Shown here piece by piece: positions 1 through 64,000 of a DNA stretch of 64,000 bases. The DNA is from Streptomyces sp. NBC_01275. Its GTDB lineage: Bacteria > Actinomycetota > Actinomycetes > Streptomycetales > Streptomycetaceae. Both the position numbers and the translations under genes were made by a program. Under the pieces are notes generated by a model, which worked only from the letters and a program-made list of their open reading frames with translations, made no database searches and had not been told where the DNA came from. The DNA lies in assembly GCF_026340655.1 (NCBI RefSeq), contig NZ_JAPEOZ010000001.1, positions 8,308,001 through 8,372,000 of the forward strand, read 5' to 3'. The number at the start of each line of letters is the position of its first letter. The stretch's first letter is position 1.

Positions 1-420
1 CGTCCGGGCCAGGGCCCGCTGGACGCGGTCGAGGTCGGCGAGGATCACGTCCAGCGTGCGCCGGGCGACCAGCATCGTCGCCGTGTCCAGGATGTCCTGG
101 CTGGTGGCGCCCCGGTGGACGTAGGGGCCGTACTCCGCGCCGACCGCCTTCGTCAGATCGGCGACCAGCGGGATCACCGGGTTGCCGCCGGAGCGGGCGC
201 GCTCGGCCAGGGAGCGGACGTCGAACGGGCGGGAGGCCGCCGCGGTCACCGCCGCCCCGGCCCCCTCCGGGGCCAGCCCCAGCGTCTCCTGCGCGCGGGT
301 CAGCGCGGCCTCCGCGTCGAGCAGCGCCCGCAGGCAGGCGTCGTCGGCGGTCGCGGAGGCGGCGGGGGAGCCGGTCCACCCCGGGGAGAGCAGACCGGCC
401 TGAGGCTGAGCAGCTGTCAC
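1..420 (-). CDS. pcaB: 3-carboxy-cis,cis-muconate cycloisomerase, N-terminal part (runs off the window)
   Basis: Catalyses lactonisation of 3-carboxy-cis,cis-muconate, the step after protocatechuate ring cleavage. Only the first 140 codons are present. They contain the fumarase/aspartase-superfamily segment GATSQDILDTA near residues 104-114, which is diagnostic for PcaB-type cycloisomerases. The start is the GTG whose bases overlap the TGA stop of pcaG (GTGA, positions 417-420), so it is translationally coupled. It is the next gene of the pca operon and should share the PcaV-controlled promoter near 4.6 kb. The C-terminus, including any fusion to pcaL, lies outside the window. Confidence 0.93.
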   Translation of the reverse strand, partial: MTAAQPQAGLLSPGWTGSPAASATADDACLRALLDAEAALTRAQETLGLAPEGAGAAVTAAASRPFDVRSLAERARSGGNPVIPLVADLTKAVGAEYGPYVHRGATSQDILDTATMLVARRTLDVILADLDRVQRALART

Positions 421-1022
421 TGGAACTCCAGGAAGACCGTCTCGCCTTCGCCCTGAAGGCGGATGTCGAAACGGTAGGCGCCCAGCGGGCCGTCCTGGGC
501 GATCAGCGTGTCGCGCCGCGCCGGGTCGACCCGCTTCAGCAGCGGGTCGGCGGCGAGCGCCGCGTCGTCGCCGGGCAGATAGATCCGGGTGTACAGGTGC
601 ACCAGCAGCCCGCGCGCGAACACGCAGACACTGAGGTGGGGAGCGCTGTTGCCGCGCGCTCCGGGCCGCAGGGTCCGTGCCGACCAGTGCCCGTTGGCAT
701 CGGTCTGGATCCGGCCCCACCCCGTGAACTCCACGCCGTTGCGGCCCAGGAAGCCGCCGGACGCCGGGTCGCGCCGCATCGAGCCGTCGACCCGGGGCAC
801 GTTGCCGTCCGGGTCGGCGCCCCACAGCTCCACGAACGCGTCCGGCAGCGGGTCGCCCTCGCCGTCGTACACGTACCCCTGAAGGGCGATGGCGTCCGGG
901 TGGCCGAGCGGAGCGATGTCCCCGCCGCCGGGAAACGGCAGAGCGTGGCCGTAGAAGGGGCCGACCGTGTGCGACGGGGTGGGGAGCACGGTCTCCGGAC
1001 GGCTCGTGTCGATCTTCGTCAT
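417..1022 (-). CDS. pcaG: Protocatechuate 3,4-dioxygenase alpha subunit
   Basis: Structural partner of PcaH in the non-haem Fe(III) intradiol dioxygenase that opens protocatechuate between the hydroxyls to 3-carboxy-cis,cis-muconate. The 201-residue protein has the intradiol beta-sandwich signatures (SHTVGPFYGHALPF near residue 18, then GYVYDGEGDPLPDAFVELW). It lacks the two iron-ligand histidines, as expected for an alpha chain. The ATG lies 7 bp after pcaH's stop, and the 3' end overlaps pcaB by four bases, consistent with one cistronic unit. Cytoplasmic. Confidence 0.95.
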   Translation of the reverse strand: MTKIDTSRPETVLPTPSHTVGPFYGHALPFPGGGDIAPLGHPDAIALQGYVYDGEGDPLPDAFVELWGADPDGNVPRVDGSMRRDPASGGFLGRNGVEFTGWGRIQTDANGHWSARTLRPGARGNSAPHLSVCVFARGLLVHLYTRIYLPGDDAALAADPLLKRVDPARRDTLIAQDGPLGAYRFDIRLQGEGETVFLEFQ

Positions 1023-1028
1023 GGCTGG

Positions 1029-1802
1029 TCAGCGTCCTTCTTCGATCCAGGTGGCGTGCGGCCCGTCGAGCACGATGTCCCAGTGGTAGCCCATCGAGAA
1101 CTCCGGCACGGACAGGCTGTGGTCGTAGGTCGCGACCAGCCGCTGCCGGGCCGCGTCGTCCGTCACCGACTGGATGATCGGGTCGTAGGGGAACAGCGGG
1201 TCGCTCGGGAAGTACATCTGCGTCACGAGCCGCTGGGTGAACGCCGTGCCGAACAGCGAGAAGTGGATGTGGGCCGGCCGCCAGGCGTTGACGTGCTGAC
1301 GCCACGGGTACGGGCCCGGCTGGACGGTGGTGAAGCGGTAGTGGCCGTCGCCGTCGGTCAGGGTGCGGCCGACACCGGTGAAGTTCGGGTCGAGCGGGGC
1401 GTCGTGCTGCTCACGCTGGTGCGCGTAGCGGCCCGCCGAGTTCGCCTGCCAGATCTCGACCAGCTGGCCCCGGATCGGACGGCCGTCGCGGTCCAGCAGC
1501 CGCCCGGAGACGGTGATCCGCTCACCGATCGGCTCGCCGTCGTGCTGCCGGGTCAGGTCGTTGTCGATCTCGGTGACGTCCCGCTCCCCGAAGGCGGGGG
1601 AGTGCAGCTCCACCAGCTCCGGGTCCTTCGTCACGTCGATGGTGACCGGCGGCTGCTTCGGGTGGCGCAGGACGGAGGAACGGTACGGCGCGTAGTCGCG
1701 GCGCGGCTGGTGCTCGAGCGGGGCGCCGTCGGCGATCCGCTTCTCGTACGCGGCGTGCTCGGCCGCGATCTCCCGGTCGATGTCGTGCTGCGTGAGTGTC
1801 AT
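1029..1802 (-). CDS. pcaH: Protocatechuate 3,4-dioxygenase beta (catalytic) subunit
   Basis: Catalytic chain of the intradiol dioxygenase. All four Fe(III) ligands can be placed: Tyr126 (SAGRY), Tyr165 (GPYPW), His178 and His180 (RPAHIHFS). Their spacing of 39, 13 and 2 residues matches Pseudomonas PcaH Tyr408/Tyr447/His460/His462. Length is 257 aa, normal for the family. The ATG is preceded by AGGAA at six bases. It is followed directly by pcaG, but separated from pcaF by 129 bp holding a dispersed Streptomyces repeat, an unusual gap in an otherwise overlapping operon. Confidence 0.96.
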   Translation of the reverse strand: MTLTQHDIDREIAAEHAAYEKRIADGAPLEHQPRRDYAPYRSSVLRHPKQPPVTIDVTKDPELVELHSPAFGERDVTEIDNDLTRQHDGEPIGERITVSGRLLDRDGRPIRGQLVEIWQANSAGRYAHQREQHDAPLDPNFTGVGRTLTDGDGHYRFTTVQPGPYPWRQHVNAWRPAHIHFSLFGTAFTQRLVTQMYFPSDPLFPYDPIIQSVTDDAARQRLVATYDHSLSVPEFSMGYHWDIVLDGPHATWIEEGR

Positions 1803-1838
1803 GGGGTTTCCTGGAGGTTCCGGACGGTCTCGTGAAAG

Positions 1839-1905
1839 TCAGGGGCTGTGGCGCGCCCTTGAGGGGCGCGGGGAACTGCGCGACCGGCCACGGACGGCCG
1901 GCATT
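1839..1905. repeat. Dispersed Streptomyces hairpin repeat inside the pca operon
   Basis: The segment contains CGCGCCC-TTGA-GGGGCGCGGGGAACTGC and then GACCGGCCACGGACGGCC. I recognise this GGGGCGCGGGGAACTGCGCGA core from many Streptomyces intergenic regions; that recognition is from memory, not a search. The first part folds into a 7-bp GC hairpin. It sits between pcaF (stop at 1932) and pcaH (start at 1802). It may damp or insulate expression, or simply be an old insertion. Confidence 0.7.
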
Positions 1906-1931
1906 CCCGAGCGGCGCCGCCGGCGGAGCGC

Positions 1932-3140
1932 CTAGCGTTCCAGTACGAGGGCGAGGCCCTGGCCGACGCCGATGCAGAGGGTGGCGACCCCGGTCCCGGA
2001 GCCGCGGCGGGCGAGCTGGTGGGCGACCGTGCCGGCGAGCCGGGCGCCGGACGCGCCGAGCGGATGGCCGAGGGCGATGGCGCCGCCCTGCGGATTGAGG
2101 ACCGCCGGGTCGAACTCGGGCCACTCGGCGACGCAGCCGAGCACCTGGGCGGCGAAGGCCTCGTTCAGCTCCAGCACGGACAGGTCGTCAAATCCCCTGC
2201 CCGCCTTGGCGAGTGCCCGATGGACCGCCTCGACGGGGGCGAGCCCGAAGTAGTCCGGGTCGATGGCCGAGACGCCGGTGGCGGAGATCCGGGCGAGGGG
2301 CTCGCGACCGGTGGCCCTCAGCCCCTCCTCGTCCACGAGGAGCAGCGCGGCGGCGCCGTCGTTCAGCGGCGAGGCGTTGCCCGCCGTGACCGTCCCTCCC
2401 TCGGCCTCCGTCCGGAAGGACGGCTTGAGCTTCGCCATCGCCTCCAGGGACGCGTCCGGCCGTACGCACTCGTCGGCGGCGAAGACCACCGGGTCGCCCT
2501 TGCGGCGGGGGAGGGAGAGAGGCGCGAGCTCGGCGTCGAACAGGCCCGCCTGCTGGGCGGCGGCGGCCTTGCGGTGGCTGTGCAGGGCGAACTCGTCCTG
2601 CTGCTCGCGGCTGATCTTGTGCTTGTCGGCGATGCGTTCCGCCGACTCGCCCAGCGGGATCGTCCACTGGGGGTCCATCCCCGGGTTGACCATCCGCCAG
2701 CCCAGCGTGGTCGAGTACAGCTCGGCGTGCCCGGCCGGGAACGCCCGGTCCGACTTCGGCAGAACGTAGGGCGCGCGGGTCATCGACTCCACGCCCCCGG
2801 CCAGGGCGACGGAGGCGTCCCCGACCGCGATGGCGCGGGCCGCCTGGATGACCGCCTCCAGCCCGGAGGCGCACAGCCGGTTGACCGTGACGCCCGGCAC
2901 GGAGGTGGGCAGGCCCGCGAGGAGCGCGGCCATCCGGCCGACGTTGCGGTTCTCCTCGCCCGCGCCGTTGGCGTTGCCGAAGTAGACGTCCTCGATCAGG
3001 GCCGGGTCCAGGTCCGGGGTGCGGGCGAGGAGTTCACGGATGGCGTGGGCGGCGAGGTCGTCGGGGCGCACCGACGCCAGGCCGCCGTTGTAGCGGCCGA
3101 TCGGGGTGCGGACCGCGTCGACGATGTACACGTCCTTCAT
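1932..3140 (-). CDS. pcaF: Beta-ketoadipyl-CoA thiolase
   Basis: Thiolase that splits 3-oxoadipyl-CoA with CoA into succinyl-CoA and acetyl-CoA, the last step of the pathway. The 402-residue chain shows the thiolase nucleophile Cys90 in [11 protein letters not shown], the NEAF motif, [10 protein letters not shown] and the C-terminal CIGVGQG with the second catalytic Cys. The ATG at 3140 overlaps the stop of pcaJ (ATGA), and the chain begins [15 protein letters not shown] as in other thiolases. An upstream in-frame extension to 3305 is rejected because it lies inside pcaJ. Confidence 0.95.
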
Positions 3141-3802
3141 GACCGGACCTCCTCGGCGGTACGGATCTGCGGGCTGACGTGGACCTTCGCGGCGGTCTTC
3201 GCCGCGATCTCCTCGGATGTGACGCCCGGCGCGGTCTCCAGCAGCACCAGTCCGTCGTCGGTGACGTCGAGGACGCCGAGATCGGTGATGATCCGGTTCA
3301 CGCACGCCTTCCCGGTCAGCGGCAGCGCGCAGTCGGCGAGGATCTTGGGGCTGCCGTCCTTGGCGGTGTGGGTCATCACGACGATGACCGTGCGGGCCCC
3401 GTGCACCAGGTCCATCGCACCGCCGATCCCGGTGATCATCTTGCCGGGGATCGCCCAGTTCGCCAGGTCGCCCCGCTCGGAGACCTGCATCGCGCCCAGC
3501 ACGGCCACGTCGATGTGCCCGCCGCGGATCATGCCGAAGGAGAGCGCCGAGTCGAAGAAGGACGCGCCCGGCAGGACCGTCACGGTCTCCTTGCCGGCGT
3601 TGATCAGGTCCGGGTCGACCTGGTCCTCGGTGGGGTAGGGGCCGGTGCCGAGGATGCCGTTCTCGCTCTCCAGCACCACCTCGACGTCGGCGGGGAGGTA
3701 GTTGGGGATCAGGGTCGGCAGTCCGATGCCGAGATTGACGTACTGGCCGTCCTTCAGCTCGCGCGCGGCGCGGGCCGCCATCTCCTCGCGTGTCCAGGCC
3801 AT
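3137..3802 (-). CDS. pcaJ: 3-oxoadipate CoA-transferase, beta subunit
   Basis: Together with PcaI it moves CoA from succinyl-CoA to beta-ketoadipate. The 221-residue chain carries the family SENG motif with the glutamate (about residue 47) that forms the enzyme-CoA thioester, in the context [14 protein letters not shown]. The ATG at 3802 shares one base with the stop of pcaI, and the 3' end overlaps pcaF by four bases, so I-J-F are coupled. Length is typical for the small subunit. Confidence 0.95.
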
Positions 3803-4557
3803 CACTCGCTCACCGTCCGCTGCTCGATCTTCTTGTCGGCCGCCTGCTCGGGGGTCAGCGCGATCACCCGCTGCACGAAGACGCCGGGCAGATGCACCGC
3901 GTCCGGGTCGATCGCGCCGGGCTCGACGAGCTCCTCGACCTCGGCGATCGTGATCCGCCCGGCCATCGCGGAGAGCGGGTTGAAGTTCCGGGACGACCTG
4001 TTGAACACGAGGTTGCCGTGCCGGTCGCCCTTCGCGGCCCTGACCAGCGCGAAGTCGGTGCGGATACCGTGCTCCAGCACATGCTCCACGCCGTCGAACT
4101 CCCGTACCTCCTTCGGCGGCGAGGCCAGTGCGACCCCGCCCTCGCCGTCGTAGCGCCACGGCAGTCCGCCCTCGGCGACCTGGGTGCCCACGCCGGCGGG
4201 GGTGTAGAAGGCGGGGATGCCCGCGCCGCCGGCCCGCAGCCGCTCGGCCAGCGTGCCCTGGGGGATCATCTCGACCTCGAGCTCGCCGGCCAGGTACTGG
4301 CGCGCGAACTCCTTGTTCCCCCCGATGTAGGAACCGGTCACCCGGGCGATCCGCCCGGCGGCGAGCAGGACCGCGAGGCCCGACTCCATCGCCCCGCAGT
4401 TGTTGGAGACGACCGACAGGCCGGTGACGCCCCGCTCGTACAGGGCCTGGATGAGGACGTTCGGCACGCCGCTCAGCCCGAAGCCGCCGACGGCGAGCGT
4501 GGCGCCGTCGGGCACATCGGCCACCGCCTCGGCGGCCGTGCGGACCACTTTGTCCAT
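3802..4557 (-). CDS. pcaI: 3-oxoadipate CoA-transferase, alpha subunit
   Basis: First gene of the protocatechuate operon and partner of PcaJ. The 251-residue product begins [27 protein letters not shown], containing the glycine-rich CoA-binding motif of family I CoA transferases. The ATG at 4557 is preceded by GAGGGAG at good spacing, so a longer reading to 4605 is rejected. The gene diverges from the MarR-type regulator at 4707, and the 150-bp gap carries the candidate operator and promoter. Confidence 0.95.
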
Positions 4558-4597
4558 CAGGGAAGCTCCCTCTCGTCCGAGCCGATTAGTCAGGGCA

Positions 4598-4652
4598 CTG
4601 AGCATTTCAGCGATGTTTCCCTCACGCTGCCACTGGACGGTGATGGCGTCAA
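4598..4652 (-). promoter_or_regulatory. Candidate pca operon promoter and PcaV operator
   Basis: On the minus strand TTGACG (4647-4652) is separated by exactly 17 bp from CAGCGT (4624-4629), a reasonable Streptomyces -35/-10 pair pointing at pcaI. Just downstream is the inverted repeat CTGA-N5-TCAG (4598-4610), which a MarR dimer could bind to block transcription. Divergent autoregulated MarR/pca arrangements with protocatechuate as inducer are established for S. coelicolor PcaV. The exact sites here are inferred. Confidence 0.45.
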
Positions 4653-4706
4653 GGACGAGTATCGTTCAGTACACATACGAATATGATGACGATCTCGGGA
4701 GCACAC

Positions 4707-5177
4707 ATGGCCGCGGTGGACCTCGGCAGTCACCCCGGGCACCTGGCCCGGCGGCTGCAGCAGGCGCACTATCTGCTCTGGAACACGATGGTCTCCGAGG
4801 AGATCACCTCGCCGCAGTTCGCGGTCCTCAACGCGCTCGTCGCCGAGCCGGGCCTCGACCAGCGCACGGTGGGGGAGCGGGTGGGGCTCGACCGCTCCAC
4901 CGTCGCCGAGGTGATCAGCCGGCTCGACCGCCGAGGCCTGCTCGGCAAGGTCCGCGACCCGCAGGACGGACGCCGCTTCCTGCTGCGGCTCACGGACGAC
5001 GGCCTGCGCACCCACCGCAAGCTGACCGTGCGCACGGCCCGGATGAACCAGGTCTTCCTCTCCCCGCTCTCGGCCCAGGAACAGACCCTGTTCCTCGAGC
5101 TCATCCAGCGCGTCTCGGACGCGGCGGAGGACCTGCGCAACCCGGGTGAGCCGCTCGACCAGGGAGTCACCGCCTGA
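4707..5177 (+). CDS. pcaV: MarR-family repressor of the protocatechuate operon (PcaV type)
   Basis: Predicted protocatechuate-responsive repressor. The 156-residue protein has the MarR winged helix (LDQRTVGERVGLDRSTVAEVISRLDRRGLL, then the wing RDPQDGRRFLL). I chose ATG 4707 because GGGAG lies five bases upstream; this start also puts an arginine at residue 15 (HLARR), the residue I recall as important in S. coelicolor PcaV. Two ATGs at 4683/4686 have no ribosome binding site. It diverges from pcaI. The last codons run into a 20-bp tandem repeat. Confidence 0.88.
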   Translation: MAAVDLGSHPGHLARRLQQAHYLLWNTMVSEEITSPQFAVLNALVAEPGLDQRTVGERVGLDRSTVAEVISRLDRRGLLGKVRDPQDGRRFLLRLTDDGLRTHRKLTVRTARMNQVFLSPLSAQEQTLFLELIQRVSDAAEDLRNPGEPLDQGVTA

Positions 5178-5224
5178 GTCAGGGAGTCACGGCCTGAGTC
5201 AGGGAGTCACGGCCTGATTCAGGG
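5161..5224. repeat. 20-bp direct tandem repeat, three copies
   Basis: Three units of 20 bp begin at 5161, 5181 and 5201 (agggagtcacggcctgagtc), followed by a partial fourth. The first unit contains the end of pcaV and the last contains the stop of the convergent DUF3048 gene. Units differ at only two or three positions, so the array is probably recent slippage. Confidence 0.9.
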
Positions 5225-6265
5225 CGCCTCCGCGAACACGACCCACACCTGGCCTGCGGCGAAGTCGACCTGCCGGCCGTCGTTGGCGGTGAAGTCCGTG
5301 CCGTCCGTGGCCGTCGGACGCTTCCAGCGCACGTCGTAGGCGCGCCCGTCGCGCAGCACCTCCGCCGTCCCCGACCCGACCGTCTCGGTGTACGGCGTGT
5401 TGTTGCCGAGGAAGTCGTGGAAGGCCGACGCGTGCACCTTCACGTACTGCACCACCACCGTCGCCGGGGCCATCCGCTGCCCGTCGGCCGTGACGGCCGG
5501 CGTGCCGTCCATCGACACCAGCCAGCGCGTCCGGCTCGCGGACCAGGAGAAGGTGAAGCGGGCCCCCGGGTAGCGCACGGTGCGCGAAGCGACCGGTCGT
5601 CCGTCGGCAGGCGCGGGGCCGTAGCGGAAGCCGGTGGTCAGCGCGGCCGGGCCCGGCGCGGAGGGCAGCAGCGGGCCGGGGCGCAGGTAGAGGTTGTGCG
5701 GTACGGGCCTGTCACTGCCGCGGACATAGGCGCCGGACGCGTCCTCGGGCGTCACGGCCTTCAGCGGGGCCTTGTCTATCAGCGGCAGCAGCTTGCTCTG
5801 CGCCCCGGAGAACGCCAGCACCGGCTGGTCGAACTGGCGCAACAGCTCCAGATCGGACTCACGGGCGCTGCGCACCGGCCCGACCGCCTTCGGCAGCTTG
5901 CTCGCGTACACGGCCATCAGCCGGCTCAGTCCGCCCTCGACCTGCTCGACGTACACGACGTCCGCGGAGTCGACGCCGGTCTGCGGCCGGGCCGCCACCG
6001 CGTTGTCGATCTTCACGGCGAGCACCGAGCCGACGGCGGCGGTGGGGCTCGCACCGGTGGGGGTCGGCTTCGGCCCGTGACTCCGTCCGTCGTCGCCGGA
6101 GCCGGGCGCGCCCGTGCAGCCCGCGGCCAGGGACACCGCCATCGTGGCGGCCAGCAGGGCCGCCGCGGTGACGGCGGTGCGTCTCCTGCCCGTCGTAGCC
6201 CCTGCCGTCGCTCCGTCCGCCGAGGTCCCGTCCGCCGAAGTCCCGTCCGCCGTGGTCACGCCCAT
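5219..6265 (-). CDS. DUF3048 (YerB-like) putative lipoprotein
   Basis: Predicted exported lipoprotein of unknown function. After a basic TTGRRR segment there is a hydrophobic stretch ending in the lipobox LAAGC; the mature part matches DUF3048 (YerB-like) in features such as AVKIDNAVAARPQTGVDSADVVYVEQVEGG, GPVRSARESD and a C-terminal GQVWVVF. The start at 6265 (348 aa) has GGGGTGG six bases upstream; an in-frame ATG at 6340 has no clear site. The N-terminus contains a short Thr/Ala/Asp-Gly repeat (TSADG). It is convergent with pcaV and not obviously linked to it. Confidence 0.75.
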   Translation of the reverse strand: MGVTTADGTSADGTSADGATAGATTGRRRTAVTAAALLAATMAVSLAAGCTGAPGSGDDGRSHGPKPTPTGASPTAAVGSVLAVKIDNAVAARPQTGVDSADVVYVEQVEGGLSRLMAVYASKLPKAVGPVRSARESDLELLRQFDQPVLAFSGAQSKLLPLIDKAPLKAVTPEDASGAYVRGSDRPVPHNLYLRPGPLLPSAPGPAALTTGFRYGPAPADGRPVASRTVRYPGARFTFSWSASRTRWLVSMDGTPAVTADGQRMAPATVVVQYVKVHASAFHDFLGNNTPYTETVGSGTAEVLRDGRAYDVRWKRPTATDGTDFTANDGRQVDFAAGQVWVVFAEAP

Positions 6266-6418
6266 CGTTGCCACCCCGTCCGCCGTCGCCAGCCGGCCCC
6301 GATGGTTCGATTGTGCGCCTGTTTGTTCGCGACTGCCCATACAGGGTTGTTTCTGATCGGGCTCGCTGGAATGCGCCGATCAGGTCATGCGGCGTGCGTG
6401 CTACGGCTACGGCTACGG

Positions 6419-7498
6419 CTACGGGTTCGCGGGCGGTGTCCCCAGGATCTCCGCGAGGTCGTAGCCCACCGGCTCCTCCAACTGCGCGTACGTGCAGCTC
6501 TGCGGGGTCCGGTCCGGCCGCCAGCGCCGGAAGCGGGCCGTGTGCCGAAACCGCGCCCCGTTCTCCATGTGGTCGTACGCGACCTCGGCCACCCGCTCGG
6601 GCCGCAGCGGCACCCAGGACAGGTCCTTCTTGCCCGACCAGCGGCTCGGCGCACCGGGCAGCCGTGCCGTCTCGTGCGCGGCCTCGTCCGACCAGGCCGC
6701 CCACGGATGCCCGGCGGCGTCCGCCATCCGCAGCGGCTCCAGCTCCTCGATCAGCTCGGCCCGGCGCTTCATGGGGAAGGCGGCGGACACGCCGACGTGC
6801 TGGAGGACGCCCCGGTCGTCGTGCAGACCCAGCAGCAGCGAGCCGACCACCGGCCCGCTCTTGTGCAAGCGGTATCCCGCGACGACCACGTCCGCGGTGC
6901 GCTCGTGCTTGATCTTGAACATGGCGCGCTCGTCCTGGCGGTAACGCAGCGTAAGCGGTTTCGCGATCACGCCGTCCAGCCCCGCGCCCTCGTACTCCTC
7001 GAACCACCGCCGCGCCACCTCGACGTCCCGCGTCGCCGGCGCGACATGCACCGGCGCGCTCACCCCGTCCAGCGCCCTGGTCAGCAACTCCCGCCGGTCG
7101 CTCAGCTCCACGTCGAGCAGCGACTCGTCGGCCAGCGCCAGCAGATCGAAGGCGACGAACGACGCCGGGGTCCGCTCGGCGAGCGTGCGCACCCGGGAGT
7201 CCGCCGGGTGGATGCGCTCGGTGAGCGCGTCGAAGTCGAGCCGCCCCTCGCGCGCGATCACGATCTCCCCGTCCAGCACACACCGCTCGGGCACCCGCTC
7301 CCGCAGCGCCGCCACCAGCTCCGGGAAGTACCTGGTAAGCGGTTTCCCGGTCCGGCTGCCCAGCTCGACCTCGTCCCCGTCACGGAACACGATCGCCCGG
7401 AAGCCGTCCCACTTCGCCTCGTACTGCATGCCCGGCGGAATCGCCGCCACCGACTTGGCGAGCATCGGCTTCACGGGCGGCATCACCGGCAGATCCAT
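6419..7498 (-). CDS. ATP-dependent DNA ligase (LigC-like)
   Basis: Seals nicks in DNA using ATP; a stand-alone version of the ligase module of bacterial LigD. The adenylation motif EAKWDGFR places the nucleotidyl lysine at Lys29. Motifs for the OB-fold domain follow (DGEIV, GLDGVIAKP, FKIKHERTADVVVAGY). At 359 aa it is normal for Streptomyces LigC. It is divergent from a LigD-type polymerase gene 74 bp away, so the two probably act together in double-strand break or base repair. No Ku gene is in the window. Confidence 0.92.
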   Translation of the reverse strand: MDLPVMPPVKPMLAKSVAAIPPGMQYEAKWDGFRAIVFRDGDEVELGSRTGKPLTRYFPELVAALRERVPERCVLDGEIVIAREGRLDFDALTERIHPADSRVRTLAERTPASFVAFDLLALADESLLDVELSDRRELLTRALDGVSAPVHVAPATRDVEVARRWFEEYEGAGLDGVIAKPLTLRYRQDERAMFKIKHERTADVVVAGYRLHKSGPVVGSLLLGLHDDRGVLQHVGVSAAFPMKRRAELIEELEPLRMADAAGHPWAAWSDEAAHETARLPGAPSRWSGKKDLSWVPLRPERVAEVAYDHMENGARFRHTARFRRWRPDRTPQSCTYAQLEEPVGYDLAEILGTPPANP

Positions 7499-7572
7499 GC
7501 TCCGATTCTGCGCGCCGATCGCCGCACCCGCCCGGTATGCGAGCTTTCGGAGGTGCGCCTACCGTGGCTCGC

Positions 7573-8628
7573 ATGGGCGATGCGGTGGAACTGGAGGCGG
7601 GCGGCCGGACCGTGCGGCTGTCCAGCCCGGACAAGGTCTTCTTTCCGGAGCGCGGCTTCACCAAGCTGGACCTGGCCCGGTACTACGTCGCCGTCGGCCC
7701 CGGCATCCTGCGCGCCCTGCGCAACCGCCCCACGACCCTGGAGCGCTACCCGGACGGCGTGAGCGGGGAGTCCTTCTTCCAGAAGCGCGCGCCGAAGAAC
7801 ATGCCGGACTGGATCCCGACCGCCCACATCACCTTTCCCAGCGGGCGCAGCGCCGACGAGATGTGCCCCACCGAGGAGGCGGCGGTGCTGTGGGCCGCCC
7901 AGTACGGCACGCTCACCTTCCACCCCTGGCCGGTGCGCCGCGACGACGTCGACCGTCCCGACGAACTGCGCATCGACCTCGACCCGCAGCCCGGCACCGA
8001 CTACGACGACGCCGTCCGCGCCGCCCATGAACTGCGCGCCGTCCTCGACGAGTTCGGCGGTCTGCGCGGCTGGCCCAAGACCTCCGGCGGGCGTGGCCTG
8101 CATGTGTTCGTGCCGATCGAGCCCCGCTGGACCTTCACCCAGGTCCGGCGCGCCGCCATCGCCGTCGGCCGGGAGATGGAGCGCCGGATGCCGGACCACG
8201 TGACCATCAAGTGGTGGAAGGAGGAGCGGGGCGAACGCATCTTCGTCGACTACAACCAGACCGCCCGCGACCGCACGATCGCCTCCGCCTACTCGGTACG
8301 GCCGCGTCCGCACGCCCCGGTCTCCGCACCCCTGCGCTGGGAGGAGGTGGGCGAGGCGCATCCCCAGGACTTCGACCTCGCGACGATGCCGGCCCGCTTC
8401 GCCGAACTCGGCGACGTGCACGCGGACATGGACGACCACGCCTTCTCCCTCGACGCGCTCCTCGAACTGGCGCGCAGGGACGAGCACGAGCACGGGCTCG
8501 GCGACCTGCCGTACCCGCCCGAGTACCCGAAGATGCCGGGGGAGCCCAAGCGGGTGCAGCCCAGCCGGGCCAGGAAGGAGGCGCCCCCGTCGTCGCAGGC
8601 GCCTCCCTCGGGGACTACAACTCCCTGA
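7573..8628 (+). CDS. LigD-type primase-polymerase (PolDom)
   Basis: Archaeo-eukaryotic-primase-fold polymerase that fills gaps with preference for ribonucleotides in bacterial end joining. Catalytic carboxylates sit in the family's DxD (Asp135, Asp137 in RIDLDPQP) with a third near Asp226 (FVDYNQ). SGGRGLHVF (His177) binds the triphosphate. Length is 351 aa, with a disordered Lys/Pro tail. The ATG is seven bases after TACCGT and lacks a ribosome binding site, suggesting a leaderless mRNA. An upstream ATG at 7537 is less likely. Confidence 0.9.
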   Translation: MGDAVELEAGGRTVRLSSPDKVFFPERGFTKLDLARYYVAVGPGILRALRNRPTTLERYPDGVSGESFFQKRAPKNMPDWIPTAHITFPSGRSADEMCPTEEAAVLWAAQYGTLTFHPWPVRRDDVDRPDELRIDLDPQPGTDYDDAVRAAHELRAVLDEFGGLRGWPKTSGGRGLHVFVPIEPRWTFTQVRRAAIAVGREMERRMPDHVTIKWWKEERGERIFVDYNQTARDRTIASAYSVRPRPHAPVSAPLRWEEVGEAHPQDFDLATMPARFAELGDVHADMDDHAFSLDALLELARRDEHEHGLGDLPYPPEYPKMPGEPKRVQPSRARKEAPPSSQAPPSGTTTP

Positions 8629-10831
8629 TCCGGACGTCCCGGTACGAGACCACGTCCGTCGTGCCGTGCACCTGGAGTCCGATATAGCCGGAGGCGAAGC
8701 GTCGCCCGTCCGTGCCCGGGTCGTCCGAACGCGGCGGGGAGAACTCCTGGCCGCCGGTGTTGTCGAACTCGTTGATCAGCACGCCGTTGCGGAAGACCGA
8801 GTAGTGCTGGTCGACCACCCGGATCTCGTAGTCGTTCCAGGCGCCCTTCTGGGTGACGCCGGCCCCGGCCAGCCCCACCCGGTCGAAGCCGTACACCGAC
8901 CCGGTCTTGTACAGGTCTCCGTCGGGCCGGTCCAGGACCTGCACCTCGTGCCCGTACTTGATGGCGACCCACTCCGGACGCGACTCCTCGGGATGGTCGT
9001 GGACCCAGGGGAAGCGCACGAACACACCGGAGTTGGCGTTCCCGGCGCCCGGAGCGTCGTCGCGCCACTGGAGCCGCAGCGAGAAGTCGCCGTACTTGCG
9101 CTGCGGGAACCACAGCATGCCGAGCCCGGCCCTCGTCGTGCCGGACGTGATCGACCCGTCGGCGTTGCGCCCGAACGAACCCCCGCCCACCTGCTCCCAC
9201 CGCGCGAAGGACTCCGCGGTCGCGTCGAGGATCGTGCGATAGCCCTCGGTCTGCCCCGGCGTCCCGATCCCGGACCGCTGGGCCGCCGACTGCACGGCGT
9301 CGCGCTCCCGTTCGTCGAGCACCCCTTCCTTGAACAGCCTGTCCAGGACGGTTCGGACGTGCTTGAGGAACAGCGCCTGGGACGTCCACTCCTTCTCGTC
9401 CTCGATCAACTCGCCGATCCGGCACCGGTTGTCGGTCACCCGGTTGCGCACGCCCGAGTCGACCGTGCCGACGATCACCGTCAACCGCTCGTCGTACTCC
9501 GGGCAGTCGGGTGCGGGCACCCCGCCGCCCGCCACCACCGTGAAGCCGACCGTGCGGGCGGCGGAGGTGTTGCCCGCCCTGTCCACCGCCCGGTACGCCA
9601 CGCTGTGCGTACCGACCCGGCCGACCACCACGGGAGAGGTGTAGGCGAGGTACGGTCCAGCGTCGAGTGAGTACTCGATCCGGTCCACGCCCGAACCGCC
9701 GTGTTCGTCGGTGGCGCTCACGGTCACCTCGGCGTTGCCGACATACGCCCCGTCCGAGTTCCGCGTGCCGTCGACGGTCACCCCCGTCACCGGCGCGGTG
9801 GTGTCCTGCGGAGCCGCCGCGACGACCGTGAACCGCACGCTCCTCTCGGCGGCGGTGTTGCCGGCCTTGTCGGTGGCCCGGTAGCGCACGGTGTGGACGC
9901 CGAGCTGGTGCACCATCACGGGGGCGGTGTACGGCTGCCAGGCCCCGGAGTCGACCGCGTACTCGACGGTGTTGACGCCGGAACCGGCGTCGGAGGCGCT
10001 CACGGTGACCGTCGCCATGTCGACGTAGCTCCCGTCGGCGTTCTGCTCACCGCTCACCGTCGCCGAGGTGTCCGGCGGGGTCGTGTCGTCCGAGGGCGGC
10101 GCGACGACCGTGAACTCGACGCTCTTCTCCGCCGACACGTTGCCCGCCCTGTCGAGCGCGCGGTAGCGGATCTTGTGGCTGCCGACCTGGTCGACGACGA
10201 CGGGCGCGGTATACGGCAGCCAGCCGCCCGTGTCGCCGATCGCATACTGGATGGCGTCGACGCCGGACCCGTCGGCGTCCGTCGCGCTGATCCCGACACT
10301 CGCCGAGCCGACGTAGGCGCCCTGCGCGTTCTGGGCGCCGGTCACCTGCGCCGTCGTCGAGGGCGCAGTCGTGTCCTCGCCGCCGCCCTCGGTCACCACC
10401 AGGGTGCCCTGCATCTGCCCGTGCCCGGGGATCGTGCAGTGGTAGAAGTAGCGGCCCGGAGTGAGCGTGACCTCGGCGGTGTGGCGGCCGCCCCGGTCGT
10501 CGCCCGGGTTGGCGAGGATGTTGAGGGTGACGTCGCTGTTGTACTCGGGGTCGGAGGTCACGAACGTCAACGTGTGCGGCATTCCGGTGGTGTTGCCGGT
10601 CGCCGCGCTGTTCTCGAAGACGATCGTGGCCGTTCCCGCCACGGCGGTCGTGGGCGTCGAGACGTACTTCGTGATGTCGTCGCCCGCGGTCCAGGTGAGG
10701 ACCTGGGCGGCGGCGGCCCGCGCGGGCGCGTCGGTCTGCCCGGCGGCCGGAACCGACTGCGGGCCGAGCAGCAGAAGCAGCGCGGACACCGCGGCCAACA
10801 GGACCGCGCATGTTCCTCGTCGGCGTGTCAC
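8615..10831 (-). CDS. Secreted cupredoxin / Ig-like (OmpL47-type) repeats / DUF1080 protein
   Basis: A 738-residue exported multidomain protein. After a signal peptide (about residues 1-30) comes a cupredoxin domain with type-1 copper ligands His86, Cys132, His137 and Met140 (GMPHTL, YHCTIPGHGQM). Three Ig-like OmpL47-type repeats follow (each with DTTAP/DTTPP, a GSYV or GAYV segment, and AGN), then a linker and a C-terminal DUF1080 (concanavalin-like, 3-keto-glycoside hydrolase family) domain. The GTG start overlaps the upstream gene's TGA, so it is coupled to the ThuA-dehydrogenase gene. Its role may be to take electrons or bind sugars outside the cell; that is inference. Confidence 0.82.
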   Translation of the reverse strand: MTRRRGTCAVLLAAVSALLLLLGPQSVPAAGQTDAPARAAAAQVLTWTAGDDITKYVSTPTTAVAGTATIVFENSAATGNTTGMPHTLTFVTSDPEYNSDVTLNILANPGDDRGGRHTAEVTLTPGRYFYHCTIPGHGQMQGTLVVTEGGGEDTTAPSTTAQVTGAQNAQGAYVGSASVGISATDADGSGVDAIQYAIGDTGGWLPYTAPVVVDQVGSHKIRYRALDRAGNVSAEKSVEFTVVAPPSDDTTPPDTSATVSGEQNADGSYVDMATVTVSASDAGSGVNTVEYAVDSGAWQPYTAPVMVHQLGVHTVRYRATDKAGNTAAERSVRFTVVAAAPQDTTAPVTGVTVDGTRNSDGAYVGNAEVTVSATDEHGGSGVDRIEYSLDAGPYLAYTSPVVVGRVGTHSVAYRAVDRAGNTSAARTVGFTVVAGGGVPAPDCPEYDERLTVIVGTVDSGVRNRVTDNRCRIGELIEDEKEWTSQALFLKHVRTVLDRLFKEGVLDERERDAVQSAAQRSGIGTPGQTEGYRTILDATAESFARWEQVGGGSFGRNADGSITSGTTRAGLGMLWFPQRKYGDFSLRLQWRDDAPGAGNANSGVFVRFPWVHDHPEESRPEWVAIKYGHEVQVLDRPDGDLYKTGSVYGFDRVGLAGAGVTQKGAWNDYEIRVVDQHYSVFRNGVLINEFDNTGGQEFSPPRSDDPGTDGRRFASGYIGLQVHGTTDVVSYRDVRIREL

Positions 10832-13395
10832 CGGGCTCCCCCCGCCAGTTGGCCGACGGCCGGCGTCGGACCGCCGCCCGTGTAAGTGACCCTCCACAGA
10901 GCCGACTTGGCGTCCGAGGTGAAGAAGCCGCGGCCGTAGTCGAGGACGTACAGGGCGCCGTCAGGACCGAACTTCCAGTCCATGAGGTTCCTGATGCCGT
11001 CGGCGCCCACCGGCACGATCTTCTTCAGGGACTCCGAGTGGACCGGCAGTCCGCCGGCGCCCTGCGTCCTCGGGTCCATGACCACCGCGTTGCGCGGCTG
11101 GTCGGCGTCGTAGAAGTCGCCGACGAACCACTTGCCGTCCCAGTACGCGGGCCACTTGGCGGCGCTCGCGCTCGTGGCGTCGTAGCGGTACACCGGCCCG
11201 TTCATCGCGGCCTGCCCGCCGCCCTTGAGCCACGGGAGCCGGTAGGTCGCCTGGTCCTTCTGGTACGAAGGGATCCCGTTCGCGTCACGCGGGTAGTCCG
11301 GTCCGCCGCCCTGGGGCGAGTACCAGATGTTGTTCCCGGTGACCGGCGGCAGATCGACCAGGCCGTCGTTGTTCGGGGACTCGTTCCTCGGGTGGTCGCA
11401 GTCGTACCAGCCGAGCGGCTGCGAGGGATCCGGCAGGTTGCGGTCCCGGTAGGGCTGCTCATTGCCCATGCAGTACGGCCAACCCCGGTTCCCCGCCTCG
11501 GTGATGACGGCGAACGTGTCGTACTTCGCAGGACCCCAGACCGGCGACGGCTCGCTCGCGTCCGGACCCACCCAGCCGGCGTACAGGACGTCGGTCGTAC
11601 GGTCGACGAAGATGCGGGCGGGGTTGCGCACGCCCATCACATAGATCTCGCCGCGCGTCTTCCCGCCGCCCTCGTCACTCTCCCGGCCGGTGAAGAGGTT
11701 TCCCGTCGGCAGGGTGTACGTGCCGTCGGGCTCCGGATGGATGCGCAGGATCTTGCCGTTGAGGTTGTGGGTGTTCCCGGCGGTACGGCGCGCGTCCGCG
11801 AAGGAGACGCCCCGGTAGTTCGGCTGCGGGTTGTTGCCCGAGTAACCGTCGCTGAATCCACTGGAGTTGTTGTCGCCCGTCGCGATGTACAGGTTGCCCT
11901 TGGAGTCCCAGGCCATCCCGCCGCCCGCATGACAGCAACTGTGCACCTGCACCGGCCACTTGAGCAGCACCTTCTCGCTGCCCAGGTCCAGCTTGTCGGT
12001 CGCGAGGTCGAGGGTGAAGCGGGACACGCGCCGCTCGGCCATCCGTTTCTCGCGGTCGACCCCCGAGTGGGGCGTGTAGTGCAGGTACACCCAGCCGTTC
12101 TGCTCGAAGCGCGGGTCGAGCTCGATGCCGAGGAGTCCCTCCTCGACCTTGGTGAGCTCGTCGCCGCCGCCCTTGTTGCCGAAGACCGTCAACTCCCCCG
12201 CGAGAGTCACCTTCTTGGTGGCCGGATCGTAGACGTGGATCTGACCCTTGCCCTTGCCGACGTCGGGACTGCTCCAGTCGGTGATCACCGGTTGCGAGGC
12301 GTCCGCGCCGCCCCGGCCGATGTACAGGACGCGTCCGTCCGGCGCGGTGACCAGACCGTGCGGCTCGCCGATCTGATCGTTGCGGCCTGGCTGGTTGGGC
12401 TGGGTCAGCCGCTCGGCCTTGTAGTTGGCCGTGATCGTGGCCTTGCAGTCGGCCCGCGTCAGCCGCGTCGTCCACAGCAGGGCGCCGCGCAGATGCGCAC
12501 GGAAGTCCGTCTCGTCGTACGACGACACCGTGCCGCCCATCCCGGTGTAGAAGGAGCGTCCGCCGTCGTAGTCGCGGCACCAGCTCACCGGATGATCCCA
12601 GCCGTTGCCGCTGGTCCCCGGCCGGTAGGTCGACTCGCGTACCCGGGCGACCGTGTGCACCTCGCCGGACGGGTTCTTCACCCAGTTCGGCCACAGGTCC
12701 GGGCGCTTCCACTCCAGCGGCAGATCCCTGGTGGCCGGGTGGAGCCGGTCGCCGACCTCGACGGTCGCCCTCTGTACGGCAGTTGGGCTGGACGCGGCCG
12801 GACGGGCGCCGATCAGGCCGGTGAACCAGTCCGAGTACGGCTCCGCGCGGGCCGCGTCATGGACGCCGAGGAATCCGCCGCCCGCCTCCATGTAGGCCTC
12901 CAGACCCGCCTCCTGCTCCGGATCCAGGACATCGCCGCCGCCGGTCAGGAAGACCACGGCGTGGTAAGTGCCCAGCCGTGTCTCGCTGGTGAAGACCGAG
13001 GCGTCGTCGGTGGCCTCGACCGCGAAGCGCTGGTCCGTCGGACCCGACCGGCCGATCCGCTCGATCGCCTCGATGCCGGCGTTGACGACCGGCGACTCCT
13101 CCCCGGCGGCGGCCGACCCGTAGAAGACCAGCACCCGTACGTTCGCCCCGCCCGGCGGGGAGGTGATCGACATCGTTGTCAGGGACGGCTCGGGAGCCGG
13201 ACGCGCACGCGCCGCCGGTCCCGACAGCAGCCCGGCGGCGACGACGCCGGCCGCCACCGTGGCCAGCCAGGCCCGCCTTCTCCCGCGTCTTCTGCTTCTC
13301 GTGCCTGTGATGACGGCCGTACTTGTCGCGGCTCTCGCGGCTCTCGCATCTCTCGAGTCTGGCGTGCTTCTCGCGCTCGACCCTCGTAAGTGCAT
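10828..13395 (-). CDS. Secreted ThuA domain + glucose/sorbosone dehydrogenase-type beta-propeller protein
   Basis: An 855-residue exported protein. A long basic N-terminus and hydrophobic segment (WLATVAAGVVAAGLL) precede a ThuA-like domain (about residues 70-320, NVRVLVFYG, GGGFLGVHDAA, HPVSWCRDY). The rest is a PQQ-dependent glucose/sorbosone dehydrogenase-like six-bladed propeller (EPHGLVTAPDGRVLYIGRGG, LLGIELDPRF, AGGGMAWDSKGNLYIATGD, NGKILRIHPEPDG). The ATG at 13395 has GGAGG at good spacing. It heads a two-gene unit with the cupredoxin-DUF1080 gene, divergent from a laccase. Likely oxidises or cleaves an extracellular sugar; the substrate is unknown. Confidence 0.85.
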   Translation of the reverse strand: MHLRGSSARSTPDSRDARAARAATSTAVITGTRSRRRGRRRAWLATVAAGVVAAGLLSGPAARARPAPEPSLTTMSITSPPGGANVRVLVFYGSAAAGEESPVVNAGIEAIERIGRSGPTDQRFAVEATDDASVFTSETRLGTYHAVVFLTGGGDVLDPEQEAGLEAYMEAGGGFLGVHDAARAEPYSDWFTGLIGARPAASSPTAVQRATVEVGDRLHPATRDLPLEWKRPDLWPNWVKNPSGEVHTVARVRESTYRPGTSGNGWDHPVSWCRDYDGGRSFYTGMGGTVSSYDETDFRAHLRGALLWTTRLTRADCKATITANYKAERLTQPNQPGRNDQIGEPHGLVTAPDGRVLYIGRGGADASQPVITDWSSPDVGKGKGQIHVYDPATKKVTLAGELTVFGNKGGGDELTKVEEGLLGIELDPRFEQNGWVYLHYTPHSGVDREKRMAERRVSRFTLDLATDKLDLGSEKVLLKWPVQVHSCCHAGGGMAWDSKGNLYIATGDNNSSGFSDGYSGNNPQPNYRGVSFADARRTAGNTHNLNGKILRIHPEPDGTYTLPTGNLFTGRESDEGGGKTRGEIYVMGVRNPARIFVDRTTDVLYAGWVGPDASEPSPVWGPAKYDTFAVITEAGNRGWPYCMGNEQPYRDRNLPDPSQPLGWYDCDHPRNESPNNDGLVDLPPVTGNNIWYSPQGGGPDYPRDANGIPSYQKDQATYRLPWLKGGGQAAMNGPVYRYDATSASAAKWPAYWDGKWFVGDFYDADQPRNAVVMDPRTQGAGGLPVHSESLKKIVPVGADGIRNLMDWKFGPDGALYVLDYGRGFFTSDAKSALWRVTYTGGGPTPAVGQLAGGAR

Positions 13396-13429
13396 GGGCG
13401 CCTCCTCGGTCACAGCAGCAGCGCCAAGG

Positions 13430-13458
13430 AAGCTAGACGTCTTTGCACGGTCCGCCAA
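13430..13458 (-). promoter_or_regulatory. Candidate promoter of the ThuA-dehydrogenase operon
   Basis: On the minus strand TTGGCG (13453-13458) and TAGCTT (13430-13435) are exactly 17 bp apart, about 30 bp upstream of the ribosome binding site at 13400. The 8-bp palindrome AGACGTCT (13435-13442) begins at the last base of the -10 box and could be an operator. This is a sequence-only call. Confidence 0.5.
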
Positions 13459-13584
13459 TACCTATGACCGCACTGGCGCGAACTTTGTCCTGGGTGTGGA
13501 TAAACGGCGGAACGGCCGCTACCGTCTCACAGGTTCACCACAGAAACGTCTGAGCAAACTCCGTATCAGGGTGGGGAGTTACGC

Positions 13585-14556
13585 ATGGACCGACGCGGGT
13601 TCAACCGACGGGTGCTGCTGGGGGGCGCGGCGGTCGCGACATCGTTGTCCCTGGCCCCCGAGGCCGTGAGCGCCGCCGAGCCGGCCCGGACGGCCCCCGC
13701 CGGAGGCGAGGTCAGGTACCTCAAGCTGTACGCCGAGAGGCTCGCCGACGGGCAGCTGGGCTACGGCTTCGAGAAGGGGCGGGCGACCGTCCCCGGACCA
13801 CTGATCGAGCTCACCGAAGGCGACACGCTGCACATCGAGTTCGAGAACACCCTGGACGTCGCGGCGAGCCTGCACGTCCACGGCCTGGACTACGAAGTCT
13901 CCAGCGACGGAACGAAGTTGAACCGGAGCGACGTCGAATCCGGCGGCACCCGCACCTACACCTGGCGCACCCATCTCCCCAGCCGACGCGCCGACGGCAC
14001 CTGGCGGGCGGGCAGTGCCGGCTACTGGCACTACCACGACCACGTGGTCGGGACGGAACACGGCACCGGCGGCATCCGCAAGGGCCTCTACGGACCGGTG
14101 ATCGTGCGCCGCAAGGGCGACGTCCTGCCCGACGCGACCCACACGATCGTCTTCAACGACATGACCATCAACAACAGACCCGCCCACGCGGGCCACCAGG
14201 GCCCCGACTTCGAGGCGACCGTGGGCGACCGGGTCGAGTTCGTGATGATCACGCACGGCGAGTACTACCACACCTTCCATCTGCACGGTCATCGCTGGGC
14301 CGACAACCGCACCGGTCTCCTCACCGGCCCCGACGACCCCAGCCGGGTCGTCGACAACAAGATCGTGGGCCCCGCCGACTCCTTCGGCTTCCAGGTGATC
14401 GCGGGGGAGGGGGTGGGCGCCGGCGCGTGGATGTACCACTGCCATGTCCAGAGCCATTCCGACATGGGGATGGTCGGCCTGTTCCTGGTGAAGAAGCCGG
14501 ACGGGACGATTCCGGGGCATGAGTCGCATGAGTCGTCCTCGTCGCACGCGCACTGA
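13585..14556 (+). CDS. Small two-domain laccase (SLAC-type multicopper oxidase), Tat-exported
   Basis: Trimeric two-domain laccase that oxidises phenols with reduction of oxygen to water. All copper motifs are present: [26 protein letters not shown] and the type-1/trinuclear [12 protein letters not shown]. The N-terminus [14 protein letters not shown] followed by a hydrophobic stretch and AVSAAEP is a twin-arginine signal. Length 323 aa and a His-rich tail match S. coelicolor small laccase. GTGGGGAG precedes the ATG. Divergent from the ThuA/cupredoxin pair and followed by a LacI regulator. Confidence 0.95.
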
Positions 14557-14721
14557 GCTCGGCGGTCGGCGGTCGGCGGTCGGTGGTCCGCGGTCCGAGG
14601 TCGGCTGGTCCGCGGTCGGCCTCGCCGGTCTTGTCGGTGGCCCTCCCGGCCACGAGAGCGCTCTCACCTCCCCGACTCCTCGGAGCTATCCTGATCGGCA
14701 CCACCGATGAGGAGCCCCTAC

Positions 14722-15765
14722 GTGACCGAGCCTGCGCCGCGTCCCACTCTGGAGGCCGTGGCCGCGCGGGCCGGGGTCTCCAGGGCCACCGTGTCGCGAG
14801 TGGTCAACGGCGGGGACGGGGTCAGGGAGCCGCTCGTCGAACGGGTCCGACGGGCCGTGGAGGAACTCGGGTACGTGCCCAACCAGGCCGCGCGCAGTCT
14901 GGTGACGAAGCGGCACGACGCCGTCGCCGTCGTCATCGCCGAACCGGAGACCCGGGTCTTCGCCGACCCCTTCTTCGCCCTCCAGCTCCGCGGCATCAGC
15001 AAGGAGCTGACCGCCCACGACAACCAGCTCGTCCTGCTGCTCACCGAAGGCCGCGACGACCACGCCCGCGTCGCCCGCTATCTCGCCGGCGGCCATGTCG
15101 ACGGCGCCCTGGTCTTCTCCCTCCACCTCGACGACCCGCTGCCCGGCCTGATCCAGGGCGCCGGGATCCCGACCGTGTTCGGCGGCCGCCCCGGCTGGAG
15201 CAACGGCGCCGGCAACGGCGAGGGCGACGACGGCGTGGCGTACGTCGACAGCGACAACCGGGGCGGCGCCCGAACGGCCGTACGCCATCTGGTCGGCCTC
15301 GGCCGCACCCGCATCGCGCACATCACCGGCGCCCTCGACCAGACCTCGGCGGTGGACCGGCTCGACGGGTACCGGGACGTGATGGGCGACGCCGACCCGC
15401 TGCTCGTCGTGGAGAGCGACTTCACCCCCGGCGGCGGTGAGCGGGCCATGCGTCGACTTCTCGACCGGCGCCCTGACGTGGACGCGGTGTTCGCCGCCAA
15501 CGACCTCACCGCCTCGGGAGTCCTGCGCGTGCTGCGCGAACAGGGGAGGCGGGTGCCCGAGGACGTCGCGGTCGTCGGATTCGACGACATGCTGCCCGTC
15601 GCCGAAGGCACCGACCCGCCGCTGACCACGGTCCGTCAGGACATCGAGGAGATGGGCCGGATCATGGCCCGCCTGCTGCTCCGCCGCCTCGACCCACGCA
15701 GCGCCGACGACGCCCAGGCCGGCGTGGTTCTGCCGACCACCCTGGTGCGCCGCGACTCCGCCTGA
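14722..15765 (+). CDS. LacI-family transcriptional regulator
   Basis: DNA-binding regulator with the LacI N-terminal helix-turn-helix and hinge (TLEAVAARAGVSRATVSRVVNGGDGVREPLVERV) and a periplasmic-binding-protein-like sensor domain (ending VGFDDMLPVAEGTDPPLTTVRQ). The GTG at 14722 (347 aa) has GAGGAG seven bases upstream; an ATG at 14707 overlaps that site and is less likely. It follows the laccase gene by 165 bp and may control the neighbouring secreted oxidation genes with a sugar effector. The target is inferred from position only. Confidence 0.88.
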   Translation: MTEPAPRPTLEAVAARAGVSRATVSRVVNGGDGVREPLVERVRRAVEELGYVPNQAARSLVTKRHDAVAVVIAEPETRVFADPFFALQLRGISKELTAHDNQLVLLLTEGRDDHARVARYLAGGHVDGALVFSLHLDDPLPGLIQGAGIPTVFGGRPGWSNGAGNGEGDDGVAYVDSDNRGGARTAVRHLVGLGRTRIAHITGALDQTSAVDRLDGYRDVMGDADPLLVVESDFTPGGGERAMRRLLDRRPDVDAVFAANDLTASGVLRVLREQGRRVPEDVAVVGFDDMLPVAEGTDPPLTTVRQDIEEMGRIMARLLLRRLDPRSADDAQAGVVLPTTLVRRDSA

Positions 15766-15847
15766 CCGGCGGGGCCTGGCCGACCGGTGGGACCGGTGGG
15801 ACCGGCCTGACCGGTGGGACCGGACTGGCCGGGGGACCGAGGCGCGC

Positions 15848-16639
15848 CTACATCGGTTGCGGCACGCTCTTGATCACCGCGAACCGTGCCCCGTACGGAT
15901 CGGCGAGTCTGGCGATGCGGCCGACGCCCTCGACATCCGTGGCGGGCGCCCGGACCGTGCCGCCGAGCTCCTTCGTCAGGGCGACGGCCGCGTCCGCGTC
16001 GACGACCTCGAAGTACGGCAGCCAGTACGGTCCCGACTCCGCCTCCGTCGGATCCTCGGCCAGCGGAACGACACCGCCGAACATGGTCTCCGGCCCGCCC
16101 TCGGCGGGGTTGACGCAGGTGTACGTGCCGCCGGGGAAGGGGACCGCCGACGTCTCCAGGCCCAGCGTCGCGTGGTAGAAAGCGGCGGCCGCGGCGATGT
16201 CAGGCGTGTACAGCTCGACCCAGCACAGCGAGCCGGGCTCACCCGCCACGTCCACCCCCTTGGTCTGTCCGGGCTGCCAGAGGCCGAACGGCACGCCCGC
16301 CTGGTCGGCGAGGATCGCCATCGTGCCCTTGCCCATGACGTCCATGGGCGCGAACATCACGCTGCCGTGCGCAGCCTGGGCGGCCTTCGCCGTGGCCTCC
16401 GCGTCCGTCGTGCGGAAGTACACCGTCCAAGCCGGCGGGCCCTGCTCGGGCGTGGTCTGCATGCCGCCCGCCGCGGTCTTCCCGTCGAGCTGGAAGAAGC
16501 CGTAGCCGCCGGCGTCGGGCCCCGCCGACTGGAACCGCCAGCCGAAGAGGGCGCCGTAGAAGGTGGTGGCGCCGTCGATGTCGGACGTGCCGACGTCGAT
16601 CCAGTTCGGAGCGCCGTTGACGAAACGGGTGGTGAGCAT
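15848..16639 (-). CDS. VOC-superfamily (glyoxalase/bleomycin-resistance fold) protein, two tandem modules
   Basis: A 263-residue protein of two VOC modules, each starting with a beta-strand metal-binding segment (NWIDVGTSDIDGATTFYGALFGW; CWVELYTPDIAAAAAFYHATLGL). Proteins of this type are often annotated as glyoxalase-like hydroxylases in Streptomyces, but the substrate is unknown. The ATG at 16639 has GGAGGG upstream; an in-frame extension to 16690 is rejected. It stands alone, convergent with the LacI gene. A short ggtgggaccggcctgacc repeat at 15770-15835 separates them. Confidence 0.8.
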   Translation of the reverse strand: MLTTRFVNGAPNWIDVGTSDIDGATTFYGALFGWRFQSAGPDAGGYGFFQLDGKTAAGGMQTTPEQGPPAWTVYFRTTDAEATAKAAQAAHGSVMFAPMDVMGKGTMAILADQAGVPFGLWQPGQTKGVDVAGEPGSLCWVELYTPDIAAAAAFYHATLGLETSAVPFPGGTYTCVNPAEGGPETMFGGVVPLAEDPTEAESGPYWLPYFEVVDADAAVALTKELGGTVRAPATDVEGVGRIARLADPYGARFAVIKSVPQPM

Positions 16640-16900
16640 CTTCGCCCTCCTCACAGGGGTCCCGTTGTCTGCCACTGCCGAGTCTTGCACCGCCCACTGA
16701 CAATCGCTGCCGGAGTGCGGCGACGGACGGACGGCCGACGGACGGACAGGGGATGGACGACGGACGGATGCGAGGCTCCCGGATTTCCCGTGTGTTCCGC
16801 GCGCCGCCGTGTGTCAGGGCCTGCTCCGGGGCCATCATCGGGGCGGTTGAATGCCCTCGTGCGCGGCGTATATCGGACGTTGATCGAACGTTTTTCGCCG

Positions 16901-16916
16901 CGAGGCACGATCCTCG
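16901..16916 (+). promoter_or_regulatory. Small hairpin just upstream of the WhiB-like start
   Basis: CGAGG-CACGAT-CCTCG forms a 5-bp stem with a six-base loop ending two bases before the ATG at 16919. There is no other obvious ribosome binding site, so the GAGG of the left arm may be the site and be hidden by the stem. Tentative. Confidence 0.3.
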
Positions 16917-16918
16917 CC

Positions 16919-17161
16919 ATGTACACCGACACGATCCGCACACCCGACCTCGCCTGGCAGCGGGAGGCGCTGTGCGCGCAGACCGGGGCGGACTTCTTCT
17001 TCCCCGAGCCCGGCAGCTCGGTGCGTGAGGCGAAGCGCATCTGCGGCATGTGCGAGATGCGCCCCGCGTGCCTCGAGTACGCCCTGGCCAACGACGAACG
17101 CTTCGGCGTCTGGGGCGGCCTGTCCGAGAAGGAGCGGCTGCAGATCAGGCGGGCCCGCTGA
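16919..17161 (+). CDS. WhiB-like iron-sulfur regulator (WblJ-like)
   Basis: An 80-residue WhiB-family protein. The four [4Fe-4S] cysteines are Cys19 (ALCAQ), then the CGMC pair and the following Cys in CEMRPACLEY (CxxCxxxxxC). The turn motif GVWGGLSEKER and a basic C-terminal tail follow. WhiB-like proteins act as redox-sensitive partners of the principal sigma factor. Position between a laccase region and ssgD-like gene suggests S. coelicolor wblJ, but that is from memory. Alternative upstream starts exist but would add non-conserved sequence. Confidence 0.9.
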   Translation: MYTDTIRTPDLAWQREALCAQTGADFFFPEPGSSVREAKRICGMCEMRPACLEYALANDERFGVWGGLSEKERLQIRRAR

Positions 17162-17230
17162 CCCGCGCCCTCTCGTTCGTACTCGCCCGTTCTCGCCCAT
17201 AATTCGCGCGATCGCGGGGTCGGCGGCGGC

Positions 17231-17236
17231 TAGGAT
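17231..17236 (+). promoter_or_regulatory. Candidate -10 box for the first tRNA-like RNA
   Basis: TAGGAT lies seven bases before position 17243, the first base of the 11-bp closing helix of the RNA that follows. If used, the primary transcript would begin exactly at the base of that helix. No convincing -35 is visible. Confidence 0.35.
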
Positions 17237-17242
17237 CCTCAG

Positions 17243-17324
17243 ACGCGTCCGGGTGTAGCGCAGAGGTAGCCGCACGCCTTGCAAAGGCGGATCACGCCGG
17301 TTCGAATCCGGTCCCCGGACGCGT
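17243..17324 (+). tRNA. tRNA-like RNA 1 (GCA anticodon-like triplet), non-canonical acceptor
   Basis: The T arm is normal (CCGG-TTCGAAT-CCGG, 17297-17311, extended by G17296-T17312). The end helix is not: 17243-17253 pairs perfectly with 17314-17324 over 11 bp, then T17254 bulges and G17255 pairs with C17313. The D stem has three pairs (17258-17260 with 17271-17273) and a C-C mismatch. The anticodon arm is CGCC-TTGCAAA-GGCG, giving GCA (Cys) with U33, but only four stem pairs. No 3' CCA is encoded. A tRNA finder may call it tRNA-Cys; its shape, shared with RNA 3, suggests a tRNA-derived structured RNA. Confidence 0.65.
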
Positions 17325-17328
17325 GCGA

Positions 17329-17400
17329 GGTCCCGTAGAGCAGAGGCAGGCTCACCGCCTTGTCAGGGCGGAGACGCCGGTTCGAATCCGGCCGGGACCA
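17329..17400 (+). tRNA. tRNA-Asp (GTC), divergent extra copy
   Basis: Full cloverleaf of 72 nt: acceptor GGTCCCG (17329-17335) with CGGGACC (17393-17399), D stem GAGC/GCTC, anticodon stem CCGCC/GGCGG with loop TTGTCAG (GTC, Asp), T stem GCCGG/CCGGC with loop TTCGAAT. Only four bases separate it from RNA 1, so they are probably one transcript. The D loop (AGAGGCAG) and T arm are close to RNAs 1 and 3 rather than to ordinary housekeeping tRNAs. The discriminator is A where bacterial tRNA-Asp normally has G73, and CCA is not encoded. Confidence 0.75.
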
Positions 17401-17454
17401 CGACACGGCGAGCACGGGCGGCACGGCGAGCACGGGCGGGGCAGGGCGGGACGG

Positions 17455-19287
17455 ATGGGCGAGGAGAACACCGGCACGATCACCGGACCGGGCACGACGC
17501 CGGTCCCGCGACCGGGCACGACGCCGGTCCCGCGACCGGGCACGACGCCGGTCCCGCGACCGGGCACGACGCCGGTCCCGCGACCGGGCACGACGCCAGT
17601 CCCGCGACCGGGCACTACGGCAGTCCCCGGATCCGACGTCCAGCCGATCGCCGGACCCGGCACCGGGCCGGTTCCCGGATCAACGTCCGGATCGGGTATC
17701 CAGCCGGTCCCCGGACCCGGCGACGAGCCGTTCGACGGGTCCGGCGCCGAAACGGCCGACGGCTCGGCGACCGGGTCGGCCGGCGAGCCGCTCCCCGCAC
17801 CGGCCGTCGGTTCGGCTTCTGGTTCGGCCCCCGGCGCGCCCCCCGCGCCGACCCCGGCATCGGCCGTCGACGTGGCCCCCGCGCCGACCCCCGCACCGGC
17901 GGTCGACGCGGCCCCCGGATCCCCGACCGCCCCGGCTCCCGGACCCCTCGACCCCGCGGAGCTGGCCGCCTTCCACCGGACCGTGGGCAAGCTGCGCGCC
18001 CTGGCCCCTCATGACCCCGTCCGGCTGGAGGCCGAGCAGGTCGCCGCGTCGTTCGCGCGGGACGGGCGGCTGCGGAGGCGCAAGGCGCGCGGCGCGGAGG
18101 TGTCGGCGGCCGACGCCGCGACGATGGCCGCGACCGCGACCGGCGCCCTGGACCGGCGCGAGGACGCGCCGCTGGCCGGCCCCGACACCGACGGCGGGGA
18201 CGGGGGAGGCGTCTTCCAACGGCCCCGCACCTGCTACGTCTGCAAGTCGCCCTATCGGCAGGTCGACGCCTTCTACCACCGGCTCTGTCCCGACTGCGCC
18301 GCGGACAACACCGCCCGCCGCGCCCTGAGCACCGATCTGAGCGGGCGGCGGGCCCTGCTGACCGGCGGACGGGTGAAGATCGGCTTCCAGCTGGCGTTGA
18401 TGCTGCTGCGGGACGGCGCGGAGGTGCTGCTCACCTCCCGGTTCCCGCACGACACCGTGCGCCGCTTCCACGCCGAGCCGGGCAGCGCGAAATGGCTGGA
18501 GCGGCTCACCGTCCTCGCCGTCGACCTGCGCGACCCGCGCCAGGTGCTGGGCCTGTGCGAGGAACTGCGCGCCGAGGGCGAGCCGCTCGACATCCTCGTC
18601 AACAACGCGGCCCAGACCGTACGCCGCCCTCCGCAGTCGTACGCCCTGCTGGCCGCCGGAGAGTACGACGCGCTGCCCGAGGGAGCCCGCCCGGCGCCCG
18701 GGTTCACGCCGATCCGGATGCTGGAGGGGCTGGGCGGCTCCGTCTCCGCCCTGCCGGCCGCCCTCCGCGAGGCCGACGAGGCCGGACTGCTGCCCGACCC
18801 CGCCCCGGAGAACTCCTGGTCGGCCCGGCTCGGCGCGCTCGACCCGGCCGAGGTCCTGGAGACCCAGCTCGTCAACGCCCTCGCCCCCGCACTGCTGTGC
18901 GACCGGCTGCTGCCGCTGCTGCTCGCCTCCCCGCGGCCGCGCCGGTACGTCGTCAACGTGACCGCCGTCGAGGGCCGGTTCGCCGTGCGCAACAAGATGC
19001 CGGGGCACCCGCACACCAACATGGCCAAGGCCGCCCTCAACATGCTCACCCGCACCAGTGCCGCCGAACTCGCCGAGCAGGGCGTCCACATGTGCGCCGT
19101 CGACACCGGCTGGATCACCGACGAGAACCCGGCGCCGAAAAAGGCCCGGATGGCCGGCGCGGGCTTCCGCACCCCGCTCGACATCGTGGACGGCGCGGCC
19201 CGCGTGTACGACCCGATCGTGCGCGGCGAGGCCGGGGACCCGGTGTCGGGCGTGTTCCTGAAGGACTACCGGGAGGCCGAGTGGTGA
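17455..19287 (+). CDS. SDR-fold protein with zinc ribbon and GTTPVPRP repeats (catalytic Tyr missing)
   Basis: A 610-residue protein 54 bp after the tRNA pair. Residues 13-60 are six copies of an eight-residue GTTPVPRP repeat, followed by a long Pro/Ala/Gly-rich region to about 165. A zinc ribbon follows (Cys260, Cys263, Cys278, Cys281). The rest is a Rossmann short-chain-dehydrogenase fold with TGGRVKIG in place of TGxxxGxG and NNAA at 383-386. The usual YxxxK reads Thr521-x3-Lys525 and the catalytic Ser position looks like Thr, so it may bind but not oxidise. It probably works with the ATPase/vWA genes downstream. Function unknown. Confidence 0.75.
   Translation: MGEENTGTITGPGTTPVPRPGTTPVPRPGTTPVPRPGTTPVPRPGTTPVPRPGTTAVPGSDVQPIAGPGTGPVPGSTSGSGIQPVPGPGDEPFDGSGAETADGSATGSAGEPLPAPAVGSASGSAPGAPPAPTPASAVDVAPAPTPAPAVDAAPGSPTAPAPGPLDPAELAAFHRTVGKLRALAPHDPVRLEAEQVAASFARDGRLRRRKARGAEVSAADAATMAATATGALDRREDAPLAGPDTDGGDGGGVFQRPRTCYVCKSPYRQVDAFYHRLCPDCAADNTARRALSTDLSGRRALLTGGRVKIGFQLALMLLRDGAEVLLTSRFPHDTVRRFHAEPGSAKWLERLTVLAVDLRDPRQVLGLCEELRAEGEPLDILVNNAAQTVRRPPQSYALLAAGEYDALPEGARPAPGFTPIRMLEGLGGSVSALPAALREADEAGLLPDPAPENSWSARLGALDPAEVLETQLVNALAPALLCDRLLPLLLASPRPRRYVVNVTAVEGRFAVRNKMPGHPHTNMAKAALNMLTRTSAAELAEQGVHMCAVDTGWITDENPAPKKARMAGAGFRTPLDIVDGAARVYDPIVRGEAGDPVSGVFLKDYREAEW
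17491..17634 (+). repeat. 24-bp in-frame tandem repeat, six copies
   Basis: Units of 24 bp starting at 17491, 17515, 17539, 17563, 17587 and 17611 encode GTTPVPRP five times and then GTTAVPGS. The first four are nearly identical, so copy number may vary between strains. Confidence 0.9.
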
Positions 19288-19333
19288 CGCGGACACCGGA
19301 AACGGGACGCGAGCCGTATCCCCGGCGCCGTGC

Positions 19334-21157
19334 TCAGCGCCGTATGCCCGTGAACACCTCCATCCAGAACCGCTGTTGCTGCTCCGACGCACCCACCAGG
19401 TAGGTCGCCCGCAGCTTCGGCGGCAGACAGGCCACCAGCCGGGTCACCGCCGAGCGGTGCTTGCGCAGCTGGGACAGCTCCGCGTTGGCGAGGATCTGGT
19501 GGACGACGTCGCTGTCGTCGCCGCCCTCGTCGGAGAGGGCGGCGGCGCGGCGCAGCCGGGACTCCCACGCGTCCACGTCCCGGGCGAGCTCGCGCAGGCC
19601 CGTGACCGGGCGGCCCCGGAAGCGGTCCAGCAGGGCGGTCAGCGGCACGGGCGCGTACTCCCCGTCGCCGAGGTAGACCGTCGCCATCTCCAAAGGCAGC
19701 CCGCGCCGGTGCAGCTTGATCAGCCGCTCCAGGGTGCGTTTGGTGATCCAGGCGCGACCCTCCTCGTCGATGTCGTGCTTCCACCACTCCAGGACCGTCT
19801 CCGCGTCCGCGCCGTACCGCGCCAGCAGCCACTCGTTGGCCGGGATGTCCTGCGGCGCCACCTCCAGCGAGGCCGTGAACCGGGTCGCCTGCGCGATGTT
19901 GTTCCGTGACACCAGCAGCTTGCGGCCCAGGTGGTACGGCGGGTTCTGCACGGCTATCTGCGCCCGCAGGTTCTCGATCCGCCGCCCGGCCAGCGACCAC
20001 TCCTGGGTGATCTCCATGAGCTTGGCGAACGCGGCCTTGTCCTTGGGCCGGTTGTACTCGTCCCACACGATCGCCTTGGGCTCGGCCCCGGTGAACCTCG
20101 CCGCCAGGAGGTTGTCCAGCGTGCCGTCGGAGGAGGGCACCGGCGCGCACAGGTCCTCGACGTTGGTCACCGGCAGCGAGAAGTACAGGGCGTCCCGGCC
20201 CAGCCCGTCGCGGACCGTCTCCCGCACCAGTTCCGTCTTGCCGCACCCGGGCGGCCCCTGCAACAGCACCGTCCAGCGGTTGCGCAGCGCCGCCCGCACC
20301 ACCTGCCGTACCGGGTCGGGGATCGTGGCCGGGTTCGGGACGCCCAGCGCCTGGGCGAGGCGGTCGAGGATCTCGGCCGTGCGGTTCTGGCCGGGCCGGC
20401 CGTCGGGCCCGCGCTCGGCCAGTCGCAGCCGCTCGCCGTCCACCAGGGGCAGACCCCAGCGCAGCGGGAAGCCCTCCCGGGCGTTGGCCAGGACGTGGTC
20501 GAGGGTGCGCGGGGACAGCAGCTCGCGCAGGGCGGGGGAGAGCGAAGCCCACAGGGCGAACACCGGACGCAGGTCCCAGGGGCGGTACTTGGCCGTCAGA
20601 TGCCGCCGCCAGGAGGTGTCGTTGGCGGTGATCCGCATCGTGACCATACGGTCCAGGAGCGCGAGGTCGCTGCGCCGGGCCGAGGTCTCCGCCAGCGACT
20701 CGTTGTCCGTGAGGAAGACGCCGACGCAGCCCAGGGCGCGCAGGTCGTGCTCGCCGAGCGTCCAGTCGCAGGCGATCTGCATCAGCTGCGACTGGATGGT
20801 GTCGCCCGCCTGCAGCGAGTCGTCGATGAGCAGCACGAACGGCCGGCCCGGCTTCAACTGGCTCATCACCAGCTGCCGCAGCACGAGTTCACCCGTGCGC
20901 GGGTCGCGCACCGGCGCGTTGACGAGCAGGTCGTCCGGCGTAAGGTTCGCCGCCGGCACGTACACCAGCTCGGTGTCCGGACGGGTCCGGGCGAGGTACG
21001 AGAAGAACGTCGACGTCTTGCCGATGCCGTGCTCGCCGAAGACCTGGCCGGTCTGGCCCAGGTCGATCATCGCGTCGACGAAGGCCTCGAGGCGCGAGAC
21101 CTCGACGGGCGCGGGCGGCTGCCCGGCGTCGCTCGGGTGCCGTGTCTGCGTGCTCAT
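19334..21157 (-). CDS. MoxR-type ATPase with two AAA modules
   Basis: A 607-residue ATPase that is unusual in carrying two complete AAA modules. Module 1 has Walker A GEHGIGKT (41-48) and Walker B VLLIDD (108-113). Module 2 has Walker A GPPGCGKT (301-308) and Walker B AIVWDE (362-367). Ordinary MoxR proteins have one. MoxR ATPases act as chaperones that act on vWA-domain partners to mature or remodel targets, and a vWA gene lies directly upstream (40-bp gap). GGGGAC precedes the ATG, duplicated in a short repeat. It is convergent with the SDR-like gene. Confidence 0.85.
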   Translation of the reverse strand: MSTQTRHPSDAGQPPAPVEVSRLEAFVDAMIDLGQTGQVFGEHGIGKTSTFFSYLARTRPDTELVYVPAANLTPDDLLVNAPVRDPRTGELVLRQLVMSQLKPGRPFVLLIDDSLQAGDTIQSQLMQIACDWTLGEHDLRALGCVGVFLTDNESLAETSARRSDLALLDRMVTMRITANDTSWRRHLTAKYRPWDLRPVFALWASLSPALRELLSPRTLDHVLANAREGFPLRWGLPLVDGERLRLAERGPDGRPGQNRTAEILDRLAQALGVPNPATIPDPVRQVVRAALRNRWTVLLQGPPGCGKTELVRETVRDGLGRDALYFSLPVTNVEDLCAPVPSSDGTLDNLLAARFTGAEPKAIVWDEYNRPKDKAAFAKLMEITQEWSLAGRRIENLRAQIAVQNPPYHLGRKLLVSRNNIAQATRFTASLEVAPQDIPANEWLLARYGADAETVLEWWKHDIDEEGRAWITKRTLERLIKLHRRGLPLEMATVYLGDGEYAPVPLTALLDRFRGRPVTGLRELARDVDAWESRLRRAAALSDEGGDDSDVVHQILANAELSQLRKHRSAVTRLVACLPPKLRATYLVGASEQQQRFWMEVFTGIRR

Positions 21158-21197
21158 GTCCCCATGTCCCCATGTCTCCGTATGTCTCCGTGCTCGT

Positions 21198-22610
21198 CTA
21201 CCGGGATCCCGTGGTCACGCGATGGCAGGCCATCGCCGGGGTGTGCGTCTCGGGCCACTCGTCGCCGTGCTCGGTGATCAGCCAGATCCAGCTGTCCGGC
21301 TCGGCCGGGGTGATCGGCGGCGCGTAGCCGTCGGTGAGGACGACCACCGCGTCCGGAGTCACGTCGAATCGACGGCCGTCGACCTCCGTACGCCCCTCGA
21401 CGTAGTCCGCGACGGCCTGGAAGCTCGTGCCGCCGCCGCCGTACACCCGCTCGCCCGGTTTGAAGGGCGTCACCACGGCGTCGAAGGACAGCCAGTGCGC
21501 CTGCACGCCGTCGATCCGGCCGACCAGGTCGGTGAGCCAGCCGATCACGTGGTCCGGCATCGACCCCGAGGTGTCGTACGCGATGACCAGCACCTTCTCG
21601 CGGACCGGGCCGCGTCGCGCCAGCATCGGGTCCTGGCCGAGGGCGGCCAGCAGCGCGCCGCGCTTCTTCGGGTACACCAGCCGCTCGCCTTCGCGCAGGC
21701 GCGAACCGAGCACGTCGACCAGCCAGCGCTGCCACCAGTCGACCGTCCGCGTCCGCGCCGTCTCCCCGCGCAGCGCGCCGGCCCCCAGGCTGCCCCAGAG
21801 CCGGGCGGCCCGCGCCGAGTCGCCCTCCGTGCGGCCCATGAGGTCCAGCAGCTCGCGTTCCGCGCCCGCGTGCCCGCGCCGGGCCGCCAGCAGGGAGTTG
21901 AGCAGCGCCGAGGACGTCACCGCGTCGACGGTCTCCTGGTCGGCGGGGACCAGGCCGTCCACCAGGTGCACGCACAGCCGCCGTTCGGGAACCGGAGGGC
22001 GGTGCATGCGCTTCAGCTCGCCGTACACCCTCATGTCGGTCTCGGTGAACGTCGGGTACTCCACCGGCTCCAGGCCGTGCGCCGTGAGGTCCTCGACGTA
22101 GGCGTCGTACACCCGGCGCGGGTCGACGCCGGTGGGGCGGCCGTCCAGCAGCGGCAGGTCCGCGCGGTCGAGCCGGACCAGGGCCACATGGTTGATGGAC
22201 ACCTCGGCGGCCAGGGTGAACACCGGGTCCTCGCGCAGCTCCGGCTCGGCGAGCAGATGCCGGTGCACCAGATGCCGGGCCTCGTGGAACAGGACGAACT
22301 TGACGCCTTCCAGGCCCAGTCCGACGAAGAAGCCGGGGTTGTAGAGCAGCAGACAGACGCCGTCGCCGGAGGCGACCACAGCGGCCGTGTCCACGGCTGT
22401 CGTAGGGATCTGGTGGCGGCACTTGGCGTACAGCCAGGACGCGACCGCCGACTCGGTCAGCCCGAAGTCCAGCAGGGCGGCCTCCTTCAGCCGCCGCGCC
22501 TCCTCGACGACCTCCGGGTCCGCCGGCCGGTACGCCTCGAGCGCCCGGCGGTCGGCGAGGTCGACCACCAGAGGGCGTCGCCGCCCCGGCTCCCGCTCCC
22601 CGTACGCCAT
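21198..22610 (-). CDS. Metallopeptidase-like HExxH + vWA (DUF2201-type) protein
   Basis: A 470-residue protein with two parts. The N-terminal half holds a zincin-type HEARH (109-113, in FVLFHEARHLVHRHL). The C-terminal half is a vWA domain with an intact MIDAS: DTSGS (346-350), Thr395 (GGGGTS) and Asp427 (LTDGYA). This order is that of the DUF2201/VWA-like metallopeptidase family. The ATG at 22610 has GGGGGC six bases upstream. It is the probable partner of the tandem-AAA ATPase that follows. Whether it cuts protein or serves as a scaffold cannot be told. Confidence 0.82.
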   Translation of the reverse strand: MAYGEREPGRRRPLVVDLADRRALEAYRPADPEVVEEARRLKEAALLDFGLTESAVASWLYAKCRHQIPTTAVDTAAVVASGDGVCLLLYNPGFFVGLGLEGVKFVLFHEARHLVHRHLLAEPELREDPVFTLAAEVSINHVALVRLDRADLPLLDGRPTGVDPRRVYDAYVEDLTAHGLEPVEYPTFTETDMRVYGELKRMHRPPVPERRLCVHLVDGLVPADQETVDAVTSSALLNSLLAARRGHAGAERELLDLMGRTEGDSARAARLWGSLGAGALRGETARTRTVDWWQRWLVDVLGSRLREGERLVYPKKRGALLAALGQDPMLARRGPVREKVLVIAYDTSGSMPDHVIGWLTDLVGRIDGVQAHWLSFDAVVTPFKPGERVYGGGGTSFQAVADYVEGRTEVDGRRFDVTPDAVVVLTDGYAPPITPAEPDSWIWLITEHGDEWPETHTPAMACHRVTTGSR

Positions 22611-22708
22611 GTCCAGCCCCCGTGTGTCCCCCGTGCGGTGCTTCCCCCAGTGCCTCATTGGTAGCAGGCCGCACTGACAACGGGCCAAGGCATTACGCTC
22701 TGCGGCAA

Positions 22709-22787
22709 GGGCGGGGCCGTAGCGCAGAGGCAGCCGCATCGGTCTCCAGAACCGGATCACGCTGGTTCGAATCCAGCCGCCCCGCCC
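22709..22787 (+). tRNA. tRNA-like RNA 3 (CCA anticodon-like triplet), non-canonical acceptor
   Basis: Same architecture as RNA 1. The end helix GGGCGGGGC (22709-22717) pairs with 22779-22787 over 9 bp; C22718 bulges and G22719 pairs with C22778. The D stem has three pairs plus a C-C mismatch, the D loop is AGAGGCAG, the variable loop ATCAC is identical to RNA 1, and the T arm is GCTGG-TTCGAAT-CCAGC. The anticodon loop CTCCAGA reads CCA (Trp). The acceptor is unlike normal tRNA-Trp (A1-U72, G73) and no CCA tail is encoded. It lies on the strand opposite to the flanking protein genes. Confidence 0.65.
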
Positions 22788-22840
22788 CCCCCTCAGCCCC
22801 GCCCCCTCGACCCGCTCAGCCCCTCGGCCCCTGCGCTCGT

Positions 22841-23677
22841 TCAGGCGATGGCGCCCGCGGTCGTCACCAGCTCCGGCGTCGTCCCGTGGAACGTCTCGAT
22901 GAGCTGGGCCAGCACCGCCCAGGCCTCCTCGCGCTCGCCCAAGTGGTCCCGGACGAGCGGGCGCAGGGCGTGTTCGGCGTCGCGGACGCGGGCCGGGAAC
23001 ATCGCGTGGCCCATGGAAAGGACCTCCAGGACGCGGACGGCCGGGCCGTAGGCCGTCGCGTACGCGGCCGCTCCGTCGAGGACGCCGGCCTGGCGCACCC
23101 GGTGCGTGAACTTGGGGTGCGAGCCGAACCGCGCGCGCAGCGCGGGCGGACAGTCCGGGCGTACGGACAGCACCCAGCGCGTGTATCCGGGCAGTGGACG
23201 CTCGCCGTCCGCCTCGCTGACCGCGGACCAGTCGTCCCGGGTCAGCACCATCGACCCAGCCGCCCGCGCCGTGGGCATGGAGCCCGCCTCGCGCAGGGCG
23301 CCGACGAGGCCGTGACGGACGTAGCTCTCGGGGATCTCGGGTTCCTGGCCCCGCAGCGCGGAAGGCACCCGCAGGGGCTTCGTGCGGCCGGGGCCGAAGG
23401 GCACGCCCCGGGCCATGGCGCGTCGCAGGCCGATGTCGGCGCCGACGAAGCGCCACACGACGGCGTTCAGGTCGGGATCGTCCTGCTCCAGGACCCACAG
23501 GACCACGGAAGCCGGCACGGGGGGCCAGTTCCACACCCGGTCGATTCTGCGGCGGGCCGCCTCGGGGCCGTCGGGCGCGGGCAGGCCGATCCGTGTCCGG
23601 ATCCGGGCGGCGGCGTCCTCGTCGGTCAGCCCGAGCAGGAAGTCGACCGCCTGCCGGACCGTGTCGCTGTAGCGCAT
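22841..23677 (-). CDS. Uncharacterised conserved-type protein upstream of the vWA gene
   Basis: A 278-residue soluble protein I do not recognise. It is mostly helical, Ala/Arg-rich, with no signal peptide or transmembrane segment and no clear catalytic motif. Features that could define a family are WNWPPVPASVVLWVLEQDDPDLNAVVWRF and the closing LIETFHGTTPELV. The ATG at 23677 is chosen over 23713 by length of conserved-looking sequence; no strong ribosome binding site is visible. It is on the same strand as the vWA and AAA genes, with tRNA-like RNA 3 between, so it is a candidate fourth protein of that locus. Confidence 0.65.
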   Translation of the reverse strand: MRYSDTVRQAVDFLLGLTDEDAAARIRTRIGLPAPDGPEAARRRIDRVWNWPPVPASVVLWVLEQDDPDLNAVVWRFVGADIGLRRAMARGVPFGPGRTKPLRVPSALRGQEPEIPESYVRHGLVGALREAGSMPTARAAGSMVLTRDDWSAVSEADGERPLPGYTRWVLSVRPDCPPALRARFGSHPKFTHRVRQAGVLDGAAAYATAYGPAVRVLEVLSMGHAMFPARVRDAEHALRPLVRDHLGEREEAWAVLAQLIETFHGTTPELVTTAGAIA

Positions 23678-23761
23678 GGCGGCATGATGCCGCAGGTCGC
23701 GAACGGCTCGCACCGGGAAATCGGTTCCCTGTGCGAGCCGTGGACGTGATCGGTGGGGCGG

Positions 23762-24736
23762 TCAGCCGGCCGCGCGCGCCGCCATCCGCGCCTTGCGCGT
23801 CGCCAGCTTCTCGTCGAACTTGGAGGCCTCCGAGTCGAGACCGCCCATGTACAGGCCGATCTCCTCCTGCGCCTTCTGTCCCTCGGGGCCCAGACCGTCG
23901 ACGTCCATGACCTTCAGGAAGCGCAGCACGGGCTGGATGACGTCGTCGTGGTGGATGCGCAGGTTGTAGACCTCGCCGATCGCCATCTGCGCGGCGAACC
24001 GCTCGAAGCCGGGCATGCCGTGACCGGGCATCCGGAAGTTGACGAGGACGTCGCGCACGGCCTGCATGGTCAGGTCGGGGGCCAGCTCGAACGCGGCCTT
24101 CAGGAGGTTGCGGTAGAAGACCATGTGGAGGTTCTCGTCGGTCGCGATGCGGGCCAGCATGCGGTCGCAGACCGGGTCGCCCGACTGGTGGCCGGTGTTG
24201 CGGTGCGAGACGCGGGTGGCCAGCTCCTGGAAGGCGACGTACGCGACCGAGTGCAGCATCGAGTGCCGGTTGTCCGACTCGAAGCCCTCGCTCATGTGCT
24301 GCATGCGGAACGCTTCGAGCTTGTCCGGGTCCACCGCGCGCGAGGCGAGCAGGTAGTCGCGCATCACGATGCCGTGCCGGCCCTCCTCCGCCGTCCAGCG
24401 GTGCACCCAGGTGCCCCAGGCGCCGTCCCGGCCGAAGAGCGAGGCGATCTCGTGGTGGTAGCTGGGCAGGTTGTCCTCGGTGAGCAGGTTCACGACCAGC
24501 GCGATCCGCCCGATCTCGGTGACCTTGGACTGCCCCTTCTCCCAGGCCTCGCCGTCCTCGAAGAAGCCGGGGAAGTTACGGCCGTCGCTCCACGGCACGT
24601 ACTCGTGGGGCATCCAGTCCTTGGTGACCTTGAGGTGCCGGTTGAGTTCCTGCTCGACGACTTCCTCCAGCGCGTACAGCAGCTTGGCGTCGGTCCAGAC
24701 TGCGGGGCTGCCGAGGTGAGGGGAAGTGATCGTCAC
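23762..24736 (-). CDS. Acyl-ACP desaturase (soluble di-iron, stearoyl-ACP type)
   Basis: Introduces a double bond into ACP-bound fatty acids using a ferritin-like di-iron centre. Iron-ligand motifs are visible: a first-helix glutamate near residue 87, EEGRH (117-121) and DENLH (200-204). The 324-residue length fits DesA-type desaturases of actinobacteria. It stands alone. The upstream region has four 15-bp iterons that look like operator sites, so regulation by membrane lipid state is likely. Confidence 0.93.
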   Translation of the reverse strand: MTITSPHLGSPAVWTDAKLLYALEEVVEQELNRHLKVTKDWMPHEYVPWSDGRNFPGFFEDGEAWEKGQSKVTEIGRIALVVNLLTEDNLPSYHHEIASLFGRDGAWGTWVHRWTAEEGRHGIVMRDYLLASRAVDPDKLEAFRMQHMSEGFESDNRHSMLHSVAYVAFQELATRVSHRNTGHQSGDPVCDRMLARIATDENLHMVFYRNLLKAAFELAPDLTMQAVRDVLVNFRMPGHGMPGFERFAAQMAIGEVYNLRIHHDDVIQPVLRFLKVMDVDGLGPEGQKAQEEIGLYMGGLDSEASKFDEKLATRKARMAARAAG

Positions 24737-24788
24737 GGGTACTCCAGAGGGGACGTGAAGCGGAGCGGATCAGTCCGGCGGGCGAAGC

Positions 24789-24844
24789 CGGAACTTACGG
24801 GATCGTAGGCTACGAACCCGTAGGTTACGAAGCCGTAGGTTAAG
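24789..24844. promoter_or_regulatory. 15-bp iterons upstream of the desaturase gene
   Basis: Copies start at 24789 (degenerate), 24804, 24819 and 24834. The core CGTAGGCTACG at 24804 is a perfect 11-bp palindrome; the next are CGTAGGTTACG and CGTAGGTTAAG. A constant 15-bp pitch (about one and a half helical turns) with palindromic cores is typical of cooperative binding by a dimeric regulator such as TetR-family lipid sensors. They lie 50-110 bp upstream of the desaturase ATG. Confidence 0.7.
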
Positions 24845-24954
24845 CAGGGCGTAAAGATCGCTGATCAGCCGGGTTGTGTCAGGTGATTCGGGGCATGACA
24901 AACAATCCGGGGGTGTGCAGGTCCCAGAGCCGAAGGGGTGATTCGATCACCCGG

Positions 24955-25731
24955 TCAGGCGTACAGCTCCCGCAGCCGCACCGAGAGGCACGTCACACAG
25001 CCTTCGAGTTTCTCGAACTCGCTGATGTCCACCACGACGGGCTCGTGCCCGAGGTCGGCGAGCAGCTCCGCGGTCTTCGGCGCGCTCGCCGCGATCAGCA
25101 CCTCGGGGCCGCCTAGGAGCACCACATGGGACCCGGCCTCCTCGGGCACCGACAGGAAGCGCGGGAACAGCGAGGGCCTGTCCACCTTCGGGATGTGGCC
25201 GATCACCGTGCCGTCGGGCAACGCCGTGACCGCCGACTTCAGATGCAGCACCTTGGTCACCGGCACGGCCACCACCCGCGCGCCCAGCGGCTCGAAGGCG
25301 GCGCGCAGCTGCTGCACGCCGGCTGCGTTGGTCCGCCCGCCCCGGCCGACGTAGATCGTGTCGCCGATCTTCAGCACGTCGCCGCCGTCCAGCGTGCCCG
25401 GCTCCCAGATCCAGTTCACCGAGCAGCCGAGGCGGGCCACGGCCTCCTCGACGCCGACGGTCTCCTCGCGCCGCGACTGCGCGCCCGAGCGCGCGATCAG
25501 GGCGACGTTGCGGAACATGACCACCGTGTCCTCCACGAACACGGAGTCCGGGCAGTCGTCGGCCGGGTCGACCTCGACGGTCTCCCAGCCGTGCGCGCGC
25601 AGCGCCTCGGCGTACGCCTCCCACTGCTCCAGGGCGAGCTCCACGTCGACCTTCTCCCGCTCGACGTGCGTCACCAGCCCCTCGGCGAGGCGCGGGCCGG
25701 GGCGGCGGATGAGGGCCTTCTTGCTGGGCAC
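24955..25731 (-). CDS. ddaH: Dimethylargininase (N-omega,N-omega-dimethylarginine hydrolase)
   Basis: Guanidine-group-modifying enzyme of the pentein fold that hydrolyses methylated arginines to citrulline and methylamines. It has His163 (VLHLKSAVTAL), DGGDVL near 115-120 and a C-terminal catalytic Cys248 in GCVTCLS, the layout of DDAH. The GTG start at 25731 (258 aa) has GGAGA eight bases upstream; a reading extended to 25962 covers repetitive, structured DNA and is rejected. Its transcript would begin with strong hairpins described separately. Confidence 0.88.
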   Translation of the reverse strand: MPSKKALIRRPGPRLAEGLVTHVEREKVDVELALEQWEAYAEALRAHGWETVEVDPADDCPDSVFVEDTVVMFRNVALIARSGAQSRREETVGVEEAVARLGCSVNWIWEPGTLDGGDVLKIGDTIYVGRGGRTNAAGVQQLRAAFEPLGARVVAVPVTKVLHLKSAVTALPDGTVIGHIPKVDRPSLFPRFLSVPEEAGSHVVLLGGPEVLIAASAPKTAELLADLGHEPVVVDISEFEKLEGCVTCLSVRLRELYA

Positions 25732-26157
25732 GTCCAGGTCTCCGAATCGGCGATGGCGGAGCGACGCCCTGACGGGCGCCGGTCCGCCATCATGCAGCGC
25801 CCGGCGGCCGGGGCAAAACCCCTGCCGCCGGGCTGTGCCCCTCCTGAGACCCTCGATCCCCGCCCGTGGGTCCCGCAGCGGCCCCTCGGTCCTCCGCCGG
25901 CCCCCTGGGTCCCGCAGTGGCCCCTTGGTCCCCGTGCAGGCCTCTTGGTCCTGTGCCGGCACCTCATCTCCCGAGCCGGCCTCTCAGTCCGGCCCCAGGT
26001 CCCTCATCTCCCAACCCGGCCGCGGGCCCCCACGCCGGCCTCTGATCCCCGCGCCGGTCCCGCGGGCCCCGGCTCCGGCTTCTCTGTCCCGCGCCGGTCC
26101 CGCGGGCCCCGGCTCCGGCTTCTCTGTCCCGCGCCGCCCCCGAGCTCCCGCCAATCA
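25732..26157. other. Gene-free, structured and repetitive stretch upstream of ddaH
   Basis: No convincing gene. Near ddaH are two strong inverted repeats: GATGGCGGA (25752-25760) with its complement at 25783-25791, and CCCGGCGGC (25800-25808) with 25824-25832, the latter with an inner GGGG-CAAAA-CCCC stem. Farther out is a run of degenerate CCC-rich direct repeats ending in two exact copies of a 40-bp unit at 26051-26090 and 26091-26130. Confidence 0.75.
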
Positions 26158-27783
26158 GTCCCCCGCCAGCTCCCTCATCTCCCGTGCCGTCGTCTCCCGT
26201 AGCTCCCCGTCCAGCAGCAGCCAGCGTGTGATGCCGATCGACTCCAGGAACGGCAGGTCGTGGCCGGCCACGATCAGGGCGCCCTCGTAGGACTCCAGGG
26301 CCGTGGCGAGCTGGCGGACGCTTCCCATGTCGAGGTTGTTCGTCGGCTCGTCCAGCATCAGCAGCTGCGGCGCCGGCTCGGCCAGCATCAGCGCCGCCAG
26401 GGCCGCCCGGAACCGTTCGCCTCCGGAGAGCGTGCCCGCCTTCTGGTCCGCGCGGGCGCCCCGGAACAGGAAGCGGGCGAGCCGGGCCCGGACCCGGTTG
26501 CGGGTGGCGCCCGGCGCGAACCGGGCCACGTTCTCGGCGACGGTCAGCTCGGCGTCGAGCACGTCGAGCCGCTGGGGCAGGAAACGCAGCGGCACGTGCG
26601 CGTGCGCCTCGCCCGCCACCGCGGGCAGCTCCCCGGCGATCGTCCGCAGCAGCGTCGTCTTGCCCGCGCCGTTGCGCCCGACCAGGGCCACCCGCTCGGG
26701 CCCGCGCAGCTCGAAACCGCCCTTCACGCGCGCGCCGTACGCGAGTTCCAGATCCCGCAGGGTGAGGACGTCACGTCCCGGCGGGACGGCGGTGTACGGC
26801 AGGTCGACGCGGATCTCGTCGTCGTCCCGGACCGCTTCGACCGCCTCGTCGAGTCGTTCCTTGGCGTCGGCGAGCCGCTCCTCGTGCAGGATGCGGTGCT
26901 TGCCCGCGGACTCCTGGGCCGCCCGCTTGCGCGCCCCCATGACGATCTTCGGCTCGCGCTTCTGGTCCTGCATCTTCTGCCCGTACCGCTTGCGGCGGGC
27001 CAGTTTGACCTGCGCGTCGGCCAGTTCGCGCTTCTGCTTGCGCAGGTCGGACTCCGCCACCCGCACCATACGGGCGGCGGCCTCCTGTTCGCCGGCCAGA
27101 GCCGCCTCGTACGCCGAGAAGTTGCCGCCGTACCAGGTGATCTCCCCGGCGCGCAGGTCGGCGATCTGGTCGACGAGGTCCAGCAGCTCGCGGTCGTGGC
27201 TGACCACGACCAGCACGCCCGGCCAGGAGGCGACGGCCGCGTACAGCCGCCGCCGGGCGTACAGGTCGAGGTTGTTGGTCGGTTCGTCGAGCAGGAGGAC
27301 GTCGGGGCGGCGCAGCAGCAGCGCGGCCAGCCGCAGCAGGACGGACTCGCCGCCGGACACCTCGCCGATGGTGCGGTCGAGGCCGATGTGGCCGAGTCCG
27401 AGCTCGCCGAGGGTGGCCAGGGCGCGCTCCTCGACGTCCCAGTCGTCGCCGAGGGCCTCGAAGTGGGCCTCGGACGCGTCTCCGGCCTCGATGGCGTGCA
27501 GGGCGGCCCGCGGGGCGGCGATGCCGAGGGCCTCGTCGACCCTCAGGCCCGTGTCCAGCGTGACGTTCTGCGGGAGGTGGCCGATCTCGCCGGCGACGCG
27601 CACCACGCCGTCGACAGGGGCGAGTCGCCCGGCGATCAGTTTCAGCAGGGTCGACTTCCCGGAGCCGTTGGCCCCGACGAGCCCGGTCCGGCCGGGGCCG
27701 AAGGCGACGTCGAGCCCTTCGAAGACGGGGGTGCCGTCGGGCCAGGAGAAGGCGAGGGAGGAACAGGTGATGGAATGAGTCAC
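26155..27783 (-). CDS. ABC-F family ATPase (ribosome-associated, possible antibiotic-resistance or translation factor)
   Basis: A 542-residue soluble protein with two ABC ATPase domains and no membrane segments: Walker A GANGSGKST and GRNGAGKTT, signatures SGGES and LSGGERF, and LLDEPTNNLDL / MLDEPTNNLDM. A Lys/Arg/Gln-rich linker between domains is the P-site tRNA interaction motif region of ABC-F proteins. The GTG at 27783 has GAGG seven bases upstream. Its own promoter and a 230-nt leader with a tiny upstream ORF suggest induction by ribosome-targeting antibiotics, as known for resistance ABC-Fs. The drug class cannot be told. Confidence 0.88.
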   Translation of the reverse strand: MTHSITCSSLAFSWPDGTPVFEGLDVAFGPGRTGLVGANGSGKSTLLKLIAGRLAPVDGVVRVAGEIGHLPQNVTLDTGLRVDEALGIAAPRAALHAIEAGDASEAHFEALGDDWDVEERALATLGELGLGHIGLDRTIGEVSGGESVLLRLAALLLRRPDVLLLDEPTNNLDLYARRRLYAAVASWPGVLVVVSHDRELLDLVDQIADLRAGEITWYGGNFSAYEAALAGEQEAAARMVRVAESDLRKQKRELADAQVKLARRKRYGQKMQDQKREPKIVMGARKRAAQESAGKHRILHEERLADAKERLDEAVEAVRDDDEIRVDLPYTAVPPGRDVLTLRDLELAYGARVKGGFELRGPERVALVGRNGAGKTTLLRTIAGELPAVAGEAHAHVPLRFLPQRLDVLDAELTVAENVARFAPGATRNRVRARLARFLFRGARADQKAGTLSGGERFRAALAALMLAEPAPQLLMLDEPTNNLDMGSVRQLATALESYEGALIVAGHDLPFLESIGITRWLLLDGELRETTAREMRELAGD

Positions 27784-27826
27784 AACGGGCCTCACGGTTG
27801 CGTGTGCGGTCAGGGCAACGCGTGTC

Positions 27827-27960
27827 GAGACACCGGAAGGCGGCGACCACCGCGGAAGCGGGGAGCGCGAGGGCACACAGAAGGCCCTGTCGCGCAGGGA
27901 CGGCTCGAACGCCGAGGTCGCACGCAGCGCTCACACGTCGTACGTGTGGCGTGGTGTCTC
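27827..27960 (-). promoter_or_regulatory. Candidate attenuator leader structure of the ABC-F gene
   Basis: Just after the short upstream ORF, GAGACACC in the RNA (27953-27960) can pair over 8 bp with GGTGTCTC (27827-27834). Inside this long-range helix is a local hairpin CACACGT-3nt-ACGTGTG (27932-27948). A ribosome stalled on the upstream ORF would cover the first arm, offering a simple switch. Inferred from complementarity only. Confidence 0.4.
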
Positions 27961-27966
27961 AGAACC

Positions 27967-27978
27967 TCAGACGAGCAA
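27967..27978 (-). CDS. Candidate three-codon upstream ORF (Met-Leu-Val)
   Basis: TTG CTC GTC TGA, with a very strong ribosome binding site GGAGAAGG (27982-27989) placed seven bases (from its GGAG) before the TTG. It lies about 35 nt into the predicted transcript of the ABC-F gene. Minimal leader ORFs of this kind act as drug-sensing stall sites in front of resistance genes. It is too short to be judged by coding statistics. Confidence 0.45.
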   Translation of the reverse strand: MLV

Positions 27979-28015
27979 CGTCCTTCTCCTATCGGCGGCA
28001 ACAGAACCGATCTAC

Positions 28016-28044
28016 ACGGTAGGAAGGGCCGTGAGGGCTGTCAA
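28016..28044 (-). promoter_or_regulatory. Promoter of the ABC-F gene
   Basis: TTGACA (28039-28044) and TACCGT (28016-28021), minus strand, with a 17-bp spacer: a near-consensus vegetative promoter. Transcription would start near 28009 and give a leader of about 225 nt. It begins directly after the stop of the ssgD-like gene. Confidence 0.65.
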
Positions 28045-28048
28045 CGGA

Positions 28049-28465
28049 TTAACAGGCGTCCCGCATCAGCTCCGCCAGGTCGTGGTCGAGGTCGAGCTGG
28101 AGGTGCTCCAGGCCGGCGGGCACCAGCTCGTTCGCGGCAGCCAGGAAGCGGCGGACGTCCGCCGAGTGGATGTGCACGACGGCGGTGCCCTCGGGGGCGT
28201 GGAACTCCAGCACCGTGCGGTCGTACCCGTACGGACGCACGCGTACGTCGCCGTGGCCCACGGCGTCCTCGAGGCCCGCGGCGAGCAGCTCACGGGCGAA
28301 GGTCCAGCAGACGTCCACGCCTTCCAGGGTGGCCGGGGCCGGGAAGGTCATGCGGACGGCGAAGGGATCACTGCGGTCGTAGTGCAGCATGGCGGGGATG
28401 CTCGGCATCCGGGGCGCGGCGGCGACCAGGCGGGCCTCTACGGGCTGCTCGATGACGGTGGACAA
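28049..28465 (-). CDS. ssgD: SsgA-like sporulation/cell-division protein (SsgD-like)
   Basis: A 138-residue SALP, a family found in morphologically complex actinomycetes that controls septum placement and cell-wall remodelling. Family signs are the acidic/hydrophobic core DPFAVRMTFP, the TFARELLAAGL segment and the closing GLEHLQLDLDHDLAELM. The start is taken as TTG 28465 with GGGAG seven bases upstream; no ATG/GTG gives a better match. The ssgD name rests on remembered gene order (wblJ to ssgD) in S. coelicolor, so the family is firm and the paralog less so. Confidence 0.82.
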   Translation of the reverse strand: MSTVIEQPVEARLVAAAPRMPSIPAMLHYDRSDPFAVRMTFPAPATLEGVDVCWTFARELLAAGLEDAVGHGDVRVRPYGYDRTVLEFHAPEGTAVVHIHSADVRRFLAAANELVPAGLEHLQLDLDHDLAELMRDAC

Positions 28466-28690
28466 CGCCTTGCTCCCTTGCTGACGACGGGACGGACTTC
28501 CGGGCGGGTGGGGCCGGACACTGGATGAGACGTCGGAACCGGCCGGTACGTGCACACGAATTCCGAGTGACCTCCGTCACCGCCTTTCATGCGCGGGAGT
28601 GACACAGCTCTCTTCCCGTGCCCGGTAAGGCGGTTGAGACGACCGAGGGCCTCTGGACGCCGCCGAGGCCGTGGGCTAGCTTCCCCCGCC

Positions 28691-29824
28691 ATGAGGCGCT
28701 TGGGGAAGACGCGACGCACGATTCGGACGGTACGGCCGAGCAGCAGGGCTGCGGTCGCGGGGGTCGCCTGCGCGGCGGTGCTGGCTCTCCTGACCGCCGC
28801 ACCGGCCGAGGCGCAGGAGACAGCGGCCGAGGCGCAGGGTTCCCACGGGGCGCCGCACTGGGCGCTCAAGGACACCGGCGCTCCCGCCGTACGGTTCCGG
28901 GGCCTGTCCGCGGTGGACCGGGACACCGCGTGGGCGGCCGGCGCCCAGGGCACCGTGCTGCGCACCGTCGACGGCGGCGCGAGCTGGCGAAACGTCTCGC
29001 CGCCGGGCGCCGCCGACCTGCAGTTCCGGGACGTCGAGGCGTTCGACGCGCGCCGCGCGGTGGTGCTGGCCATCGGCGAGGGCGAGGCGTCGCGCGTATA
29101 TCGCACCGAGGACGGCGGGGCGACCTGGACGGAGTCCTTCCGCAACACCGACGCCAAGGCCTTCTACGACTGCCTGACCTTCTTCGACCGTCGCCACGGC
29201 CTCGCCATGAGCGACCCGGTGGACGGGAAGTTCCGCATCCTGTCGACCAGCGACGGCGGCCGCTCCTGGAAGGTGCTGCCGAACGACGGCATGCCGGCCG
29301 CCCTGGACGGCGAGGCGGGCTTCGCGGCCAGTGGCCAGTGTCTGGTCTCCGCCGGGTCCCGGGACGTCTGGCTGGCCACCGGCGGAGCCGCACGCGCGCG
29401 TGTGCTGCACTCCGCCGACCGCGGGCTGACCTGGACGGCCGCCGACACCCCGATCGCGGCGGGCGACCCCGCGCGCGGGGTCTTCGCCCTCGCCTTCCGC
29501 GACCGCGCCCACGGCCTCGCCGTCGGCGGCGACTACCGCGCCGACCAGCCCTCCCCGCAGGCCGCCGCGACCACCGGGGACGCCGGCCGCACCTGGCGGC
29601 CCGCCGCCACGCCCCCGCCCGCCTACCGCTCCGGGGTGACCTGGCTCCCGCACAGCCGTACCGCCGCCCTCGCGGTCGGCCCCACCGGCACGGACCTCAC
29701 CACCGACGCGGGCCGCACCTGGCGCACGCTCGACACGGGCTCGTACGACACCGTGGACTGCACGCCCGACCTCGGCTGCTGGGCCGCCGGCGAACAGGGC
29801 CGCGTGGCCCGCCTGGAGAACTGA
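28691..29824 (+). CDS. Secreted Ycf48/BNR-repeat beta-propeller protein
   Basis: A 377-residue exported protein with a signal peptide ending AAPAEAQ. It consists of BNR/Asp-box-like repeats (TVDGGASWRN, TEDGGATWTE, TSDGGRSWKV, SADRGLTWTA, TGDAGRTWRP, TDAGRTWRTL) forming a propeller. Such proteins are labelled oxidoreductase or photosystem-assembly-like by homology, but no function is assured here. TAGCTT lies eight bases before the ATG and there is no ribosome binding site, suggesting leaderless translation. Confidence 0.82.
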   Translation: MRRLGKTRRTIRTVRPSSRAAVAGVACAAVLALLTAAPAEAQETAAEAQGSHGAPHWALKDTGAPAVRFRGLSAVDRDTAWAAGAQGTVLRTVDGGASWRNVSPPGAADLQFRDVEAFDARRAVVLAIGEGEASRVYRTEDGGATWTESFRNTDAKAFYDCLTFFDRRHGLAMSDPVDGKFRILSTSDGGRSWKVLPNDGMPAALDGEAGFAASGQCLVSAGSRDVWLATGGAARARVLHSADRGLTWTAADTPIAAGDPARGVFALAFRDRAHGLAVGGDYRADQPSPQAAATTGDAGRTWRPAATPPPAYRSGVTWLPHSRTAALAVGPTGTDLTTDAGRTWRTLDTGSYDTVDCTPDLGCWAAGEQGRVARLEN

Positions 29825-29995
29825 GCCGACCTGCGACCGACTCCGCGAGAAGGCCGGGCGACGGGGCGTCCGGGGGCGCTCGGGCATGGACAAGAGCCGG
29901 TTGCGGCGCGTCCTCGACACCGCGGAGGGCTGACGCGCGGGGCCCGAGAACAAGATCGCGGGCCCGCCCCCGGGAGCCGTACGCTCAGCCCCACT

Positions 29996-30691
29996 ATGAC
30001 GACCGTAAGCGTTCCCGCGGGCTGGCCCGCGACCGAGGAGGAGGCCCGCGCCGTCCAGGACGAGCTGCGGGCCCGGGTGGTGCTCGACGAGCCGGGGCCG
30101 CCGCCCGGGACGGGACGGGTGACCGGCGTCGACGTCGCCTACGACGACGAGCGGGACGTCGTCGCGGCCGCGGCCGTGGTGCTGGACGCCGCGAGCCTGG
30201 ACGTCGTCGCCGAGGCCACCGCCGTCGGGCGGATCTCCTTCCCCTACGTGCCCGGACTGCTCGCCTTCCGCGAGATCCCCACCGTGCTCGCCGCCCTCGA
30301 GGCCCTGCCCTGCCCGCCCGGCCTGGTCGTGTGCGACGGCTACGGCCTCGCCCACCCCCGCCGCTTCGGCCTCGCCAGCCACCTCGGCGTCCTCACCGGC
30401 CTGCCCACGATCGGCGTCGCCAAGAACCCCTTCGCCTTCGCCTACGACGACCCGGACGCCCGCCGCGGATCCGCCTCACCGCTGCTGGACGGCGGCGACG
30501 AGGTCGGCCGTGCCCTGCGCACCCGGGAGGGCGTCAAGCCGGTCTTCGTGTCCGTCGGCCACCGCGTGACCCTGGACGCCGCCTGCGCCCACACCCTCGC
30601 CCTGACCCCGCGGTTCCGTCTCCCGGAGACGACCCGCAGGGCCGACGCGCTGTGCCGGCAGGCGCTTCAGGAGGCGACGATCCGCCACTGA
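29996..30691 (+). CDS. nfi: Endonuclease V (deoxyinosine 3'-endonuclease)
   Basis: Nicks DNA (or inosine RNA) one base 3' of inosine. The 231-residue protein has the RNase-H-like catalytic aspartate in TGVDVAYD (Asp46), SFPYVPGLLAFRE with its wedge tyrosine, VVCDGYGLAHPRRFGLASHLGV and IGVAKNPF. TACGCT lies ten bases before the ATG, so it may be leaderless. Its 3' end overlaps the convergent small gene by 25 bp. Confidence 0.94.
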   Translation: MTTVSVPAGWPATEEEARAVQDELRARVVLDEPGPPPGTGRVTGVDVAYDDERDVVAAAAVVLDAASLDVVAEATAVGRISFPYVPGLLAFREIPTVLAALEALPCPPGLVVCDGYGLAHPRRFGLASHLGVLTGLPTIGVAKNPFAFAYDDPDARRGSASPLLDGGDEVGRALRTREGVKPVFVSVGHRVTLDAACAHTLALTPRFRLPETTRRADALCRQALQEATIRH

Positions 30692-30855
30692 CCCACCTCG
30701 CGGTACTCCGAGTCGTAGACGGGCGAACCGTCTCCGGGCTCCATGGCGTAGTGCCCGAGGTTCCCGCCCCAGTACCGCAGGATCCGCCCCAGTTCGCCCA
30801 CCGTGTCCTGGGCCGACGCCCCGTCGTCCACGGTGACCTCGAGAACGAACTTCAT
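30667..30855 (-). CDS. Small conserved-type protein of unknown function (62 aa)
   Basis: A 62-residue acidic protein starting MKFVLEVTVDD and ending YREVGQWRIVAS. The ATG at 30855 has GGGAG nine bases upstream. It reads like a small alpha/beta domain with well-spaced hydrophobic positions, not like a shadow of the endonuclease gene. A 20-bp palindrome sits 50 bp upstream. No function can be assigned. Confidence 0.65.
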   Translation of the reverse strand: MKFVLEVTVDDGASAQDTVGELGRILRYWGGNLGHYAMEPGDGSPVYDSEYREVGQWRIVAS

Positions 30856-30902
30856 GCCGCTCAACTCCCTTCGCTGCAGCGCTTCAACGCCGCTGACCAT
30901 TG

Positions 30903-30922
30903 CTTCAATCGTTTCATTGAAG
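30903..30922. promoter_or_regulatory. Palindromic operator-like site
   Basis: CTTCAATCGTTTCATTGAAG: perfect 7-bp arms around six bases, unusually AT-rich for this DNA. It lies about 50 bp upstream of the small gene at 30855 and suits a homodimeric regulator. Only one copy was seen. Confidence 0.5.
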
Positions 30923-31093
30923 TCCTTGTTGGCACTTTGCGGCGAAGGACAAGCGGGAAGCCGGGGGAGTGGGGCGTCAAGTCTCAAATGGGGGGCGGGG
31001 CGCAGGCGTACGTCCTGAGTACGTCGACTGAGTACGTCGTCTGAGTATCCGTACGGATGTGCGCCCGGCCCTCGCCCCGGCAGGCTGGGCCGC

Positions 31094-31240
31094 ATGACGA
31101 CGCACCGCGCCCCGAAGCCCCTCGCCGACCCGAACCGCCCTGTCGAGCGCGCCGTGAACGCCGCGCTCGTCCTCGCCGTCCTGGCGGGGCTGGGCTGGAT
31201 CGTCGGGATGGTCTACACGCTGGTGCAGTGGCCTATGTAG
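31094..31240 (+). CDS. Small single-pass membrane protein (48 aa)
   Basis: MTTHRAPKPLADPNRP is followed by a clear transmembrane helix (AALVLAVLAGLGWIVGMVYTLV) and a short tail. The length is below usual cut-offs, but the charge-then-helix layout is convincing and similar short membrane proteins are common in Streptomyces. CAGGCT is seven bases before the ATG. The stop falls within a degenerate agtggcctatg repeat (31225-31310). Confidence 0.6.
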   Translation: MTTHRAPKPLADPNRPVERAVNAALVLAVLAGLGWIVGMVYTLVQWPM

Positions 31241-31310
31241 TGGCCTATGGAGTGGCTTCTGCGGTGGTCGCCTCTGCGGTGGCCTGTGCAGTGGCTTTTC
31301 GCGGTGGCCC
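31225..31310 (+). repeat. Degenerate 12-bp repeats after the small membrane gene
   Basis: Variants of agtggcctatgt recur five to six times between the stop of the 48-aa membrane protein and the stop of the convergent dehydrogenase gene. Probably slippage; nothing else is visible. Confidence 0.6.
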
Positions 31311-31322
31311 TTCAGGCCGGCG

Positions 31323-32498
31323 TCAGCGGATCGCCGCCACCCGGAAGCGGATGCCGGCCCGGATCAGCCGCTCGGTCAGCGCGTCGCCCATCGCCTCGAC
31401 CGTGGTGACCTGACCCGCCGTCGGCGGGAGGTCGTCGCAGGCGAGGGACAGCGCCCCCTCGGCGAACATCTTCGCCGTCTCGTCGTAGCCCGGGTCCCCG
31501 CCCGCGACCTCCGTGTACACCCGTCGGCCGCCGCCCTCGCCGACGAACCGCAGCGAGAACCAGCTCCGCGCCCGCTTCTGCGCGCTCGGCCCCTCGCCGG
31601 GCTTGAGCCGCTCCGACAGCCAGCGCCGGGCGGGCGGCAACTGGGCGGCCGCGACGAGCGTCCCGACGGCCGCGACCCCGCCCACGGCGACCGGCAGCCG
31701 CCGTACGGCCGCGTAGTGGCGGTAGCGGAAGTCGGGGCCGTAGCGCTCCAGCGCCTTCGCCGAACGGCGCACGATCTGCGGGTCGATGGTCGGCAGCGGC
31801 AGCGCCCAGGCGCCGACCTCCGGGGCGAACCGGGGCGCGCCCACCGGCGCCGTGGCGCGGCGGCCCACCAGCCGCGGTTCGTGCCGTCCCCGCTCCCGCG
31901 CGGCCGCCGCCATCTGCCGGCCGCGCGCGAACTGGCCCAGCGCGGAGGCGAACGTGCCGCCCGAGAAGGCGGCGTCGGCGGTCACGAAGCCGTCCACGGT
32001 CAGCGGTACGCCCTGAGGAAGCTGTCGGACGGTGAAGTACACGCCCAGGTCGTGCGGGGCCGAGTCGAAGCCGCAGGCGTGCACCAGGCGGGCGCCCGTC
32101 TCCCGCGCGCGTGCGTCGTGCCGCACGTACATCAGGTCCACGAACTCCGGCTCGCCGGTGAGGTCGACGTAGTCGGCGCCGGTGTCCGCGCAGGCGGCCA
32201 CCAGTTCCTCGCCGTGGCGCACATACGGGCCGACCGTCGTGGCCACCACGCGCGCGTGCTCCGCGAGGGCGCGCAGCGACGCCGGGTCCGCGACGTCGGC
32301 CCGCAGCAGGCCCAGGTCCGCGACGCCGAGCCGTTCGCGCAGCCGCCGCAGCTTCTCCTCGTCGCGGCCGGCGATCGCCCAGCGCAGTCCCTCGGGCGCA
32401 TGGGCGGCGAGGTACTCCGCGGTGAGCGTCCCGACGAAGCCCGTGGCCCCGAAGAGCACGATGTCGTACGGACGGTCCGTCCTCTTCAGCCTGCTCAT
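31323..32498 (-). CDS. Saccharopine dehydrogenase-like NAD(P)-binding protein (trans-acting enoyl reductase type)
   Basis: A 391-residue protein with an N-terminal Rossmann motif (DIVLFGATGFVGTLTAEYL) and the saccharopine-dehydrogenase-like pattern TVGPYVRHGEELVAACADTGADYVDLTGE. Actinobacterial relatives include the mycobacterial trans-acting enoyl reductase of phthiocerol lipid synthesis, but most are unassigned. A hydrophobic segment (LPVAVGGVAAVGTLVAAA) lies near residue 260. The ATG at 32498 has AGAGGGG four bases upstream. The initiation site sits in a three-copy 17-bp repeat. Confidence 0.85.
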   Translation of the reverse strand: MSRLKRTDRPYDIVLFGATGFVGTLTAEYLAAHAPEGLRWAIAGRDEEKLRRLRERLGVADLGLLRADVADPASLRALAEHARVVATTVGPYVRHGEELVAACADTGADYVDLTGEPEFVDLMYVRHDARARETGARLVHACGFDSAPHDLGVYFTVRQLPQGVPLTVDGFVTADAAFSGGTFASALGQFARGRQMAAAARERGRHEPRLVGRRATAPVGAPRFAPEVGAWALPLPTIDPQIVRRSAKALERYGPDFRYRHYAAVRRLPVAVGGVAAVGTLVAAAQLPPARRWLSERLKPGEGPSAQKRARSWFSLRFVGEGGGRRVYTEVAGGDPGYDETAKMFAEGALSLACDDLPPTAGQVTTVEAMGDALTERLIRAGIRFRVAAIR

Positions 32499-32544
32499 GA
32501 CACCCCTCTGCTCATGACACGCCTCTGCTCGTGACACCCCTTGG
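32494..32544 (-). repeat. 17-bp tandem repeat triplicating a ribosome binding site and start
   Basis: Units at 32494-32510, 32511-32527 and 32528-32544 (ctcatgacacccctctg and variants). Read on the minus strand each is a purine-rich Shine-Dalgarno followed by GTGTCATGAG, so three initiation sites lie in three different frames in front of one gene. Confidence 0.85.
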
Positions 32545-32683
32545 CCGGTACAGCCCGCGCCGCCGTCGGTGGCTGAGGCTAGCGTGAGGAGTGCGCGTGT
32601 CGGCCCCGGGCCTGCCGGGATGCCCGCATCCTAGAGTGGCCAAGCGCTTGCTCGCTCCGGTCGGGTTCACGTCGGTCCACGTC

Positions 32684-32712
32684 TTGTGCCCACTGGGACG
32701 TGTTCTTAGCAT
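32684..32712 (+). promoter_or_regulatory. Candidate promoter of the CaiB-FadA-FadB operon
   Basis: TTGTGC (32684-32689) and TAGCAT (32707-32712) are 17 bp apart, about 40 bp before the CoA-transferase ATG. The decamer GTGTCACAGC (32732-32741) just downstream recurs in inverse orientation upstream of the MerR gene and may be its operator. Confidence 0.5.
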
Positions 32713-32752
32713 CATTGGTGTTACATCAGTTGTGTCACAGCAAGGGGGCTGG

Positions 32753-33931
32753 ATGACGACGACAGGCACGCCAGGACGCGGCACGCCGGCGCACGCCACG
32801 CCGGGGCACGGCCCGCTCGCCGGGGTGCGGGTGGTCGAGCTGGCCGGGATCGGGCCGGGCCCCTTCGCCGCGATGCTCCTCGCGGACCTCGGCGCCGACG
32901 TCGTCCGCGTGGACCGCCCCGGCGGCCCCTCCCTCGCGGTCGACCCCGCCCACGACGTCACCAACCGCAACAAGCGCTCGGTGGTCGTCGACCTCAAGGC
33001 GCCGGACGGCCCCGCGCGCGTCCTCGACCTCGCCGCCCGCGCCGACGTGCTGATCGAGGGCAACCGGCCCGGCGTCGCCGAGCGCCTCGGCGTGGGCCCC
33101 GAGGACTGCCACGCCCGCAACCCGCGGCTCGTCTACGGCCGGATGACCGGCTGGGGCCAGGAGGGCCCGCTCGCCCACCGCGCCGGCCACGACGTCGCCT
33201 ACCTCGCCCTCACCGGCGCCCTCGGCATGATCGGCGCCCCGGACACGCCCCCGCCCGCCCCCGCCAACCTGCTCGGCGACTACGCGGGCGGCTCCCTCTA
33301 CCTCGTCGTCGGCGTCCTCGCGGCACTGCACCACGCGCGTGTGAGCGGCGCCGGCCAGGTCGTCGACGCGGCCATCGTCGACGGCGCCGCCCACCTCTCC
33401 ACGATGATCCACGGCATGCTCGCCGCGGGCGGCTGGCAGGACCGGCGCGGCGCCAACCTCCTCGACGGCGGCTGCCCCTACTACGGCACCTACGAGACCG
33501 CCGACGGCAGGTACATGGCGGTCGGCGCGCTGGAGCCGCAGTTCTACGACGCGTTCGTGGGCCTCCTCGGCCTCGAGGACTTCCGTGAGGCCCGCAAGGA
33601 CTGGACCCGCTGGGGAGAGCTGCGCGAGGCCGTCGCCGCCCGCTTCAAGTCCCGTACCAGGGACGAGTGGACGGCCCTCTTCGAGGACACGGACGCGTGC
33701 GTCGCGCCCGTGCTGTCGCTGCGCGAGGCCCCGCACCACCCCCACCTCGCCGCCCGCGCCACCTTCACCGACCACGGCGGCATCACCCAGCCCGCCCCCG
33801 CGCCCCGCTTCTCCGCGACCCCCACGGCGATCCGCAGCGGGCCCGCGCTGCCCGGCGCGGACACGGCGGACGTGGCGCGCGACTGGGACATACCCCGGCT
33901 CGCGCAGGACTCCCCGCAGCACGGCGACTGA
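32753..33931 (+). CDS. CaiB/BaiF family CoA transferase (alpha-methylacyl-CoA racemase-like)
   Basis: A 392-residue family III CoA-transferase-fold protein ([31 protein letters not shown]). The middle segment [21 protein letters not shown] and [27 protein letters not shown] match alpha-methylacyl-CoA racemase more than CoA transferases; the AGHD motif contains the family's catalytic His/Asp area. AGGGGG precedes the ATG. First gene of a probable three-gene branched or fatty acyl-CoA degradation operon with a thiolase 41 bp downstream. Confidence 0.87.
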
Positions 33932-33972
33932 CTCCGCGCCGGCCCGGCCCACCCTCCCCGAAAGGTTCACCA

Positions 33973-35187
33973 GTGAGCACCGAAGCGTACGTGTACGACG
34001 CGATCCGCACCCCGCGCGGCCGCGGCAAGGCGAACGGCGCCCTGCACGGAACGAAGCCCATCGACCTCGTCGTCGGCCTCATCCACGAACTCCAGAGCCG
34101 CTTCCCCGGCCTGGACCCGGCCGCGATCGACGACATCGTGCTCGGCGTCGTCGGCCCCGTCGGCGACCAGGGCTCCGACATCGCGCGCATCGCCGCGATC
34201 GCGGCCGGCCTGCCGGACACCGTGGCGGGCGTGCAGGAGAACCGCTTCTGCGCCTCGGGCCTGGAGGCCGTCAACCTGGCCGCCGCCAAGGTCCGGGCGG
34301 GCTGGGAGGACCTGGTCCTCGCGGGCGGCGTGGAGTCGATGTCCCGGGTGCCCATGGCCTCGGACGGCGGCGCCTGGTTCAACGACCCGATGACCAACCT
34401 GGCCGTCAACTTCGTGCCGCAGGGCATCGGCGCCGACCTCATCGCCACGATCGAGGGATTCTCGCGGCGCGACGTCGACGAGTACGCGGCCCTCTCGCAG
34501 GAGCGGGCGGCCACGGCCTTCAAGGACGGCCGCTTCGCGCGCTCCGTCGTGCCGGTCAGGGACCGCAGCGGCCTCGTCGTCCTCGACCACGACGAGCACC
34601 CGCGCCCCGGCACCACCGCCGACTCCCTCGGCAAGCTGAAGCCGTCCTTCGCCGACATCGGCGAGCTGGGCGGCTTCGACGCCGTGGCCCTGCAGAAGTA
34701 CCACTGGGTGGAGAAGATCGACCACGTCCACCACGCGGGCAACTCCTCCGGCATCGTCGACGGGGCCTCCCTGGTCGCGATCGGGTCGAAGGAGGTCGGC
34801 GAGCGCTACGGGCTCACCCCGCGCGCGCGGATCGTCTCCGCCGCCGTCTCCGGATCCGAGCCGACCATCATGCTCACCGGCCCCGCGCCCGCCACCCGCA
34901 AGGCCCTCGCCAAGGCCGGTCTGACCATCGACGACATCGACCTCGTCGAGATCAACGAGGCGTTCGCGGCCGTCGTCCTGCGCTTCGCGCGGGACATGGG
35001 CCTGTCCCTGGACAAGATCAACGTCAACGGCGGCGCCATCGCGCTGGGCCACCCGCTCGGCGCCACCGGCGCGATGATCCTCGGCTCGCTCGTCGACGAA
35101 CTGGAGCGCCAGGACAAGCGCTACGGCCTCGCGACCCTCTGCGTGGGCGGCGGCATGGGCATCGCCACCGTCGTCGAGCGCGTCTGA
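33973..35187 (+). CDS. fadA: Acetyl-CoA C-acyltransferase (beta-oxidation thiolase)
   Basis: Cleaves 3-ketoacyl-CoA to acetyl-CoA and a shortened acyl-CoA. The 404-residue chain has the nucleophile in [24 protein letters not shown], the base in [15 protein letters not shown] and the closing CVGGGMG with the second Cys. The GTG at 33973 opens [18 protein letters not shown], with AAAGG upstream; longer readings run through the preceding gene. It forms the alpha2beta2-type fatty acid oxidation pair with the multifunctional protein 58 bp downstream. Confidence 0.94.
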
Positions 35188-35245
35188 ACACCCCGGCGGA
35201 ACCAAGAGACTTCGCGGCACCAAGAGACTTCTCGGAGAACCTGTC

Positions 35246-37420
35246 ATGACACAGAGCACTGCCATCCGCTGGGAACAGGACCGCACCGGCCTCGTCACCC
35301 TCGTCCTGGACGACCCCGACCAGTCCGCCAACACCATGAACGCGGCGTTCCGCGCCTCCCTCGCCGCGGTCGCCGACCGTCTGGAGGCCGAGAAGGACAC
35401 CGTCCGGGGCGTCATCCTCACCTCCGCCAAGAAGACCTTCTTCGCCGGCGGCGACCTGCGCGACCTCATCCGCGTCACCCCCGAGACCGCCCAGGAGCTG
35501 TTCGACGGCGGCCTGGAGATCAAGCGCAATCTCCGCCGCATCGAGACCCTCGGCAAGCCCGTCGTCGCCGCCCTCAACGGCGCGGCCCTGGGCGGCGGCT
35601 ACGAACTCGCCCTCGCCTGCCACCACCGCGTCGCCCTCGACACCCCCGGCTCCAAGATCGGCTGCCCCGAGGTCACCCTCGGCCTGCTCCCCGGAGGCGG
35701 CGGCGTCGCCCGCACCGTCCGCCTGCTGGGCATCGCCGACGCCCTCCTCAAGGTCCTCCTCCAGGGCACCCAGTACAGCCCCCGGCGCGCCCTGGAGAAC
35801 GGCCTGATCCACGAGGTCGCCGCCACGCCCGACGAACTCCTCGCCAAGGCCCGCGCGTTCATCGACGCCAACCCCGAGTCGCAGCAGCCCTGGGACAGGC
35901 CGGGCTACCGCATCCCCGGCGGCACGCCCGCCAACCCCAAGTTCGCCGCCAACCTGCCCGCCTTCCCCGCCACCCTGCGCAAGCAGACCAACGGCGCCCC
36001 CTACCCGGCCCCGCGGGCCGTCCTCGCCGCGGCCGTCGAGGGCGCCCAGGTCGACTTCGAGACCGCGCAGGTCATCGAGGGCCGCTACTTCGTCGAACTG
36101 GCCGCGGGCCAGACCTCGAAGAACATGATCCAGGCGTTCTTCTTCGACCTCCAGGCCGTCAACTCCGGCGTCAACCGCCCCAAGGGCGTCGCCCCCCGCC
36201 AGGTGCGCAAGGCCGCTGTCCTGGGCGCCGGGATGATGGGCGCCGGCATCGCCTACTCGTGCGCCCGCGCGGGCATCGACGTCGTCCTGAAGGACGTCTC
36301 CCTGGAAGCCGCTCTCAAGGGCAAGGCCTACTCCGAGCAGCTGTGCGCCAAGGCCGTCTCCCGGGGCCGTACGACCCAGGAGAAGGCGGACGCGCTGCTC
36401 GCCCGCATCACGCCCACCGCCGACCCCCAGGACCTGGCCGGCTGCGACGCCGTCATCGAGGCCGTGTTCGAGGACACCTCCCTCAAGCACAAGGTGTTCC
36501 AGGAGATCGAGCACGTCGTCGACCCCGACGCCCTGCTGTGCTCCAACACCTCCACCCTGCCCATCACCGCCCTCGCCGAAGGCGTGGAGCGCCAGGACGA
36601 CTTCATCGGGCTGCACTTCTTCTCGCCCGTCGACAAGATGCCCCTCGTCGAGATCATCAAGGGCGAGCGGACCGGCGACGAGGCGCTCGCGCGCGCCTTC
36701 GACCTGGTCCGGCAGATCAAGAAGACGCCGATCGTAGTCAACGACTCGCGCGGCTTCTTCACCTCCCGGGTGATCGGCCACTTCCTCAACGAGGGCGTCG
36801 CCATGGTCGGCGAGGGCGTCGAGCCCGCCTCCGTGGAGCAGGCGGCGGCCCAAGCGGGCTATCCGGCCAAGGTGCTGTCCCTGATGGACGAGCTGACGCT
36901 CACCCTCCCGCGCAAGATCCGGGCCGAGTCCAAGCGGGCCGTGGAGGAGGCGGGCGGCGTCTGGCCCGGGCACCCCGCCGAGGCCGTCGTCGACCGCATG
37001 GTCGACGAGTTCGGCCGCACCGGCCGCAGCGGCGGCGCCGGCTTCTACGACTACGTGGACGGCAAGCGTGCGGGCCTGTGGCCGGGCCTGCGCGAGCACT
37101 TCACCCGTCAGGGCGCGGAGATCCCCTTCGAGGACATGCAGGAACGCATGCTCTTCTCCGAGGCCCTCGACACCGTCAAGCTCCTCGAAGAGGGCGTGCT
37201 GACCTCCGTCGCCGACGCCAACATCGGCTCCCTCTTCGGCATCGGCTTCCCCGGCTGGACCGGCGGCGTCCTGCAGTACATCAACGGCTACGACGGCGGC
37301 CTCCCCGGATTCGTGGCACGCGCGCGTGAACTCGCCGACCGTTACGGCGACCGCTTCACCCCGCCCGCCCTGCTGGTGGAGAAGGCGGAGAAGGGGGAGC
37401 CCTTCACGGACGGTCGCTGA
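35246..37420 (+). CDS. fadB: Multifunctional enoyl-CoA hydratase / 3-hydroxyacyl-CoA dehydrogenase
   Basis: A 724-residue bifunctional beta-oxidation enzyme. The N-terminal crotonase part contains KKTFFAGGDLRDL and AALNGAALGGGYELALACHHRV with the oxyanion-hole glycines; a hydratase glutamate follows in GCPEVTLGLLPGGGG. Near residue 330 the NAD-binding VLGAGMMGAGIAYSCARAGIDVVLKD starts the dehydrogenase part, with NTSTLPIT and HFFSPVDKMPLVEII. Coupled in order with the thiolase. Convergent with a MerR regulator across a repeat-rich gap. Confidence 0.94.
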   Translation: MTQSTAIRWEQDRTGLVTLVLDDPDQSANTMNAAFRASLAAVADRLEAEKDTVRGVILTSAKKTFFAGGDLRDLIRVTPETAQELFDGGLEIKRNLRRIETLGKPVVAALNGAALGGGYELALACHHRVALDTPGSKIGCPEVTLGLLPGGGGVARTVRLLGIADALLKVLLQGTQYSPRRALENGLIHEVAATPDELLAKARAFIDANPESQQPWDRPGYRIPGGTPANPKFAANLPAFPATLRKQTNGAPYPAPRAVLAAAVEGAQVDFETAQVIEGRYFVELAAGQTSKNMIQAFFFDLQAVNSGVNRPKGVAPRQVRKAAVLGAGMMGAGIAYSCARAGIDVVLKDVSLEAALKGKAYSEQLCAKAVSRGRTTQEKADALLARITPTADPQDLAGCDAVIEAVFEDTSLKHKVFQEIEHVVDPDALLCSNTSTLPITALAEGVERQDDFIGLHFFSPVDKMPLVEIIKGERTGDEALARAFDLVRQIKKTPIVVNDSRGFFTSRVIGHFLNEGVAMVGEGVEPASVEQAAAQAGYPAKVLSLMDELTLTLPRKIRAESKRAVEEAGGVWPGHPAEAVVDRMVDEFGRTGRSGGAGFYDYVDGKRAGLWPGLREHFTRQGAEIPFEDMQERMLFSEALDTVKLLEEGVLTSVADANIGSLFGIGFPGWTGGVLQYINGYDGGLPGFVARARELADRYGDRFTPPALLVEKAEKGEPFTDGR

Positions 37421-37440
37421 CGGCCCGCGCGGTCACCGTC

Positions 37441-37645
37441 CGGCGGACCCGGCGGACCCGGCGGACCCGGCGGACCCGGCGGACCCGCCGGACCCGCCGG
37501 ATCCGTTGGACCCGCCGGATCCGTCGAACCCCCGGACTGTGACCGCGCCCCGCTCCGCCCCCGACTCCGCTCCGACCACGACTCCGCTGCCGGTCCGCCT
37601 ACGACTCCGCCTACGACTCCGCCTACGACTCCGCCTACGACTCCG
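37441..37645. repeat. Two tandem arrays (9-bp and 12-bp units) between convergent genes
   Basis: From 37441 the unit ggcggaccc repeats about nine times with decay. From about 37600 the unit tacgactccgcc repeats four times and runs into the last codons of the MerR gene, supplying its stop. Both look like replication slippage in an untranslated convergent gap; no clear terminator hairpin is seen. Confidence 0.8.
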
Positions 37646-38330
37646 TGAGCCACTGCCGCAGCTCCTCCCGCAGCGACCGCTGGAACGTCGTCAGCAGGGC
37701 CTGCACCACCAGCGGCCGCATGTGCGCGCTCAGTGACTTCACGTCCTGAGCCGCGCGCTCCGCCACCGCCTCCCGCAGCAGCCGCGACAGCTCGTGCGCC
37801 GCCGCGCGCGAGTGCTCCAGCAGCACCTCCCGCGCCGCGAGGACCACCTCCGGCGACAGCGGTACGTCGAGCAGCTCGACGCCGAGCCGCAGGAGGCCCG
37901 CGTCGACCCGGTAGGCGTCGTCCTCGGGCGCGACCACGCCCATGGCGGTCAGCCGCCGTACGTCCTCGTCGGTCAGCTCCCGGCCGGCCAGCCGGTACAG
38001 CTCCTCCTGGGAGAGGGCCTCCGGCGGGTCCGGCGCCCAGGAGGCCACCACGGCCCGGTGGATGGCGAGGTCCTGTGCGTCGAGACCCGGCGGCAGCTGC
38101 CCCAGATAGCGCTCGATCGCCGCCAGGGTCATGCCCTGCCGTTGCAGCTCCTCGATCAGCTCGAGCCGGGCGAGGTGCTCCGGGCCATAGCGCCCCACCC
38201 GGCGCGGACCGATCACCGGCGGCGGCAGCAGACCCCGGGTGCTGTAGAACCGCACGGTCCGCACCGTGACCCCGGCCCGCGCGGCCAGCTCGTCGACCGT
38301 GAGGGCCGGCTCCTCGCTCTCGATCGTCAT
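37635..38330 (-). CDS. MerR-family regulator, probable controller of the adjacent beta-oxidation operon
   Basis: A 231-residue protein with a MerR winged helix (LTVDELAARAGVTVRTVRFYSTRGLLPPPVIGPRRVGRYGPEHLARLELI) and a long C-terminal sensor domain rather than a short metal-binding loop, so the ligand is probably organic, perhaps an acyl-CoA. The 3' end is convergent with fadB. A palindrome upstream shares the GCTGTGACAC decamer with the CaiB promoter region, supporting a link. The start ATG at 38330 is the only good one. Confidence 0.85.
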   Translation of the reverse strand: MTIESEEPALTVDELAARAGVTVRTVRFYSTRGLLPPPVIGPRRVGRYGPEHLARLELIEELQRQGMTLAAIERYLGQLPPGLDAQDLAIHRAVVASWAPDPPEALSQEELYRLAGRELTDEDVRRLTAMGVVAPEDDAYRVDAGLLRLGVELLDVPLSPEVVLAAREVLLEHSRAAAHELSRLLREAVAERAAQDVKSLSAHMRPLVVQALLTTFQRSLREELRQWLTES

Positions 38331-38337
38331 GTGCAGC

Positions 38338-38373
38338 AGTATCGCTGTCGCACCAGTGCTGTGACACCCACTG
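38338..38373 (-). promoter_or_regulatory. Candidate MerR promoter and autoregulatory site
   Basis: On the minus strand TGTCAC (38361-38366) and GATACT (38338-38343) are 17 bp apart, and the spacer holds the palindrome GCACTGGTGC (38350-38359). A wider inverted repeat CAGTG-N10-CACTG spans 38354-38373 and contains GCTGTGACAC. Confidence 0.4.
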
Positions 38374-38573
38374 CGCCCCCAGAGCACCCGACCGTGGGAG
38401 AGAGCACCCCACCCTGTGAGAAGTGACGCTCTGTGACATGGGCCACCGCATGATCGCCGACGGCTCTGGGAAGCTGCTGCCTTGGTCTGTGCCCCTACCC
38501 GGGAGCCGCGGGCCACGACCGTACGGACACCCGGGCGCACCACGCCCGGGCGCACCAGAGAGTGGTACCACCC

Positions 38574-40049
38574 GTGAGCAAGGACACCGTGCGCACGGCC
38601 GAAGTCGCCGCCCACCCCCAGGCGACCGCGACCCCCGCGGACGCGGGCGACGCCGGCTACAGCAAGGCCCTCAAGCACCGCCACGTCAACATGATCGCCA
38701 TCGGCGGCGCCATCGGCACCGGCCTCTTCCTGGGCGCCGGAGGACGCCTCCACAACGCGGGCCCCGCGCTCGCCGTCGCCTATCTGATCTGCGGCGTCTT
38801 CGCGTTCTTCGTCGTCCGCGCCCTCGGTGAGCTGGTGCTCTACCGGCCCTCTTCCGGCTCCTTCGTGTCCTACGCGCGCGAGTTCCTCGGCGAGAAGGGC
38901 GCCTATGTCGCCGGCTGGATGTACTTCCTGAACTGGTCGACGACCGGCATCGCCGACATCACCGCGATCGCCCTCTACACGCACTACTGGAGCATGTTCA
39001 CGAGCATCCCCCAGTGGGTGCTCGCCCTGATCGCGCTCGCCGTGGTGCTGGCGGTGAACCTGATCTCGGTGAAGATCTTCGGCGAGATGGAGTTCTGGTT
39101 CGCGATCGTCAAGGTCGCCACCCTCGTGGCCTTCATGTGCGTCGGCATCTTCCTGCTCGCCACCCAGCACGAGGTGGGCGGCCAGAAGCCGGGGCTCGGC
39201 GTGATCACGGACCACGGCGGCGTTCTCCCGCACGGCCTGATGCCCGTCGTCCTCGTCATGCAGGGCGTGATCTTCGCGTACGCCGCCCTGGAGCTGGTCG
39301 GCGTCGCCGCGGGCGAGACCGCCGAGCCGGAGAAGGTCGTCCCGCGCGCGGTGAACTCGATCATGTGGCGCGTGGGCCTGTTCTACGTCGGCTCCGTCGT
39401 CCTGCTCGCCCTGCTGCTGCCCGGCTCGGTCTACTCGGCCGGCGAGAGCCCCTTCGTCACGGTCCTGTCGAAGATCGGCGTCTCCGGCGCCGGCGACGTC
39501 ATGAACCTTGTCGTCCTGACCGCCGCCATGTCCTCGCTGAACTCCGGCCTGTACTCCACCGGCCGCATCCTGCGCTCCATGGCCATGGCGGGCTCGGCCC
39601 CGAAGTTCACCGCCCGCATGAACCGCAGCCAGGTCCCCTACGGCGGCATCCTGCTGACCTGCGGAGTCTGCGTCCTCGGCGTCGGCCTGAACTTCCTCAT
39701 GCCCGACCAGGCCTTCGAGATCGTGCTGAACATCGCCTCCCTCGGCATCATCAGCACCTGGGTGATCATCATGGTCTGTCACCTGGTCTTCGTCCGCCGC
39801 GCCGAGGCGGGCCTGCTCGCCCGCCCCGACTTCCGGCTGCCCTTCAGCCCGGTCACGGAGATCGTCACGATCGTCTTCCTGATCGCCGTCCTCGGCCTGA
39901 TGTGGAACGACCCCGAGGTCGGCCGCAAGACCCTCCTGCTCATCCCGGTGATCGCGGCCGCCCTGGTCGGCGGCTGGTTCGCGGTCCGCAGCCGGGTCTC
40001 CAGGACCGCGGACCAGGAGCTCTCGCAGCTCACTCAGAAGACGAAGTAG
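38574..40049 (+). CDS. Amino acid permease (APC superfamily, AAT family)
   Basis: Twelve-helix cytoplasmic-membrane transporter of 491 residues. The first helix has the family [14 protein letters not shown] after NMIA, and helix 6 to 8 segments ([30 protein letters not shown]) match L-asparagine/GABA/aromatic amino acid permeases. The substrate cannot be set. The GTG at 38574 is preferred for its position before [11 protein letters not shown]; a GTG at 38562 is the alternative. It diverges from the MerR gene by about 240 bp, which are gene-free. Confidence 0.9.
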
Positions 40050-40110
40050 CAGGCCAGAGGTGGCAGGCCAGCCGTGCCAGGCCAGAAGTAGCAGGTCAGG
40101 GCCACTGTCA
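40050..40110 (+). repeat. Short degenerate gcaggccag repeats
   Basis: Four copies of gcaggccaga/g-type 14-16-bp units lie after the permease stop. No function seen. Confidence 0.5.
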
Positions 40111-40133
40111 GTGGCATCGCCTACGGTGGCGTC

Positions 40134-40616
40134 ATGTCGGAGATCACATACGTCCGGGGTGACGCCACCGTTCCCTCGGTGAAGGGCGTCAAGGTGATCG
40201 CCCATGTCTGCAACGACCTGGGGGGTTGGGGAAAGGGCTTCGTCCTGGCGCTGTCGCGCCGCTGGCCGGAGCCGGAGGCGGCCTACCGCGCCTGGCACCG
40301 CGAGCGCGCCTCCAACGACTTCGGCCTGGGCGCGCTCCAGCTCGTCCAGGTGAAGCCCGACGTGTGGGTCGCCAACATGATCGGCCAGCACGGCACCCGG
40401 ACGGGCAGCAAGGGCGTCCCCGTGCGCTACGAGGCGATCGACGCGGCCCTGGCCCGCCTGGCCGACCGGGTGCTCGAACTCGGAGCGTCGGTGCACATGC
40501 CCCGCATAGGCTGCGGACTGGCCGGCGGCAAGTGGTCCCGCGTCGAACCGCTCGTCACCGAGCGGCTGGTGAGGCGGGGCGTGGCGGTGACGGTGTACGA
40601 CCACGGGGAGGGGTAG
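40134..40616 (+). CDS. Macro-domain protein (ADP-ribose binding/hydrolysing)
   Basis: A 160-residue single macro domain: VRGDATVP at the adenine-binding start, AHVCNDLGGWGKGFVLAL at the distal ribose loop (N-D-x-GGWGKG as in TARG1/Poa1-type macrodomains) and PRIGCGLAGGKW at the phosphate loop. Such proteins remove ADP-ribose from proteins or nucleic acids or process ADP-ribose-1''-phosphate. TACGGT is six bases upstream of the ATG, so it may be leaderless. It is followed at 5 bp by a PfkB-family kinase, an informative pairing. Confidence 0.88.
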   Translation: MSEITYVRGDATVPSVKGVKVIAHVCNDLGGWGKGFVLALSRRWPEPEAAYRAWHRERASNDFGLGALQLVQVKPDVWVANMIGQHGTRTGSKGVPVRYEAIDAALARLADRVLELGASVHMPRIGCGLAGGKWSRVEPLVTERLVRRGVAVTVYDHGEG

Positions 40617-40621
40617 CGCAC

Positions 40622-41590
40622 ATGCAGGGGGAGAACGACCGGCGGGACATCGACCGGCGGGACATCGACGTCCTGGTCCTGGGCGGGGCAGGCGTGGACA
40701 CGATCGTGTACGTACCGGAGCTGCCGCTTCCGTACGCCGACAGCTATCTGATCGACAGCGGGATCCGCACCCGCGCCGGACAGACCGGCGACTTCGTCGC
40801 CCTGGGCCTCGCCGCCCTCGGCCTGCGCACCCACCATCTGGACTTCCTCGGCGACGACCCCGAGGGCGACCTGGTCCGCGCCCTGCACCGGGACCGGGGC
40901 ATCGGCCTCACCGCCGTCCCGCAGCCCGCCGGCACCAAGCGGGCGGTCAACCTCGTCGGCCCGGACGGCCGCCGGCTCTCCCTGTACGACACGAGCCGCG
41001 GGCGCCCGGACGACCGGTTCCCCGAGGACACCCTGCGCACCCTGGCCGGGGCGAGCCGTCACGCGCACGTGTCCATCACCCACCCCTGCGCCGAGGCCCT
41101 GCCCGTGCTCCGGGAGACCGGCGTCAGCCTCTCCACCGACCTGCACGACTGGGACGGCGAGAACCCCTACCACCGGGCCTTCGCGCGGGAGGCGGACGTC
41201 GTGTTCGTCTCCGCCGCCGCCCTGACCGACCCCGAGGCGACGATGCGCCGGATCGCCGAGCAGGGCCGCGCCGAAGCGGTCGTCGCGACGGCCGGCGCCG
41301 AGGGCGCGTATCTGCTGGCCGGGGGCGAGCTGACCCGTATACCGGCCGTCCCGCCGCCCGGTCCGGTCGTCGACTCCAACGGCGCGGGCGACGCCTTCGC
41401 CGCCGCCTACCTCTTCGGCCGTCTCGACGGCGAGCCGCCGCGCCGGTGCGCACTGCTCGGCGCGGTGGCCGGGGCGTACGCGTGCACGGTGCCGTCCACC
41501 GAGAGCGCGGCCCTCTCCCGAGCCGACCTCCTGGCCCGAGCCGACCTCCTGGCCCGAGCGGCCGACTCGGAGGCGGCGCCCGGGCGATAG
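40622..41590 (+). CDS. PfkB-family carbohydrate/nucleoside kinase
   Basis: A 322-residue ribokinase-fold kinase: VLVLGGAGVDTIVYVPELP near the N-terminus, the substrate-lid area, and the catalytic DSNGAGDAFAAAYLFG with the base Asp in GAGD. Substrate is unknown; with a macro-domain hydrolase just upstream, phosphorylation of a ribose product of ADP-ribose turnover is possible. The N-terminus has a DRRDIDRRDID duplication and the C-terminus an ARADLL duplication from a 21-bp repeat. Confidence 0.85.
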   Translation: MQGENDRRDIDRRDIDVLVLGGAGVDTIVYVPELPLPYADSYLIDSGIRTRAGQTGDFVALGLAALGLRTHHLDFLGDDPEGDLVRALHRDRGIGLTAVPQPAGTKRAVNLVGPDGRRLSLYDTSRGRPDDRFPEDTLRTLAGASRHAHVSITHPCAEALPVLRETGVSLSTDLHDWDGENPYHRAFAREADVVFVSAAALTDPEATMRRIAEQGRAEAVVATAGAEGAYLLAGGELTRIPAVPPPGPVVDSNGAGDAFAAAYLFGRLDGEPPRRCALLGAVAGAYACTVPSTESAALSRADLLARADLLARAADSEAAPGR

Positions 41591-41633
41591 CCGCGCCCGG
41601 TCGGTCCGCTGGTCACCCGCTGGTCGCCGGTGC

Positions 41634-42032
41634 TCACTTCGGCAGCCCGCGCCTGAGCCTTCTGCGGTCGCCCAGGGCCGCCGCCGCCCAGCCGGCCCAG
41701 GCGGCGCAGCTGCCCAGGACGAGGAACCACGGCATGAAGCCCGAGTTCTCCTCGTCGTTGCTCAGCCACCACAGCACGAGGGCCGGTGGTCCCAGGGCGG
41801 CCAGGGGACCGAGCAGCCACCAGTTCAGAAAGGTGCGCAGTATCTCGCCGCCCTTGAGCGGGGTCTCCTCGTGCACCGTGTGCGTCGTGCCGTCGACGGT
41901 CAGGCGATGGCGGCGCAGCGGAAACACGGGCAGGTCGAACACCACGGCCCACTGGGTGGCATGGTGGCTTCCGTCGCGGTTCGGGTAGCTGTAGCCGCGA
42001 TACTTGGTGCCGATCCCCATCCGGGTCGACAT
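41634..42032 (-). CDS. Small two-helix membrane protein
   Basis: A 132-residue protein with a soluble N-terminal half (KYRGYSYPNRDGSHHATQWAVVFDLPVFPLRRHRL) and two transmembrane helices (FLNWWLLGPLAALGPPALVLWWL; WFLVLGSCAAWAGWAAAAL). The first part resembles a beta-sandwich seen in other actinobacterial membrane proteins, but I do not recognise the family. The gene upstream ends three bases before its start, so the two are a unit. Confidence 0.72.
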   Translation of the reverse strand: MSTRMGIGTKYRGYSYPNRDGSHHATQWAVVFDLPVFPLRRHRLTVDGTTHTVHEETPLKGGEILRTFLNWWLLGPLAALGPPALVLWWLSNDEENSGFMPWFLVLGSCAAWAGWAAAALGDRRRLRRGLPK

Positions 42033-42035
42033 GGG

Positions 42036-42215
42036 TCAGTTCTGTCTGCGCCTTGCGGCCGTCAGTCCGATCACGCCGACGAGGGCGACCAGCGAGCCCA
42101 GCAGGGTCAGGACGGGCACCTGGCCGATCAGCCCGATGCCCAGCCCCACCGCCCCGACGAGCGTGAGCACTCTCCACAGTCCCAGACCCTCGTTGCTGTT
42201 CCCCGCACCGGCCAT
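42036..42215 (-). CDS. Small membrane protein (59 aa)
   Basis: A 59-residue protein with two hydrophobic segments (VLTLVGAVGLGIGLIGQVPVLTLLGSLVALVGVIGLTA) and a basic tail. The ATG at 42215 has GGAGAGG upstream. It is cotranscribed with the 132-residue membrane gene. No function can be assigned. Confidence 0.65.
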   Translation of the reverse strand: MAGAGNSNEGLGLWRVLTLVGAVGLGIGLIGQVPVLTLLGSLVALVGVIGLTAARRRQN

Positions 42216-42325
42216 GGCCCTCTCCCCACTGTCTCCGCGATCCCTGGCCACCTTGCTACCCAGAACCGCCGCGAATCAGACAGGAGTTCGGGATGTTCCG
42301 GGAGGTTTTCGCAGCGAGGCCGGGC

Positions 42326-43843
42326 TCACTCCTCGGGGACGCCGTGATCGACGCCGTGGTGGACGTCGTTCGTCGCCGCGATCTTCTTCCATGACCTCGG
42401 CTGCGCGGGCGCGGCCGACGTCCGGGCGATCGACGCGGTCCGCGCGGCCGGCGCCGCCGGCTTCGTCGGCTGGAACAGCCAGGTGTCGAACAGTGCGCCC
42501 AACTGCTTGCCGGAGACCTGCTCGGCGTACCGCTGGAAGTCGGCGACGGACGCGTTGCCGTACGCGTGACTCTGCGGCCAGCCCTTCAGGACGGCGAAGA
42601 ACGCGTCGTCGCCGACCTCGCCCCGCAGCGCCTGCACCGCGAGCGCGCCCCGGTCGTAGACGGCGAGGTCGAACTGGTTGTCCGGGCCCGGGTCGCCCGG
42701 CTTCACCGTCCAGAAGGCGTCGTCGGCCGGGTGCGAGGCGTACACGTAGTCCGCGAGCTCCTGCGCCGTGCCCTCGTCCTCGTGCTCCGACCACAGCCAC
42801 TGCGCGTACCGGGCGAAGCCCTCGTTGAGCCAGATGTCCTTCCAGCCCTTGAGGGACACGGAGTCGCCGTACCACTGGTGCGCCAACTCGTGCACCACCA
42901 CGGAGGTGTTGGAGCCGCTCGCGAACTGGCGCGGGCTGTAGTAGACGCGGGTCTGCGTCTCCAGGGCGAACCCGGTGGTGGTGTTCGGCACGTATCCGCC
43001 GGCGGAGCTGAACGGATACGGCCCGAAGTAGCCGCTCAGCCAGTCGACGATCTCCCCGGTCCGCTCCACGCTCGCCCGCGCGGCCCCGTCGTTCGCGCCG
43101 AGGTCCTTGCTGTAGGCGTTGACGACGGGCACACCGCCCTCCGACGTGCCCGTCGTGACGTCGAACTTCCCGATCGCCAGCGTGGCCAGGTAGGTGGCCT
43201 GCGGCTTGTCGGACCGCCAGTTGTAGCGGGTCCAGCCGAGGCGCGAAGTCGTCGACTGGAGCGTGCCGTTGGAGAGGGCCTGGGTGCCGTCCGGCACGGC
43301 CACGGACACGTCGTAGGTCGCCTTGTCGAGCGGGTGGTCGTTGCTCGGGAACCACCACCAGGCCGCCTCGGGCTCGTCCGCCGCGACCGCGCCGTCGGGC
43401 GTGCGGTGCCAGGTGGAGAAGCCGTACGCGCTCTTCGTCGACGGCACCCCGCTGTAGCGGACGACGACCGTGACGGACGTGCCCTTCGGCAGCGGGTTCT
43501 TCGGAGTGACCACCAGCTCGTGCTCGCCGGACGTGGTGAACGAGGCCGTGGCGCCGTTGACCCGCACCTCGCTGACGTCCAGCAGGAAGTCCAGGTCGAA
43601 GCTCGACAGGTCCTGGGTGGTCTTCGCCAGGATCGTCGCCGTCCCCGCCAACTCGTCCGTGGCCGGCTGGTAGGTCAGCCGCAGGTCGTAGTGGGAGACG
43701 TCGTAGCCGCCGTTGCCGTAGGCCGGGTAGTAGGGGTCGCCGATGCCCGGCGCGCCGGGGGAGAGGGGCGCGGCCGATGCCGGGATCGCCAGCAGCAGGG
43801 ACGCGGCCGCGAGTGCGCCCGGCGCGATGATTCTGCGGTGCAC
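42326..43843 (-). CDS. Secreted M1-family zinc aminopeptidase
   Basis: A 505-residue exported peptidase with a signal peptide ending AIPASA. The zinc site is HELAHQW with the third ligand in NEGFARY, and the substrate-recognition segment that is GxMEN in other M1 enzymes reads GFALETQ here, an unusual form. The C-terminal helical domain of cytosolic M1 enzymes is absent, normal for this secreted group. The GTG at 43843 has GGAGC four bases upstream. Divergent from a secreted S15 peptidase, 228 bp away. Confidence 0.92.
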   Translation of the reverse strand: MHRRIIAPGALAAASLLLAIPASAAPLSPGAPGIGDPYYPAYGNGGYDVSHYDLRLTYQPATDELAGTATILAKTTQDLSSFDLDFLLDVSEVRVNGATASFTTSGEHELVVTPKNPLPKGTSVTVVVRYSGVPSTKSAYGFSTWHRTPDGAVAADEPEAAWWWFPSNDHPLDKATYDVSVAVPDGTQALSNGTLQSTTSRLGWTRYNWRSDKPQATYLATLAIGKFDVTTGTSEGGVPVVNAYSKDLGANDGAARASVERTGEIVDWLSGYFGPYPFSSAGGYVPNTTTGFALETQTRVYYSPRQFASGSNTSVVVHELAHQWYGDSVSLKGWKDIWLNEGFARYAQWLWSEHEDEGTAQELADYVYASHPADDAFWTVKPGDPGPDNQFDLAVYDRGALAVQALRGEVGDDAFFAVLKGWPQSHAYGNASVADFQRYAEQVSGKQLGALFDTWLFQPTKPAAPAARTASIARTSAAPAQPRSWKKIAATNDVHHGVDHGVPEE

Positions 43844-44071
43844 GAAAGCTCCAAGTCGTAGGGGCCCGAAGTCTGTTCGGAGCCTATTCAGTCGCTGTGC
43901 CCCGGAACCTGTCCACCGCCCCACCTGTCACACGATCGCCATTCGGCCGCCATGACCGAACCACCCTCATGGGCGTGTTCCGGCCACAGCCGCCACGGAT
44001 GTCCAGATGTCCCCCTGCGGGGCGCAGCTGCCCTCTTCTGCACGGGAGTTGACGGGGGTACCGTCCGCCGC

Positions 44072-46048
44072 ATGCCGACACGCATGCGCTTCACGATCTG
44101 GAGACCGCTCGCGACCGCCGTCGTCACACTGCTGGCAGCCGCCCTCCTCACCCCGGCAGCGGCCCAGGCCACACCTCGCGAGAGCCGACCCGTCTACTCC
44201 TACGACAACGCCGTCCGCGAAGCCGTCTGGGTCGACACCGGACTCGACGGCGACGACGACGGAAAGCCGGACCGCGTCGCCGTCGACATCGTCCGCCCCG
44301 GCGAACCCGCCGCACAGGGCCGCAAGGTGCCCGTCATCATGGACGCCAGCCCCTACTACTCCTGCTGCGGCCGCGGCAACGAGAGCCAGCGCAAGACGTA
44401 CGACGCGAACGGCGACGTCGTCCAGATGCCGCTGTTCTACGACAACTACTTCGTGCCCCGCGGCTACGCCTTCGTCGGCGTCGACCTCGCCGGAACCAAC
44501 CGCTCCGACGGCTGCGTCGACGTCGGCGGCCGCTCCGACGTCCAGTCCGCGAAGGCCGTCGTCGACTGGCTCAACGGCCGCGCCAAGGCCTACACCACCC
44601 GTACCGGCGCCACCACCGCCAAGGCGACCTGGACCAACGGCAGAACCGGCATGATCGGCAAGAGCTGGGACGGCACCATAGCCAACGGCGTCGCCGCCAC
44701 CGGCGTGAAGGGCCTGAAGACCATCGTCCCGATCAGCGCCATCTCCTCCTGGTACGACTACTACTTCGCCCAGGGCGCACCCCTCTACGACTCCGGCCCC
44801 GACTGGCTCTCCGACTACGTCGACAGCCCCGCGGCCCGCGCCAAGTGCGCCGCCGTGCAGCGCAGGCTCGTCGACGAGGCCCCGCGCACCGGCGACCGGA
44901 CCGGCCTGTGGACCGAGCGGGACTACGTCAAGGACGCGTCCAAGGTGAAGGCCAGCGTCTTCCTCGTGCACGGCATGCAGGACCTCAACGTACGCACCAA
45001 GCACCTCGGCCAGTGGTGGGACGCCCTCGCGAAGAACGGCGTCGAGCGCAAGATCTGGCTCTCCCAGACCGGCCACGTCGACCCCTTCGACTTCCGCCGC
45101 ACCGCCTGGGTGGACACCCTGCACCGCTGGTTCGACCACGAACTCCTCGGCTACGACAACGGCATCGACCGCGAACCCATGGCCGACGTCGAACGCCACC
45201 CCGACCAGTGGGTCACCTCGACCGTCTGGCCGCCGCGCGGCACACAGACCACCACCCTGCGTCCGTCGACCGGCGTCCAGCCCGGAGTCGGCGCTCTCGG
45301 TCTGCGCAAGGGCGAGGGCACCGCGGCCTTCACCGACGACCCGGGGCTCGACGAGACCGACTGGGCCGCCCAGATCGACACGCCGACCCCCGCCAAGGCC
45401 GGCTTCGTCACCGGGCCCCTCACCCGTGACCTGCGCGTCTCCGGCTCCTCCAAGGTCACCGTCACCGCGACGCCCACCACCGCCACCGCCCACCTGACCG
45501 CCGTCCTCGTCGACCTCGGCCCCGACACCGTCCGCGACTACGGCGCGAGCGGCGAGGGCATCGCCACCCTCACCGACCGCACCTGCTGGGGCGCGAGCAC
45601 GGCCGGCGACAGCGCCTGCTTCAAGGAGACGAAGGCCAGGACCGCCGACGTCACCGCCACCGTCGTCAGCCGCGGCTGGGCCGACCTCGGCACGTACGCC
45701 GACCCGGGCAAGGGCGTTCCGCTGACCCCGGGCAAGGCGTACACGATCACCCTCGACCTGGCCGCCACCGACCACGTCGTACCGAAGGGCCACCGGCTCG
45801 CCCTGATCGTCGCGGGCACCGACAAGGACCTCATCGACCCGCCCGCCGACACCCCGACCCTCACCCTGGACCTGTCCCGCACCTCGGCCCGCGTCCCGCT
45901 CGTCGGCGGCGCCAAGGCGTTCACCGCGGCCACGTCCGGTTCCGCGGTGAGCTCCACTCCCGGCTCCACGCCCGGTTCCGCCTCCGGCTCCGACGCCGCG
46001 CCCCTGGACGGCGTACAGGCGGCGCACACCCCGTACCGGATCCCGTAG
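44072..46048 (+). CDS. Secreted Xaa-Pro dipeptidyl-peptidase (S15/CocE-NonD hydrolase)
   Basis: A 658-residue exported serine peptidase removing Xaa-Pro dipeptides. The signal peptide ends PAAAQA. The alpha/beta-hydrolase nucleophile is in GKSWDGT and the histidine in QTGHVDPF; a C-terminal jelly-roll (X-Pro dipeptidyl C-terminal) domain follows. The tail is rich in Ser/Gly/Thr-Pro repeats (GSTPGSASGSD). TACCGT is seven bases before the ATG, with no ribosome binding site, so translation may be leaderless. An upstream in-frame ATG at 43952 lacks signal-peptide logic. Confidence 0.92.
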   Translation: MPTRMRFTIWRPLATAVVTLLAAALLTPAAAQATPRESRPVYSYDNAVREAVWVDTGLDGDDDGKPDRVAVDIVRPGEPAAQGRKVPVIMDASPYYSCCGRGNESQRKTYDANGDVVQMPLFYDNYFVPRGYAFVGVDLAGTNRSDGCVDVGGRSDVQSAKAVVDWLNGRAKAYTTRTGATTAKATWTNGRTGMIGKSWDGTIANGVAATGVKGLKTIVPISAISSWYDYYFAQGAPLYDSGPDWLSDYVDSPAARAKCAAVQRRLVDEAPRTGDRTGLWTERDYVKDASKVKASVFLVHGMQDLNVRTKHLGQWWDALAKNGVERKIWLSQTGHVDPFDFRRTAWVDTLHRWFDHELLGYDNGIDREPMADVERHPDQWVTSTVWPPRGTQTTTLRPSTGVQPGVGALGLRKGEGTAAFTDDPGLDETDWAAQIDTPTPAKAGFVTGPLTRDLRVSGSSKVTVTATPTTATAHLTAVLVDLGPDTVRDYGASGEGIATLTDRTCWGASTAGDSACFKETKARTADVTATVVSRGWADLGTYADPGKGVPLTPGKAYTITLDLAATDHVVPKGHRLALIVAGTDKDLIDPPADTPTLTLDLSRTSARVPLVGGAKAFTAATSGSAVSSTPGSTPGSASGSDAAPLDGVQAAHTPYRIP

Positions 46049-46062
46049 GGGAACCGGTCGGC

Positions 46063-47028
46063 TCAGGAGGAGGCGGCCGGGATCACCAGCCCGGCCGCCT
46101 CCTCCGCGCACCCCCACGCCACCGTCACGCCCGCCCCGCCGTGGCCGTAGTGGTGCACCACCGTCCGTCCGTCCGGCAGCCGCTCCCGCTCCAGGCGCAC
46201 CGCGGGCCGTGCGGGCCGCAGACCGACCCGGTGCTCCAGGATCCGCGCCCCGGCGACCTCGGGCCGCAGCGCCGCGCACCGCCGGACGATCCCCTCGGCC
46301 ACCGCCGGGTCCGGCTCCAGGGACCAGTCGTCGTCCTGCGCCGTGCCGCCCAGCAGCAGCCGCCCCGGCTGCGGGAAGAGGTAGGCCGGCTCGCCGCCCG
46401 TGCCGGTGGAGACGAGCCAGGTGTCGATCCCCGGGTTCTCGACGACCACCAACTGCCCGCGCACGGGCCGTACCGAGGCGTCCGGCACCAGCTCCCGCGC
46501 GCCGAGCCCGGTGCAGTTGACGACGACCGGCGCGTCGGCCTCCGCCAGATCGGTCACCGTGCGCTCCTCGACCGAGCCGCCCGCCCGCAGCAGCCGCTCC
46601 CGCAGCCACGGCAGCTGCACCGCCATGTCGATCAGCGGCACCCGCGCCCAGATCCCGGTCCCGGCGCCGTACTCCCCTGCCGTGGCCCGGCGCAGCCCGG
46701 CGAGCCGGCCGCCCGTCCAGCCCTCGATCTCGGCGAGGTCCGTCTCGCCCTGCACCCCCTCGACCAGACGCACCCCGGTCGCCTCGGGCCGCTCGGCCAG
46801 CTTCTCGTAGACCTCCAGCGAGCGCAGCGCCCACGCCCGCGCCGACGCCATCGGCTCGATGTGGTACGGCCACCACAGCGCGCCCGCGACGGCGGAGGTG
46901 GTCCGCTCCGCCGGGTCCCGCGTCCAGACCCGGACCCGCAGACCCCGCTCGGCCAGGACGACGGCCGTCGTCAGCCCGATGACCCCGCCGCCGACCACGA
47001 TCACTTCGTCGCTCGAAAAGGTGTTCAC
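46063..47028 (-). CDS. D-amino-acid oxidase (FAD-dependent)
   Basis: Oxidises D-amino acids to keto acids with hydrogen peroxide. The 321-residue chain starts with the FAD dinucleotide fold VIVVGGGVIGLTTAVVLAERG and has the DAO signatures AVAGALWWPYH, VNCTGLGARELV, RGQLVVVE and the C-terminal VVHHYGHGGAGVTVAWG. The GTG at 47028 is the last plausible start before upstream non-homologous sequence; its ribosome site is weak. Convergent with the S15 peptidase (14-bp gap). It may serve peptidoglycan D-amino acid recycling, which is inference. Confidence 0.92.
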   Translation of the reverse strand: MNTFSSDEVIVVGGGVIGLTTAVVLAERGLRVRVWTRDPAERTTSAVAGALWWPYHIEPMASARAWALRSLEVYEKLAERPEATGVRLVEGVQGETDLAEIEGWTGGRLAGLRRATAGEYGAGTGIWARVPLIDMAVQLPWLRERLLRAGGSVEERTVTDLAEADAPVVVNCTGLGARELVPDASVRPVRGQLVVVENPGIDTWLVSTGTGGEPAYLFPQPGRLLLGGTAQDDDWSLEPDPAVAEGIVRRCAALRPEVAGARILEHRVGLRPARPAVRLERERLPDGRTVVHHYGHGGAGVTVAWGCAEEAAGLVIPAASS

Positions 47029-47157
47029 GCCCGGACGGTAGTCGACTGCCCGACCACCCCGCACTGTGACGAGGGCGACGCCGACAGCGACGGCGGGCGA
47101 CGGCCCCGGGAACCGCTGCGCCGCCCGCCCCCGACGACCACTAGGATCTACGACCTG

Positions 47158-48798
47158 ATGACTGCCACCCTCGTCGCCAAGAACCTCGCCGCCGGGCACG
47201 GCGACCGCTCCCTCTTCTCCGGGCTCGACCTCGTCGTCGCCCCCGGAGACGTGATCGGGCTGGTCGGAGCCAACGGCGCGGGCAAGTCCACCCTGCTGAA
47301 GCTGCTCGCCGGGCTCACCGCGCCCGAGCAGGGCGAGCTCAGGCTCTCCCCGCCGACCGCGACCGTCGGCCATCTGCCCCAGGAACCCGAGCGCCGCCCC
47401 GGCGAGTCCGTGCGGGAGTTCCTCGCCCGTCGCACCGGCGTCGCCGAGGCCCAGCGCACGATGGACGAGGCGACCCAGGCGCTGGTCGACGGCGCGCCGG
47501 GCGCCGACGACGCCTATTCGACGAGCCTGGAACGCTGGCTCGACCTCGGCGGCGCCGACCTCGACGAGCGCGCCGAGGAGGTCGCCGACTCCCTCGGTCT
47601 CGCCGTGGACCTGGACCAGCCGATGACGTCGCTGTCCGGCGGCCAGGCCGCCCGCGCGGGCCTCGCCTCTCTCCTCCTCTCCCGCTACGACGTCTTCCTC
47701 CTCGACGAGCCCACCAACGACCTCGACCTCGACGGCCTGGAGCGCCTCGAACGCTTCGTGACCGGCCTGCGCGCCGGCACCGTCGTCGTCAGCCACGACC
47801 GCGAGTTCCTCACCCGCACCGTCACCAAGGTCCTCGAACTCGACCTCGCCCAGCAGCAGATCAACCTCTACGGCGGCGGCTACGACGCCTATCTGGAGGA
47901 GCGGGACGTGGCGCGCCGGCACGCGCGCGAGGACTACGAGGAGTACGCCGACAAGAAGGGCGCGCTCCAGGACCGGGCGCAGATGCAGCGGTCCTGGATG
48001 GACAAGGGCGTGAAGAACGCGCGCCGCAAGGCGAACAACGACAACGACAAGATCGGCCGCAAGTTCCGCAGCGAGGCCAGCGAGAAGCAGGCCGCGAAGG
48101 CCCGGCAGACCCAGCGCATGATCGAACGCCTGGAGGTGGTCGACGAGCCGCGCAAGGAGTGGGAGCTGCGCATGGAGATCGCGTCCGCCCCGCGCTCCGG
48201 CGCGGTGGTCGCCACCCTGCGCGACGCCGAGGTACGGCGCGGCGACTTCGCCTTCGGACCGGTGACCCTGCAGATCGACTGGGCGGACCGGGTCGCGGTG
48301 ACCGGCGCGAACGGCGCGGGCAAGTCGACGCTGCTCGGCGCGCTCCTCGGCCGGATCCCGCTGGACGAGGGGCACGCCGTCCTCGGCTCCGGCGTCCTGG
48401 TCGGCGAGGTCGACCAGGCCCGCAAGCTGTTCCACGGCTCCGAGTCGCTGCTGGAGGCGTTCCGCGCGGCCGTCCCCGACACCGAGCCGGCCGAGGTACG
48501 CACCCTGCTGGCCAAGTTCGGCCTCAAGTCGGACCACGTCAACCGCCCGGCGGTCACCCTGTCACCGGGTGAGCGCACCCGCGCGGGCCTGGCACTGCTC
48601 CAGGGCCGCGGCGTCAACCTCCTCGTCCTCGACGAGCCGACGAACCATCTCGACCTGCCCGCCATCGAGCAGCTGGAGTCGGCCCTCGACGCCTACGAGG
48701 GCACGTTGCTGCTGGTCACCCATGACCGGCGGATGCTGGACGCGGTCCATGTCACGCGGCGGTTCGAGGTCGCGGACGGCAAGGTGTCGGAACGCTAG
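47158..48798 (+). CDS. ABC-F family ATPase (second copy)
   Basis: A 546-residue soluble twin-ABC protein: Walker A GANGAGKST twice, first signature LSGGQAAR, second LSPGERTR, and LDEPTNDLDL / LDEPTNHLDL. The domain linker is Lys/Arg-rich (KKGALQDRAQMQRSWMDKGVKNARRKANNDNDKIGR), the tRNA-contacting region. It differs from the copy at 26.2 kb and has no long leader; TAGGAT lies ten bases before the ATG, suggesting a leaderless or very short 5' end. A general translation role is more likely than inducible resistance. Confidence 0.88.
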   Translation: MTATLVAKNLAAGHGDRSLFSGLDLVVAPGDVIGLVGANGAGKSTLLKLLAGLTAPEQGELRLSPPTATVGHLPQEPERRPGESVREFLARRTGVAEAQRTMDEATQALVDGAPGADDAYSTSLERWLDLGGADLDERAEEVADSLGLAVDLDQPMTSLSGGQAARAGLASLLLSRYDVFLLDEPTNDLDLDGLERLERFVTGLRAGTVVVSHDREFLTRTVTKVLELDLAQQQINLYGGGYDAYLEERDVARRHAREDYEEYADKKGALQDRAQMQRSWMDKGVKNARRKANNDNDKIGRKFRSEASEKQAAKARQTQRMIERLEVVDEPRKEWELRMEIASAPRSGAVVATLRDAEVRRGDFAFGPVTLQIDWADRVAVTGANGAGKSTLLGALLGRIPLDEGHAVLGSGVLVGEVDQARKLFHGSESLLEAFRAAVPDTEPAEVRTLLAKFGLKSDHVNRPAVTLSPGERTRAGLALLQGRGVNLLVLDEPTNHLDLPAIEQLESALDAYEGTLLLVTHDRRMLDAVHVTRRFEVADGKVSER

Positions 48799-48800
48799 GA

Positions 48801-48838
48801 CCGGCGGGGGCCCGCACCGGGCGGCGGGCCCCCGCCGG
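48801..48838. terminator. Bidirectional terminator hairpin
   Basis: A perfect 15-bp GC stem (48801-48815 with 48824-48838) and an eight-base loop occupy the 43-bp gap between the converging ABC-F and Tex genes. There is no U-tract, usual for Streptomyces terminators. Confidence 0.85.
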
Positions 48839-48841
48839 GTC

Positions 48842-51277
48842 TCAGCTCCGGCCCTTCTTGGGGTCGGCCAAGCCCGCGCGCCGCAGCGCGTCCGCCATCG
48901 CGCTGTTGGCCGGAGCCGGCGCCTGGCGACCGCCCCGGTCACCGCCGCGCCCCTGCCCCTGGCCTTGACGCTGCTGGCCCTGCCCCTGACCCTGCCCCTG
49001 GCCTTGACGCTGCTGGCGCTGCTGCGGGGGGCGGCCCCCGCCTCGCTCGCCCCCGCCGCGCTGCTGGCGCTCCTGCGGGGCCGCCTCGTCGTCCAGCCGG
49101 AGCGTCAGCGAGATCCGCTTGCGCGGGATGTCGACGTCGAGGACCTTCACCTTGACGATGTCACCGGGCTTCACGACGTCCCGCGGGTCCTTGACGAACG
49201 TCTTCGACAGCGCGGAGACATGCGCCAGACCGTCCTGGTGGACGCCGACGTCGATGAACGCCCCGAAGGCCGCCACGTTCGTCACGACGCCCTCCAGGAC
49301 CATCCCGGACGCCAGGTCGGAGATCTTCTCCACGCCCTCCTTGAAGGTGGCCGTCTTGAAGGCGGGCCGCGGGTCGCGCCCCGGCTTCTCCAGCTCCTTC
49401 AGGATGTCGCTGACGGTGGGCAGACCGAACGTCTCGTCCACGAAGTCGGTCGGCCGCAGCGAGCGCAGCACCGCCGTGTTGCCCACCAGGGAGGCGACCT
49501 CCTGGCCGGAGGTCTTCACCATGCGCCGCACCACCGGGTACGCCTCCGGGTGCACGCTGGAGGAGTCCAGCGGGTCGTCGCCGCCGCGGATCCGCAGGAA
49601 GCCCGCGCACTGCTCGTACGCCTTCGGGCCGAGCCGCGGCACCTTCTTCAGCGCCGTACGGGAGGAGAACGGGCCGTTGGCGTCGCGGTGCGCCACGATG
49701 TTCTCGGCGAGGCCGGAGGTGATGCCGGAGACGCGGGCGAGCAGCGGCGCCGAGGCCGTGTTCACGTCCACGCCGACGCCGTTCACACAGTCCTCCACCA
49801 CCGCGTCGAGCGAACGCGACAGCTTCACCTCGGACAGGTCGTGCTGGTACTGGCCGACGCCGATCGACTTCGGGTCGATCTTCACCAGCTCGGCCAGCGG
49901 ATCCTGGAGCCGGCGCGCGATGGAGACGGCGCCGCGCAGCGACACGTCCATGTCGGGCAGCTCCTGCGAGGCGAAGGCGGAGGCCGAGTACACGGACGCG
50001 CCGGCCTCGGACACCATCACCTTGGTGAGCGACAGCTCCGGGTGCCTGGAGATCAGCTCGCCGGCGAGCTTGTCGGTCTCACGGGACGCCGTGCCGTTGC
50101 CGATGGCGACCAGCTCGACCGCGTGCTCCTTCGCCAGCCGCGCCAGCTTGGCGATGGCCTCGTCCCACTTGTTGGCCGGGACGTGCGGGTAGATCACGTC
50201 GGTGCCGACGACCTTGCCGGTCGCGTCGACGACGGCGACCTTCACGCCCGTACGGAAGCCGGGGTCCAGGCCCAGGGTCGCGCGCGTGCCGGCCGGGGCG
50301 GCCAGCAGCAGGTCGCGCAGGTTCGCCGCGAAGACGTTCACCGCCTCGTCCTCGGCGGCCGTGCGCAGCCGCAGCCGCAGGTCGATGCCGAGGTGCACGA
50401 GGATCCTGGTCCGCCAGGCCCAGCGGACCGTGTCCGTCAGCCACTTGTCGCCCGGCCGCCCGCGGTCGGCGATCTCGAACCGGTTCGCCACGATCCCCTC
50501 GTACGACGAGGGACCGGGCTGCTCGGAGGGCTCCTCCGGCTCCAGGACGAGGTCGAGGACGTCCTCCTTCTCGCCGCGCAGCATCGCGAGGATCCGGTGC
50601 GAGGGCAGGTCGGTGAAGGGCTCGGCGAAGTCGAAGTAGTCGGCGAACTTCGCGCCCGTCTCCTCCTTGCCGTCGCGGACCTTGGCGGCGAGCCGCCCGC
50701 GCACCCACATGCGCTCGCGCAGCTCGCCGATCAGGTCGGCGTCCTCGGAGAACCGCTCGGTGAGGATCGCCCGGGCGCCGTCCAGCGCGGCCTGCGGATC
50801 GGCGACGCCCTTGTCGGCGTCGACGAACGCGCCGGCCGCGGCCAGCGGCGCGACGGTCGGGTCGGCGAGGAGGCCCTCGGCGAGCGGCTCGAGACCGGCC
50901 TCGCGCGCGATCTGCGCCTTCGTCCGCCGCTTGGGCTTGAACGGCAGGTAGATGTCCTCCAGCCGCGCCTTCGTCTCCGCGCCCCGGATCTGCGCCTCCA
51001 GGGCGTCGGTGAGCTTGCCCTGCTCGCGAACCGACTCCAGGATCGCCGTCCGGCGCTCCTCCAGCTCCCGCAGATAGCGCAGCCGCTCCTCGATCGTGCG
51101 CAGCTGCGCGTCGTCGAGCATCTCGGTCGCTTCCTTGCGGTAGCGGGCGATGAAAGGCACCGTCGAGCCGCCGTCGAGCAGCTCCACGGCGGACTTCACC
51201 TGCCGCTCCCGTACGCCGAGTTCCTCGGCGATCCTGCCTTCGATGGACCTTGCTTCGATGGACCCGGGTGTCGTCAC
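48842..51277 (-). CDS. tex: Tex-family RNA-binding transcription accessory protein
   Basis: An 811-residue protein with the full Tex layout: N-terminal helical/HTH region ([21 protein letters not shown]), YqgF-like RNase-H fold ([21 protein letters not shown]), helix-hairpin-helix pair ([28 protein letters not shown]) and an S1 RNA-binding domain ([29 protein letters not shown]). After S1 is a long Gln/Gly/Arg-rich tail (repeated RQGQGQG and RGG) not found in Tex from Proteobacteria, then a short helix. The GTG at 51277 is chosen because the reading upstream is not conserved-looking. Confidence 0.93.
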
Positions 51278-51424
51278 GATCCCGTACCGCCTTCTTCCCT
51301 GAGGTTGCGCGGCAATTGTGGCAGGTGGCGCCGACACCCGGGGATCAGGGACGACACAGGAATGGCAGCAAAGGTGGGGAACTCGTCATTGCCGCCCTGA
51401 CAGGGCTCGCGAAGAATCGTCCCC

Positions 51425-52411
51425 ATGGCGCAGCGCACCGTTCTCGTGGTCCTCTTCGACGGGGTCCAGAGCCTCGACGTGACCGGCCCCGTGGAGGTGT
51501 TCGCGGGAGCCGAGCAGCACACTCCGGGCAGCTACCGCATCCGTACGGCCGCCGTGGACGGCGCTGCCGTGCGGACCTCCAGCGGGCTGACCCTCGTTCC
51601 GGACGAGTCCCTCGCGCAGATGTCCGAGGGGGCCGAGGCGGCCGAGGCGGCCGGGCCGGACATTCTGCTCGTGCCGGGCGGGCAGGGCACGAGCAGCCCC
51701 GATCCGCGGGTCACCGAGTGGCTGCGGGCGCACGGCCCGCGCGCGGGACGGCTGGTCTCGGTCTGCACGGGCGCGGTCCTGCTGGCCGCCGCGGGCCTGC
51801 TGGACGGCCGGCGGGCGACCACGCACTGGGCGTACTGCGACGCGCTGGCGCGCGACCACCCGGCCGTCGAGGTCGACCCCGACCCGATCTACGTCCGCGA
51901 CGGGACCGTCTACACCTCGGCCGGCGTCACCTGCGGCATCGACCTGGCCCTCGCCCTGGTCGAGGAGGACCTCGGCCGGGACGCGGCGCTGGCCATCGCC
52001 CGTCACCTGGTCGTCTTCCTGCGCCGGCCCGGCAACCAGGCCCAGTTCAGCGCCCAGCTCGCCGCCCAGACCGCACAGCGCGAACCGTTGCGGGAGGTCC
52101 AGCGGTGGATCGCCGAGCATCCGGACGGCGACCTGTCCGTCGAGTCGCTCGCCGGACACGCCCGGCTCTCGCCCCGCCACTTCGCCCGCGCCTTCCGCGA
52201 CGAGACCGGCATGACCCCCGGCCGCTACGTCGACCGGGTCCGCCTCGAACACGCCCGCCGCCTCCTGGAGGACACCTCCGACGGCGTCGAGGAGATCTCC
52301 CGCGCCAGCGGCTACGGCACCCCCGAGGCCATGCGGCGCGCCTTCGTCAAGTCGCTCGGGACACCGCCGGCGGAGTACCGCCGCCGGTTCCGCCCGACAG
52401 CCGCCCACTGA
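51425..52411 (+). CDS. GlxA-type AraC regulator (DJ-1/PfpI domain + HTH)
   Basis: A 328-residue regulator. The N-terminal glutaminase-I-like domain has the nucleophile-elbow SVCTGAVLLAAAGLLDGRRATTHW; the C-terminal AraC/XylS domain has two helix-turn-helix units (DLSVESLAGHARLSPRHFARAFRDETGMTPGRYV and EEISRASGYGTPEAMRRAFVKSLG). The upstream region has no clear site but CGCGAAGAATCG lies near. It is followed by nine 19-bp repeats and a stand-alone DJ-1-type enzyme, which is its probable target. Confidence 0.9.
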   Translation: MAQRTVLVVLFDGVQSLDVTGPVEVFAGAEQHTPGSYRIRTAAVDGAAVRTSSGLTLVPDESLAQMSEGAEAAEAAGPDILLVPGGQGTSSPDPRVTEWLRAHGPRAGRLVSVCTGAVLLAAAGLLDGRRATTHWAYCDALARDHPAVEVDPDPIYVRDGTVYTSAGVTCGIDLALALVEEDLGRDAALAIARHLVVFLRRPGNQAQFSAQLAAQTAQREPLREVQRWIAEHPDGDLSVESLAGHARLSPRHFARAFRDETGMTPGRYVDRVRLEHARRLLEDTSDGVEEISRASGYGTPEAMRRAFVKSLGTPPAEYRRRFRPTAAH

Positions 52412-52412
52412 T

Positions 52413-52583
52413 CGGCAACCGCTTTCGGATCGGGCAACCGCCTTCAGGAACGGCAACTGCTTTCAGGAACGGCAACTGCTTTCAGGAACGGCAACTGCTT
52501 TCAGGAACGGCAACTGCTTTCAGGAACGGCAACTGCTTTCACAAGAGACAACCGCTCTCACAACAGACAACCGCTTTCAGAAG
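52413..52583 (+). repeat. Nine 19-bp direct repeats between the two DJ-1-family genes
   Basis: Units of exactly 19 bp begin at 52413, 52432, 52451, 52470, 52489, 52508, 52527, 52546 and 52565. The central four are identical (cggcaactgctttcaggaa) and the outer ones diverge progressively at both ends. The array starts just past the regulator's stop and ends 20 bp before the next ATG. There are no spacers, so it is not CRISPR. Confidence 0.95.
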
Positions 52584-52603
52584 ACCGCCAGAAAGGGACA
52601 CCG

Positions 52604-53239
52604 ATGCAGATCGCCATGGTCGTCTACGACCGCTTCACCGCCCTGGACGTCGTGGGCCCCTACGAGATCCTCAGCCGCCTCCCCGACGCGCGCGTGACCT
52701 TCGTCGCCGAACAGGCGGGCGCCGTCCGCAGCGACACCGGGTTCCTCGCCCTCACCGCGGACCGGGCCCTGCACGAGCTGACGAGCCCCGACATCGTCGT
52801 GGTGTCCGGCGGCCCCGGCACCTTCGACCAGGTGGAGAACCCGGCCCTGCTGGAGTGGCTGCGCACCGCCGACGCCACCAGCGCCTGGACGACCTCGGTC
52901 TGCTCGGGCTCCCTGCTGCTGGCCGCCGCGGGCCTGCTGAAGGGCCGGCGCGCCACCAGCCACTGGGTCGCCCTGGACCTGCTGGAGGGCTACGGCGTGG
53001 AGCCGACGGGGGAGCGGGTCGTGACCGACGGCAAGTACGTCACCGCGGCCGGCGTCTCCGCCGGCATCGACATGGGGCTCACCCTGGTCGGCCGGATCGC
53101 GGGCGACGAACACGCCCAGGCGGTCCAGCTGTTGACCGAGTACGACCCACAGCCGCCCTACGACGCCGGGTCCCCGCAGAAGGCGCCCGCGCACCTCGTC
53201 GAGGAGTTCCGCACGGACAGCCGCTTCAGCCTGACGTAG
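52604..53239 (+). CDS. DJ-1/PfpI-family hydratase-like enzyme (isocyanide hydratase type)
   Basis: A 211-residue glutamine-amidotransferase-like protein with the nucleophile Cys in SVCSGSLLLAAAGLLKGRRATSHW and GGPGTFDQ. Related proteins hydrate isonitriles to N-formamides, which is the best guess. AAAGGGAC precedes the ATG. It overlaps the convergent enoyl-CoA hydratase by 14 bp. The repeat array upstream and the GlxA-type regulator suggest co-regulation. Confidence 0.87.
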   Translation: MQIAMVVYDRFTALDVVGPYEILSRLPDARVTFVAEQAGAVRSDTGFLALTADRALHELTSPDIVVVSGGPGTFDQVENPALLEWLRTADATSAWTTSVCSGSLLLAAAGLLKGRRATSHWVALDLLEGYGVEPTGERVVTDGKYVTAAGVSAGIDMGLTLVGRIAGDEHAQAVQLLTEYDPQPPYDAGSPQKAPAHLVEEFRTDSRFSLT

Positions 53240-53975
53240 TCCAGGTGAAACGCGGCTCCCTGCGCTCCAGGAACGCGGTGACGCCCGCCGCGGTGTCGCC
53301 GCTGCCGCGGGCCTGCGCGGCCCAGTGGGCGTCCCGGTCCGTGCGCCCGTCGGCGAACTCCTTCGCGGCGGCCTGCGTCAGCTGCGAGCGTGAGGTCAGC
53401 ACGCGGGTGAACTCCGCGACCCGCTTGTCGAGTTCGTCCGCGGGCAGCACCTCGTCGACCAGTCCCGTGCGCAGCGCCCGCTCCGTGTCGATCAACTCGC
53501 CCGAGAACAGCAGGTACTTGGCGGTCGCCGGACCCACCAGCGCCACCAACCGCCGGGTGGCGGAGGACGGGTACACGATCCCGAGCTTCGCCGGGGTCAC
53601 CCCGAACAGCGCGCCCTCCTCGGCGAACCGCAGATCGCAGGCCGCCGCCAACTGCGCGCCCCCGCCCACGCAGTGCCCCTTCACCGCCGCCAGCGTCGGC
53701 TTGGGGAACGCGGCCAGCGCCTCCTCGGCCCGTACCGCCAGCGTCTGCGCCTCGTCCGGCGAATCCTGGAGCGTGGAGATGTCGGCCCCCGCGCAGAAGG
53801 TGCCGCCGGCGCCGGTCAGCACCAGCGTCCGTACGCCGGGATCGGCGGCCAGCGCGTCCAGCAGCGGCGGCAGCGCCCGCCACATCGCGGCGGTCATGGC
53901 GTTGCGCTTCGCCGGATGGTGCAGGACGACGGTGGCGACCCCGTCGGTGACGCCGTGCAACAGTTCGGGCTCCAT
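53226..53975 (-). CDS. Enoyl-CoA hydratase/isomerase family protein
   Basis: A 249-residue crotonase-fold protein with the oxyanion-hole segments AKRNAMT and GTFCAGADI, then KPTLAAVKGHCVGGGAQLAAACDLRFA and the second site GVTPAKLGIVYPSSATRRL. The usual hydratase Glu is replaced in PAKLGI, so the reaction may be other than hydration. Its 3' end overlaps the convergent PfpI gene. The 250 bp upstream, to the ATPase-like gene, show no gene. Confidence 0.88.
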   Translation of the reverse strand: MEPELLHGVTDGVATVVLHHPAKRNAMTAAMWRALPPLLDALAADPGVRTLVLTGAGGTFCAGADISTLQDSPDEAQTLAVRAEEALAAFPKPTLAAVKGHCVGGGAQLAAACDLRFAEEGALFGVTPAKLGIVYPSSATRRLVALVGPATAKYLLFSGELIDTERALRTGLVDEVLPADELDKRVAEFTRVLTSRSQLTQAAAKEFADGRTDRDAHWAAQARGSGDTAAGVTAFLERREPRFTWTTSG

Positions 53976-54224
53976 GCCAGGGAGCCTAGCCTCCGCCTGC
54001 CTGCATGATCACGGCGGTCGGTCGCCGGCAAACCCGTACAACCCGAAAAGTGCGCGAAGGCGGCATGAACGCGACGAGATCGGTCTCGTAGTCGATGGGG
54101 TCGTGCGCAGGCGGTCGGAAACGCTCGATAACTGCTGACTTCTGTTCAGCCTTCCGGAGTGGCGTGCTTCGTTGCCAACACTCGACGTGTGGTGACAATC
54201 GAGCGCAAGGGTGGCGACCGGACG

Positions 54225-54755
54225 ATGGACAACCACGGGCGCGGGCCCGACCCACGCCCAGAAGGCGGCCGAGAAGGGGGCGCGGACGCGCCTCTCGGAC
54301 CCGGCGAGGACGCGGCGGCGCGACCGCTACCCTACGAAGGCGTCTGGAGGTTCACCGCGGCGGCCGTGGACGCCTCGGTCCCGCAGGCGCGACACGCGGT
54401 ACGGGACCTGCTGTACCGCCAGGGAGTGCCCGTCTCGGACGACCTGGCCCAAGGACTCCTGCTGATCGTCTCCGAGCTGGTGACCAACGCCGTACGGCAC
54501 GCGGCGCTGCTGTCGCCCGTGCTCGCGGTGGAGGTGGCCGTCGGGGCCGAGTGGGTGCGGGTGTCCGTGGAGGACAACCACCCCTACCGCCCGACCGCCC
54601 TGGAGGCCGACCACGGCCGGACGGGCGGCCGGGGACTGCTCCTGGTACGGGAGATCGCCAGGGAGGCGGGCGGGGTGTGCGACGTCGAGCACACGGCGGG
54701 CGGCGGCAAGGTGATCTGGGCCGCCCTGCCGCTCAAACCCGTGGAAGTCGTCTGA
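54225..54755 (+). CDS. HATPase-type anti-sigma factor / regulatory serine kinase
   Basis: A 176-residue protein with a C-terminal GHKL ATPase domain: N-box LIVSELVTNAVRHA, G1 VEDNHPYRP and G2 GRTGGRGLLLVREIA. In Streptomyces such proteins (RsbW/SpoIIAB-like) bind sigma factors or phosphorylate anti-anti-sigma partners. The N-terminus is a Gly/Pro/Asp-rich stretch. Start taken at ATG 54225, with AAGGGTGG 11 bases upstream; alternatives at 54159 and 54192. No partner gene adjoins it. Confidence 0.82.
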   Translation: MDNHGRGPDPRPEGGREGGADAPLGPGEDAAARPLPYEGVWRFTAAAVDASVPQARHAVRDLLYRQGVPVSDDLAQGLLLIVSELVTNAVRHAALLSPVLAVEVAVGAEWVRVSVEDNHPYRPTALEADHGRTGGRGLLLVREIAREAGGVCDVEHTAGGGKVIWAALPLKPVEVV

Positions 54756-54765
54756 CCGCCGGTCC

Positions 54766-54825
54766 TTCGATCGTCGGCCGTTCGATCGTCGGCCGTTCGA
54801 TCACCGGCCGTTCGATCGCCTGCAG
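54766..54825 (+). repeat. Four 15-bp repeats after the HATPase gene
   Basis: Units at 54766, 54781, 54796 and 54811 (ttcgatcgtcggccg and variants) each contain CGATCG or a near match. They lie in the gap between the HATPase stop and the IPP isomerase stop. Confidence 0.85.
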
Positions 54826-54830
54826 TCAGG

Positions 54831-55424
54831 TCACCAGCCGGCCGACGGCCCCGTCAGCTCCCTGACCGCCGGACGGGCCGCGTCCAGGACGGTCATGAAC
54901 CAGGAGGAGAACGTGTCCTTCGCGTGCCGCTCGGCCAGCTCGGCAGACGTCACGAAGGCCGCGTCGCCGACCTCCTCGGGATCCGGCCGCACCGCGGACT
55001 GCACCAGTCCGACGAAGAGGTGGTTGTACTCCTGCTCCACCAGGCCCGAGGCTGGGTCGGGGTGGTTGTAGCGGACCGTGCCCGCCTCGGCCAGCAGCGA
55101 CGGGGACACGCCCAGCTCCTCGAACGTGCGCCGCGCGGCCGCCGCGAACGGCGCCTCGCCGGGGTAGGGGTGGCCGCAGCAGGTGTTGGACCACACACCG
55201 GGGGAGTGGTACTTGCCGAGCGCCCGCTGCTGCAGCAGCAGCCGGCCGCGCTCGTCGAAGAGGAACACGGAGAACGCGCGGTGCAACTGCCCCGGCGGCT
55301 GATGGGCGGCGAGCTTCTCCGCGGTGCCGGTCGTGACGCCGTTCTCGTCGACCAGTTCCAGCAAGATCGCGTCCGCGGTGCCGTTCGACGAGCTGTGTGT
55401 CGTGGCGGCAGGTGTGATCGGCAT
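54831..55424 (-). CDS. idi: Isopentenyl-diphosphate delta-isomerase, type 1
   Basis: Interconverts IPP and DMAPP for isoprenoid synthesis. The 197-residue Nudix-fold enzyme has the catalytic Cys in WSNTCCGHPYPGE, the Nudix-like RRTFEELGV and the EQEYNHLFVG metal-binding segment. The ATG at 55424 has AAGGA five bases upstream; three other in-frame starts within 100 bp are possible. It stands alone; the methylerythritol pathway normally makes this enzyme dispensable in Streptomyces. Confidence 0.94.
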   Translation of the reverse strand: MPITPAATTHSSSNGTADAILLELVDENGVTTGTAEKLAAHQPPGQLHRAFSVFLFDERGRLLLQQRALGKYHSPGVWSNTCCGHPYPGEAPFAAAARRTFEELGVSPSLLAEAGTVRYNHPDPASGLVEQEYNHLFVGLVQSAVRPDPEEVGDAAFVTSAELAERHAKDTFSSWFMTVLDAARPAVRELTGPSAGW

Positions 55425-55661
55425 ACCCATCCTTAACATCGGTCCTCGCGCCCCCCAGTCTGCCGCACGCGCCCGGCACTCCCGGCACTTCGCGCAAACG
55501 CGCGCATGTCCTGCGCGCGGCAACGGGGCCCGGTATGTGATCTTGCCCGGGCGATGGGCGGGGAACCGTACGGAACGCTTGTGCGGATTCCCCCTCGGCG
55601 GTCGCCCGGCGGCCGGTCGGCGCCGCTCGGCGGGCCGCTCGGTGCCGGCTCGGCGGGCCGC

Positions 55662-56603
55662 TCAGTGGCAGAGCCGTGCCTCGTGCTGCGCGTGTCCGAC
55701 CGGCTCCAGCTGGAAGGTGCAGTGCTCCACGTCGAAGTGGTCGCCCAGACAACCCTGGAGCTCGTGCAGCATCTTCTCGTGGCCGATGGCGTTCAGCACG
55801 TCCGAGCGCACCACCACATGCGCCGACAGCACCGGCATCCCCGAGGTGATGGTCCAGGCGTGCAGGTCGTGCATGTCCTCCACCCCGTCCAGGGCGAGGA
55901 CGTGCGCCCGCACCTCCGCCATGTCGACGTCCTTGGGGGCCGACTCCAGCAGCACGTCGAGCGTCTCGCGCAGCAGCTTCACCGTCCGCGGGACGATCAT
56001 CAGACCGATGACGAGCGAGGCGACCGGGTCCGCGGCCTGCCAGCCGGTGGTCAGGATCACCACCGCCGAGAGGATCACCGCGACCGAGCCCAGCGCGTCC
56101 GCGGCCACCTCCAGGAACGCCCCGCGCACGTTCAGGCTCTCCGCCTGGCCGCGCATCAGCAGCGTGAGCGAGATCATGTTCGCGACCAGACCGATCGCGC
56201 CGAACACGATCATCAGCCCGCCCTCGGTGGCGGCGGGCGTGAAGAACCGCTGGACCGCCTCGTACAGGACGTAGCCGCCCACCCCGAGCAGCAGCAGACA
56301 GTTGGCGAGGGCGGCCAGGATCTCGGCGCGGGCCAGCCCGAAGGTGCGGTTCGCGCTCGGCGGGCGGTTGGCGAAGTGGATGGCGAGCAGCGCCATGCCC
56401 AGGCCCAGCGCGTCCGTCGCCATGTGGGCCGCGTCGGCGATCAGCGCGAGGGAGTCCGCGAGCAGCCCGCCGACGATCTCGACCACCATGACGGCGAGCG
56501 TGATCGACAGCGCGACGCGCAGCCTGCCGCGGTACGCCGCCGCGGCCGTGCCGGTGGTCGGCGCGTGCGCGTGCGTGTGGCCGTGGTCGTGCCCAGCCCC
56601 CAT
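55662..56603 (-). CDS. Cation diffusion facilitator (CzcD/ZitB-type metal exporter)
   Basis: A 313-residue six-helix exporter of Zn, Co or Cd. It begins with a His-rich N-terminus (HDHGHTHAHAP). Helices 2 and 5 carry the metal-site pairs SLALIADAAHMATDAL and GAFLEVAADALGS. A C-terminal cytoplasmic dimer domain (DVDMAEVRAHVLALDGVEDMHDLHAWTITSG) follows, ending with His residues. The ATG at 56603 has GAAGGG upstream. It stands alone. Confidence 0.92.
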   Translation of the reverse strand: MGAGHDHGHTHAHAPTTGTAAAAYRGRLRVALSITLAVMVVEIVGGLLADSLALIADAAHMATDALGLGMALLAIHFANRPPSANRTFGLARAEILAALANCLLLLGVGGYVLYEAVQRFFTPAATEGGLMIVFGAIGLVANMISLTLLMRGQAESLNVRGAFLEVAADALGSVAVILSAVVILTTGWQAADPVASLVIGLMIVPRTVKLLRETLDVLLESAPKDVDMAEVRAHVLALDGVEDMHDLHAWTITSGMPVLSAHVVVRSDVLNAIGHEKMLHELQGCLGDHFDVEHCTFQLEPVGHAQHEARLCH

Positions 56604-56787
56604 GGAAACAGCCCTTCCGTGTCCGCCGTGTCCGCGGTGCTTCCGCCCGGGGACCGTTCTGCCCTGGAACCACAGTGAACTACGGGTGGGGGGTATCCGG
56701 CAACGCGGCACTGAACACCGTTGTCATGTGCCCTGACCTGCGGAAACGAAGCGCAGGTCAGGGCCCCCTCACTTCACTGGCGAGACG

Positions 56788-57768
56788 TCACGTGCCGTGG
56801 TGGAGCAGCCAGCCCTGCCACGCCGACTCGACCATCTCCCGCGTCCCGCGCCGGGCGGTCCACCCCAGCTCCCGGGCGGCCAGCGCGGCCGAGGCCACCG
56901 CGCGCGGGGCGTCCCCGGGGCGGCGGCCCTCGACGAGCGCCGGCCGGGCGTCGCCGGTGACCTCGCCGATGAGCGTGACCAGCTCGCGCACCGAGACTCC
57001 CTCGCCCCGGCCGATGTTCACCGTGAGGTCGCCGCCGGCGCCCGAGGCGTCCTGGTCGCCCAGCCGCCGGGCCGCCGCGAGATGCGCCTCGGCCAGGTCC
57101 GCCACATGGATGTAGTCGCGCACGCAGGTGCCGTCCGGCGTCGGATAGTCGTCGCCGAAGATCCGCGGGGCCTCGTCACGGGTGAGCCGGTCGAAGACCA
57201 TCGGGACGATGTTGAAGACGCCGGTGTCGGCCAGCTCGGGCGCGGCCGCCCCCGCCACGTTGAAGTAGCGCAGACAGGTCGTCGCGATGCCGTGCGCCCG
57301 TCCCGCCGCCCGCACCAGCCACTCTCCGGCCAGCTTGGTCTCGCCGTACGGGTTCACCGGGGCGCACGGGGTGTCCTCCGTGATGAGGTCCACGTCCGGG
57401 TTGCCGTAGACGGCCGCGGACGAGGAGAACAGGAACCGCCGGACGCCTGCCTCGGCGACCGTCTCCAGGAGCGTGGCCAGGCCGCCCACGTTCTCCCGGT
57501 AGTAACGGGTGGGCTGCGCCACGGACTGGGCGACCTGCTTGTGGGCGGCCAGGTGCACCACGCCCGTCACCGCGTGCTCGGCGAGGACGCGCCCGAGCAG
57601 CGCCGCGTCCAGGGACGAGCCCGCCACGAGCGGCACGTCCGCCGGGAGGCGCTCCGCGGCCCCGGTCGAGAGGTCGTCCAGCACGACGACGCGCTCCCCG
57701 GCCCCGGTCATCGCCCGCGCCACGTGGGCCCCTATGTATCCGGCTCCGCCGGTGATCAGCCAGGTCAT
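56788..57768 (-). CDS. galE: UDP-glucose 4-epimerase
   Basis: Interconverts UDP-glucose and UDP-galactose. The 326-residue Rossmann protein starts MTWLITGGAGYIGAHVARAM, has YxxxK in NPYGETKLAGE and the sugar-binding LRYFNVAGAAAPELAD. It is the family's usual length. Divergent from the cell-surface polymer operon, so it may supply UDP-galactose to it; the gal operon is not here. Confidence 0.94.
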   Translation of the reverse strand: MTWLITGGAGYIGAHVARAMTGAGERVVVLDDLSTGAAERLPADVPLVAGSSLDAALLGRVLAEHAVTGVVHLAAHKQVAQSVAQPTRYYRENVGGLATLLETVAEAGVRRFLFSSSAAVYGNPDVDLITEDTPCAPVNPYGETKLAGEWLVRAAGRAHGIATTCLRYFNVAGAAAPELADTGVFNIVPMVFDRLTRDEAPRIFGDDYPTPDGTCVRDYIHVADLAEAHLAAARRLGDQDASGAGGDLTVNIGRGEGVSVRELVTLIGEVTGDARPALVEGRRPGDAPRAVASAALAARELGWTARRGTREMVESAWQGWLLHHGT

Positions 57769-58006
57769 GGCCGTCCACCCTATGTCGACACCCCGGCCCG
57801 GTGTGCAATGTCCCGGATGTCCCCTCTGGGGGGCGCGGTTTGTGGGCGGGGCCGTCGATCACCGATGATGATCTCGGCAAAGGCCGGTTCAAGCGCCGGT
57901 GCAAGCGACGTGCGAGTGAGGCGTGAGCCGAGCCGTCCGACCTTGTCGATCGGAGCTGAACGGCCGGTGAACGCGGCCTTCCCGGCATCCGATAGCCTCT
58001 GCCGAC
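57769..58006. other. Gene-free part of the divergent galE / polymer-operon region
   Basis: No gene is seen. TAGCCT at 57993-57998 lies eight bases before the ATG of the small leader ORF that follows. No matching -35 box or operator is clear. Confidence 0.5.
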
Positions 58007-58096
58007 ATGCCGCCCGCCCGGCCCCGCCCGGCGCAGCCAAAGGGCGCCCCCATCGTGCACACGACCGACGCGGACGCGTCGGTACCCAGGGAGTGA
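58007..58096 (+). CDS. Candidate 29-codon leader ORF
   Basis: ATG CCG CCC to TGA encodes a Pro/Ala-rich 29-residue peptide beginning MPPARPRPAQPKG. The stop lies seven bases before the TTG of the next gene, which would allow coupling by ribosome re-initiation at that weak start. A -10-like TAGCCT eight bases upstream suggests a leaderless start. Unsupported by any family. Confidence 0.35.
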   Translation: MPPARPRPAQPKGAPIVHTTDADASVPRE

Positions 58097-58103
58097 GTTC
58101 GGT

Positions 58104-59933
58104 TTGCCGACCGCCATCCTCACCGGCTCGCCGGTCCCCGGTTCGTCGATCGAGGGCGACCTGCGGTCCCTCGGCTTCGACGTCCGGGCCGCCGCCGACG
58201 CCGCCGACGCCGAGACGCTCCTCGCCGCCGTACCGGGCGACCAGCGCGTCGCCGTCGTCGACGCCCGCTTCGTGGGCCACCCCCACGCGCTGCGCCTGGG
58301 CCTCACCGACCCCCGCTTCCCGCTCGCCGCGATCCCGGGCGCGCTCACCGCTCAGCCCGGCGGCCGCCAGGCCCTGACCCGCGCGCTGGCCCGCGAGACC
58401 TCCGGGAGCGGCGGCGCCGCCCATGGGGGCGCCCCCGCTCGAGCGAAGTCGAGCGTGGGGGACGTCGACAGCCTTCCCGACCACGTGGTCACCGCCCTCG
58501 ACGCCGACGACGCCGACGTGCACCGCCCCGAGCTCGGCAGCCTGGTCGCCGTCGTCCCCGCCGACCCGCAGGCCCGCAACGAGGCACGGCAGGCCGTCGC
58601 CGCCGTCGACGACGAGGCCGTACGTCTGAAGTCGGCCGTGAAGGCCCGCGACGGCTTCTTCACCACCTACTGCATCAGCCCGTACTCCCGCTACATCGCC
58701 CGCTGGTGCGCCCGCCGCGGCCTGACCCCGAACCAGGTCACCACCGCCTCGCTGCTCACCGCGCTGATCGCGGCCGGCTGCGCGGCCACCGGCACCCGCG
58801 CGGGCTTCGTCGCGGCCGGCGTCCTGCTGATCGCGTCCTTCGTCCTGGACTGCACCGACGGCCAGCTCGCCCGCTACTCCCTGCAGTACTCCACGCTCGG
58901 CGCCTGGCTCGACGCCACCTTCGACCGGGCCAAGGAGTACGCCTACTACGCCGGCCTCGCGCTGGGGGCGGCCCGCGGCGGCGACGACGTATGGGCGCTG
59001 GCGCTCGGCGCGATGGTGCTCCAGACCTGCCGGCACGTCGTGGACTTCTCCTTCAACGAGGCCAACCACGACGCCACCGCCAACACCAGCCCCACCGCCG
59101 CCCTCTCCGACAAGCTGGACAGCGTCGGCTGGACGGTCTGGGTGCGGCGGATGATAGTCCTGCCCATCGGCGAACGATGGGCGATGATCGCCGTCCTGAC
59201 GGCCCTGACCACCCCCCGCATCACCTTCTACGCCCTGCTCGTCGGCTGTGCCTTCGCGGCGACCTACACGACGGCGGGCCGGGTGCTGCGCTCGCTGACC
59301 CGCAAGGCCGAGCGCACGGACCGGGCGGCGCAGGCGCTGGCCGACCTGACCGACAGCGGGCCGCTGGCCGAGCTGCTGGCCCGCGTTCTGCCCGGGCCGC
59401 CCCGTTCGACGGCCCCTCTCAGCGCGGCCTTCGGGATGTTCCTGATGATGCTCGCGGCCTGGCTGTGGGGACCGAGCTGGTGGGTCGTGCTGATGGCCGC
59501 CGTCTACGTCGGGCTGTCGGCCGAAGCCGTAGAGCGCCCCCTCAAGGGCGCCCTCGACTGGCTGATCCCCCCGTTCTTCCGGGCGGCCGAATACTGCACC
59601 GTCCTCATCCTCGCCGCTAAAGCGGAGGTAAACGGAGCCCTTCCTGCGGCTTTCGGCCTGGTGGCCGCCGTCGCCTACCATCACTACGACACGGTGTACC
59701 GCATCCGCGGCAACGCCGGAGCGCCGCCGGCCTGGCTGGTGCGCGCCATCGGGGGGCAGGAAGGGCGGACGCTGCTCGTCACGCTGCTGGCCGCGCTGCT
59801 CACCGCTTCGCAGTTCACGGTCGCGCTCACGGCCCTCGCCGTGGCCGTGGCCCTGCTGGTGCTCGTCGAGAGCATCCGCTTCTGGGTGTCCGCAGGGGCG
59901 CCCGCCGTACACGATGAAGGAGAACCCGCATGA
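58104..59933 (+). CDS. CDP-alcohol phosphotransferase with N-terminal nucleotidyl-like and C-terminal DUF5941 regions
   Basis: A 609-residue integral membrane protein. The first 190 residues are soluble and start MPTAILTGSP. The phosphotransferase motif DxxDGxxARx8Gx3Dx3D is complete (DCTDGQLAR ... GAWLDATFD), so it joins a CDP-activated alcohol to another alcohol. Further hydrophobic helices and a C-terminal DUF5941 region follow. The TTG start has GGGAG ten bases upstream. A known Streptomyces hairpin repeat lies in frame at 58431-58460. The stop overlaps the next gene (ATGA). Confidence 0.87.
   Translation: MPTAILTGSPVPGSSIEGDLRSLGFDVRAAADAADAETLLAAVPGDQRVAVVDARFVGHPHALRLGLTDPRFPLAAIPGALTAQPGGRQALTRALARETSGSGGAAHGGAPARAKSSVGDVDSLPDHVVTALDADDADVHRPELGSLVAVVPADPQARNEARQAVAAVDDEAVRLKSAVKARDGFFTTYCISPYSRYIARWCARRGLTPNQVTTASLLTALIAAGCAATGTRAGFVAAGVLLIASFVLDCTDGQLARYSLQYSTLGAWLDATFDRAKEYAYYAGLALGAARGGDDVWALALGAMVLQTCRHVVDFSFNEANHDATANTSPTAALSDKLDSVGWTVWVRRMIVLPIGERWAMIAVLTALTTPRITFYALLVGCAFAATYTTAGRVLRSLTRKAERTDRAAQALADLTDSGPLAELLARVLPGPPRSTAPLSAAFGMFLMMLAAWLWGPSWWVVLMAAVYVGLSAEAVERPLKGALDWLIPPFFRAAEYCTVLILAAKAEVNGALPAAFGLVAAVAYHHYDTVYRIRGNAGAPPAWLVRAIGGQEGRTLLVTLLAALLTASQFTVALTALAVAVALLVLVESIRFWVSAGAPAVHDEGEPA
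58431..58460 (+). repeat. In-frame Streptomyces hairpin repeat within the coding region
   Basis: cccccgctcga-gcgaag-tcgagcgtggggg forms a stem with a two-base bulge. The reverse complement resembles a hairpin I recall as widely dispersed in Streptomyces intergenic DNA. It is 30 bp, so it adds ten codons (PPLERSRAWG-like in another frame, PARAKSSVGD in this one) without breaking the frame. Confidence 0.6.
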
Positions 59934-60682
59934 TCGGCCTCGTGCTGGCGGCCGGCGCCGGACGGCGTCTGCGCCCCTACACCGACAGCCTGCCCAAGGC
60001 GCTGGTGCCGGTGGGGCCCGCGGGCATAGAGGGCGAACCGACGGTCCTGGACCTGACGCTCGGCAACTTCGCCGAGATCGGTCTGACCGAGGTCGCGGTC
60101 ATCGTCGGCTACCGCAAGGAGGCCGTCTACGAGCGCAAGGCGGCCCTGGAGCAGAAGTACGGCCTCAAGATCACCCTCATCGACAACGACAAGGCCGAGG
60201 AGTGGAACAACGCCTACTCCCTGTGGTGCGGACGTGACGCCCTCAAGGACGGCGTGATCCTCGCCAACGGCGACACCGTCCACCCGGTCTCCGTGGAGAA
60301 GACGCTGCTCGCCGCCCGCGGCGAGGGCAAGAAGATCATCCTGGCCCTCGACACGGTGAAGTCCCTCGCCGACGAGGAGATGAAGGTCGTCGTCGACCCC
60401 GAGAAGGGCATGACGAAGATCACCAAGCTGATGGATCCCGCCGAGGCCACCGGCGAGTACATCGGCGTCACCCTCATCGAGGGCGACGCCGCCCCCGAGC
60501 TGGCCGACGCGCTGAAGACCGTGTGGGAGACCGACCCGCAGCAGTTCTACGAGCACGGCTACCAGGAGCTCGTGAACCGCGGCTTCCGCATCGACGTGGC
60601 GCCGATCGGCGACGTCAAGTGGGTCGAGATCGACAACCACGACGATCTCGCCCGTGGACGGGAGATCGCATGCCAGTACTGA
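59930..60682 (+). CDS. Sugar/alcohol-phosphate nucleotidyltransferase (CTP-type)
   Basis: A 250-residue nucleotidyltransferase: signature LVLAAGAGRRLRPYTDSLPKALVPVG, metal-binding LANGDTVH and DxD-like VEIDNHDDL near the end. The size and fold match CTP:inositol-1-phosphate or CTP:phosphoglycerol-type cytidylyltransferases, which activate a polyol for CDP-alcohol phosphotransferases. Both neighbours in the operon are such transferases or an alcohol-phosphate enzyme, which supports that role. ATG overlaps the upstream stop by four bases. Confidence 0.87.
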   Translation: MIGLVLAAGAGRRLRPYTDSLPKALVPVGPAGIEGEPTVLDLTLGNFAEIGLTEVAVIVGYRKEAVYERKAALEQKYGLKITLIDNDKAEEWNNAYSLWCGRDALKDGVILANGDTVHPVSVEKTLLAARGEGKKIILALDTVKSLADEEMKVVVDPEKGMTKITKLMDPAEATGEYIGVTLIEGDAAPELADALKTVWETDPQQFYEHGYQELVNRGFRIDVAPIGDVKWVEIDNHDDLARGREIACQY

Positions 60683-61731
60683 CCCGGCTGATTCCCTCGC
60701 CGGTCGTCGTCGACATCCGCCCGGGCGCCCTCGACGACCTGGTCGGAGTCCTCGCCGACGAGCGCATCTCGCACTCCGGCAAGCTCGCGATCGCGGTCAG
60801 CGGCGGCTCGGGCGCCCGGCTGCGCGAGCGCCTGACCCCCGCCCTGCCCGGCGCCACCTGGTACGAGGTGGGCGGCGGCACCCTCGACGACGCCGTGCGG
60901 CTGGCGAGCGACATAAGGGCCGGCCACTACGACGCGGTCGTGGGCCTCGGCGGCGGCAAGATCATCGACTGTGCGAAGTTCGCCGCGGCACGCGTCGGCC
61001 TGTCCCTGGTCGCCGTCCCCACGAACCTCGCCCACGACGGTCTGTGCTCGCCGGTCGCCACCCTCGACAACGACGCGGGCCGCGGCTCCTACGGCGTGCC
61101 GAACCCGATCGCGGTCGTCATCGACCTCGACATCATCCGCGAGGCCCCGGTCCGCTTCGTGCGCGCCGGCATTGGCGACGCGATCTCCAACATCTCCGCC
61201 ATCGCGGACTGGGAACTCGCCAACCGCGTCAAGGGCGAGAAGATCGACGGCCTCGCCGCCGCGATCGCCCGCCAGGCCGGCGAGGCGGTGCTGCGCCACC
61301 CCGGCGGCATCGGGGACACCGACTTCCTCCAGGTGCTGGCCGAGGCGCTGGTGCTCAGCGGCGTCGCCATGTCGGTGTCGGGCGACTCCCGCCCGTCCTC
61401 CGGCGCCTGCCACGAGATCAACCACGCCTTCGACCTGCTGTTCCCCAAACGGGCGGCCGCCCACGGCGAACAGTGCGGCCTGGGCGCGGCCTTCGCGATG
61501 TACCTGCGCGGAGCCCACGAGGAGTCGGCCTACATGGCGCAGGTCCTGCGACGCCACGGACTGCCGGTCCTGCCGGAGGAGATCGGCTTCACGGTGGACG
61601 AGTTCGTCCGGGCCGTGGAGTTCGCCCCCGAGACCCGGCCCGGCCGCTACACGATCCTCGAACACCTCGACCTCAAGACCGAACAGATCAAGGACATCTA
61701 CGCCGACTATGTCAAGGCCATCGGTAGCTGA
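60670..61731 (+). CDS. Glycerol-1-phosphate dehydrogenase-like iron-alcohol dehydrogenase (EgsA/AraM type)
   Basis: A 353-residue NAD(P)-dependent metalloenzyme of the dehydroquinate-synthase/Fe-ADH superfamily: nucleotide-binding GLGGGKIIDCAKFAA, PTNLAHDGLCSP and metal ligands in SGACHEINHAFDLL and HGEQCGLG. AraM/EgsA members reduce DHAP to sn-glycerol-1-phosphate. With a nucleotidyltransferase and CDP-alcohol phosphotransferases around it, it probably makes the polyol phosphate. It overlaps the preceding gene by 13 bp. Confidence 0.85.
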   Translation: MPVLTRLIPSPVVVDIRPGALDDLVGVLADERISHSGKLAIAVSGGSGARLRERLTPALPGATWYEVGGGTLDDAVRLASDIRAGHYDAVVGLGGGKIIDCAKFAAARVGLSLVAVPTNLAHDGLCSPVATLDNDAGRGSYGVPNPIAVVIDLDIIREAPVRFVRAGIGDAISNISAIADWELANRVKGEKIDGLAAAIARQAGEAVLRHPGGIGDTDFLQVLAEALVLSGVAMSVSGDSRPSSGACHEINHAFDLLFPKRAAAHGEQCGLGAAFAMYLRGAHEESAYMAQVLRRHGLPVLPEEIGFTVDEFVRAVEFAPETRPGRYTILEHLDLKTEQIKDIYADYVKAIGS

Positions 61732-62488
61732 ACTCAGACCGGTCGTCCATCCCGCGGGGGTGAAGGACCGGCGCAGCGGTGAGCACTGGATGGGACGCCT
61801 CTACATGCGTGAGGTGTCCCTGCGGGTGGACCGCTACCTGGTGAACACCAGGGTCACGCCCAACCAGCTCACGTACCTGATGACCGTCTTCGGCGTGCTC
61901 GCGGCCCCGGCCCTGCTGGTGCCGGGGATCGCGGGCGCGGTGCTCGGCGTGGTGTGCGTCCAGATGTATCTGCTGCTGGACTGCGTCGACGGCGAAGTCG
62001 CCCGCTGGAAGCAGCAGTTCTCGCTCGGCGGGGTCTACCTCGACCGGGTCGGCGCCTATCTGACCGACGCGGCCGTGCTGGTCGGCTTCGGTCTGCGCGC
62101 CGCCGACCTGTGGGGCAGCGGCCGTATCGACTGGCTCTGGGCGTTCCTCGGCACGCTGGCCGCGCTCGGCGCGATCCTGATCAAGGCCGAGACCGACCTG
62201 GTCGGCGTCGCCCGGCACCAGGGCGGGCTGCCGCCGGTCAAGGAGTCGGCCTCGGAGCCGCGCTCGTCCGGCATGGCGCTGGCCCGCCGGGCGGCCTCCG
62301 CGCTGAAGTTCCACCGGCTCGTCCTCGGCATCGAGGCGTCCCTGCTGATCCTGGTCCTGGCCGTGCTGGACCAGCTGCGGGGCGACCTGTTCTACACACG
62401 GCTCGGCGTCGCGGTACTGGCCGGCATCGCCCTGCTGCAGACCCTGCTGCACCTGGTGTCCATCCTCGCGTCCAGCAGGCTGAAGTGA
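61709..62488 (+). CDS. CDP-alcohol phosphotransferase (second in operon)
   Basis: A 259-residue membrane protein with the complete motif DCVDGEVARWKQQFSLGGVYLDRVGAYLTD (D-x2-D-G-x2-AR-x8-G-x3-D-x3-D) and about six helices. Distinct from the first transferase, so two different phosphodiester bonds are likely made. The ATG at 61709 lies 23 bp inside the dehydrogenase gene, a strong sign of coupling. Its stop overlaps the next start (GTGA). Confidence 0.87.
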   Translation: MSRPSVAELRPVVHPAGVKDRRSGEHWMGRLYMREVSLRVDRYLVNTRVTPNQLTYLMTVFGVLAAPALLVPGIAGAVLGVVCVQMYLLLDCVDGEVARWKQQFSLGGVYLDRVGAYLTDAAVLVGFGLRAADLWGSGRIDWLWAFLGTLAALGAILIKAETDLVGVARHQGGLPPVKESASEPRSSGMALARRAASALKFHRLVLGIEASLLILVLAVLDQLRGDLFYTRLGVAVLAGIALLQTLLHLVSILASSRLK

Positions 62489-63369
62489 GCGCGGCCGCCA
62501 AGGTCGGCGCGGTCGTCATCACCATGGGCAACCGCCCCGACGAACTGCGGGCCCTGATCGACTCGATCGCCAAGCAGGACGGCGACCGGGTCGAGGTGGT
62601 CGTCGTCGGCAACGGCTCGCCCGTCCCGGACGTCCCCGAGGGCGTGCGGACGATCGAGCTGCCCGAGAACCTCGGCATCCCCGGCGGCCGCAACACGGGC
62701 ATCGAGGCCTTCGGGCCGGGCGGCCGCGACGTCGACCTGTTGATGTTCCTCGACGACGACGGACTGCTCGCCCGCCACGACACCGCCGAGCTGTGCCGGC
62801 AGGCCTTCACGGCCGACCCGAGGCTCGGCATCGTCAGTTTCCGCATCGCCGACCCGGACACCGGCGTCACCCAGCGCCGCCACGTTCCCCGGCTGCGCGC
62901 CGCGGACCCGATGCGCTCCTCCCGGGTCACCACCTTCCTCGGCGGCGCCAACGCCGTCCGTACGAAGGTGTTCGCGGAGGTCGGCGGACTGCCGGACGCG
63001 TTCTTCTACGCCCATGAGGAGACCGACCTGGCCTGGCGGGCCCTCGACGCGGGCTGGATGATCGACTACCGGTCCGACATGGTGCTGTACCACCCCACGA
63101 CCGCGCCCTCGCGGCACGCGGTCTACCACCGCATGGTCGCCCGCAACCGCGTCTGGCTGGCCCGCCGCAACCTGCCCGCCCCGCTGGTCCCGGTCTACCT
63201 CGGGGTCTGGCTGCTGCTCACGCTGGCGCGCCGCCCCTCGCGGCCCGCGCTGAAGGCGTGGCTGGGCGGATTCCGGGAAGGCTGGAGCACACCGTGCGGA
63301 CCGCGCAGGCCCATGAAGTGGCGTACGGTGTGGCGGCTGACCAGACTGGGCCGGCCCCCGGTCGTCTGA
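62485..63369 (+). CDS. Family 2 glycosyltransferase
   Basis: A 294-residue GT-A glycosyltransferase (GAVVITMGNRPDELRALIDSI, donor-metal LMFLDDDG, acceptor FFYAHEETDLAWRALDAGW). The ED-type motif EETDLAW is usual for rhamnosyl/galactofuranosyl-like transferases. A C-terminal hydrophobic segment suggests membrane association. GTG start overlaps the previous stop. It decorates or extends the polymer made by this operon. Confidence 0.9.
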   Translation: MSAAAKVGAVVITMGNRPDELRALIDSIAKQDGDRVEVVVVGNGSPVPDVPEGVRTIELPENLGIPGGRNTGIEAFGPGGRDVDLLMFLDDDGLLARHDTAELCRQAFTADPRLGIVSFRIADPDTGVTQRRHVPRLRAADPMRSSRVTTFLGGANAVRTKVFAEVGGLPDAFFYAHEETDLAWRALDAGWMIDYRSDMVLYHPTTAPSRHAVYHRMVARNRVWLARRNLPAPLVPVYLGVWLLLTLARRPSRPALKAWLGGFREGWSTPCGPRRPMKWRTVWRLTRLGRPPVV

Positions 63370-63469
63370 CAAGCTCGTCCCTGAGGGCACCCCGGGCACT
63401 ACCGCGGGCCCCCCGGCTCATGCCAGCCCCCTCCAGGCTGCGCATCCCGAAGACGAAAGTTTCCTACCT

Positions 63470-64000
63470 GTGAGTGAGACAACGCATGACGTCGGAGTCG
63501 TGGTGAGCGCGCCTCCGTCGCCCGACGAGGGCCTGAGCGCCGCCCAGTTGGCCGTCCGGTACGGGCTGGCCGTGAGCGGCGCACGGCCCCCGCTGCGGGA
63601 GTACGTACGCCAGCTCTGGGGCCGTCGGCACTTCATCATGGCCTTCTCCCGGGCCAAGCTGACCGCCCAGTACAGCCAGGCCAAACTCGGCCAGCTGTGG
63701 CAGGTGGCCACGCCGCTGCTGAACGCGGCCGTGTACTTCATGATCTTCGGCGTGCTCCTCAACGCCAGCAAGGGCATGCCCAAGGAGGTGTACATCCCCT
63801 TCCTGGTCACGGGCGTCTTCGTGTTCACCTTCACGCAGAGCTCGGTGATGAGCGGCGTCCGCGCGATCTCCGGCAACCTCGGCCTGGTCCGCGCCCTGCA
63901 CTTCCCGCGCGCCTCGCTGCCGATCTCCTTCGCCCTGCAGCAGCTCCAGCAGCTGCTGTACTCGATGCTGGTGCTGTTCGTGGTGGCGATCGGCTTCGGC
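63470..64000 (+). CDS. ABC-2 type polysaccharide/teichoic acid exporter permease, N-terminal part (runs off the window)
   Basis: The first 177 residues of a TagG/Wzm-type permease: a cytoplasmic N-terminus (to about 80), the amphipathic FSRAKLTAQYSQAKLGQLWQVATPLLNAAVYFMIFGVLL and FLVTGVFVFTFTQSSVMSGVRAISGNLGLVRALHFPRASLPI, hallmarks of the family. It would need an ATPase partner beyond 64000. It begins 100 bp after the glycosyltransferase; GTG 63470 has no ribosome site, and GTG 63503 is an alternative. Confidence 0.88.
   Translation, partial: MSETTHDVGVVVSAPPSPDEGLSAAQLAVRYGLAVSGARPPLREYVRQLWGRRHFIMAFSRAKLTAQYSQAKLGQLWQVATPLLNAAVYFMIFGVLLNASKGMPKEVYIPFLVTGVFVFTFTQSSVMSGVRAISGNLGLVRALHFPRASLPISFALQQLQQLLYSMLVLFVVAIGFG

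Follow-up and report, generated by a model that had tools for sequence, protein, structure and literature searches.

Constant-body tRNA-like RNAs with switching anticodons are genetically tied to a zinc-ribbon SDR-like protein in Streptomyces and other actinobacteria

Genes and RNAs of the cluster

The window, a 64,000-nucleotide stretch of the Streptomyces sp. NBC_01275 chromosome (contig NZ_JAPEOZ010000001.1), carries three tRNA-like genes together with genes for a zinc-ribbon SDR-like protein, a double AAA ATPase, an HExxH/vWA protein and a fourth protein (Table 1). ARAGORN called the RNAs, all on the forward strand, at 17247-17322 (gca), 17329-17401 (gtc) and 22711-22788 (cca), and the Rfam tRNA model (RF00005) scored them at 30.6, 62.5 and 41.5 bits, respectively, against a gathering score of 29. 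The wider extent given to the first RNA in the initial annotation (17243-17324) corresponds to the span of its 11-bp outer helix. Under minimum-energy folding the middle RNA alone formed a cloverleaf, the first RNA differing in its D-arm and the third throughout, so that support for the cloverleaf comes from ARAGORN, Rfam and the alignment of the family. A search pattern for the common D- and T-arms matched exactly three sites in the 10.4 Mb genome, namely the three window RNAs, and the reversed control none, which bears out the initial proposal that the three are related and have loop sequences in common, and rules out a family dispersed over the genome. The strain possesses its own tRNAs for all three window anticodons, and its tRNA-Asp has G73 in contrast to the A73 of the GTC-bearing window RNA.

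Table 1. Features of the cluster in the window
Feature	Position	Strand	Description	Evidence
Slot-B tRNA-like RNA	17243..17324	+	anticodon loop GCA (Cys type), outer helix 11 bp	ARAGORN, Rfam, fold
Slot-A tRNA-like RNA	17329..17400	+	anticodon loop GTC (Asp type), 7-bp acceptor, A73	ARAGORN, Rfam
SDR-like protein	17455..19287	+	CxxC...CxxC zinc ribbon	Pfam adh_short 2.2e-16
Possible LRR-gene start remnant	19283..19322	+	similar start VT..PETG.EP	
Double AAA ATPase, 607 aa	19334..21157	-	two Walker A motifs	Pfam AAA_5
HExxH + vWA (MIDAS) protein, 470 aa	21198..22610	-	metallopeptidase-like	Pfam DUF2201_N
Slot-C tRNA-like RNA	22709..22789	+	anticodon loop CCA (Trp type); extended acceptor helix, bulge ahead of D-arm; divergent from vWA gene	ARAGORN, Rfam
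Fourth protein, 290 aa	22841..23713	-	no Pfam, NCBIfam or PADLOC match	

The protein identities proposed initially were confirmed. The start of the SDR-like protein is uncertain, as the ATG at 17455 yields 610 aa compared with 441-491 aa in 120 relatives among the matches listed, and the conserved part begins at about 17959. Its catalytic Tyr is replaced by Thr (HPHTNMAKAA), and the same replacement of the YxxxK active-site Tyr, whose position was set by alignment with the Tyr of 3woh and 4lvu, was seen in 82 of 83 SDRs, the remaining one being a fragment (L090). Two Walker A motifs were present in 83 of 84 ATPases; ‘MoxR-type’ is a label used for this protein by the initial annotation and by us, the Pfam match itself being AAA_5. 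The vWA part of the DUF2201_N protein was read from motifs, without a Pfam match, and among full-length relatives HExxH was found in 77/77 and DxSGS in 71/77. The fourth protein has a predicted all-helical structure (mean pLDDT 90.4). PADLOC gave weak matches to the ATPase only.

A leucine-rich repeat (LRR) gene, an addition to the gene set described initially, lies 3' of the SDR gene in 39 of 52 loci with both SDR and RNA (loci fetched by ATPase similarity, best 80 of 110), and was detected in 40 of these best 80 (L001-L080, L012 included) and in 49 of 117 searched sequences. It is missing from the window, where no match was obtained at E 1e-10, and the likeness of 19283..19322 to its start suggests a possible leftover of this gene.

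Linkage of the RNAs to the SDR-like protein

Loci were gathered by ATPase similarity (best 80 of 110), and clusters with the SDR only are therefore under-sampled; as the loci come from related species, the counts do not represent independent events. In this set the RNAs occurred in ten genera and in 52/52 loci whose SDR had at least 59% identity, a threshold chosen after the data had been seen. Neither such an SDR nor an RNA was present in 27 of 81 loci, which include six with an SDR of 55-58% identity and no RNA (L066, L067, L074-L077) as well as the short contigs L059, L063, L078 and L012, the last with the LRR gene, and two loci had the RNA only.

Among 199 Streptomyces genomes, all 17 with GAGGCAG RNAs carried the SDR orthologue, which was present in 24 genomes in total, seven of them devoid of the RNA. 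RNAs were found in 9 of 16 genomes with the SDR but no called ATPase (one of the nine, G432, keeps an ATPase fragment) and in none of the ten with the ATPase but no SDR, which led us to reject a specific tie of the RNAs to the ATPase/vWA pair; when RNA and ATPase presence were compared by independent pairs, a single supported pair was available, too few to be informative. The firm partner of the RNAs is the zinc-ribbon SDR-like protein, the most constant one across loci, and the ATPase, HExxH/vWA, LRR and all-helical proteins often accompany the RNA-SDR pair, although pieces of the cluster are often lost. Of the initial view, in which the RNAs belong to a structured-RNA-dependent remodelling or RNA quality/defence complex, the single family and the conserved linkage to the cluster stood, and the RNAs probably act together with proteins, whereas the ATPase/vWA pair as the RNA partner had to be given up. 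Genes for a WhiB protein and a desaturase flank 30 of 36 Streptomyces SDR loci among L001-L080 (best 80 of 110). Unlinked homologues, which would have spoken against the initial proposal, were mostly absent, the exceptions being lone relatives with a GAGGTAG D-loop and no cluster gene in the fetched stretch (L101, L111-L114, L158), four of these stretches stopping at a contig end less than 1.5 kb from the RNA.

For the counts below, RNAs were assigned to slots A, B and C by sequence, slot B being mixed. Five lone GAGGTAG RNAs (L101, L111-L114; 5/178) were excluded before counting, and five Catenulisporales RNAs (L050-L054) were excluded from slot counts. The family model R1 matched in 199/199 genomes at E 1e-11, ordinary tRNAs included, and also near 75 bits at L096 and L097, where none of the cluster genes is found; as R1 cannot separate the family from ordinary tRNAs genome-wide, sequence patterns were used instead. 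Members that have diverged, for example in G526 (L090) and L070, are overlooked by these patterns; L070 escaped the regular expression and was added from ARAGORN and R1.

Anticodons, charging signals and acceptor helices

In ordinary tRNA genes the anticodon hardly changes between close species. In slot A it differed in 12 of 16 close pairs, with 0.271 differences per site in the anticodon, against D-arm and T-arm values of 0.030 and 0.022, and on the SDR tree, built by a quick method, slot-A anticodons changed 26 times against a shuffled-label mean of 25.2. This pattern looks like diversifying selection at the anticodon. Slot-B anticodons were less free of phylogeny (26 changes against a shuffled mean of 30.7, with 5/200 shuffles as low), and slot C was nearly fixed, with CCA in 33/40 and a difference in 1 of 13 close pairs. 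In the independent-pairs, SDR-tree and close-pair analyses one RNA was used per locus and slot, and slot-B rows with CCA were excluded. Six anticodons were read GAC by our arm finder, including those of L006, L011, L019 and L049, where ARAGORN reads GCT; GAC was recoded to GCT in the first two of these analyses and not in the close-pair comparison.

Few anticodon types are represented, mainly those of Asp, Glu, Gly, Ala, Ser-GCT, Cys and Trp. Only one anticodon was repeated within a genome among 159 RNAs from 54 genomes, against shuffle means of 11.2 and 11.4, and 0/2000 and 0/5000 shuffles were as low. With slot C excluded the non-redundancy was weaker (22/5000 for unique sequence sets and 46/5000 for unique anticodon sets). 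Anticodon switching and non-redundancy on a constant body form the main oddity of the family, one absent from the initial annotation.

The anticodon arms resemble those of host tRNAs. Host arms were taken from the window strain only (73 matches outside the window, of which 67 served for arm matching and 64 for the charging and acceptor comparisons), and 92 unique arms agreed with the same-anticodon host arm at 8.91 of 14, compared with 7.46 for shuffled labels, a value reached in 0/2000 shuffles; against random host anticodons, with the four loop positions alone, the figure was 1/2000. Identity over 17 nt to an arm of the window strain was found for 11/165 RNAs, and the cognate host arm was strictly the best for only 29/165. 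U33 was present in 157/173, a count inflated by the arm finder, which rewards U33 and a purine at 37. Two Catenulispora RNAs (L050 and L053) retain the body, but where a 7-nt anticodon loop is expected a 14-nt loop is predicted.

Judged by identity rules derived mainly from E. coli, the charging signals that would match the anticodon appear to be lacking in most Ala, Cys, Gly, Trp and Ser types and to be partly present in the Asp and Glu types. When slots A and B were parsed strictly, with a 7-bp acceptor, G3:U70 with A73 was found in 1/26 Ala types, U73 in 0/6 Cys and 1/21 Gly types, and G73 in 2/9 Trp and 3/11 Ser types, whereas G73 was found in 15/25 Asp and A73 in 9/20 Glu types. A lenient parse of all slots gave 1/27 for Ala, 1/10 for Cys, 5/23 for Gly, 5/42 for Trp and 14/20 for A73 in Glu types; within slot A, 11 of 20 GTC members had the G73 needed by tRNA-Asp. 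In the host control the elements were present in 4/5 Gly, 2/4 Ala, 4/4 Ser, 2/2 Cys, 2/2 Asp, 4/4 Glu and 1/1 Trp tRNAs. All 11 GCT-labelled RNAs had a variable loop of 4-5 nt, in contrast to the long variable arm of tRNA-Ser. An acceptor helix of at least 10 bp, one defect allowed, was formed by 47/76 slot-B RNAs (29% with shuffled flanks), 24/40 slot-C RNAs (8%) and 6/64 host tRNAs; in slot A the 15/52 observed equals the shuffled level (28%), so that slot A conforms to a 7-bp acceptor while slots B and C do not. Drift of ordinary tRNAs was rejected in view of the near-constant D- and T-arms, the missing charging signals, the non-redundancy and the fast slot-A anticodons.

Possible roles of the RNAs

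One apparent relative has been published, tRNA-Asp-AUC of Streptomyces SPC6 and S. collinus (PMC9262613, NAR 2022). In the parts of that paper compared here, its primers carry the same D-arm TAGCGCAGAGG and T-arm GTTCGAATCC as the window family, and its 3' neighbours (a gala leucine-rich protein, a PE-PGRS protein, a MoxR-like ATPase and a conserved hypothetical protein) fit, by their names, the LRR, Pro/Gly-rich SDR, ATPase and HExxH/vWA genes. The primer ends in GAGGT, in agreement with both the window slot B and the lone GAGGTAG group, which leaves two possible placements for the published RNA; a search of 392 Streptomyces genomes did not recover its gene, the one match there having another anticodon arm. 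Those parts report a single anticodon, present in 32 out of 4649 genomes of streptomycetes and without a homologue elsewhere, and interpret the RNA as a codon-bias tRNA; the wider family, the other anticodons, the SDR link and the other genera come from the present analysis and are absent from them. No description of the RNA family or the SDR link was found in the literature searched, most subscription papers and bioRxiv's own collection lying outside it.

Sequence comparison thus shows constant-body, anticodon-switching tRNA-like RNAs genetically tied to a Tyr-less zinc-ribbon SDR-like protein. Our best guess, offered tentatively, is that they are tRNA mimics held by the SDR as a scaffold and acting as baits or decoys for attackers that target anticodons. 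As a scaffold that binds RNA without acting as an enzyme, the SDR would grip the RNAs by their invariant elbow and acceptor regions, and the RNAs would present anticodon arms copied from, or converging on, host tRNAs with little repetition of isoacceptors, so engaging anticodon nucleases, or toxins that modify tRNAs, from competitors or phages; rapid switching of the attackers would cause the rapid switching of anticodons. The ATPase-HExxH/vWA pair might sense or clear a bait that has been cut or engaged, and titration alone would account for strains that keep only RNAs and SDR. The fuller picture of a host-encoded, diversifying bait panel, with one protein-bound body, quickly exchanged arms, few repeated isoacceptors, attack absorbed or sensed on mimics, and an SDR scaffold and ATPase-HExxH/vWA machine as guards, is somewhat more doubtful. 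The RNA-SDR coupling, the fast slot-A anticodons, the non-redundant sets, the host-like arms, the mostly missing charging signals, the long acceptor helices, the Catenulispora 14-nt loop and the Tyr-to-Thr change speak for baits; the G73 of slot-A GTC members, the A73 of many Glu types, the narrow anticodon set, the cognate host arm being strictly best in so few RNAs, the weak-only PADLOC matches, the SDR without RNA in 7/24 genomes and the six distant SDRs (55-58%) without RNA speak against them, and the near-fixed CCA of slot C is left unexplained. If the RNAs are baits, bacteria would own a tRNA-mimic arm of immunity.

Nearly as likely, and itself a tentative proposition, is that the RNAs are accessory tRNAs that are charged and read, or misread, codons for Asp, Glu, Gly, Ala, Ser, Cys and Trp, perhaps all carrying one or two amino acids loaded by an enzyme that recognizes the invariant body, with the proteins controlling charging or turnover. 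Host-like arms and U33 would be kept for decoding too, which weakens the case for baits, and the narrow anticodon set and the G73 of slot-A GTC members fit. The published tRNA-Asp-AUC was reported to be expressed and to have helped production of GAU-rich eGFP in S. coelicolor (PMC9262613), so that at least one relative may decode; its primers contain TAGCGCAGAGG and GTTCGAATCCGAC, its neighbours fit the cluster, and in L089 a slot-A RNA combines the anticodon ATC with C33, as noted there for the published tRNA. The words ‘aminoacyl’, ‘charged’ and ‘charging’ are, however, absent from the main text of that paper, and decoding is difficult to reconcile with charging signals mostly missing from the Ala, Cys, Gly and Trp types, GCT-labelled RNAs without a long arm, the often longer acceptor helices of slots B and C, Catenulispora members without a 7-nt anticodon loop, and a strain already equipped for the three anticodons. 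As decoders the RNAs would give the cell a quickly adjustable means of missense translation or of coping with codon bias. Both possibilities can be put to the test in a genus widely used in laboratories, and the published antibiotic-enhancing tRNA might need reinterpretation.

The other explanations are considerably less probable. The oxidoreductase-like and metallopeptidase-like folds beside tRNA-like RNAs, and the restricted set of amino acids, would suit a pathway in which SDR and HExxH/vWA-ATPase act on RNA-borne amino acids or modified bases and the anticodon only sets the amino acid loaded, but the Thr in place of the catalytic Tyr in 82/83 SDRs, the scarcity of charging signals and the retention of the SDR without RNA in 7/24 genomes make it unlikely. 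Slightly more so is a Y-RNA-like scaffold, whose constant body would tether or gate a vWA/ATPase RNA-quality machine with no direct task for the anticodon arm: tRNA-like RNAs do adjoin a vWA protein, and Catenulispora members dispense with the 7-nt loop, yet an idle arm is not expected to stay host-like and non-redundant, no TROVE domain occurs in the nine scanned proteins, and the RNAs follow the SDR rather than the ATPase (9/16 against 0/10 genomes). Least credible is that the RNAs are tRNAs carried along by an ancient integrative element, or tRNA copies that drift and share no function, an origin that the tRNA-Asp-AUC paper suggested for its own cluster (PMC9262613), where tRNA genes are called common integration sites; frequent loss of pieces and the lone GAGGTAG relatives would agree, whereas the same WhiB and desaturase flanks in 30/36 Streptomyces SDR loci of L001-L080 (best 80 of 110), the near-constant D- and T-arms, the non-redundant anticodons and the spread over ten genera would not.

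Among known systems, Rsr (Ro60) with its YrlA/YrlB Y RNAs sits in the rtcBA RNA-repair operon (PMC7790460). That system likewise places a tRNA-like RNA beside a vWA-fold protein in bacteria. The parallel drawn to it initially was not kept, the nine window proteins giving no match to TROVE, its defining domain, nor to RtcA or RtcB (Pfam scan, E 0.01); the window cluster also has several RNAs with different anticodon arms and a linkage that follows the SDR. The combination of a MoxR-type ATPase with a vWA protein that marks the ternary conflict systems of multicellular actinobacteria, which likewise have variable partners (PMC7159879; its main text mentions tRNA once), was found in the window; the vWA protein here differs by an N-terminal DUF2201_N HExxH domain, and the Pfam scan of the neighbours gave no match of VMAP, iSTAND or variable-effector type. 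SDR5C1 of human mitochondrial RNase P (PMC10602865) serves a tRNA-handling complex non-enzymatically, its likeness to the window protein being the SDR fold. Phage tRNAs that evade anticodon nucleases (PMC10264068) likewise have anticodon loops thought to be shaped by nucleases, but are said to escape by altered loops, whereas the arms of the window family are host-like, chromosomal and accompanied by proteins of their own.

RNA genes and the conservation of their neighbourhood

The three family RNAs of the window (slots B, A and C, listed in the table) were called as tRNAs by ARAGORN, and all three scored over the Rfam tRNA gathering score, being three of the 76 tRNA matches found genome-wide. 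In the 10.4 Mb host genome the D-/T-arm pattern of the family matched three times, each time at one of these RNAs. The LRR gene is reduced in the window to apparent first codons.

Features of the window and of its host genome (window positions unless a contig is named)
Feature	Position	Strand	Remark
tRNA-Cys(gca)	17243-17324	+	slot B, ARAGORN call
tRNA-Asp(gtc)	17329-17400	+	slot A, ARAGORN call
tRNA-Trp(cca)	22709-22789	+	slot C, ARAGORN call
SDR-like protein		+	between window RNAs
Double-AAA ATPase		-	between window RNAs
HExxH/vWA protein		-	between window RNAs
290-aa protein			beyond the RNA-enclosed genes
PGTTPVPR-type repeats	17480-17640		in possible N-terminal extension of SDR
Rfam ASdes sRNA match	24318-24385	+	69.5 bits; antisense inside fatty acid desaturase gene
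Adjacent odd tRNA calls, Ser cga and Cys gca	G000:C1:4900074-4900223 (L152)		unusual T-arms, outside family
Second tRNA-Trp(cca) gene	G000:C1:7943590-7943665 (L081)		low score (39 bits), away from cluster

The ASdes match is probably conserved coding sequence and not an sRNA, and the PGTTPVPR-type repeats are perhaps what PMC9262613 (2022) named PE-PGRS.

Of 83 proteins of the SDR family, 82 had the zinc ribbon and 82 had Thr where the catalytic Tyr would be, a register supported by alignment with the solved SDRs 3woh and 4lvu. Full-length vWA proteins carried HExxH in 77/77 cases and DxSGS in 71/77, and two Walker A motifs were found in 83/84 ATPases. NCBIfam gave SDR matches far under cut-off for the SDR and no match for the other four proteins searched, PADLOC returned nothing beyond weak matches for the ATPase, and the predicted model of the 290-aa protein was all-helical (mean pLDDT 90.4).

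Loci collected from GTDB genomes by ATPase similarity (the best 80 of 110) revealed a recurrent order in Streptomyces, namely 290-aa gene, RNA, vWA, ATPase, (LRR gene), SDR, RNA, RNA. The RNAs, with this gene order whole or partial, were also found in Actinacidiphila, Kitasatospora, Streptacidiphilus, Saccharothrix, Lentzea, Kibdelosporangium, Amycolatopsis, Actinospica and Catenulispora. An LRR gene followed the SDR gene in 39/52 loci with SDR and RNA, and in 49/117 of all sequences searched. With the SDR counted as present at 59% identity or more and the RNA identified by pattern, the 81 loci (these 80 plus the window) comprised 51 with both, 27 with neither, one with the SDR alone and two with the RNA alone; the 27 include six RNA-free loci whose SDR shows 55-58% identity, as well as several short contigs. 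At the sole SDR-only locus (L070) an RNA was found by ARAGORN and the family model. As to the RNA-only loci, the contig of L064 stops ∼0.6 kb past the ATPase gene, and L051 lies on a metagenome contig which extends ∼3 kb past the RNA and lacks an SDR match there. When 394 genomes were drawn from the whole class, the pattern was found in 7/40 Streptomyces and 0/354 other genomes, and the distribution of the RNA is therefore patchy.

The RNA is coupled to the SDR gene

Among 199 Streptomyces genomes, 24 possessed an SDR orthologue (660 bits or more), 18 had the ATPase (E 1e-60) and 21 matched the RNA pattern. Seventeen of these 21 carried RNAs with the GAGGCAG D-loop body, and all 17 possessed an SDR orthologue (chance expectation ∼2); the remaining four consisted of lone RNAs with the GAGGTAG variant in G416, G461 and G497 and a spurious match in G577. 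The RNA was present in 8/8 genomes with both ATPase and SDR (the ATPase of G511 being partial), in 9/16 with the SDR and no called ATPase (G432 keeping an ATPase fragment) and, by pattern, in 0/10 with the ATPase and no SDR orthologue. G526, whose RNAs have diverged and whose SDR gene is broken, escapes both the RNA and the SDR searches. The fetched regions concurred with these counts: at L083-L089, L091, L098, L100 and L102 the SDR and RNA occurred in the absence of complete ATPase, vWA and 290-aa genes, L086 having an ATPase fragment and L100 a 290-aa-gene match. On the SDR tree, RNA presence required just four changes. The SDR was found with the RNA absent at L103-L109, and in six Nonomuraea/Actinomadura loci an SDR of 55-58% identity lay between the vWA and ATPase genes, the RNA again being absent.

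SDR matches of ∼50% are frequent in Streptomyces. Three loci (L115, L116 and L117) carry an SDR paralogue (46-49%) with the same zinc ribbon and the motif HPHTNMAKAA, and no nearby RNA was found. A decaying copy, with fragmented SDR matches and altered RNA T-loops, lies at 9219-10486 of L090. At L099 (position 9777, genome G252) the RNA lies ∼9 kb from the SDR gene, apparently on the contig of L031, and the spacing can therefore exceed that of other loci. Lone relatives with the GAGGTAG D-loop were seen at L101 (9454), L111 (7921), L112 (7586), L113 (8862), L114 (7544) and L158. Cluster genes were absent from the fetched stretches around these RNAs, four of which are near contig ends, and those of L113 and L114 adjoin helicases with HA repeats.

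Constant bodies carry non-redundant sets of anticodons

Subtraction of five lone GAGGTAG RNAs from 178 pattern matches left 173 RNAs, whose body is constant, with anticodons that change fast in slots A and B and are nearly fixed in slot C. The D-arm had a per-site entropy of 0.20-0.21 bits and the T-arm one of 0.04-0.24 bits; for slots A, B and C, respectively, the value was 0.88, 1.35 and 0.37 bits in the anticodon and 0.63, 1.23 and 0.63 bits across the other positions of the anticodon arm. When loci sharing 90% or more SDR identity were grouped into disjoint close pairs, the anticodons differed in 12/16 pairs for slot A, 11/17 for slot B and 1/13 for slot C. Slot A differences per site in these pairs were 0.030 in the D-arm, 0.022 in the T-arm, 0.071 in the acceptor, 0.121 in the arm and 0.271 in the anticodon; in L004 and L006, whose SDRs are 98% identical, slot A has the same D-arm, T-arm and acceptor and reads GTC versus CTC. 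On an SDR tree built by a quick method, the slot A anticodon changed 26 times, the same as with shuffled labels (mean 25.2), and the slot B anticodon 26 times versus 30.7 when shuffled.

The anticodon sets are non-redundant. A single repeat was found in 54 genomes with at least two RNAs (159 RNAs), compared with 11.2 expected from within-slot shuffling (0/2000 shuffles as low), 11.4 on unique sequence sets and 9.5 on unique anticodon sets (0/5000 each). With slot C excluded the effect was weaker, one repeat versus 6.6 (22/5000) and 5.9 (46/5000). The commonest anticodons were CCA, GTC, GCC, CTC, GGC, GCT, GCA and CGC.

Anticodon arms and the possible role of the RNAs

The arms are host-like and their fit to charging rules is poor. 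When 92 unique arms were compared with those of window-strain tRNAs that share the anticodon, 8.91 of 14 positions agreed versus 7.46 with shuffled labels (0/2000), and the four loop positions gave 2.78 versus 2.43 (0/2000). Identity over 17 nt was seen in 11/165 RNAs (five Glu-CTC, five Asp-GTC and one Ala-GGC). Charging elements, according to rules mainly from E. coli, were largely absent in the Ala, Cys, Gly and Trp types, and the variable loop was short in GCT-labelled RNAs. The acceptor helix reached 10 bp in 47/76 slot B RNAs (flank-shuffled 29%) and 24/40 slot C RNAs (8%), and was not lengthened in slot A (15/52, shuffled 28%). In Catenulispora L050 and L053 the body is intact and a predicted 14-nt loop replaces the anticodon loop; L051 folds differently from these two.

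The family RNAs are possibly baits or decoys, a reading that we hold tentatively. That they decode or mis-decode is nearly as likely, and would be in keeping, as against mimicry, with U33 in 157/173 arms (the arm finder being biased toward U33), G73 in 11/20 slot A RNAs with GTC, and the frequent A73 of the Glu types. Both readings were rated closely because an apparent relative, tRNA-Asp-AUC, has been reported to decode. PMC9262613 places this RNA in 32/4649 streptomycete genomes, together with a conserved gene cluster to which a MoxR-like ATPase belongs, and reports that it is expressed, that 97% of reads have A at position 34, and that it can increase the output of a GAU-rich reporter; the words aminoacyl, charged and charging are absent from the main text. 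The tRNA-Asp-AUC primers given there contain the D-arm and T-arm letters of the window family, with GAGGT as in window slot B and the lone group. In the literature searched, outside whose coverage lay most subscription papers and bioRxiv preprints, no description of the RNA family was found.

In the proposed mechanism, the SDR would bind the constant body, the anticodon arm would be the working end of the RNA, and the ATPase, HExxH/vWA and LRR proteins might act downstream or protect. MoxR-vWA conflict systems are described in PMC7159879. A precedent for the non-enzymatic SDR role proposed here is mitochondrial RNase P, for which PMC10602865 describes an SDR that serves a tRNA-handling complex in a non-enzymatic capacity.
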